Source: a virus. Taken from it: a stretch of 28,967 nucleotides of DNA. How positions within the stretch are numbered: position 1 is the stretch's first letter; the number at the start of each line of letters is the position of its first letter. Under the pieces are notes generated by a model. The model did no database searches. It worked only from the letters and a program-made list of their open reading frames with translations, and was not told the origin of the DNA. The stretch lies in the IMG/VR virus record IMGVR_UViG_3300008448_000450, positions 1 to 28,967 of that record; one strand, written 5' to 3'. The position numbers and the translations under genes were made by a program. Below, one piece after another: positions 1 through 28,967 of this stretch.

Positions 1-38
1 TTCTTTATATGAAAAGATGTAAAAAGTTATTCCGAATA

Positions 39-46
39 TATTTATT
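39..46 (+). promoter_or_regulatory. candidate late promoter (TATTTATT)
   Basis: The octamer TATTTATT ends 29 nt before the ATG of the HNH gene. The same core, TATTTAT(A/T), recurs in three other intergenic gaps at nearly the same distance from a start codon. T4-family late promoters are an AT octamer of the TATAAATA type read by a gp55 sigma factor, and such a factor is encoded at 2676. The motif here is the reverse complement of that octamer, so the assignment is an inference from position and recurrence. The rest of 1-75 shows no gene. Confidence 0.4.
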
Positions 47-59
47 GATAGACTATCAA
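45..59. repeat. inverted repeat in HNH leader
   Basis: TTGATAG and CTATCAA form perfect 7-bp arms around a single A. As RNA this gives a 6-bp stem with a 3-nt loop, sitting between the candidate promoter and the AGGAG ribosome binding site (62-66). It could be a dimeric operator or a leader hairpin. It is short and AT-rich, so chance is possible. Confidence 0.4.
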
Positions 60-75
60 ACAGGAGTATATCAAA

Positions 76-846
76 ATGGCTAGACCAAAAAAATATTCGG
101 ATTTGCATAAGTTTATTAGAAAGTGTCCAACATGTGGTATTGAAATAATCTACAAAAAAAGTTCTCAATATTTTCAGGCAGAACGGGTAAACAGAAAGTG
201 TAGAAAATGTGGTTGTGGGTGGGCATCTGGACAAACTAAAGAAACCAATGAAAGTATTAAAAAAATGGGTCAAACTGTTTCTAAAAAACTAAAAGGTAGA
301 CCGACCTGGAATAAAGGATTGACTAAAAATGACCACCCATCTTTAATAGTAGTGGGGGAAAAACGTAAAAATAAAAAACATTCCCTTGAGGCACTGAAAA
401 AAATAAGTGAAGCGAGTAAGGAACATTGGAAGACTAGTAAATACAGAAAACTTGTTTCTGAAAGAGTTAAAGAAATGCGAGGATTGCCGGAAGTTGTTGA
501 TAGATGGAGAACAACGTGTGAGAACAACGGACACTTTACTCCATTAGAAAAAAAATCTGAATGGGATAAATATGTTCATTTAGTTTGGTATTATACCAAT
601 AAAAATGATCTAACTACGTTAGATGGACATGATAGACGCGGTAGAGTGGATTTGAATGATGAAGCGTACCACTTGGATCATATAGTTAGTATAACTGATG
701 GATTTAATAAAAATGTTCCTCCGGAAATAATAGGAAGTATTTGTAACTTACGATTTATACCAGCAAATGATAATATGAAAAAGAAACAAAAAAGTCACAT
801 GTCAATAAATGAATTATATGAACTGTATCAAACAATTGTGAGGTAA
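76..846 (+). CDS. HNH homing endonuclease with NUMOD3 motifs
   Basis: Probable free-standing homing endonuclease of 256 aa. An N-terminal zinc-ribbon-like pair of CxxC motifs (C17/C20 and C42/C45) is followed by two NUMOD3-type DNA-binding stretches: GRPTWNKGLTKN near residues 74-85, and a KHSLEALKKISEA helix near 101-113. The C-terminal nuclease centre is HNH-like: YHLDHI (198-203, with D201/H202), CNLRFIP (223-229) and NDN plus a Lys-rich stretch (231-239). The ATG follows a clear AGGAG. The gene ends 2 nt before the IMPDH-family gene, typical of intergenic homing genes in T4-like phages. By family knowledge it would cleave a specific site in related phages that lack the insertion. The target is unknown; the flanking guaB-like gene is a plausible candidate. 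Confidence 0.88.
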   Translation: MARPKKYSDLHKFIRKCPTCGIEIIYKKSSQYFQAERVNRKCRKCGCGWASGQTKETNESIKKMGQTVSKKLKGRPTWNKGLTKNDHPSLIVVGEKRKNKKHSLEALKKISEASKEHWKTSKYRKLVSERVKEMRGLPEVVDRWRTTCENNGHFTPLEKKSEWDKYVHLVWYYTNKNDLTTLDGHDRRGRVDLNDEAYHLDHIVSITDGFNKNVPPEIIGSICNLRFIPANDNMKKKQKSHMSINELYELYQTIVR

Positions 847-848
847 TT

Positions 849-1880
849 ATGAAAACGGCCTTAACGTATGATGACATAACACTGATTCCAGCATATAGTG
901 AAATTGAGTCCCGTCAAAATATTGACCTTACGACACAATTGACTAATAATTATTCTCTTAGGATTCCGTTAATTGCCTCGCCAATGGACACAGTGTGTGA
1001 TAGTAAGATGGCAATTGCAATGGCTCGGTTAGGTGGAGTTGGATGTATTCACCGTTTTATGTCTATTGAAGAACAAGCGGAAGAAGTACAAAATGTCAAA
1101 TTTGCTGTGTATGATAACATATTCGTTACTCCGTTTGACAGTGATTTTGAAATTCCAATCATGGCGGCAATCGGAGCAAATGGCGATTATTTAGAACGTG
1201 CTAAAGAGTTGACAAACTCAGGTGCTAACGTTATATTAATAGATGTAGCACATGGACATCACAAATTTGTAAAAGAAGCCCTCTTTAATTTAAAGAAAAT
1301 GCTTCCATCTTACGTAGATATTATTGCTGGAAATGTGGCAACTTCACACGCGGCAATTGATTTAGAATTTTGGGGCGCTGATGCGATTCGTGTTGGAATC
1401 GGTGGTGGTTCACTGTGTACCACTCGGCTAAAAACAGGATTTGGTATTCCAAATATTACTTCACTAGAAGATTGTAGTACGGCGGTAAATGTACCAGTTA
1501 TTGCGTGTGGGGGTATTCGGGATAGCGGTGACATTGCGAAGGCATTAGCAGTCGGCGCTAGTTCTGTTATCCTTGGTTCGTTACTAGCAGGAACAGATGA
1601 AACTCCAGGTCCAATTATTGATGGAAATGTAAAACGATATCGGGGAGCGGCATCTAGGGAAACAAAGCTTGTGCATAACCAAAGTCAACGAAACGTTGAA
1701 GGTGCATCTACGTATGTATATTATAAAGGTCCGGTTGCTGCAGTAATAGAAGGTTTAATGGATGGATTGCGCTCCGCACTATCGTATGCAGGAGCAAATA
1801 ACTTGACGGAGTTTACTCCGTCATATATGAATGTCACCAGTGCTGGTGTACATGAAGCCAAACCACATCTTATTAAATAA
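849..1880 (+). CDS. IMP dehydrogenase / GMP reductase family enzyme (no CBS domains)
   Basis: TIM-barrel purine enzyme of 343 aa acting on IMP/XMP or GMP. The N-terminus (LTYDDITLIPAYSEI; MDTV at 46-49; MAIAMARLGGVGCIH) is closer to IMP dehydrogenase. The family signature IRVGIGGGSLCTT (180-192) carries the catalytic Cys190. GGIRDSGDIAKAL (221-233) and YRGAAS (264-269) are the phosphate-binding and flap-entry segments. The CBS pair of ordinary IMPDH is absent, giving GMP-reductase length (E. coli GuaC is 347 aa). In the flap I see no Arg-Tyr pair of the kind IMPDH uses to activate water, and the spacing VEG-x6-YKG (283-294) resembles GMP reductase. The family is certain; the reaction is not. 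A role in guanine nucleotide supply during infection is likely. Its ATG lies 2 nt after the HNH stop. Confidence 0.9.
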   Translation: MKTALTYDDITLIPAYSEIESRQNIDLTTQLTNNYSLRIPLIASPMDTVCDSKMAIAMARLGGVGCIHRFMSIEEQAEEVQNVKFAVYDNIFVTPFDSDFEIPIMAAIGANGDYLERAKELTNSGANVILIDVAHGHHKFVKEALFNLKKMLPSYVDIIAGNVATSHAAIDLEFWGADAIRVGIGGGSLCTTRLKTGFGIPNITSLEDCSTAVNVPVIACGGIRDSGDIAKALAVGASSVILGSLLAGTDETPGPIIDGNVKRYRGAASRETKLVHNQSQRNVEGASTYVYYKGPVAAVIEGLMDGLRSALSYAGANNLTEFTPSYMNVTSAGVHEAKPHLIK

Positions 1881-1889
1881 GGAGATGCT

Positions 1890-2417
1890 ATGTTTAGACT
1901 TATTACGGCTGTTGTTATTTTAATAGCTGCGTGGTTTTATGTATCAGATTCTCCACCGAAAAAGCATAAAAAAATTCCACTGTCAAAACCAACGCCAGTT
2001 GAACAATTCATGAAAAAGGTTGCATATATTGAAAGTGGAAACAATCATAGAATAACAAATGAGTTTGGAATGATGGGAAAGTATCAGTTCAGCCCATCTA
2101 CTGTTAGAACTCTAGGATTTAGAGTATCGAATAAAAACTTTTTAGCAGACACCAAGCTACAGGATACGGTTATGCTTGCATATATGAAAGCAAACCATCG
2201 TGAGCTTAAGCCTTTAATCAAAAAATATGATGGTAAAATTGTTAAAGGAATAAAAGTGACTCGTGCAGGTATTTTGGCAGGAGCACATTTTGCAGGGTCT
2301 GGTGGAGTGGTTGCATACTTTAATACTTCCGGAAACGGAATAACTGATGCACGTGGTACTACCGTAAAGAAGTATATGTCATATTTTAGTAATTTTACTC
2401 TTCCGGAAATTTTGTAA
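1890..2417 (+). CDS. membrane-anchored lytic transglycosylase-like protein
   Basis: 175 aa. Residues 3-18 form one hydrophobic membrane segment or signal anchor, followed by a short Lys/Pro-rich linker (22-36). The rest looks like an SLT/lysozyme-fold peptidoglycan hydrolase: VAYIESGNNH (44-53) with probable catalytic Glu48, then GMMGKYQFSP (60-69), which matches the G-x-Y/L-Q-F segment that follows the glutamate in SLT enzymes, then helical ILAGAHFAG (128-136). An anchored cell-wall hydrolase would act on periplasmic peptidoglycan, in lysis or in genome entry. The ATG is chosen for its AAGGAG 5-7 nt upstream. The stop TAA overlaps the next ATG (TAATG), implying translational coupling. Fold and catalytic Glu are inferred from motifs. 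Confidence 0.72.
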   Translation: MFRLITAVVILIAAWFYVSDSPPKKHKKIPLSKPTPVEQFMKKVAYIESGNNHRITNEFGMMGKYQFSPSTVRTLGFRVSNKNFLADTKLQDTVMLAYMKANHRELKPLIKKYDGKIVKGIKVTRAGILAGAHFAGSGGVVAYFNTSGNGITDARGTTVKKYMSYFSNFTLPEIL

Positions 2418-2692
2418 TGTTATATTTTATTATCGTAGTATTATGTATACTACTCGCGCTTAGTATATTCGTTATACGAAATCTCTCATCAAAGATAGAA
2501 GTTTATGAAACTTCTATTGAAGAATTTTATTCTAGTTTAAGTATAACATTACACATGATGAGAGCGTTGGATGAAAAACAAATGTTTGAAACTGATGATG
2601 AGGTCGGGGAGATATTCTCTCAATTGAGAGATATTCTTTTCGATCTTCGTCCTATTTTATATGGAAAGGAGCCTGATGAAGAAAAAAACTGA
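2417..2692 (+). CDS. small membrane protein, unknown function
   Basis: 91 aa with one N-terminal transmembrane helix (about residues 2-22, LYFIIVVLCILLALSIFVI) and a charged, helical, acidic tail ending KEPDEEKN. The tail motif FETDDEVGEIFSQLRDIL (55-72) resembles small conserved hypotheticals of T4-like phages, but I cannot assign a function. It begins inside the stop of the transglycosylase-like gene, and its last 17 nt overlap the sigma factor gene, so these three genes are probably translated in concert. Two perfect inverted repeats lie inside the gene, which is unusual for so short an ORF. A lysis accessory role is conceivable from the neighbour, but this is speculation. Confidence 0.75.
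   Translation: MLYFIIVVLCILLALSIFVIRNLSSKIEVYETSIEEFYSSLSITLHMMRALDEKQMFETDDEVGEIFSQLRDILFDLRPILYGKEPDEEKN
2495..2517. repeat. perfect 10-bp inverted repeat inside small membrane gene
   Basis: ATAGAAGTTT and AAACTTCTAT are exact reverse complements separated by ATG, potentially a tight RNA hairpin about 80 nt into the gene. No U-tract follows, so it is not a terminator. Confidence 0.5.
2616..2631. repeat. 16-bp perfect palindrome flanked by direct repeats
   Basis: TCTCTCAATTGAGAGA is a perfect palindrome. The heptamer GATATTC occurs on both sides (2611-2617 and 2630-2636). It lies 45 nt upstream of the sigma factor start, inside the preceding coding region. As RNA it can form a 6-bp stem with an AATT loop. 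It may be an operator or a regulatory hairpin, or codon chance. Confidence 0.4.
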
Positions 2693-3440
2693 TTTAGAAA
2701 TTCGTAGAGCAAAGCTTGGTAAAATGTATTTTACCGACGAAACGGAACGTGCTATTGTTAAATACAATAATACGGATGATTTATTTGAACGAGAAATAAT
2801 TTTTAGAGAAAACATACATCCAGCGATAGACAAGCTGGCTGAAAATATTATAAATAGATTTAAATTTCCTTATATAGACGGATCATTTGATGATGTTAAA
2901 AATCAAGTGGTTTCTTTTTTAGTTTTAAACCTACACAAATATACAGAGAATAAAGGAAAGGCGTTTTCATATTTTTCTGTCGTGGCAAAAAATTATTTGG
3001 TATTACACAACAATAATTCTTATAGAGAAGAACTTAGATCTACTTACATAATGGATTCTTCAAACGAAGAATCTGGTATTTTAGATGAAGTATTAACCAC
3101 GAAACCAGAAATAGAATCATCTCACCGAGACACTAGCGATTTTATACAATTATTAATTCAGTACTGGGATTTTAATTTAGATAGGATTTTTAAAAAGAAG
3201 CGAGATAGAGAAATTGCAAATGCCGTGGTTGAATTATTGAAACGGGCAAATACGATAGAAAATTTTAATAAAAAATCCTTATATGTGCTAATACGTGAAA
3301 TGACGAATAACAAAACAGTTCACATTACCAAGGTTATAAATAAGATGAAACTTCATGTGCTTGAGCAAATGAAAGAATATAGAAGATCCGGCCATTTATC
3401 AGATCCTTCTATGCTTTTTGTTTATAATCAAGAAAAATAA
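2676..3440 (+). CDS. 55: gp55-like late-transcription sigma factor
   Basis: Divergent phage sigma factor that would redirect host RNA polymerase to late promoters; in T4 it works with the sliding clamp gp45. The start is the ATG at 2676, preceded by AAGGAG, giving 254 aa; a longer form from 2661 has no better signal. Residues 20-125 carry the gp55-type region 2 core: TDETERAIVKYN (20-31), HPAIDKLAENIINRFKFPYI, and GKAFSYFSVVAKNYLV (94-109), the promoter-recognition-like helix. T4 gp55 is 185 aa. This protein has roughly 70 additional residues, including a helical segment LYVLIREMTNNKTVHITKV (202-220) that looks helix-turn-helix-like, and a short hydrophobic C-terminus (MLFVY) that may be a clamp-binding tail (inference). 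The tail operon starts 38 nt after its stop. Confidence 0.85.
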   Translation: MKKKTDLEIRRAKLGKMYFTDETERAIVKYNNTDDLFEREIIFRENIHPAIDKLAENIINRFKFPYIDGSFDDVKNQVVSFLVLNLHKYTENKGKAFSYFSVVAKNYLVLHNNNSYREELRSTYIMDSSNEESGILDEVLTTKPEIESSHRDTSDFIQLLIQYWDFNLDRIFKKKRDREIANAVVELLKRANTIENFNKKSLYVLIREMTNNKTVHITKVINKMKLHVLEQMKEYRRSGHLSDPSMLFVYNQEK

Positions 3441-3441
3441 C

Positions 3442-3449
3442 TATTTATA
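3442..3449 (+). promoter_or_regulatory. candidate late promoter of the tail operon (TATTTATA)
   Basis: TATTTATA sits in the 38-nt gap after the sigma factor gene and ends 29 nt before the ATG of the first tail-operon gene. The following operon runs without a gap above 22 nt to 18262, so this is the only visible intergenic promoter candidate for it. The core matches motifs at 39, 18283 and 20264. It is exactly the reverse complement of the T4 late consensus. Confidence 0.45.
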
Positions 3450-3478
3450 GAATGATAATTTAATCTTATATACTTTCT

Positions 3479-3865
3479 ATGTCTACCGATACTATTATTT
3501 TTGATGGAAAAACTTTAGCGGACATGTTTTCCGATGTCTATCGAAATACAAATAAAAAGAGAGAACAAATTGATCAGTTTGTTCTCTCAATGACTAAATT
3601 AATCCGGACTCCAGAAGATGCCGCTGTAATTGGTCCTATTATAAAAGATTTTCTAGAAGTAAATGTTAAAAATGATGAGCATATTGTACGATTAGTACAA
3701 ATAGCACAGAGATTAGTTTCGGTGTCATCAAAAGGAACGACTGATTCTGGATTATTGTCTGATGAAGAAAAGGCTCAACTTTTAAAAAATATTAAGTCTG
3801 ATTTTGAAACGGTTATTGCTGAACAAGACGAAATAGATACTGAATTACAAAACATAAAAGTATAA
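3479..3865 (+). CDS. hypothetical protein, first gene of tail operon
   Basis: 128 aa, acidic and largely helical, with no membrane segment or Cys. Residues 1-80 (IIFDGKTLADMFSDVYRNTNKKREQIDQFV) and a C-terminal helix (EEKAQLLKNIKSDFETVIAEQDEIDTELQNI, split across about residues 96-126) suggest coiled-coil character. I do not recognise the family. Its place at the head of the operon, 1 nt before the baseplate hub gene, suggests a tail assembly partner or chaperone, but nothing in the sequence proves it. No strong Shine-Dalgarno is visible upstream of the ATG; the context is TATACTTTCT. A perfect 11-bp inverted repeat lies about 80 nt into the gene. Confidence 0.7.
   Translation: MSTDTIIFDGKTLADMFSDVYRNTNKKREQIDQFVLSMTKLIRTPEDAAVIGPIIKDFLEVNVKNDEHIVRLVQIAQRLVSVSSKGTTDSGLLSDEEKAQLLKNIKSDFETVIAEQDEIDTELQNIKV
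3559..3588. repeat. perfect 11-bp inverted repeat inside CDS
   Basis: GAGAGAACAAA (3559-3569) and TTTGTTCTCTC (3578-3588) pair exactly across an 8-nt loop that is itself nearly palindromic (TTGATCAG). It lies about 80 nt after the start codon of the first tail-operon gene. There is no U-tract, so it is not a classical terminator. It may act in mRNA stability or processing. Confidence 0.5.
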
Positions 3866-3866
3866 T

Positions 3867-5393
3867 ATGGCATATATTTCAAGAAATAACCCAACTGGAT
3901 TAATTGCAATTGGTGGTGAAACACCCGCTTCATATCATAGGAGTTTAGAAGGATATGAGGGAATAGTCACTGATGTAATTGTTGATCAATTTCATAGTAA
4001 ATATGGAAAGGATGGGTATGTTGTTGGATGTGTTAAAGTTAGAATATTTGAAGTAGATAATGGTAAAAGTGATGAATTATTAGATTGGGCATTTCCATTA
4101 GATTCTACTATACAAGAATATCCTCTTCTTGGAGAAAAGGTAAAAATAACAAAAGCCTTGGGGCAGCATTTTTATCTTAGAAAAACAAATTTAACAAACA
4201 AGTTACAAGAAAATGCAATGTTAAATTTGGATAGTCAGTTAAATGAAAGACCTTCTAAAATTAGATCAAGTATTGTCTCTGAAAACAAAGAGATAGAAAA
4301 AGAAAAACATAAATTTGGAGAGTACTTTAAGCCAGATAGTAGAGTTCGGCAATTAAAACATTTTGAAGGAGATGTTTTAATTCAAGGCAAAATGGGCAAT
4401 TCTATACGATTTGGTTCTAGTCAAATGGACCTTACTAATAAAAGTCTTGCTCCTAGTTTAATACTAAGAGCCGGTCAGGCAAAAGATGCCGAAGTAAATT
4501 CCTGTACAACAGACGCAATACATGGTCTAATTTTAGAAGACATCAACAACGATATTTCCAGTTTATGGTTGACGGTTGATCAGGTATTAGATTTTGAACC
4601 TATAACAAATACGATAGGATCATTTAACAGATCATTATTAGATGCACCTAACATATATGACGGAGCGGCTGCGGTATTAACATCAGATAAGCTATTATTG
4701 ACGGCCAAAAATGGTCACATAATGATGTATTCGAATAATGAAATTTATATGAACAGTTTTTCTAGAATTGCAATGGATACAAATGAATCAATTGTATTAA
4801 CTGCAAATCTTGATTTTACAGTAAATGGTGGTAGAAATTTTGAAGTCGCTGTTGATGAAGATATTATTTTCAAAGCAGCAAGTGATATAAGCATGATTTC
4901 ATCTGAAAATTTTTCGTTGTTATCAAATAAAATATATCTTGGTAGTATCGGAGATGAGCGAGAGCCAATGGTAGGAGGAATGAGCCTATCTATGTGGCTC
5001 GCACGATTAATTACTGTATTAGCAGGTAATCCGGGGCTTATTGGTGTTCAAAAAGCAGGAGTTCCTGCTGTACCACCACCATCAGCAGCACTTCTTCCAG
5101 ATTTTGCTACTTACGTTCATGGTCTAACTCCGATGGGAATACCTGTAGTATTAAATAACATTATAGTTACTGGATTACAAGCATTATATGCTGAATTAGC
5201 ACTCCCTAATACAGGGACCACATTAAAACAACCATTCGCAGGTGCTCCGTTCAATAGCCAAGATAATTTTACTTCAATTAATAATCAAGATGCTTCAATG
5301 ATTATTGTAAAAAATGAGTTTGAAACTGGAACACGGACCAAGATTGAAAATGGTTCGTGGGAATTATCAAAACCCTTTTATAGAGTAACGTGA
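3867..5393 (+). CDS. 5: baseplate hub / tail spike protein (gp5-like, VgrG-type)
   Basis: 508 aa. Residues about 30-107 look like the OB-fold of phage hub proteins (YEGIVTDVIVD; VGCVKVRIFEVDN; WAFPLDSTIQEYPLLGEKVKI). Residues 164-183 (KHFEGDVLIQGKMGNSIRFG) are a conserved signature of gp5-type hub proteins in T4-like marine phages. Residues 270-360 are short alternating beta strands (KNGHIMMYSNNEIYMNS; TANLDFTVNGG; DISMISSENFSLL) resembling the intertwined beta-helix of gp5 or VgrG spikes. There is no lysozyme domain between the OB-fold and the helix, unlike T4 gp5 (575 aa). It would trimerise at the base of the tail tube and puncture the outer membrane. It precedes gp25 and gp6, as expected for baseplate clusters. 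Its start lacks a clear Shine-Dalgarno and lies 1 nt after the previous stop (TAATATG). Confidence 0.78.
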   Translation: MAYISRNNPTGLIAIGGETPASYHRSLEGYEGIVTDVIVDQFHSKYGKDGYVVGCVKVRIFEVDNGKSDELLDWAFPLDSTIQEYPLLGEKVKITKALGQHFYLRKTNLTNKLQENAMLNLDSQLNERPSKIRSSIVSENKEIEKEKHKFGEYFKPDSRVRQLKHFEGDVLIQGKMGNSIRFGSSQMDLTNKSLAPSLILRAGQAKDAEVNSCTTDAIHGLILEDINNDISSLWLTVDQVLDFEPITNTIGSFNRSLLDAPNIYDGAAAVLTSDKLLLTAKNGHIMMYSNNEIYMNSFSRIAMDTNESIVLTANLDFTVNGGRNFEVAVDEDIIFKAASDISMISSENFSLLSNKIYLGSIGDEREPMVGGMSLSMWLARLITVLAGNPGLIGVQKAGVPAVPPPSAALLPDFATYVHGLTPMGIPVVLNNIIVTGLQALYAELALPNTGTTLKQPFAGAPFNSQDNFTSINNQDASMIIVKNEFETGTRTKIENGSWELSKPFYRVT

Positions 5394-5394
5394 T

Positions 5395-5928
5395 ATGAGT
5401 GATTTAATTCAAAATGCCATACAAAAAGCATCTGCTAATGCAAAGGGATCTATCCCAAATTCTATCAATTCAAATCAAATAGCTGCCGCAAAAGATGCTT
5501 CTAAAAAATTAGAAGAACTTCCGTTAAAAAAAGATCCCCAGTTGTTAAAACAACAAATTAAAGCAGAAGCAAGTAAGAAAAAATCAAAAGCCGATCAATT
5601 GTTACAAACAGGAAAACAAGTGGCATTAGAGCAATCGAAATTGATTTTGAAACAGTTGGCAAAAAAAGCATTGGCATCATTAAAACTCCCAGTAATAGAT
5701 CCAAAAATATTACACACGGTTATTCTTGCAAAACAAAAAAAGCAAGAAATGAAACAGCGCCAAGAACAAAGTAGAGAAAATTTAAAAAAGAATAGAGAAT
5801 TATTTAAATTTCCGATGAAAAAATCGTTGGCAGTTCCAACATTACCAGAAGTACCAGACATACCAAAAATACCAGATGCGAAAGAACTTACTTCAAAAGT
5901 AAAATCCGCAGTGGATATTTCAAAATAA
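5395..5928 (+). CDS. Lys/Ala-rich coiled-coil protein, unknown function
   Basis: 177 aa, highly basic and helical. Residues 38-100 (DPQLLKQQIKAEASKKKSKADQLL; LEQSKLILKQLAKKALASLKLP) and 112-137 (AKQKKQEMKQRQEQSRENLKKNREL) predict long amphipathic or coiled-coil helices. Then comes a Pro-rich stretch with a repeated VP-x-(L/I)P pattern (VPTLPEVPDIPKIPD, 147-161). No Cys and no membrane segment. I do not recognise it. It starts 1 nt after the hub stop and is surrounded by baseplate genes, so a hub-associated or assembly role is likely. Translation of the ORF gives a coherent composition, so it is probably real despite low complexity. Base use (AAA-rich) matches its neighbours. Confidence 0.68.
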   Translation: MSDLIQNAIQKASANAKGSIPNSINSNQIAAAKDASKKLEELPLKKDPQLLKQQIKAEASKKKSKADQLLQTGKQVALEQSKLILKQLAKKALASLKLPVIDPKILHTVILAKQKKQEMKQRQEQSRENLKKNRELFKFPMKKSLAVPTLPEVPDIPKIPDAKELTSKVKSAVDISK

Positions 5929-5950
5929 ACTTACCTCCACGAGATTTTTT

Positions 5951-6298
5951 ATGGATAAACAATTATTAAAAGCATATATACGAACCATTGTAGAAGAAGA
6001 AGTGCAACGAATATTACCGAATATTTTAGGAGAAGCAGTTTCCGAAATAAAGCGAATGCAGCCATTAAAAGAATCTGCAACTTCTACTAACAATTCTTCA
6101 AAATCTAAACCAGTACTTGATAGAGCAAGATTGGCAGAAATGATGGGAATTACGTATGATGGTAATACACTTACCGCTACGACTAATTCAATGCCGGTCC
6201 CATTACCAGCAAACGTTCCTCCTGACGTAGATCCAAATGTAATTAAAGCAGTAACTAAAGATTATTCTGCACTTATGAAAAAAATGGGAATTACTTGA
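5951..6298 (+). CDS. small baseplate-cluster protein, unknown function
   Basis: 115 aa. It begins with a helical acidic segment (KQLLKAYIRTIVEEEVQRILPNILGEAVSEI, residues 3-33, split here across two amphipathic turns). A Ser/Asn linker (43-52) follows, then a Pro-rich middle (PVPLPANVPPDVDPN, 82-96) and a C-terminal helix (KDYSALMKKMGIT). I cannot name it. The architecture of an N-terminal helical oligomerisation unit plus extended segments fits a small virion or assembly protein, and its position between hub and gp25 supports that. The ATG is 22 nt after the previous stop, with only a weak GAG upstream. Confidence 0.68.
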   Translation: MDKQLLKAYIRTIVEEEVQRILPNILGEAVSEIKRMQPLKESATSTNNSSKSKPVLDRARLAEMMGITYDGNTLTATTNSMPVPLPANVPPDVDPNVIKAVTKDYSALMKKMGIT

Positions 6299-6306
6299 GA
6301 TAATAT

Positions 6307-6687
6307 ATGGCAAAAGCAATCGGCGTCACACTTCCATTTAAACTAGGAAATACAGGTTATTTTCAACAATCATATGATACGCTAACCCAAGTTAAGTCAA
6401 ATTTTATAAATTTGATACTTACTAGAAGGGGAGAGCGAGTACACCAACCTGAGTTCGGGTGTGGTATACATGAATACTTGTTTGAGCAATTAACACCTGA
6501 AAACGTGGAAGGGGCTAGATTGTCCGTTGTGGATGCTGTACAAAAATGGATGCCTTTCTTAGAACTAATTAAATTCGAATTAAATGCTGGTCCGGATGAC
6601 TTAAATAATAATAGATTAAGATTGTATGTCGGATATAGATTGAGAAAAAATCCAAATATTACCGATTCTATAGTTTTAACATTTTAG
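6307..6687 (+). CDS. 25: baseplate wedge protein gp25
   Basis: 126 aa against 132 aa for T4 gp25. It is the GPW/gp25 fold shared with type VI secretion TssE. The family hallmark is ILTRRGERVHQPEFGCGIHE (residues 37-56), followed by the LFEQLTPEN helix and the C-terminal strand pair RLRLYVGYRLR. In contractile tails gp25 binds gp6 and the sheath initiator region, and the Arg-Gly-Glu-Arg/Pro-Glu-Phe-Gly loop contacts neighbouring wedge proteins. It sits immediately before the gp6 gene, the usual order. The start ATG follows GAGATAAT with weak complementarity. Confidence 0.95.
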   Translation: MAKAIGVTLPFKLGNTGYFQQSYDTLTQVKSNFINLILTRRGERVHQPEFGCGIHEYLFEQLTPENVEGARLSVVDAVQKWMPFLELIKFELNAGPDDLNNNRLRLYVGYRLRKNPNITDSIVLTF

Positions 6688-6697
6688 GAGAATATAA

Positions 6698-8683
6698 ATG
6701 GCAGTAAATCAATCAATAATTAAAAAATTTAATCCAAATTTTAAAGATGTAAATTACTTAGGAAAGAATTTTTCTGAGTTCCGTCAGAATTTGATTGAAT
6801 TTGCAAAAGTATATTATCCAAACACGTATTCAGATTTTAATGAAGCTTCTCCTGGAATGATGTTCATGGAAATGGCAGCATATGTTGGCGATGTTATGTC
6901 ATTTTATATTGATAAACAATTTAAAGAAAACTTATTATTATTTGCAAATGAAAAGCAAAATGTAATAGCTATTTCACAAGCATTGGGATACAAGCCTAAA
7001 TTGACTGCAAGTGCTACGGTAGAAGCAACGATTTATCAAATGGTTCCTGCTATGGGAGCAGACAAACAATATGAACCAGACAGTAGATTCTTTTTAAAGA
7101 TTCTACAAAATTCAAAATTTTCCACAGAAACTCCACCGATACAATCGTTTAGATCAATAGAGGATGTAGATTTTGCTGACGCGGCAAATAGATCAATTAG
7201 AATTTTATCAAGAGATGGATTCAATGCTCCGTCAATGTACGTAGTGTCTAAAAAAATTAGACTAGTATCGGCGGATGTTAAGACAATAACCTATACGTTT
7301 GGATCTCCTCAAAAATTTTCAAGAATAGAAATTCCAGACAATAACGTAATTTCTATACAAAATATAAAAGATTCTGATGGAAATACATGGTACGAAGTTG
7401 ATTATTTAGGACAAGATTTAATAATAGAAGAAAGAGACGTAGCGGAAAGAAATAATGAAGGATTTTATTCTCAAGAAACTCTTTCCAACGGATCACTGTC
7501 ACCAGCAAAACTGGCTGTATTTAGAAAAAAGCCTAGAAGATTTACGACTAGAATAAATTCTTCCATGAAAATGGAAATATTATTTGGATCGGGTCTTGGT
7601 GATGTTAATGAAGACATCATCACTTTGAATTCTACTCAAATAGCAAATTCAAAATATAAACAAGGAGTATCAAATCAATCATTAGATCCCTCTGATTTTA
7701 TTACTAGTGATACTTTTGGACTAGCTCCCGCGAATACAACTCTTACTGTGACCTATTTGGTTGGAGGTGGAATTCAATCAAACGTTCCTTCAAATTACAT
7801 AACAAAAGTAGATTTTGTTGATGTAAAAAATAGACCACAAGATTATGCACCGGTTGAACAAAACTTATTTAGTCAGGTAGTTTCAAGTGTGGCTATTCTG
7901 AATGAAGAACCAGCGCGTGGTGGAGATGACGGAGAATCCATAGAGGAAATTCGTCAAAATGCACTAGCATTTTTTAATGCACAAAATCGAGTAGTAACTG
8001 ACAAAGATTACATTGTTAGATCGTTGGCAATGCCATCTAAGTTTGGAGCAATTTCAAAAGTATTTGTGGTTAGAGATGAACAAATAAATGCAATCGGTGA
8101 GCAAAATCCCGATAATCTAGTAATCAATAATGATCAAAATCCATTTAATAATAGAAGTTATGTAGTTGATCCGGTTTCTCCAAATGCAATAAATTTATAC
8201 GTACTAGGATATACGGCGGAAAAAAAATTATCGCCACTAAATACTTTAGTAAAAAATAATCTAGCTAAATATTTAGAACAATACAGAGTTCTTACTGATG
8301 AGGTAAATATTTTGGATGCATTTGTAGTAAATATTTCTGTCGAATTTTATATTGTTGTATATAGAAATTACAACATGAACGATGTTGTTGCGCGATGTAT
8401 CGATGCAATTAGAGAATTTTTTGATATTGACAAATGGCAAATAAATCAGCCAATAATATTGAACGATTTAAAATTAATGATTGGATCGGTAGAAGGTGTT
8501 CAAACGGTAACTGATGTGGTAATACGAAATAAATATAGATATCAAGATGGGCGAGATTATTTTGAATACAGATATCCAATCGAAGAAGCGATTGCGGATG
8601 ATGTTATATATCCGTCATTAGATCCATGTATATTTGAAATTAGATATCCAGAAACTGACATTATAGGTCATGCTAGACAATAA
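6698..8683 (+). CDS. 6: baseplate wedge protein gp6 (Baseplate_J-like)
   Basis: 661 aa, essentially the length of T4 gp6 (660). The N-terminus has the gp6 hallmark NPNFKDVNYLGKNFSEFR, followed by SPGMMFMEMAAYVGDVMSFYIDKQFKENLL (split at about residues 48-77) and ALGYKPK. The mid/C-terminal Baseplate_J core is seen in ARGGDDGESIEEIRQNAL (around 407-424), NRVVTDKDYI and the strand/helix pattern to residue 600. Two gp6 chains with the gp7 trifurcation unit form each baseplate wedge and transmit the signal for sheath contraction. A strong AGGAG precedes the ATG. It is flanked by gp25 and a putative adhesin, consistent with a wedge operon. Confidence 0.95.
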   Translation: MAVNQSIIKKFNPNFKDVNYLGKNFSEFRQNLIEFAKVYYPNTYSDFNEASPGMMFMEMAAYVGDVMSFYIDKQFKENLLLFANEKQNVIAISQALGYKPKLTASATVEATIYQMVPAMGADKQYEPDSRFFLKILQNSKFSTETPPIQSFRSIEDVDFADAANRSIRILSRDGFNAPSMYVVSKKIRLVSADVKTITYTFGSPQKFSRIEIPDNNVISIQNIKDSDGNTWYEVDYLGQDLIIEERDVAERNNEGFYSQETLSNGSLSPAKLAVFRKKPRRFTTRINSSMKMEILFGSGLGDVNEDIITLNSTQIANSKYKQGVSNQSLDPSDFITSDTFGLAPANTTLTVTYLVGGGIQSNVPSNYITKVDFVDVKNRPQDYAPVEQNLFSQVVSSVAILNEEPARGGDDGESIEEIRQNALAFFNAQNRVVTDKDYIVRSLAMPSKFGAISKVFVVRDEQINAIGEQNPDNLVINNDQNPFNNRSYVVDPVSPNAINLYVLGYTAEKKLSPLNTLVKNNLAKYLEQYRVLTDEVNILDAFVVNISVEFYIVVYRNYNMNDVVARCIDAIREFFDIDKWQINQPIILNDLKLMIGSVEGVQTVTDVVIRNKYRYQDGRDYFEYRYPIEEAIADDVIYPSLDPCIFEIRYPETDIIGHARQ

Positions 8684-8695
8684 CAGAGATATGCG

Positions 8696-9736
8696 ATGAG
8701 AACTTTTATATCAGCAACGGAAGACGCTTCAATTTATCAAAGATATCCAAGCTCAAATACTGGATTAGATGAAATATTAGAAATTGGAAAGTTAAAAAAA
8801 TCTACGGACATGGATGTAATGTATGCTTCATCGTCTGTAAGAAGTTTACTGAATTTTGATATTCCTTCAAATCAACAATATCCAACGAACTCCGTATATT
8901 TGTTAAATTTAAGAATAGCAACCGCCAAACACGTAAATAGATATCAAACCATAGAAGTGTATCCGGTGTCTAGAAGTTGGGTAGAAGGTAGTGGATATTT
9001 TTATCAAGATGTTAGAAACGTAAATGATGGGATTGCATGGAATACTGCAGCTAAACACGTGTCGTGGAGTAATGCTGGGGGAGACATAGCACTAACACCA
9101 AGTGCATCATATACGTTGTCAAAAATGCCTCTTGAAGATATAAAAATAAACGTAACTAATTTAATATCACCGGTAGTATCTGGATCAACACAAATTCCAT
9201 GGAACGGATTACTTTTAAAATTTCCTGATGCGGACGAAGGTGATTCCACAAATGTAGGAAATATAAAAGTATTTTCTTCAAATACACACACTGTGTTTGC
9301 CCCTAAGCTTGAAATTTTGTGGAAAAATCAGACGTTTATAACCGGATCATTGAAGCCATTACCATCGTCAACAGTTTCAATAATACCAAAAAATATAAAA
9401 GAATCTTATACATTAGGCGAAATTGATAAAGTGTATTTAGTGGTCCGAGAGCTATATCCAGACAAGCGATTCGACGCTGTGCAGCGATATAGAACTACTT
9501 ACTATCTCCCATCGTCATCATATTTTAGAATAAAAGATGTTATATCAAATGTAGTATTATTTGATTTTGATGATTATTCATTAATAAATTGCGATTTATC
9601 CGGATCATATATTTCTTTAGATACTACGGGATTAGATGTTGATCGATATTATTCTATTGATTTAAAGGTAAAACGCGGTGATCAAACATTCTTTCCAGAA
9701 TTTAATTACATGTTTAAGGTAGATCGAAATGGATAA
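8696..9736 (+). CDS. DNRLRE-like structural/adhesin protein
   Basis: 346 aa. The N-terminal 210 residues resemble the DNRLRE/disaggregatase-related beta-sandwich: TFISATEDASIYQRYPSSN (3-21), RSLLNFDIP, VYPVSRSWVEGSG (a Trp-x-Glu-Gly type motif around 97-109), then WNTAAKHVSW and the LLLKFPDADEG strand. The C-terminal 120 residues form another beta-rich unit (SYTLGEIDKVYLVVRELYPD; YRTTYYLPSSSYFRIKD; RYYSIDLKVKRGDQTFFPE). DNRLRE domains are found in secreted carbohydrate-binding proteins, so attachment of the wedge to a fibre, or glycan binding, is a reasonable inference. It follows gp6 by 12 nt and overlaps the next gene by 8 nt (coupled translation). It replaces the T4 order gp7-gp8 at this position. 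Confidence 0.68.
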   Translation: MRTFISATEDASIYQRYPSSNTGLDEILEIGKLKKSTDMDVMYASSSVRSLLNFDIPSNQQYPTNSVYLLNLRIATAKHVNRYQTIEVYPVSRSWVEGSGYFYQDVRNVNDGIAWNTAAKHVSWSNAGGDIALTPSASYTLSKMPLEDIKINVTNLISPVVSGSTQIPWNGLLLKFPDADEGDSTNVGNIKVFSSNTHTVFAPKLEILWKNQTFITGSLKPLPSSTVSIIPKNIKESYTLGEIDKVYLVVRELYPDKRFDAVQRYRTTYYLPSSSYFRIKDVISNVVLFDFDDYSLINCDLSGSYISLDTTGLDVDRYYSIDLKVKRGDQTFFPEFNYMFKVDRNG

Positions 9737-10229
9737 TGTACTAAATTCATATATACCAAAATTATTGGTTGATTTAGATCGTACCAATGAAGACGTTGTA
9801 ACAGTTTCTACAAACTATTTCTCTCAACAGGGAGATGTGTATACTTTAGATAAAAGAACAATTTCTCCAGTAGTATTACAAACCACACAATCAGTTAATG
9901 AACTGCGTCCAGAGATTTCAAATTTTTATCCATTTAGTGCTGTAACTCCATTGGAATTCGATGGTTCAACTTTAATTTTGAGTCCAAGTATAACAACGCA
10001 GCCAACAGCTTCTCAAATGTATTATGTTCCAATATATTTTGAACGATATGATCCAAATGTATTATCTCAAATAGACAAAAGTTTTATGGAATTAACAAAT
10101 GTTGTTCTTGAAGAATCCGCCAACCTTGATACAGAAGATACAATCCAAACAACCCCACTACCAGAAGATTTGAATTTGACAATTCAACAGTTAGAAGAAT
10201 TACTTACTCAATTACGAACATTGAGATAA
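9729..10229 (+). CDS. putative baseplate/tail structural protein
   Basis: 166 aa, no Cys, acidic. Residues 1-115 are mixed beta with the pattern PKLLVDLDRTNEDVVTVSTN, YFSQQGDVYTLD and YFERYDPNVLSQID. The last 25 residues are a Leu-rich helix (NLTIQQLEELLTQLRTLR) likely to coil with a partner. I do not recognise the family. The gene starts inside the end of the DNRLRE-like gene and stops 7 nt before the next, so it is clearly part of the structural operon. A small connector or fibre-attachment subunit is possible but unproven. Confidence 0.7.
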   Translation: MDNVLNSYIPKLLVDLDRTNEDVVTVSTNYFSQQGDVYTLDKRTISPVVLQTTQSVNELRPEISNFYPFSAVTPLEFDGSTLILSPSITTQPTASQMYYVPIYFERYDPNVLSQIDKSFMELTNVVLEESANLDTEDTIQTTPLPEDLNLTIQQLEELLTQLRTLR

Positions 10230-10236
10230 CCATTAT

Positions 10237-11106
10237 ATGCCAAATCAAGAAAATTTTAGAAGCGATGTAACAACTGTAACAGAACCGCGATTTTTAGCAT
10301 CTCGTATAGTACGAGTTCCTGATGAATTAATTTTATTAGAAGAACTCGCTGCTAGTTTTGGGTTTGATATAGATGATAATGTAGAAATACATTTTTATAC
10401 AGTACCTGATAATATATTAACGCTAAGTACTGTCATAAGAATACGTGACACTATTTTAAAATCGCACGTGGTGAAATATCAAGATGATACGCTTAAGAAT
10501 TATATTAGAATTGATTTTACTAAATTATTTCTAGATAAAAATCTAGTACTTCTTCCCGGCGATTACAGAGTTGTTATGAACTTCTTCTCAGATGAAATTG
10601 GTAAATATGATAATAGAATTTTATCCGTTTCTCAAATATCACCATCTAGAACTGAAGTTGAATTAATATTTAATAATACTACGGACGAAGTAGTTAGAGA
10701 ACAAAATTTAATAGCACTTAAAGAATTTGTTGAGGTAGGACTTAATAAACCAGATGCGGCAGGGTTGGCGCAAAAGATATATACTTCTGTAGAAGGGACG
10801 TTTGTTGATGTGGTTGAAGAAGGATTAACTTCGCAAAATGTCATACAAAAAGCAGTTGATCCTAGATTTAACCAAACGTACAATAATACATTTGGTAGAA
10901 TAGAAAGACTTGGATTATTAGATCAATTTTCAACTGAATTAGATAACTTCATCACGGAATTGTACAATTTTATATTGGAAGAAATAGTTATACATAAGGA
11001 TGATAGAATTCAAGAAGATGAATATCAAGAAATCATAAACAAGATTATAAAACAAAAAATCACAGTTCTTCAGTCTAAATTAGACGGGCGAATTAAAATA
11101 ACATAG
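10237..11106 (+). CDS. putative baseplate/tail structural protein
   Basis: 289 aa. The N-terminal half (to about residue 150) is beta-rich (FLASRIVRVPDELILLEELA; VEIHFYTVPDNILTLSTVIR; LLPGDYRVVMNFFSDEIG) and resembles a carbohydrate- or partner-binding sandwich. The C-terminal half is helical, with TSQNVIQKAVDPRFNQTYNN and a terminal helix ending KQKITVLQSKLDGRIKIT. No Cys. I cannot assign the family. Neighbours on both sides are virion-like, and gaps are under 10 nt. An elongated fibre-connector with a globular head is a possible reading of this architecture, but that is inference. Confidence 0.7.
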   Translation: MPNQENFRSDVTTVTEPRFLASRIVRVPDELILLEELAASFGFDIDDNVEIHFYTVPDNILTLSTVIRIRDTILKSHVVKYQDDTLKNYIRIDFTKLFLDKNLVLLPGDYRVVMNFFSDEIGKYDNRILSVSQISPSRTEVELIFNNTTDEVVREQNLIALKEFVEVGLNKPDAAGLAQKIYTSVEGTFVDVVEEGLTSQNVIQKAVDPRFNQTYNNTFGRIERLGLLDQFSTELDNFITELYNFILEEIVIHKDDRIQEDEYQEIINKIIKQKITVLQSKLDGRIKIT

Positions 11107-11114
11107 GTGTTTAT

Positions 11115-12734
11115 ATGGACGAAGACATGAACAATGTAGATCGCAGTACTAGTATCACAGAAGAGTCTGCTGGTTCGGGTATAGGTGCTTCTGGTGGTTC
11201 GGCTGGAGGTAGTACTTCTGGTGGATCTACTACTGGAACAACGACGACAACTCGTAACACGGGAGTCTGTCAAGCAAATGCAGACTGTGGTTCTGGTTTT
11301 ATATGCGACACAAGGAATCCAACATATCCAACCGGAGATTTAACAAATCCGTTTGGACAGTGTGTACAATGTACTCCAGTTAATACATTTTTGCGCTGCG
11401 AACCTGAAACTGGAATTGCAATTTATGCAAACGGTAATTGTGGAGAGAAAAAAAGTACAGGACTGGACGGGAACTGTCCTCCACCAAAAGGATTATTTAT
11501 TGAATGTAATAAAGCCACCGCTAAATATCACGATGGTTTGGGTGGATTTACATATGAAAATAATGCAAAAATTTGTATTGATAAATGTGAAAAGGACAAC
11601 GTTTTTATTCAATGCAAGGAAGGAACAACCACAGCAATTGTTCATGATGGGAAATGTGATAGACGAGAAATACAAAATGATAGTAGATGTATTACTCGGA
11701 CCTGCGATGCAAAGGACAAATTTTTAGGATGCGAAGGAACCAGCGGAAAATACGCAGATGGTGATTGCGGATTTTATGTAGTACAGCTAGATACGAAAGT
11801 AAACAAAGTAAATAATGTGGATACGGTATGTTACACAGCTCCTCCAGCAAGTGGATCGTTTCTAGGGTGTGCAGCCAACACATATACAGCGCAATTCGCA
11901 AATGGAACTGGTGGAATAATAGCGGTACAGAATAGTCCTAGATGTGGGTATATTAGTTCATCAGGATCACCTGCATCAGTAGTTAATACGTTCACGATAG
12001 GAGTTGCACAACAAAATCGAGGAACGGTGTTAGTTACATATTCAGACAGTGACACCGTTCAAAATAATAGAACAATAACAGTCGCTTCTACTACAACACT
12101 ATCGTTTAATAATTCGGGATCGGCTAGATATCCAATACAACTAACGGCACAGCCAGCAAACGGATATAGATTTTCTGGATGGACGCGAGATACAAACTAC
12201 ACAGCTACAGGCAATCAACCAGTGTTATCTGGATTTATTAGAGGAAATTCATCTATAGTTGCTAATTTTATCGCAGTAGAAACTGGATCATCTTCTAACC
12301 CGCCACTTCAAAATACACCTACACCAACTCCTACGCCGACATGGAGAAGTTGTGTTGACGGTACATTAAATAATGGAACGCCTCCAACTGGATATAGAAA
12401 TGTAGTGTATAATGGACCAGCGGGTGGAACGTGTTGGGAACCAGAAACTGAAATTGGATTTAACCCGCCATTAAATCAGGCGCTTACATTTTTCTGGAGA
12501 AGAGGTCAGAACTACCCATCTTCCATCAGAGTAAATGCTACAAATTCTTCCTATTCATCTGCTTATTCAATTACTATAAACACTAATGAAAATATCACAA
12601 TAATACCCAGATCATTTGTGATTAATCCAAGAAGCACAGAAACGTTTAGTGTATTGGTAACCCCTACTTTGTTAGCAGGATTGGGTGATGGTACTTCGGT
12701 GTTTGATGCACGTGTTGAAATTTTAGAGTTATAA
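11115..12734 (+). CDS. cysteine-rich repeat protein with InlB-like domain, probable adhesin
   Basis: 539 aa. Residues 19-50 are a Gly/Ser/Thr linker. Residues 51-280 contain 20 of the protein's 22 cysteines in about five imperfect repeats of the form F-(L/I)-x-C ... (Y/H)-x-(D/N)-G-x-(C/G), e.g. TFLRCEPETG, LFIECNKATAKYHDG, VFIQCKEGTTTAIVHDG, FLGCEGTSGKYADGDCG, SFLGCAANTYTAQFANG. They are introduced by a dickkopf/EGF-like CQANADCGSGFICD. Residues 292-387 look like an InlB/Flg_new-type B-repeat (PANGYRFSGW ... SSIVANF). A TPTPTPTPT linker (401-409) precedes a C-terminal beta domain (443-539). No signal peptide. Disulfide-stabilised tip domains on a phage virion would bind host surface. Family unrecognised; adhesin role inferred from domains and position. 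Confidence 0.72.
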   Translation: MDEDMNNVDRSTSITEESAGSGIGASGGSAGGSTSGGSTTGTTTTTRNTGVCQANADCGSGFICDTRNPTYPTGDLTNPFGQCVQCTPVNTFLRCEPETGIAIYANGNCGEKKSTGLDGNCPPPKGLFIECNKATAKYHDGLGGFTYENNAKICIDKCEKDNVFIQCKEGTTTAIVHDGKCDRREIQNDSRCITRTCDAKDKFLGCEGTSGKYADGDCGFYVVQLDTKVNKVNNVDTVCYTAPPASGSFLGCAANTYTAQFANGTGGIIAVQNSPRCGYISSSGSPASVVNTFTIGVAQQNRGTVLVTYSDSDTVQNNRTITVASTTTLSFNNSGSARYPIQLTAQPANGYRFSGWTRDTNYTATGNQPVLSGFIRGNSSIVANFIAVETGSSSNPPLQNTPTPTPTPTWRSCVDGTLNNGTPPTGYRNVVYNGPAGGTCWEPETEIGFNPPLNQALTFFWRRGQNYPSSIRVNATNSSYSSAYSITINTNENITIIPRSFVINPRSTETFSVLVTPTLLAGLGDGTSVFDARVEILEL

Positions 12735-12735
12735 A

Positions 12736-13254
12736 ATGCCAATAATAAATTCAACTTCGACCAACATTCCATTTCTAAATACATACGTTCCGTATCAACT
12801 GGATTCTAATCTTACAGAGGCACGTTCGATTCGTGATATGGTTTCGTATGAATTTGCTGTACCATCAACTCCTAGAACAATTAATTATTATTCAGGAGCA
12901 GAAACGTCATATGAAGTTGAAATGTCAATGAAAAATTTGACAGACAACGCCGAAATAGAAGTTTCTATCAAATATAATACAGATATATTTAATATAACAT
13001 CTGCCACCGCAACAACTGTCTCAATTAATCAGACAATTTCTAAAATAACAAAAAGATTGCGTCCTACGGAAATTGGAACATTTAAAATTTTGTCTAAAAA
13101 TCGAACATTAAATTCTTTAATAGGTAAATCTCCTATACAGACAGAACTTGAAGTTTCCATGAAAAATTTGGCAAATGGGTTACTAGTGGTAAAACAACAA
13201 AATATTAGTTTGCTTTCTTCTAAGCAATTTTCTGAAAATACAACTGTAACGTAA
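12736..13254 (+). CDS. putative virion protein with internal beta repeat
   Basis: 172 aa, beta-rich, no Cys. Two similar segments, SYEVEMSMKNLTDNAEI (58-74) and QTELEVSMKNLANGLLV (135-151), share the core (E)(V/L)E-(V/M)SMKNL. This suggests two related beta-sandwich units of about 77 residues, perhaps Ig-like. Fold and function are otherwise unrecognised. It is sandwiched between the cysteine-rich protein and the giant 1668-residue protein with 1-nt gaps (TAAAATG and TAATATG). It is therefore probably produced in matching amounts and may link the two in the virion. Confidence 0.68.
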   Translation: MPIINSTSTNIPFLNTYVPYQLDSNLTEARSIRDMVSYEFAVPSTPRTINYYSGAETSYEVEMSMKNLTDNAEIEVSIKYNTDIFNITSATATTVSINQTISKITKRLRPTEIGTFKILSKNRTLNSLIGKSPIQTELEVSMKNLANGLLVVKQQNISLLSSKQFSENTTVT

Positions 13255-13255
13255 T

Positions 13256-16200
13256 ATGAATATTACACGTACAATAAAAAACGTAACTGCAACAATAGAA
13301 CCAGCAACGCGGCCAAGTCGTCTAAGCATATCAGATACTGCTTTTACTAGTAGATCTGATACGGCTGCGTCTAATACAATAACAATAACATTTAGTACTG
13401 AAATTGATACGTTTTCTATAACAGTGTATGATCCTGATTTTACTGGAAACTTAGTAGAGGCATATGATAAAAATAACAATTTAATACAGCGAGTTAACGT
13501 TGCCGGTGATTCAAAACCGGGAGTATTAACAGAGGTGCCGGTGTTTATTAGAGGAAATAATTCCTTAAAATATGTTAAGCTGATACCAGCACAAGGAGAC
13601 TATGTAATATATGATAATTTAGATATTAATACTACACAACCGTCCGCACCAACACAAACACAAACTCCCGCGATTGTTAAAAGTAGAAGAACAAATACAT
13701 TTCCTATAAGAGTAACTGTTTTTCCACCAAACGTGGCACGTACATTTGTATATCCAATTAATATTAACATCGTTCCTGAACAAACAACGGAACAAGAACT
13801 GACTTTAATTTATCCATTTAGCATAAACGTTCTTCCCGTGAATGTTAATATAAGTGATCCGCTTATAGAAAAGTCATATGAATTTCTTAAAACTGCAATT
13901 GAAAATTATGTTGATGAAGATCGTGAATTAAAAACACTATTAAATTACGGAGAAGATAAGCAATCGGTTGCCGTAGCGTATAGATATGGATTGGAAGATG
14001 TCAATTCAATAAAAACTATTCAATTAAAATTATTACAACCGGTACCTGACGATATATCTGTAAACTCTCCTGTGTTTTTGAGCCGAGAAGTTGCAAAATC
14101 TATTATTGATAAAGTTAGAATTAGATTTGCACCCGAAATAGATGCCACGCCATATCTAAGACCGAAGAATTTAAAAGTAAATAATAATGTTGATCTCGGG
14201 AAAACATTAAATAATGTAACCTTAAAATTCCTTGCGTTAAATACAGGATCGGTCGGAACAATAGACGATGCAAATAATAAAACATTTGAAGACCAGATTT
14301 TCAGAAGATGGTATTCATATGATTTTAATTCGTCAGAATTAAATATAGATTTTACAGACTATAAGAATTTTGTATTTTATGGATCTGCTGCGATGCGCCT
14401 TGCGGCATTTAAAGAAAAATTAAACAATTTAGAACAACTTGAATATAAGCGAATACAATTCCTATCATCGTCTACGTATATAGGAACAACTGCATCTGCT
14501 GGATATCTGTTTGTACAAGAAGAATCTGCTAAATTCTCCAAAGAAAAAGAAGACATAATACGAGCATTCGATAGATACGAACAATATTTGTATTTCACCG
14601 AATCTGGCTCATCATCCCCATACACGGCGTCTGCGTATTACGCTGACACCGGTATGGAATATAATCCAGTAGGATATTGGCCTAAAAATTCGTCAGGCAG
14701 TGTATATGCAACATACTCACCAGAAGCAATTGATTGGTTTGAAAGTCAGAGCTTAATCGCACAGCGATATGATGAATTCAATGTAAATAATTTAGTAAAT
14801 ACAGTTCCAACTCACATACGAGAACATATTGACAATGACTCTTATATAACATTTGTCACGATGGTGGGTCATTTCTTTGATAATATTAAACTATATGTTG
14901 ATCATTTCCCATACATTCATAGTAGAGATTTAGATCCAAACTTTGAATTATCAAAAGATTTAGTAAATGAAATAGCAGAGTCGGTTGGATTTAAATTACC
15001 TACACTAAATTCAACATATGATTTAACAAACAATATTCTAGGGACAGAAGAAGATACGCCTAGAAGAGATTTGACTGCTGAAATATATAAACGATTGTTG
15101 CACAATTTACCGTTTTTTGCAAAAGCAAAAGGTACAAAAACTGCACTAGAATCGTTCATAAAAACGTTTGGTATAACTCCGCAGCTAGTAAAAGTAAAAG
15201 AAACCGGCGTTCCATTTACATCATCGTATTATTCGTTTGATGAATTTAGTACCGGTTTAGATTATGATGATACTAAAATTTCATATATATCGTTGCCGCT
15301 GTCTGCTTCACTAAGATCTCCTAGAACCCTTCAATTAACTTGTACATTTGCGAAAAGCAAACCAATGACGGTGTTGACAGGTGATAATAAATGGGCACTC
15401 AACATAGTACCTCACCCAAGCAGTTCCCAGCTAGGAAGACTTGAATTAGTTTCGGGCAGTAGTTCCGTATTGATTTTATCTAGTAGTTATCAAGAAATTT
15501 TTGGAGATGAATTAATAAGCGTTGCTATTCAAACAGATGCGTCGGAAACATCATTGCATTTTATGCAAACCGATGGCGAAGATTTGTTATTTAATTCAAT
15601 ACAATCCGAAACAACAACATTTGTTCCATTATGGAATGCTACTCAATTTATATATGTGGGTGGATCAGGATCTCTTGTTGCGAGTAGATTTGACGGAACG
15701 ATAGATGAAATCCGTTTATGGAAAGAAAATCTATCAGATGAAGTTATTTTGAATACGGCATTTGACCCAGGATCAAATGCAGGTGATACGTATGCAAGTG
15801 CGGCTGAAAATTTATTAGTACAATTATCATTTAATAATTTAAATACGAATTTCTTAGTTGCATCATCTTCTGTCTTAAATGAAAGTCCGTATAAAGATAT
15901 TACAGTTTCACCGTCACTTTCGCAAATTTCTGTATTTAATATAAATGCATCCGATTTTTCTAGATATAATAGAAATATTCGACAAGAAATGGCACAGGCG
16001 GGAAGCTCGGGATATTTAACAAACAAAGTAAAAGTAGCACCTCCTCCGGTATTTAGAGAATCAAATTCTGAAGTTAAAACTCTCTATAAAAATAGAAGTA
16101 TAGTCGCCCCTCCGCAGAAAAAAGCGCAGCGAGGACGAAATAAAGTAATAGTTTCACTCTCTCCTACAGAGATTATAAATCAAAATATAATTCGTAATTT

Positions 16201-18262
16201 TGGATTAGAAAATATAAATTCTGTACTAGGATCTCCGACTGGATTATATCGAAATTTTGATAAATCATTAGAAACTCTTAAGAGATATTATAATCAATAT
16301 TATTATGTAACGTTAGAAACTAACAAGTTTATTAGAATTATGTCTGAGTTTGGTTTTGTGCTAAACCAAATTATGGATTATTTTATTCCATCTAAAGCAA
16401 CTGCCATTAATGGAATTGTTATAGAGCCTAACATTTTAGAACAAGTAAAAATTCCACCTGTAAAAAATGTTAGATTTTATGGAAAAGGCACGAAAAAAAC
16501 TACAAATGCCGCTGCATCATTAACAGGGAGCGGTAAACCAGATTATTCGGCAACATTTAATGTCTCAGATGATATTACGGTATTAACGGAAGAAACTGTA
16601 AATGCTAACTATAATTCATACAGAGGTCAGTTAGATAAGAGTGGTACATTAGAAACATCTGGTAGTTATTCTACGTTTAAATCGAATAAAATTCAGACCG
16701 TAACAAGTATTTCAGGAAGTTATACACCACTCAAATCATCAATTAGTGCATCGGTTTATAACTTGATTGCATCGCAATCAACATGGAAGGCGTCCATACC
16801 AACAACAATCACAGAAATCACTGGTTCAGTTTTACCATTAAAATCTCTGATAAACGTTAATGAATCTACAAACAGTACTTCTGATTATGTTGTATACGAT
16901 ATACAAAATCAAAAAAATGCAATTACTGGATCGTCTGTTCCTAAAAAGGTATCTCGTATTGATATAGGACTGTCAAAAGTAAATAAAATAAAATATAATA
17001 ATAAAAATCATGGATCAGATGGTGCAGAACCATACAAGCGATTGTATGCTAGAAAATTATTTGATACTGAAATCAACTCACGGCGACTTGGGGGAACGGC
17101 AAGTATCTACACACCAGCACTATATGAGATATTCCCAACTGCTGATTTTAGAGATCCCGGAGTATATACATACTTTAATAAAGTAGAAGGTGTTTATTAT
17201 TTTAAAGAAACGGCATATGCTCCAGTATATAGAAACGAACTAAAACAAGCATGGGATTCGTCCACTAATACATTCGTAGGAGCTAAAACGTGGTCGTATG
17301 GAGCACGATATGAATATAATGAAGTTGTATATCAAAATATTGATGCAACATATACAGATCTTGGAGAATTGACAGGTTCAGTTAAACCTGGTAATAATTA
17401 TTACTATGTATTTACAACAAGACCGTCATATAGACCGCCTGATGAAAAAATATCATTTAATTCTGGAAGTGTCCCGTCGTATCTACCACCTTCTCTTGAC
17501 AAAGAGAATTGGCAACCGGTTAGATATATTCCATATGAAACATCTGTACCAAAACGAGTAATATTTGATACGTTTACCATTTCTGATCCATCTCTTAATA
17601 ACTTTAAGACAACGACAATTTCTATTGATAAATTAATAGACATTCCTATTCGATATGTTGATACATTTGCATTGTCTCCCATTGAAAGCAATTCTTCTAT
17701 TCTTGGAGAATTAATTTTACAAAATATTTCTGTATTATTTGCAATACAATCAAATTTAGGAGGCATTCGACTTAGATTATATAGAAGTTCGGAAGCAAGA
17801 GGATTGGACATAACTCGACCGCAGACAGTTCCTCCGATGGGATCTCATGGTGTTTTACTTGATATGAATTTAAATTCTGCGAATGTATTAGAATTAACTG
17901 CACCAATTCCTGCATTAATAAGCGGAGATATTCCTGAAAATGGTAAATTGTATTATATTATAGATAATTTAGAACCTGTTTCTAAACCAATCATATCGCT
18001 TTCATTTTATTATTTTGCTTTGCAAATTGAACCAAAAATACCATTTGGATATCTAAAAAAACATTACAAATTTTTTAGAGATAATTCAACCGCTACAAAA
18101 CGATCACGATATGGTGGTTGTAAAAATACAATTAATACAACAATTGACGGAAAAGAACCAATCGAAATATTTATCAGCGAAGGTACTACATTACGAGTAG
18201 GAAGCACTTCTCCGGAATCGGGTGTTACGATTGGTGGTGGTGGTGTGTTAGAAGTGACATAA
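13256..18262 (+). CDS. giant baseplate/tail protein: gpI/gp7-like segment plus LamG-like domain
   Basis: 1668 aa, the largest protein in the window. Residues about 40-125 form a discoidin-like beta unit (TVYDPDFTGNLVEAYD; PAQGDYVIYDNLDI). Residues 148-200 hold short YP(I/F)-x-I-N strand repeats. Residues 495-645 match the pattern of P2 gpI-type tail proteins: a helix YDEFNVNNLVNTVPTHIREH, RDLDPNF, EIAESVGFKLPT, then IYKRLLHNLPFFAKAKGTK (610-628) and TALESFIKTFG, comparable to the R-R-K-G-T-x-x-A-L helix of gpI. T4 gp7 holds the equivalent trifurcation position after gp6. Residues 675-835 look like a LamG/concanavalin A sandwich (NATQFIYVGG; DGTIDEIRLWKENLSDE). The C-terminal 800 residues are mostly beta. 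It closes the tail operon and would link wedge and host-contact apparatus. Confidence 0.75.
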   Translation: MNITRTIKNVTATIEPATRPSRLSISDTAFTSRSDTAASNTITITFSTEIDTFSITVYDPDFTGNLVEAYDKNNNLIQRVNVAGDSKPGVLTEVPVFIRGNNSLKYVKLIPAQGDYVIYDNLDINTTQPSAPTQTQTPAIVKSRRTNTFPIRVTVFPPNVARTFVYPININIVPEQTTEQELTLIYPFSINVLPVNVNISDPLIEKSYEFLKTAIENYVDEDRELKTLLNYGEDKQSVAVAYRYGLEDVNSIKTIQLKLLQPVPDDISVNSPVFLSREVAKSIIDKVRIRFAPEIDATPYLRPKNLKVNNNVDLGKTLNNVTLKFLALNTGSVGTIDDANNKTFEDQIFRRWYSYDFNSSELNIDFTDYKNFVFYGSAAMRLAAFKEKLNNLEQLEYKRIQFLSSSTYIGTTASAGYLFVQEESAKFSKEKEDIIRAFDRYEQYLYFTESGSSSPYTASAYYADTGMEYNPVGYWPKNSSGSVYATYSPEAIDWFESQSLIAQRYDEFNVNNLVNTVPTHIREHIDNDSYITFVTMVGHFFDNIKLYVDHFPYIHSRDLDPNFELSKDLVNEIAESVGFKLPTLNSTYDLTNNILGTEEDTPRRDLTAEIYKRLLHNLPFFAKAKGTKTALESFIKTFGITPQLVKVKETGVPFTSSYYSFDEFSTGLDYDDTKISYISLPLSASLRSPRTLQLTCTFAKSKPMTVLTGDNKWALNIVPHPSSSQLGRLELVSGSSSVLILSSSYQEIFGDELISVAIQTDASETSLHFMQTDGEDLLFNSIQSETTTFVPLWNATQFIYVGGSGSLVASRFDGTIDEIRLWKENLSDEVILNTAFDPGSNAGDTYASAAENLLVQLSFNNLNTNFLVASSSVLNESPYKDITVSPSLSQISVFNINASDFSRYNRNIRQEMAQAGSSGYLTNKVKVAPPPVFRESNSEVKTLYKNRSIVAPPQKKAQRGRNKVIVSLSPTEIINQNIIRNFGLENINSVLGSPTGLYRNFDKSLETLKRYYNQYYYVTLETNKFIRIMSEFGFVLNQIMDYFIPSKATAINGIVIEPNILEQVKIPPVKNVRFYGKGTKKTTNAAASLTGSGKPDYSATFNVSDDITVLTEETVNANYNSYRGQLDKSGTLETSGSYSTFKSNKIQTVTSISGSYTPLKSSISASVYNLIASQSTWKASIPTTITEITGSVLPLKSLINVNESTNSTSDYVVYDIQNQKNAITGSSVPKKVSRIDIGLSKVNKIKYNNKNHGSDGAEPYKRLYARKLFDTEINSRRLGGTASIYTPALYEIFPTADFRDPGVYTYFNKVEGVYYFKETAYAPVYRNELKQAWDSSTNTFVGAKTWSYGARYEYNEVVYQNIDATYTDLGELTGSVKPGNNYYYVFTTRPSYRPPDEKISFNSGSVPSYLPPSLDKENWQPVRYIPYETSVPKRVIFDTFTISDPSLNNFKTTTISIDKLIDIPIRYVDTFALSPIESNSSILGELILQNISVLFAIQSNLGGIRLRLYRSSEARGLDITRPQTVPPMGSHGVLLDMNLNSANVLELTAPIPALISGDIPENGKLYYIIDNLEPVSKPIISLSFYYFALQIEPKIPFGYLKKHYKFFRDNSTATKRSRYGGCKNTINTTIDGKEPIEIFISEGTTLRVGSTSPESGVTIGGGGVLEVT

Positions 18263-18282
18263 TAAAATTTACAAACACTATA

Positions 18283-18290
18283 TATTTATA
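18283..18290 (+). promoter_or_regulatory. candidate late promoter (TATTTATA)
   Basis: TATTTATA in the 58-nt gap after the giant tail gene ends 30 nt before the ATG at 18321, the same geometry as the motifs at 39, 3442 and 20264. No terminator is visible in this gap, so read-through from the tail operon is also expected. Confidence 0.45.
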
Positions 18291-18320
18291 TTAGACCTTT
18301 ATTTTTTGGAGTTTATACGT

Positions 18321-18983
18321 ATGGGATATTTAAATAAATCAACCGTAACCGTTGATGCCATTTTAACAAAAAAAGGAAGAGAATTGTTAGCTCGTGGCAA
18401 ATCTGCTTTCGTAATAACAAAATTTGCAGTTGCGGACGACGAGATAGATTATGGGTTGTATGATCCCGCACATCCGCTAGGATCTGAATATTATGGATCA
18501 GCAATTGAAAGTATGCCTATCATTGAAGCATCTCCAGACGAAACTCAAAATCTCCGATACAAGTTGGTCACGTTGAGACGCGGTACTAACACCATTCCAA
18601 CAATATTCGATCAAGGTGGCAGAACATCAATCGTTCTCACCTATAGCAGTCAAACAGCAAACTCAAGTGATCCTATCGTTCCAAAAACAAGTCAAAATTT
18701 TGATGGCGCTGACTTTGGTTACACTGCTATTTTGTATGATAGATCCGCCGCTACATTACGTGGTTCTGGGTTAACTACCTCACCAACAACAACAGGAATC
18801 GCCGCAGAGGTTCTTGCCGCATCGACCACAGCACAGGTACAAATTGGAACACAATTTACAATTATACCAAATGATGTAAGTAAAATAATAAATACACAAT
18901 TAGTAATTATTGGAAATGAGTCCGGTGCGACCGTAACCATACCAGTGACCATCAAACCTGCCTCACAAATCTCATCTTCTTAA
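18321..18983 (+). CDS. virion structural protein, unknown function
   Basis: 220 aa. The ATG at 18321 is chosen because GGAG (18308-18311) sits 9 nt upstream; an upstream TTG start at 18306 would bury that signal. The N-terminus MGYLNKSTVTVDAILTKKGR followed by ELLARGKSAFVITKFAVADDEIDYGLYDP is highly ordered and reminiscent of conserved structural proteins of T4-like environmental phages. The C-terminal half is Thr/Ser/Ala-rich beta (TTSPTTTGIAAEVLAASTT; VTIPVTIKP). No Cys or membrane segment. It opens a three-to-four gene virion unit with its own candidate promoter, which would suit a protein needed in high copy. The exact role (baseplate, fibre or neck) is not readable. Confidence 0.75.
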   Translation: MGYLNKSTVTVDAILTKKGRELLARGKSAFVITKFAVADDEIDYGLYDPAHPLGSEYYGSAIESMPIIEASPDETQNLRYKLVTLRRGTNTIPTIFDQGGRTSIVLTYSSQTANSSDPIVPKTSQNFDGADFGYTAILYDRSAATLRGSGLTTSPTTTGIAAEVLAASTTAQVQIGTQFTIIPNDVSKIINTQLVIIGNESGATVTIPVTIKPASQISSS

Positions 18984-19001
18984 TATTAACAGGAAATTAT
19001 T

Positions 19002-20201
19002 ATGAGTATTTTTACAGTATTACCCGACGAAGATATCGTAGAAGCAAATCCAACAACGGTCACCTCTGGTATATGGTCAGGAGAAACGGGATCATTAGAA
19101 TCTGATTTATATATCTATGGTACGCAAGCAGATTCAAGCGGTGAATATTACTTAGACGTATATGCAGAAAATCCATCTGGTGAATTGGCAGAGCCACAAT
19201 TTGCTATAACATATGGGCATATAAATGGAGCAGGTGCACCAACCTTAGTAGATAATGAACAAGGAAAACTGCCAACAAAAGCAATATATAGTCAATATAG
19301 AAATTTACTATTAGATCCGTCTGAAACAAAATTCAAGTTTGAAGGTGTTGAATCGGATCATATTTATGTAATTAATTTCCAAAGAGCTAGATATAAAGAA
19401 CAGCTTGATGCTGGTAACTGGCAATTGCCATTGTCGGGTGCACGTGGAATATCTACGTTTATTGATGATAGTAATCAGACTCTTGGAGCACTAACCGGCA
19501 ATAGTAAAGCCGGTAGAGTGTTCTCGGTAGTATCCGGAACACTTGATACTACATCTGGTTCTATCACGGCATCTAGTAATCCAAAAACATGGGGTGACTC
19601 TGGTCCTGGTTACGGCCTAGTATATCCTGATCTAGGAATCATCGTATTAAATCCAAATGCAATTGGTCCTGCAGTTGGATTCTTTACAACGGCGTCATCA
19701 TCACCAGATACCGTTGCACCGGCTGCAAGCTTTACCGGAAGTAGCATGATAGACAGTTCTTCTGTATTAAATACATTAACAAAAGTAAAAGCGGAGACAG
19801 TAAAAATTCCATATGCACCGCTTATAGACCCACTAGCAGATTGGGGCACAAATTTATCTGCATACAATCATAATGGATTATATGTATCGCTCCAGTTAGC
19901 AGTAGCATCTCCCGCATATGTTGATGGGTTTAGAGCACGTTCTGCCGAAACAATTTCATCAACTCATTACTTTGTACGGTTAAGAAATAGACAATATAAC
20001 TATTCAAATAACCCTACATTTTATAATCCAGATAACGGAGCAATTATACAATCTGATTTTAAACAAAATCCACGAGTGTATATTACTACCGTTGGATTGT
20101 TTAATGATCAAAATGAATTGTTGGCGGTTGCCAAATTAAGTAAACCTGTTCCAAAGAGCTTTGACGAAGAAGTACTACTCCGTGTAAGACTTGATTTCTA
20201 A
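19002..20201 (+). CDS. virion protein, paralogue A of a two-member family
   Basis: 399 aa, beta-rich, no Cys. AGGA lies upstream of the ATG. N-terminal LPDEDIVEANPTTVTSGIWS and the mid-region INFQRARYKEQLDAGNWQLP ... YGLVYPDLGIIVLNP are followed by a C-terminal signature ITTVGLFNDQNELLAVAKLS (near 361-380) and a final FDEEVLLRVRLDF. The protein encoded at 20299 has the same order of elements and about 20 of 42 identical residues in the last 42. The shared tail probably forms a common docking or trimerisation unit, with divergent bodies. I do not recognise the family beyond resemblance to structural proteins of large T4-like phages. An intrinsic terminator follows 19 nt after its stop. Confidence 0.75.
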   Translation: MSIFTVLPDEDIVEANPTTVTSGIWSGETGSLESDLYIYGTQADSSGEYYLDVYAENPSGELAEPQFAITYGHINGAGAPTLVDNEQGKLPTKAIYSQYRNLLLDPSETKFKFEGVESDHIYVINFQRARYKEQLDAGNWQLPLSGARGISTFIDDSNQTLGALTGNSKAGRVFSVVSGTLDTTSGSITASSNPKTWGDSGPGYGLVYPDLGIIVLNPNAIGPAVGFFTTASSSPDTVAPAASFTGSSMIDSSSVLNTLTKVKAETVKIPYAPLIDPLADWGTNLSAYNHNGLYVSLQLAVASPAYVDGFRARSAETISSTHYFVRLRNRQYNYSNNPTFYNPDNGAIIQSDFKQNPRVYITTVGLFNDQNELLAVAKLSKPVPKSFDEEVLLRVRLDF

Positions 20202-20220
20202 AAAGCCATGATGTTTATTA

Positions 20221-20256
20221 ACAAAATAACCCTCGTAAGAGGGTTATTTTGTTTTT
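20221..20256 (+). terminator. strong Rho-independent terminator
   Basis: Perfect 14-bp stem: ACAAAATAACCCTC (20221-20234) pairs with GAGGGTTATTTTGT (20239-20252) around a GTAA loop, followed by a T-tract. The CCCTC/GAGGG core gives a stable top and the flanking A/T extends it; it may also work on the opposite strand. It ends the transcript of the 18321-20201 genes and precedes a new candidate promoter at 20264. Confidence 0.93.
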
Positions 20257-20263
20257 ATTCTAC

Positions 20264-20271
20264 TATTTATT
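20264..20271 (+). promoter_or_regulatory. candidate late promoter (TATTTATT)
   Basis: TATTTATT lies just downstream of the intrinsic terminator and ends 27 nt before the ATG at 20299. A promoter is needed here because the terminator cuts off the upstream transcript, making this the best-supported of the four motif copies. Confidence 0.55.
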
Positions 20272-20298
20272 AATGACCATTAACTTAACGTGTGACAA

Positions 20299-21219
20299 AT
20301 GAAAACATTTGGTACAATAGATTCAAAAGATTATAGCGTTGAAGAATTGTTTGTGTCATCACCTATGTCATGGGAATTGGTTTCTTCTTCAAACGGAATT
20401 CAAATCACTGTTCCAGATGATTTAGAAGGAGCAATTGTCTTTGATAAATGCTCTAAATATGGGTCGGCATCATTCAACAGCTATTCTGAAATAAATGAAT
20501 ATTATTTATATAGATCAGTAAAACATTTATTTTATACTAGTCCCGCTGTATTTTATAATAGCACAACATTACTTACGTCAAGTTTAGCACCGCTTGCTGA
20601 TAATTCTTATGTTATAAGCATTAGTCAAAACTTTTACGGAGAACGCATAAAGCCGGGGAGTTTTGAACTTAGCACAGAATTAAGCAATAAATATATACGT
20701 GATGATGGGTATGGCAATTTATTTGTTAGCCAATCTTCTACCGGATCATATGTAGGAAATATTTTTTATAAAAATGGGATTATTGTAATTAAAGAGGCAT
20801 CTGGCTCTACCATCACGACACTTTCGTCTGCGGGACTGAAGATAGTGGACAGTACAGAAATATATTTAGATTACAGTAGTGATGTAGAAATCACTCGACA
20901 CGAAGTAAATGTTAACGTACTTCCTACAGACTTTAATTTTTCTATATTCAACCCTACTATATTATCAACGTATACTGCAAGCGGTAGTTTTGGAAATGCA
21001 TTTATTAGTTCGATGGGTGATAGAAATATTAGACCAGCAAGTGGAAGTTCGACATGGAATTTATACAATTTAATGTCAACCGGTGTAATAAAACCCTATA
21101 TAACATCAATTGGTTTATATAATGAACAAAATCAGTTATTAGCAGTTGCTAAATTTAGCGAACCTATACAACGAACTTTTGATACAAACCAGATATTTAT
21201 AATTAGGTTTGATACATAA
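20299..21219 (+). CDS. virion protein, paralogue B of a two-member family
   Basis: 306 aa, Ser/Tyr-rich and beta-rich with one Cys. The middle carries ISQNFYGERIKPGSFELS (about 124-141), then an RDDGYGNLF turn and NIFYKNGIIVIKEA, which parallel the element order in the 399-aa protein. The C-terminal YITSIGLYNEQNQLLAVAKF and RTFDTNQIFIIRFDT align with the end of that paralogue. The N-terminal body is different. Likely a virion component that uses the same attachment tail as paralogue A. It has its own promoter candidate and lies beyond a terminator, so its level may be set independently. The ATG follows GTGACAA with a poor Shine-Dalgarno. Confidence 0.75.
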   Translation: MKTFGTIDSKDYSVEELFVSSPMSWELVSSSNGIQITVPDDLEGAIVFDKCSKYGSASFNSYSEINEYYLYRSVKHLFYTSPAVFYNSTTLLTSSLAPLADNSYVISISQNFYGERIKPGSFELSTELSNKYIRDDGYGNLFVSQSSTGSYVGNIFYKNGIIVIKEASGSTITTLSSAGLKIVDSTEIYLDYSSDVEITRHEVNVNVLPTDFNFSIFNPTILSTYTASGSFGNAFISSMGDRNIRPASGSSTWNLYNLMSTGVIKPYITSIGLYNEQNQLLAVAKFSEPIQRTFDTNQIFIIRFDT

Positions 21220-21233
21220 ACTTGGAGAATGGT

Positions 21234-21770
21234 ATGAACTTAGAACAACGATATATTGAATCTGTTGGAGGATATGTTGCTTTAGTAAAAACACAGCAAG
21301 CTGAACAAGCTGGTGTTAGAATTGGAGTAAATGCATTTGATGGTGCTGCAAGAGCACCGTTCAATCCTGCTCAAGCCTCGCCAGAAGACCAGTGGCAAAC
21401 TGAATTTAAGAGAAATGTTGCGGCATCATTTAGATATGGAAATGTTGGTCAAAATAATGTTGTTCCAGGTGCCGCTCTTACTAATGAGAATGGTGAGGGA
21501 GGATTATCTAGATTCACTTCACGTGCGGTAAAGTTTGCATTTAATGATGCAACTGGTAGAGCATCTATCTTGAATAGATTTAAGCAATTTAAACCATCAT
21601 CACCTGTGAAGTGGACAGATCCAACAACAAACGAATCATATGGAAGTTATCATAGATATACGCCAACGGTACTTAACTTCGTAACTAGTTTACCAAATGA
21701 AGTAGGTAGAGCGCGACCAAGAGTAGTTGGTCCGTCAAAAGGACCATCGCCAACAAGAATCGGCGGATAA
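21234..21770 (+). CDS. putative virion protein, unknown function
   Basis: 178 aa from the ATG at 21234, preceded by GGAG; an earlier in-frame TTG at 21222 overlaps that signal and is less likely. Basic, Gly/Ala/Asn-rich and without Cys. The N-terminal helix YIESVGGYVALVKTQQAEQA is followed by an extended middle (PFNPAQASPEDQWQTEFKRN; FRYGNVGQNNVVPG) and a basic C-terminus (RARPRVVGPSKGPSPTRIGG). I cannot assign a family. The basic, extended ends suggest a packing or linker component. It lies 14 nt after paralogue B, so it probably shares that transcript, and ends the structural block before the replication genes. Confidence 0.68.
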   Translation: MNLEQRYIESVGGYVALVKTQQAEQAGVRIGVNAFDGAARAPFNPAQASPEDQWQTEFKRNVAASFRYGNVGQNNVVPGAALTNENGEGGLSRFTSRAVKFAFNDATGRASILNRFKQFKPSSPVKWTDPTTNESYGSYHRYTPTVLNFVTSLPNEVGRARPRVVGPSKGPSPTRIGG

Positions 21771-21796
21771 TTTTTTAATTTTAAATAGGTTATAAC

Positions 21797-21943
21797 ATGG
21801 CTAATACTCCACGAAGTAGAAAATCAAATAGAACGTTTTCTAAAACAAGTGCAGTCAAACACAATGGTCGATCAGTGTGTGACGCTATCTATGGTAGGCA
21901 AAAAACTGCATATGGTTATGTGTGGAAAATACAAGAGGATTAA
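21797..21943 (+). CDS. 48-aa ORF with NUMOD1-like tail, possible homing-gene remnant
   Basis: A 48-codon ORF in a region otherwise free of genes. Its start MANTPRSRKSNRTF resembles the start of the next protein (MAANTPRGRKAKGREF). Its C-terminal half, SVCDAIYGRQKTAYGYVWKI (26-45), fits the NUMOD1 motif of homing endonucleases, typically ending in a K-x-x-x-G-Y-x-W-K pattern, a small helix-turn-helix that binds DNA. It could be a degenerate homing endonuclease whose nuclease part was lost, or a tiny DNA-binding protein of its own. Its stop is 4 nt before the next ATG. The TTATAAC upstream gives no clear ribosome binding site, so expression is uncertain. Confidence 0.55.
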   Translation: MANTPRSRKSNRTFSKTSAVKHNGRSVCDAIYGRQKTAYGYVWKIQED

Positions 21944-21947
21944 TATA

Positions 21948-22319
21948 ATGGCTGCAAATACCCCCCGTGGAAGAAAAGCAAAGGGAAGAGAATTTCAAAA
22001 TTTAATTAGAAAAAAATTATTGGAAGTGTTTCCTCAATTAGAAGGCGATGATATTAAATGTGCACTAATGTCTGAGTCTGGAGAAGATATAAAACTATCT
22101 CCATCTGCTAGAAAACTAATACCATACTCAATAGAAGCAAAACGGCAAGAAAAACTTAATATTTGGGCATCATTAGAACAGGCCGAAAAAAATACAAAAG
22201 ATCAAACATATCCTGTTTTATTTTTTAAACGCAATCGGTCAAAAATGTATGTTGCTCTTGAAGCTGAACATTTTTTTGATCTATTAAAAAAAATTCAATC
22301 AATTGACAACGCGCCGTGA
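21948..22319 (+). CDS. PD-(D/E)xK nuclease, Holliday-junction-resolvase-like
   Basis: 123 aa from ATG 21948; a longer reading from 21849 would start inside the 48-aa ORF and is rejected. The N-terminal RGRKAKGREFQNLIRKKLLE (7-26) is the basic helix typical of these phage nucleases. The active site reads SESGEDIKLSPSARKLIPYS (42-61) followed by IEAKRQEKLNIW (62-73). D47, E63 and K65 supply the D...E-x-K triad, and SLEQAEKN is the trailing helix with Gln78. Similar small phage proteins are annotated as putative Holliday junction resolvases or VRR-NUC-like nucleases. It would trim or resolve branched DNA during replication-recombination, in keeping with the primase and gp47/46 genes downstream. 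The end of this gene houses the promoter of the primase gene. Confidence 0.82.
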   Translation: MAANTPRGRKAKGREFQNLIRKKLLEVFPQLEGDDIKCALMSESGEDIKLSPSARKLIPYSIEAKRQEKLNIWASLEQAEKNTKDQTYPVLFFKRNRSKMYVALEAEHFFDLLKKIQSIDNAP

Positions 22320-22331
22320 GTATGTTATACT
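22303..22331 (+). promoter_or_regulatory. near-consensus sigma70-type promoter for primase (early)
   Basis: TTGACA (22303-22308), a 17-nt spacer, and TATACT (22326-22331), with an extended -10 TG at 22323-22324. The -10 ends at 22331, so the expected +1 is about 22338, the A of the primase ATG. It spans the last codons and stop of the nuclease gene. It is the only match of this quality I noticed in the window, and it points to early, host-polymerase-driven expression of primase and the recombination nuclease. Confidence 0.75.
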
Positions 22332-22337
22332 ATATGT

Positions 22338-23240
22338 ATGACTATACTACATCTTCTCCAAGACATATTAGGAAATTATAATCAACAAAAGGACGAGTAT
22401 TTATTTGCTTGTCCTTTTTGTTCTACTACAAAAAAGAAATTGTCCATCAACATTGTCACCAACAAATGGAAATGTTGGGTGTGTGGCAGTAAAGGTGGAC
22501 ACATATTGTGGCTACTAAAAAAATTAAATGTATCAAAAGATACTTTACAAAAATTTAAAGCAGAATTTAAGGATTCTGATATTAAGTCATATAAAGAAAC
22601 CACGGCAAATGTAGTATTACAATTACCTCCAGAATACAAACCCCTATGGAAGCAGGAAAATACTTATGGTTACTTACATGCGCTCAACTATCTTAGCAAA
22701 CGTAATATTACATTGGAAGACATTATCCGATATCGCATTGGATACTGTGAATCAGGTACGTATGCTAATAGAATTATACTTCCTTCATATGATAGAAATA
22801 ATCAACTCAATTATTTTACCGGACGGCTCTTTTATGATGGGGGAATGAAATATAAAAATCCTCCCGTATCGAAAAATATTATTTGTTTTGATAATATGAT
22901 TGATTGGAATGAACCAATTGTTTTGTGCGAAGGGATGTTTGATGCAATTGCCTTGCGTAGAAATGCAATTCCATTGATGGGTAAAACATTACCTTCTGCA
23001 ATCAAAAAACAACTGGTTGAAAATAATACAAAACATGTAACGATTTTTCTAGACGAAGACGCTCGCTCCGATGCACTAAAACTTGAACAACAGATTTCAC
23101 AGTATAACATAAATACGCGAGTAGTGTTTACTGTTGGAAAAGATGCTAGTGAAATGGGATTTGATGCGGCGTGGGAAGAAATTTCTGAAGCACGTTCAAC
23201 CAATTTTAAAGAATTTATTATACATGGGTTATCTAAATGA
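22338..23240 (+). CDS. 61: DNA primase, gp61-like (zinc finger + TOPRIM)
   Basis: 300 aa; T4 gp61 is 342 aa. It synthesises RNA primers for lagging-strand replication together with the gp41-type helicase. A zinc-binding domain is at the N-terminus: CPFC (25-28) and CWVC (46-49), with the KLSINIV strand between. The TOPRIM fold is in the C-terminal part: LCEGMFDAIALRR (196-208) with Glu198, and IFLDEDA (236-242) with the D-x-D acidic pair D239/D241, then VGKDASEM. No Shine-Dalgarno precedes the ATG, and no in-frame start lies upstream before the stop at 22317. The predicted transcription start coincides with the ATG, so the mRNA may be leaderless or nearly so. Its TGA overlaps the ATG of the next gene (ATGA), coupling primase to the recombination nuclease. 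Confidence 0.92.
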   Translation: MTILHLLQDILGNYNQQKDEYLFACPFCSTTKKKLSINIVTNKWKCWVCGSKGGHILWLLKKLNVSKDTLQKFKAEFKDSDIKSYKETTANVVLQLPPEYKPLWKQENTYGYLHALNYLSKRNITLEDIIRYRIGYCESGTYANRIILPSYDRNNQLNYFTGRLFYDGGMKYKNPPVSKNIICFDNMIDWNEPIVLCEGMFDAIALRRNAIPLMGKTLPSAIKKQLVENNTKHVTIFLDEDARSDALKLEQQISQYNINTRVVFTVGKDASEMGFDAAWEEISEARSTNFKEFIIHGLSK

Positions 23241-26200
23241 AAATAAACGTTCCATTTAAGAAATTAAAGCATATTGTACATATAGCAGATGTTCATATTC
23301 GATTATTTCAACGCCACGAAGAATATGAACTCGCATTTCAAACTTTATATGACGATATTAAAGCAAAAAACCTAACAGATTTTGTTATTTATTTGGCTGG
23401 CGACATTGCACATTCAAAAACAGACATCTCACCAGAGATGATTCAAGTAACATCTAATTTTTTATCAAAAATTGCTGATATTGCGCCGACAATTATGATT
23501 GCCGGAAATCACGATTGTAATTTATCTAATCTAAATAGATTAGATGCATTAACACCAATTGTAGACAGTCTGAAACATCCAAATTTACATTATTTACGAG
23601 ACACGACAACCGCGTATCTGGCCGATACAGCGTTTGTCGTGTTTTCTATCTTAGACAATCCAGAAAATTGGCCTACCGCAGATCAAATTAACAGTAATGT
23701 TACTAATAAAATAGTATTATATCATGGCCCAATTCAAGGAGCCATGACTGATTCAAATCATGCGATAACAGATTCTCATATTAATATTAATAAATTTGAT
23801 GGATTCGATTTAGCGTTGCTCGGAGATATTCATCGACATCAAATATTACAAGAATACGATTCGTTAAATAAGAAGCCAATTGTAGCATATGCATCATCAT
23901 TAATTCAGCAAAATCATGGAGAATTAATTGATGGGCATGGATGGTGTTTATGGGATATTCCAACTAAAACTGTTGAATTTAATTCATTAAAGAACGATTA
24001 TTGTTTTTCAACGATTGAAGTGGTAAATGGCGTTATGACATACCCAACCACTATGTCAAAGAATGTACGTGCACGTATTTTTTATCAAAATACTACGTTA
24101 CTAGAAACAAAGCGATTGGTTGAAATACTTCACCAACAATATAATTTCTTAGATAAAAAGTTCGCTCCGAAAAAGAATTATTCACATGATCCAAAACACA
24201 GCGTGATGCCGCATCATGATGTGTTAGATTTAACAAATGTGTCTGTTCAAAATCAATTAATTCAAGATTGGATTCTTCGAAATCAATTAAACATCAACAC
24301 CAATGTATTAGGTGCTATCAATAAAATTAATCGTGAGATAAATACGAAAATTTCACATGAAGATTATTCTAGAAGTATTCGCTGGCGTCCGCTGAAGTTT
24401 AAATTTGATAATATGTTCTCGTATGGAGAACGTAATGAAATAAATTTTGAAAATTTAAATGGATTGTATGGAATCTTTGCACCAAACGCATCCGGAAAAA
24501 GTTCTATCATGGATGCATTAATGTTTTGTTTATACGACAAGACTTCTCGCGCATTCAAAGGCGATCATATTATTAACAATAGAAAGGATACGTTTTTTTG
24601 TGAACTAACCTTTCAGATTAATAATGAAGTATTTGGTATAAAGCGCAGCGGTACTCGTAAAAAAAGCGGAGATGTTAAAGTAGATGTAGAATTTTGGAAA
24701 TGGGTAGAAGGAGTTCCCGTAACTCTTAACGGAGAAGATCGAAGAGACACAAATGCGATCATACGTTCTTATATCGGAAGCTATGAAGATTTTGTTATGA
24801 CTGCAATGAGCGGACAACAGGGAACATCTATGTTTGTAGACAAATCTCACGCGGAACGAAAAGATTTACTCATACAGTTCATGGGGTTAAATATATTTGA
24901 TAAGTTATTTGATGCTGCTCATGAAGAAAATAAAGAAATTGCCGGTATTTTGAAACGTTTTAAGAAGTCAGACGTAACCGACCAACTTACAGAAATACAG
25001 CAAAGCCTCATAAAAGTCACGGATAGAATTGAAGAATTTGAATCAGGAAAAGAAACGTTTACACAGACGTTATTAGAAATAGAAAATCAATATAAACAAA
25101 AATATGCAACGAAGCGACCGGTTCCAGAAACTTCCGGAAATTGGTCAGATTTACAAAATAGATTGACAACTACTGAAAAGAAGTTAAAAACTGCACAAGA
25201 AGATGTGGCGATTGCAGAATATGCATTGATTTCTAGCGAAACAGATTTGAAAGAAGTTGTCACAGAGTTCAGTAATTATGATATGGCGGCATTAAAAGTA
25301 TCGTTTGATAAGTGGAACGAATTAAATGAATTATTAAAGAAGAAAAATAACAGTATTCGTATATTGAATACCAAGATTCAAGAAAAGACCGTATTCAAGA
25401 CAAAATTGGAAGCGTATAAGTATAATCCAAATTGTGATGTGTGCGTAGAAAATAATCGTTCTGTTATCGAAGATGTTAAATTGGTCAACGAGGAATTAGA
25501 CAACTTACATGCAGAACGAATTATTGAAGAAGATGCAGTTCGCACGGTTATCAGCGAATGTGATGAACATGCATGGAATAAAGATTCGTATGAAGAAGCA
25601 CTTCTCCTTCAAAAAGAATTAGTAGAACTTGGACAAGCAGTAGAAAAATCAAAAAACGTATTGGCTACAGCAAAAAATACGTTAGAAAAAGTAGAAATTT
25701 TACTTGGTAAAATTCACGATGAAATTTCCGTTTATAAAACAAACGAAGAAAACATTCTACATAACCAAACAGTGGAGAAAGAACTCCAAGTAATACATCG
25801 TAATATTGCAGATACCAAACAAAATATTGCTAATATAGACCGAGAACTTCGTTTGTTGCACGGAGATATTTCTGTATTAAATGCTAAAAATGATGAGTTA
25901 ACAAATAAATTGAAGGAAATAGAACAATTTGAACTCTCTCACGAGGCATATAAGTATTACATGACGGCAGTTAATAGAGATGGAATTCCTTATGAATTAA
26001 TTTCAAAAGCTATTCCATCAATACAAGCAGAAATCAATAATATCCTTGCTCAATTGGTAAAATTTGAGGTATCGTTAGAAGTTGATGGAAAAAATATTAA
26101 TAGTAAATTAACATATGATAATGATAGAGTTTGGCCGTTAGAAAATGGCTCTGGAATGGAGCGATTCATAAGTAGTTTGGCAATTAGAGTGGCATTGATG

Positions 26201-26419
26201 AATGCCAGCAATCTACCAAAACCAAATTTTATAATGATAGATGAAGGATTTGGCGTATTGGATAAAGAAAATCTACATTCTATGCAAATATTATTTAATT
26301 TACTTAAAACTCATTTTGACTTTATACTTATAATAAGTCACTTAGATACCGCACGAGATATGGTAGATAGTGTAATAGAAATAGAAAATTCAAATGGATT
26401 TTCTAAAATATTAGTTTAA
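23237..26419 (+). CDS. 47-46: gp47-gp46 (SbcD-SbcC / Mre11-Rad50) single-chain fusion nuclease
   Basis: 1060 aa. Residues 1-340 are a Mre11/gp47 phosphoesterase with all metal motifs: IADVHIR (16-22), AGDIAH (54-59), AGNHDC (89-94), YHGP (162-165) and LGDIHRHQ (195-202). Residues 380-1060 are a Rad50/gp46 ATPase: Walker A APNASGKSS (415-423), Q-loop MSGQQ (524-528), long coiled coils with a zinc hook CDVC (733-736), an unusual signature NGSGMERF (970-977), Walker B IMIDEGFGVLD (999-1009) and switch His1035 (IISH). In T4 these are two genes (339 + 560 aa). Here the frame is open throughout, with no stop or obvious restart at the junction. It would resect DNA ends for recombination-dependent replication and host DNA breakdown. 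Translationally coupled to primase (ATGA). Confidence 0.95.
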   Translation: MKINVPFKKLKHIVHIADVHIRLFQRHEEYELAFQTLYDDIKAKNLTDFVIYLAGDIAHSKTDISPEMIQVTSNFLSKIADIAPTIMIAGNHDCNLSNLNRLDALTPIVDSLKHPNLHYLRDTTTAYLADTAFVVFSILDNPENWPTADQINSNVTNKIVLYHGPIQGAMTDSNHAITDSHININKFDGFDLALLGDIHRHQILQEYDSLNKKPIVAYASSLIQQNHGELIDGHGWCLWDIPTKTVEFNSLKNDYCFSTIEVVNGVMTYPTTMSKNVRARIFYQNTTLLETKRLVEILHQQYNFLDKKFAPKKNYSHDPKHSVMPHHDVLDLTNVSVQNQLIQDWILRNQLNINTNVLGAINKINREINTKISHEDYSRSIRWRPLKFKFDNMFSYGERNEINFENLNGLYGIFAPNASGKSSIMDALMFCLYDKTSRAFKGDHIINNRKDTFFCELTFQINNEVFGIKRSGTRKKSGDVKVDVEFWKWVEGVPVTLNGEDRRDTNAIIRSYIGSYEDFVMTAMSGQQGTSMFVDKSHAERKDLLIQFMGLNIFDKLFDAAHEENKEIAGILKRFKKSDVTDQLTEIQQSLIKVTDRIEEFESGKETFTQTLLEIENQYKQKYATKRPVPETSGNWSDLQNRLTTTEKKLKTAQEDVAIAEYALISSETDLKEVVTEFSNYDMAALKVSFDKWNELNELLKKKNNSIRILNTKIQEKTVFKTKLEAYKYNPNCDVCVENNRSVIEDVKLVNEELDNLHAERIIEEDAVRTVISECDEHAWNKDSYEEALLLQKELVELGQAVEKSKNVLATAKNTLEKVEILLGKIHDEISVYKTNEENILHNQTVEKELQVIHRNIADTKQNIANIDRELRLLHGDISVLNAKNDELTNKLKEIEQFELSHEAYKYYMTAVNRDGIPYELISKAIPSIQAEINNILAQLVKFEVSLEVDGKNINSKLTYDNDRVWPLENGSGMERFISSLAIRVALMNASNLPKPNFIMIDEGFGVLDKENLHSMQILFNLLKTHFDFILIISHLDTARDMVDSVIEIENSNGFSKILV

Positions 26420-26431
26420 ATGAGAGTATAA

Positions 26432-28906
26432 ATGGCAAGAACTAGAAAAGCTATACAACCATTAAATTTAAATAAATACGATGTTTTAATTGAAGATAAA
26501 GGACCACGATCCGAATACTTTAAATTATCTCAGTTTGATGGGTATTTATATGGTGGTAGAAATGCTTTTCTTATAGCAGGTGCAAATGTTTTAAAACCAA
26601 ATTCAACAATTTTAGTAGAAATTCTAAATAAGGAAGGAACTACGGTATATAGTGCACCGATTCCTTCCTTTTTAGAAGGAAATTCTAGATTAATACAAAT
26701 AGACGTATATTCAGATACTCCTATTGGAGTAGGCAAGCTAGTAATTTTAGGCAGTGCGAATACCTACATTGATGGCACCGGTATTCCAGACAACTGGATT
26801 AATAAATACAATGTGCGATGGGAATCCGATGTAATTATATCTCCTCTCGTAGAAAATAAAACTACCCTTCGGTTCCAAAAAACTCCAGAACTGTTTGTTC
26901 AAGAAAAATTTTATCCAATCACCGCTACTTCATCCTTTTCACAGTCAGTAACAGTTGATTCCGGTGATTATGATTTAAATCCAATAAATTTTAATATTTA
27001 TCAAAATGGATATTTAATTAAGTTAAAAAACCCAACTCCAACTAACGTATTCACTTCTGATCAGTTGGGTGGAAATCTAGTTACACAAATTTCAACACCC
27101 GTAGTATCGGAAGTATTTTCTGGAAGACTTCCACTTACAAAAATTTTAAATAGCACTACGGCAGAATCACGGGGTGCATTCCTAACTAGTAGTTTAAATA
27201 CAGTTATATCGAAAGGATTCGTAAGTGGATCTGGGTCGGGATATGTTACGCAATTAGAACCCCTTGGATTTATCACAGCAAGTACTAGCGTAGCAAATGT
27301 TATTTATCAAAAAATACAAGAGAGTCCTGACACTGGATCAGTAGTATCATTTGCAAAACTTAAGCTTACAAATTTAAATACCTTATCGGGTGAAATTCAT
27401 AAAATACGAGTTTCGTATAAAGCTTCTACTGAGCCCGGTGATTATGTCGCGCTTGCAGACATTCCTGCACAAGTAGAAGAATTATTGGCTGTTGACAGTG
27501 GAAGTAAAATTGTAAACGTAGGCCAATTTAATAAAATTAAAATATCTGATTACTGGTATGCGGCAACAATGTCGTTGTCAAAAGATGAAAGTTTTCCGAC
27601 ACTACCTGCATATTATTTAACCTCATCATACGGAAACTTAAGTGTATCGCAATCTTCGCAAGTGCTTATTGACGCGGCATACACAATTCCCGAATTACAA
27701 AATAATACATTCAAAGACAATCGTTCCTATTTTATAGGAACTAAGAATGATATTCCTATCGAATTATTCGCAAACAGTGAATATACGTTAAAGTTTGATG
27801 CGATTGTATCAAAATTATCAGCATCACTTGAATTGATCCAATCAGATTATTCTGTCGAAGTGTATTTAACAGAACATCCAGATTCTCCCAAAACATTATT
27901 AAGTACCGATACTCGTGGACAGCTACTAGGGACGCTCACTCCACTTTCTACATTTAAAAAACAGTTCTTTGAAAATGTTCAATTAAACTTTAAGCCAAAT
28001 ATAATAAAATCTGGTAAATTTTCTTTACGGTTTATTGTGTATGGTGGGTTTTGGAACATTTCAAATATGTCATTAAAAGTAGCACAAGAAAATTTATTCA
28101 GTCCTGATGAAATTAGTGTACTAGTGCCAAATGTTAATTTTTCTAATAAACTGTTGACATTTAAAACAGAATATTTGGATATTAACAATAATTCTACGGG
28201 TATTTTTACACTAAGTTCACCAACATATTTTATAGGATCAACGCCGGTTGTAGGAACTGGAAATACCACTACGGTTAGTGGATTCCCATTTACGGGAAGT
28301 GCAATTATTACCGGAAGTCTTTCAATAACCGGATCATTTGCATTTACCGAAGGTGGCACGTATGTTACCGGCTCGGCGTCTCTCGCTGATATTGATAGTG
28401 CTGTTATTGCATCAACCTCACAGTATTTAGTGTTATCTCAAAGTGCAAATTTAAGCAACGAACGAATTTTATCATTATCAAGCAGATTTTCTGCAAGCGA
28501 TGGTGGGGCAAATAATAATTATTCGGTAGATTTATCGAATAATATGAGAACGTCTACGGTTGGAATAATTATAGATGGGGGTGAAACGGAAATAACCACT
28601 GGAGAAAAATCTGAAATATTAATCCCATTTAGTGGAAGTATACAATCATGGGCGCTACTCGCAGATAGATCGGGAAGTATTACGATTGATATCTGGAAAA
28701 GTACATATGCAACATATCCACCAACGGCATCTGATAGTATTGTGGCATCAGAAAAACCATTTATATCTGCAAGTGTGAAAAATACATCGTCGTCATTAGT
28801 AGGATGGACTGCCTCTATAAATAAAAATGATACATTAAAATTTTATGTATCGGCAAGTAGTACTATACAACGTGTGAATTTAACTTTGGAACTTCTACGA
28901 TTATGA
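26432..28906 (+). CDS. large virion/tail-fibre-like protein
   Basis: 824 aa, beta-rich, no Cys. The N-terminal 150 residues (NKYDVLIEDKGPRSEYFKLS; YLYGGRNAFLIAGANVLKPN; DVYSDTPIGVGKLVILGS) resemble an attachment domain found at the start of long structural proteins in T4-like phages. The middle is Ser/Thr-rich beta. About residues 620-650 have a hexad TGS pattern (TGSAII, TGSLSI, TGSFAF, TEGGTYV, TGSASL) suggestive of a small beta-helix or trimeric stalk. The last 110 residues form a jelly-roll-like head (GSIQSWALLADRSGSITIDI; KNDTLKFYVSA). A fibre or spike with an N-terminal dock, a stalk and a C-terminal binding head is the best inference. It begins 12 nt after the fusion nuclease and its stop overlaps the next ATG. 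Confidence 0.75.
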   Translation: MARTRKAIQPLNLNKYDVLIEDKGPRSEYFKLSQFDGYLYGGRNAFLIAGANVLKPNSTILVEILNKEGTTVYSAPIPSFLEGNSRLIQIDVYSDTPIGVGKLVILGSANTYIDGTGIPDNWINKYNVRWESDVIISPLVENKTTLRFQKTPELFVQEKFYPITATSSFSQSVTVDSGDYDLNPINFNIYQNGYLIKLKNPTPTNVFTSDQLGGNLVTQISTPVVSEVFSGRLPLTKILNSTTAESRGAFLTSSLNTVISKGFVSGSGSGYVTQLEPLGFITASTSVANVIYQKIQESPDTGSVVSFAKLKLTNLNTLSGEIHKIRVSYKASTEPGDYVALADIPAQVEELLAVDSGSKIVNVGQFNKIKISDYWYAATMSLSKDESFPTLPAYYLTSSYGNLSVSQSSQVLIDAAYTIPELQNNTFKDNRSYFIGTKNDIPIELFANSEYTLKFDAIVSKLSASLELIQSDYSVEVYLTEHPDSPKTLLSTDTRGQLLGTLTPLSTFKKQFFENVQLNFKPNIIKSGKFSLRFIVYGGFWNISNMSLKVAQENLFSPDEISVLVPNVNFSNKLLTFKTEYLDINNNSTGIFTLSSPTYFIGSTPVVGTGNTTTVSGFPFTGSAIITGSLSITGSFAFTEGGTYVTGSASLADIDSAVIASTSQYLVLSQSANLSNERILSLSSRFSASDGGANNNYSVDLSNNMRTSTVGIIIDGGETEITTGEKSEILIPFSGSIQSWALLADRSGSITIDIWKSTYATYPPTASDSIVASEKPFISASVKNTSSSLVGWTASINKNDTLKFYVSASSTIQRVNLTLELLRL

Positions 28907-28967
28907 TAATATACGAACAGAATTTTTTTGGTCTTACTACTTCGAATTTTCAATCAAATTTTAAATC
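28903..28967 (+). CDS. start of next gene (partial, truncated by window end)
   Basis: An ATG at 28903 overlaps the TGA of the preceding gene (ATGA) and stays open to the end of the window, giving 21 codons starting MIIYEQNFFGLTTSNFQ. The overlap matches the coupling used elsewhere here. Too short to identify; probably another structural protein of the same operon. Confidence 0.6.
   Translation, partial: MIIYEQNFFGLTTSNFQSNFK

Follow-up and report, generated by a model that had tools for sequence, protein, structure and literature searches.

The window, that is the whole stretch of DNA analysed (28,967 nucleotides; IMG/VR virus record IMGVR_UViG_3300008448_000450), carries at 23237-26419 on the plus strand a single ATG-initiated frame of 1060 codons with no internal stop. 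The frame, its parts and the two genes preceding it are as follows.

21849-22319, plus strand: RusA-like Holliday junction resolvase or PDDEXK-like gene (PHROG 244, E 4.4e-17; weak match to PDDEXK_15)
22338-23240, plus strand: DNA primase-like gene, overlapping the fusion gene by 4 bases (PHROG 47, E 5.7e-42)
23237-26419, plus strand: fused Mre11-Rad50 (SbcD-SbcC) gene, 1060 amino acids (frame, Pfam, PHROG, whole-length relatives)
23237-23956, plus strand: calcineurin-like nuclease domain, residues 1-240 (Pfam Metallophos, residue conservation, structural match to SbcD/Mre11)
within 23237-23956, plus strand: key residues of the nuclease domain D18, H20, D56, N91, H92, H163, D197 and H199 (conservation)
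23822-23839, plus strand: motif V, GDIHRH, residues 196-201 (profile alignment to Thermotoga maritima Mre11)
23957-24172, plus strand: capping domain, residues 241-312 (secondary structure of the model, match to 7dog)
24173-24229, plus strand: flexible linker, residues 313-331 (pLDDT below 50 at 314-327; low identity to the nearest relative)
24230-24352, plus strand: helix-loop-helix, presumed to bind Rad50, residues 332-372 (model helices; position as in canonical Mre11, PMC3175470)
24347-24388, plus strand: fusion junction, residues 371-384 (conservation)
24380-24916, plus strand: Rad50 ATPase lobe I, residues 382-560, with Walker A (417-423) and Q527 (Pfam, conservation, structural matches)
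24917-25972, plus strand: coiled coils carrying the zinc hook, residues 561-912 (modelled as long helices)
25433-25444, plus strand: zinc hook C733-D-V-C736 (both cysteines in 83/83 sequences)
25973-26416, plus strand: Rad50 ATPase lobe II, residues 913-1060, with signature, Walker B and switch histidine (conservation, structural matches)
26150-26161, plus strand: signature SGME, residues 972-975 (M in 79/83, the other three positions invariant)

The earlier note on this DNA had read the 1060 unbroken codons as a fusion of an Mre11-type nuclease with a Rad50-type ATPase, and both the frame and the identity of its two parts were borne out. Pfam Metallophos matched residues 12-200 (E 1.4e-8) and AAA_23 residues 390-635 (E 5.7e-14), while PHROG 77 (SbcC-like) covered residues 375-1058. 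The NCBIfam models sbcc and sbcd also matched, far below their cut-offs, as expected of a divergent phage protein.

The fold of the protein was predicted with AlphaFold from an alignment of 55 sequences (mean pLDDT 85.5; pTM of the single-chain model 0.47). In the model the nuclease core is followed by capping strands that reach about residue 312. A stretch of low confidence (314-327) and helices at 335-349 and 355-370 come next. The ATPase opens with a strand at 382 and continues into long coiled coils, which carry the CxxC at 733-736; lobe II makes up the remainder of the chain. In VIA-align comparisons SbcD/Mre11 structures matched about residues 4-319 with Z values of 23.6-25.4, among them the nuclease-capping structure of Staphylococcus aureus SbcD (7dog; residues 10-310, Z 25.4), and SbcC/Rad50 heads matched residues 382-1060 with Z up to 30.9. 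The top viral matches were proteins of the mimivirus relatives Tupanvirus, Harvfovirus and Catovirus with about 1100-1400 aligned columns, annotated as DNA-repair proteins or exonucleases and covered for the most part by the alignment; phage proteins came next.

The model also corrects the position of the linker. Residues 340-385, where it had been placed before, are mostly taken up by the predicted helix-loop-helix, and the disordered linker lies at about 313-331 instead. In canonical Mre11 a helix-loop-helix at the corresponding position binds the base of the Rad50 coiled coil (PMC3175470), and judged by its position the segment 332-372 presumably does the same. With the helix-loop-helix ending at 370 and the ATPase beginning at 382 in the model, the covalent junction comprises some 11 residues, similar in length to the linker of nine to twelve residues calculated for a fusion in PMC3175470. 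Residues 371-384 share 64% identity with the nearest relative, compared with 21% in the preceding linker, and W383 is invariant (n = 55 sequences). A conserved junction is what would be expected if the fusion is functional.

Relatives of the locus came from scans of IMG/VR, for which the queries were the complete protein and five aligned relatives; with the record of Microcystis phage Mel-JY01 included, 84 loci were obtained. Nuclease and ATPase share one frame of about 1010-1090 codons in 82 of them. Of the remaining two, one is truncated where its contig ends; in the other (L003/L124; IMGVR_UViG_3300030107_005493, contig 28198-31337) the frame breaks near residue 440, which may be due to a frameshift of the contig or to a real split. 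Because a full-length query is biased toward fusions, searches with each half of the protein were run as an offset, and the lists, each limited to the top 80 out of over 550 confirmed candidates, cover near relatives, not all phages. Among the best 80 for the nuclease half, 76 were scored as fused by script, a further two (L113 and L115) have frames of 1053 amino acids, and the last two run off their contigs; for the ATPase half 79 of 80 were fused and one ran off its contig. Thus every locus in these lists of the best 80 that lies clear of contig ends is fused. When genome contigs were searched for near relatives with separate genes, just two nuclease-only frames came up (L247 and L248, 33% identity), and neither has an adjoining ATPase match. 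Megablast of window positions 20000-28967 against phages gave no match. The idea that the fusion is confined to the genome of the window was rejected on the 84 loci and the half-query lists.

A sequencing or assembly error that merged neighbouring 47-like and 46-like genes was weighed against a genuine fusion. Split phages do keep the nuclease and ATPase genes as neighbours or near neighbours, and the related contig with the break near residue 440 also speaks for an error. Yet the same unbroken frame recurs in 82 of the 84 loci, drawn from many metagenomes and including the cultured Mel-JY01, and the junction is conserved in independent genomes. At 24250-24400, the stretch that the earlier note had singled out for such a check, there is no reason to suspect a stop or frameshift; relatives read through it in frame with at most single-residue insertions or deletions. 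We consider the error refuted, with a vanishingly small probability left to it, and the fusion genuine.

On the other hand, the novelty implied by the earlier note did not survive the very survey with separate halves that it had named as the counter-test, in which the fusion proved common in related phages. Mre11/Rad50 fusions were described in Mimivirus, Bacillus phage 0305phi8-36, bacteria, plasmids and eukaryotes by Yoshida, Claverie and Ogata in 2011 (PMC3175470), who found homologues of the Mimivirus protein R555 to be abundant in aquatic viral fractions and phage-like marine sequences, with GOS scaffolds carrying phage-type primases. The window protein belongs to this known, R555-like kind of fusion, and among the near relatives surveyed here the fusion is the normal state in environmental aquatic phages. 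R555 resembles it in an N-terminal Mre11-like and a C-terminal Rad50-like part, a short junction and an aspartate in place of His206 of PfMre11; it differs in its length of 1351 amino acids, its longer coiled coils and its origin from a eukaryotic virus. In the literature searched we found no biochemistry of R555-like fusions.

The fusion of Mel-JY01 (PP395634.1, 183173-186373, WWT39521.1), which carries no annotation beyond 'AAA domain containing protein', has the same family and architecture, with 36% identity over 99% of the chain. As in the window a primase-like gene lies upstream, but a small gene separates it from the fusion. The complete Mel-JY01 genome has a sole Metallophos and a sole AAA_23 match, both in the fusion, which makes it the only detected Mre11-Rad50 of this phage. 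Literature searches on Mel-JY01 and on Mre11-Rad50 fusion with phage returned nothing.

T4 gp47/gp46 and bacterial SbcD/SbcC consist of the same domains and motif sets, but are encoded by two genes each; in T4 the order is 47, 46.2, 46.1, 46, motif V is GHFH and the signature SEGE. In a tree that includes 20 fused proteins and six split ones but not R555, 19 of the fused proteins form one group with support 100/99. The remaining one, of Xanthomonas phage XacN1 (BBA65453.1, L008:1161-4460), is likewise a nuclease-ATPase fusion of 1099 amino acids, but it sits with the split proteins of T4 and a cyanophage (100/99) and has GHFH at motif V and the signature SAGQ. Its placement implies a second, separate fusion event; the deep order of the tree is uncertain because of long branches. 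The XacN1 protein is annotated just as 'recombination endonuclease subunit'.

A variant of the fused gene was seen in LR756508.1 (L005:8600-9640), an uncultured phage of 484 kb, where about 0.9 kb splits the gene just after motif V. The insert holds a frame of 305 amino acids that is zinc-ribbon and nuclease-like, and is perhaps an intron or a homing-endonuclease insertion. An Rfam search of the window and of this locus gave no match.

We then compared the catalytic motifs across 83 fused sequences. Walker A (NASGKSS, 417-423), Q527, C733/C736, S972-G-M-E975, D1002/E1003 and H1035 are near-invariant, and the metal-ligand positions D18, D56, N91, H92, H163 and H199 are invariant. Two deviant members were also noted: L244, on a contig of a Flavobacteriales MAG, has SGAE as its signature and no CxxC in its hook region, and L139 has SGSE. 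The signature had been singled out earlier as altered. It does depart from SGGE, but SGME is the norm of the family (79/83), and other split phage proteins besides T4 gp46 likewise depart from SGGE.

The description of both motif sets as complete stands for Rad50, but not for the phosphoesterase. There every ligand position is kept except the first histidine of motif V, which reads G196-D-I-H199 and aligns to GHIH of Thermotoga maritima Mre11 in the profile alignment. D197 is an aspartate in all 83 fused sequences, and R555 has Asp242 where PfMre11 has His206 (PMC3175470). GDLH also occurs at motif V in split nucleases of T5-like phages (L250/L252, Vibrio JSF10 and Providencia PSTCR5); the change from His to Asp is thus not tied to the fusion. 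In 9 of the 83 sequences (L001 and eight others) H20 is replaced by Gln, so that motif I reads DIQ, not DIH.

Without the canonical first histidine of motif V full nuclease activity is not assured, and the chain could have a mainly structural or regulatory role, with motif V and SGME making the nuclease weak or inactive while ATPase and coiled coil bridge DNA ends. The uniform D197 and the loss of the metal-ligand position H20 in some relatives would fit such a role. Yet an aspartate is able to bind metal, the T5-like split nucleases carry the same change, and the invariance of the other six ligand positions would not be expected of a dead nuclease. A mainly structural or regulatory role is thus unlikely.

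We favor the view that the protein is very probably a single-chain Mre11-Rad50 nuclease of the R555-like type that processes DNA ends in phage recombination and replication. Mre11-Rad50 complexes assemble as M2R2 and process DNA ends in an ATP-gated manner. In the predicted fold the fused chain runs from nuclease and capping domain through flexible linker and helix-loop-helix to lobe I, the coiled coil with the zinc hook and lobe II. Two chains would pair via their nuclease domains, their ATP-bound heads and their zinc hooks into an M2R2 assembly, where the covalent junction of about 11 residues would supplement the usual contact between Mre11 and Rad50. ATP cycling would then gate the processing of DNA ends, and the phage may use the resected ends for recombination-dependent replication or to repair its genome, as with T4 gp46/47.

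The gene neighbourhood bears on this role. A primase homologue on the same strand was found in 83 of the 84 related loci, usually directly upstream and mostly less than 100 bases from the match. The other genes of the window code for baseplate and further virion proteins; a gene similar to IMP dehydrogenase / GMP reductase lies within this structural region at 849-1880 (Pfam E 6e-103). Of the T4-like gene order claimed at first, the domain order from nuclease to ATPase holds. The neighbours do not: the genes next to 46 in T4 are 45.2, rpbA and the clamp genes, while primase, RusA-like resolvase and structural genes surround the fusion. The same neighbours, with no known defence genes among them, argue against a fused chain that counters host defence or degrades host DNA instead of serving phage recombination. 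T4 gp46/47 are annotated as needed both for recombination and to break down host DNA, and the ATPase half is matched by the profile of LmuB, the ATPase of Lamassu, but any Rad50-like ATPase should give such a match. We regard this function as very improbable and retain end processing for the phage's own recombination and replication.

It is conceivable, though we would rather doubt it, that the R555-like fusions in aquatic phages form a branch of their own in biochemical terms, which would be obligately single-chain, use an aspartate as motif V ligand and SGME as signature, keep a fixed primase-nuclease pair and provide the only end-resection enzyme of these phages. The result is modest and leaves the picture of phage recombination unchanged. 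Nevertheless, a single-chain Mre11-Rad50 with its fixed 1:1 stoichiometry would be handy for structural and single-molecule studies, and the wide spread of the fusion beside a primase gives the metagenomic observation of 2011 a firm genomic context.
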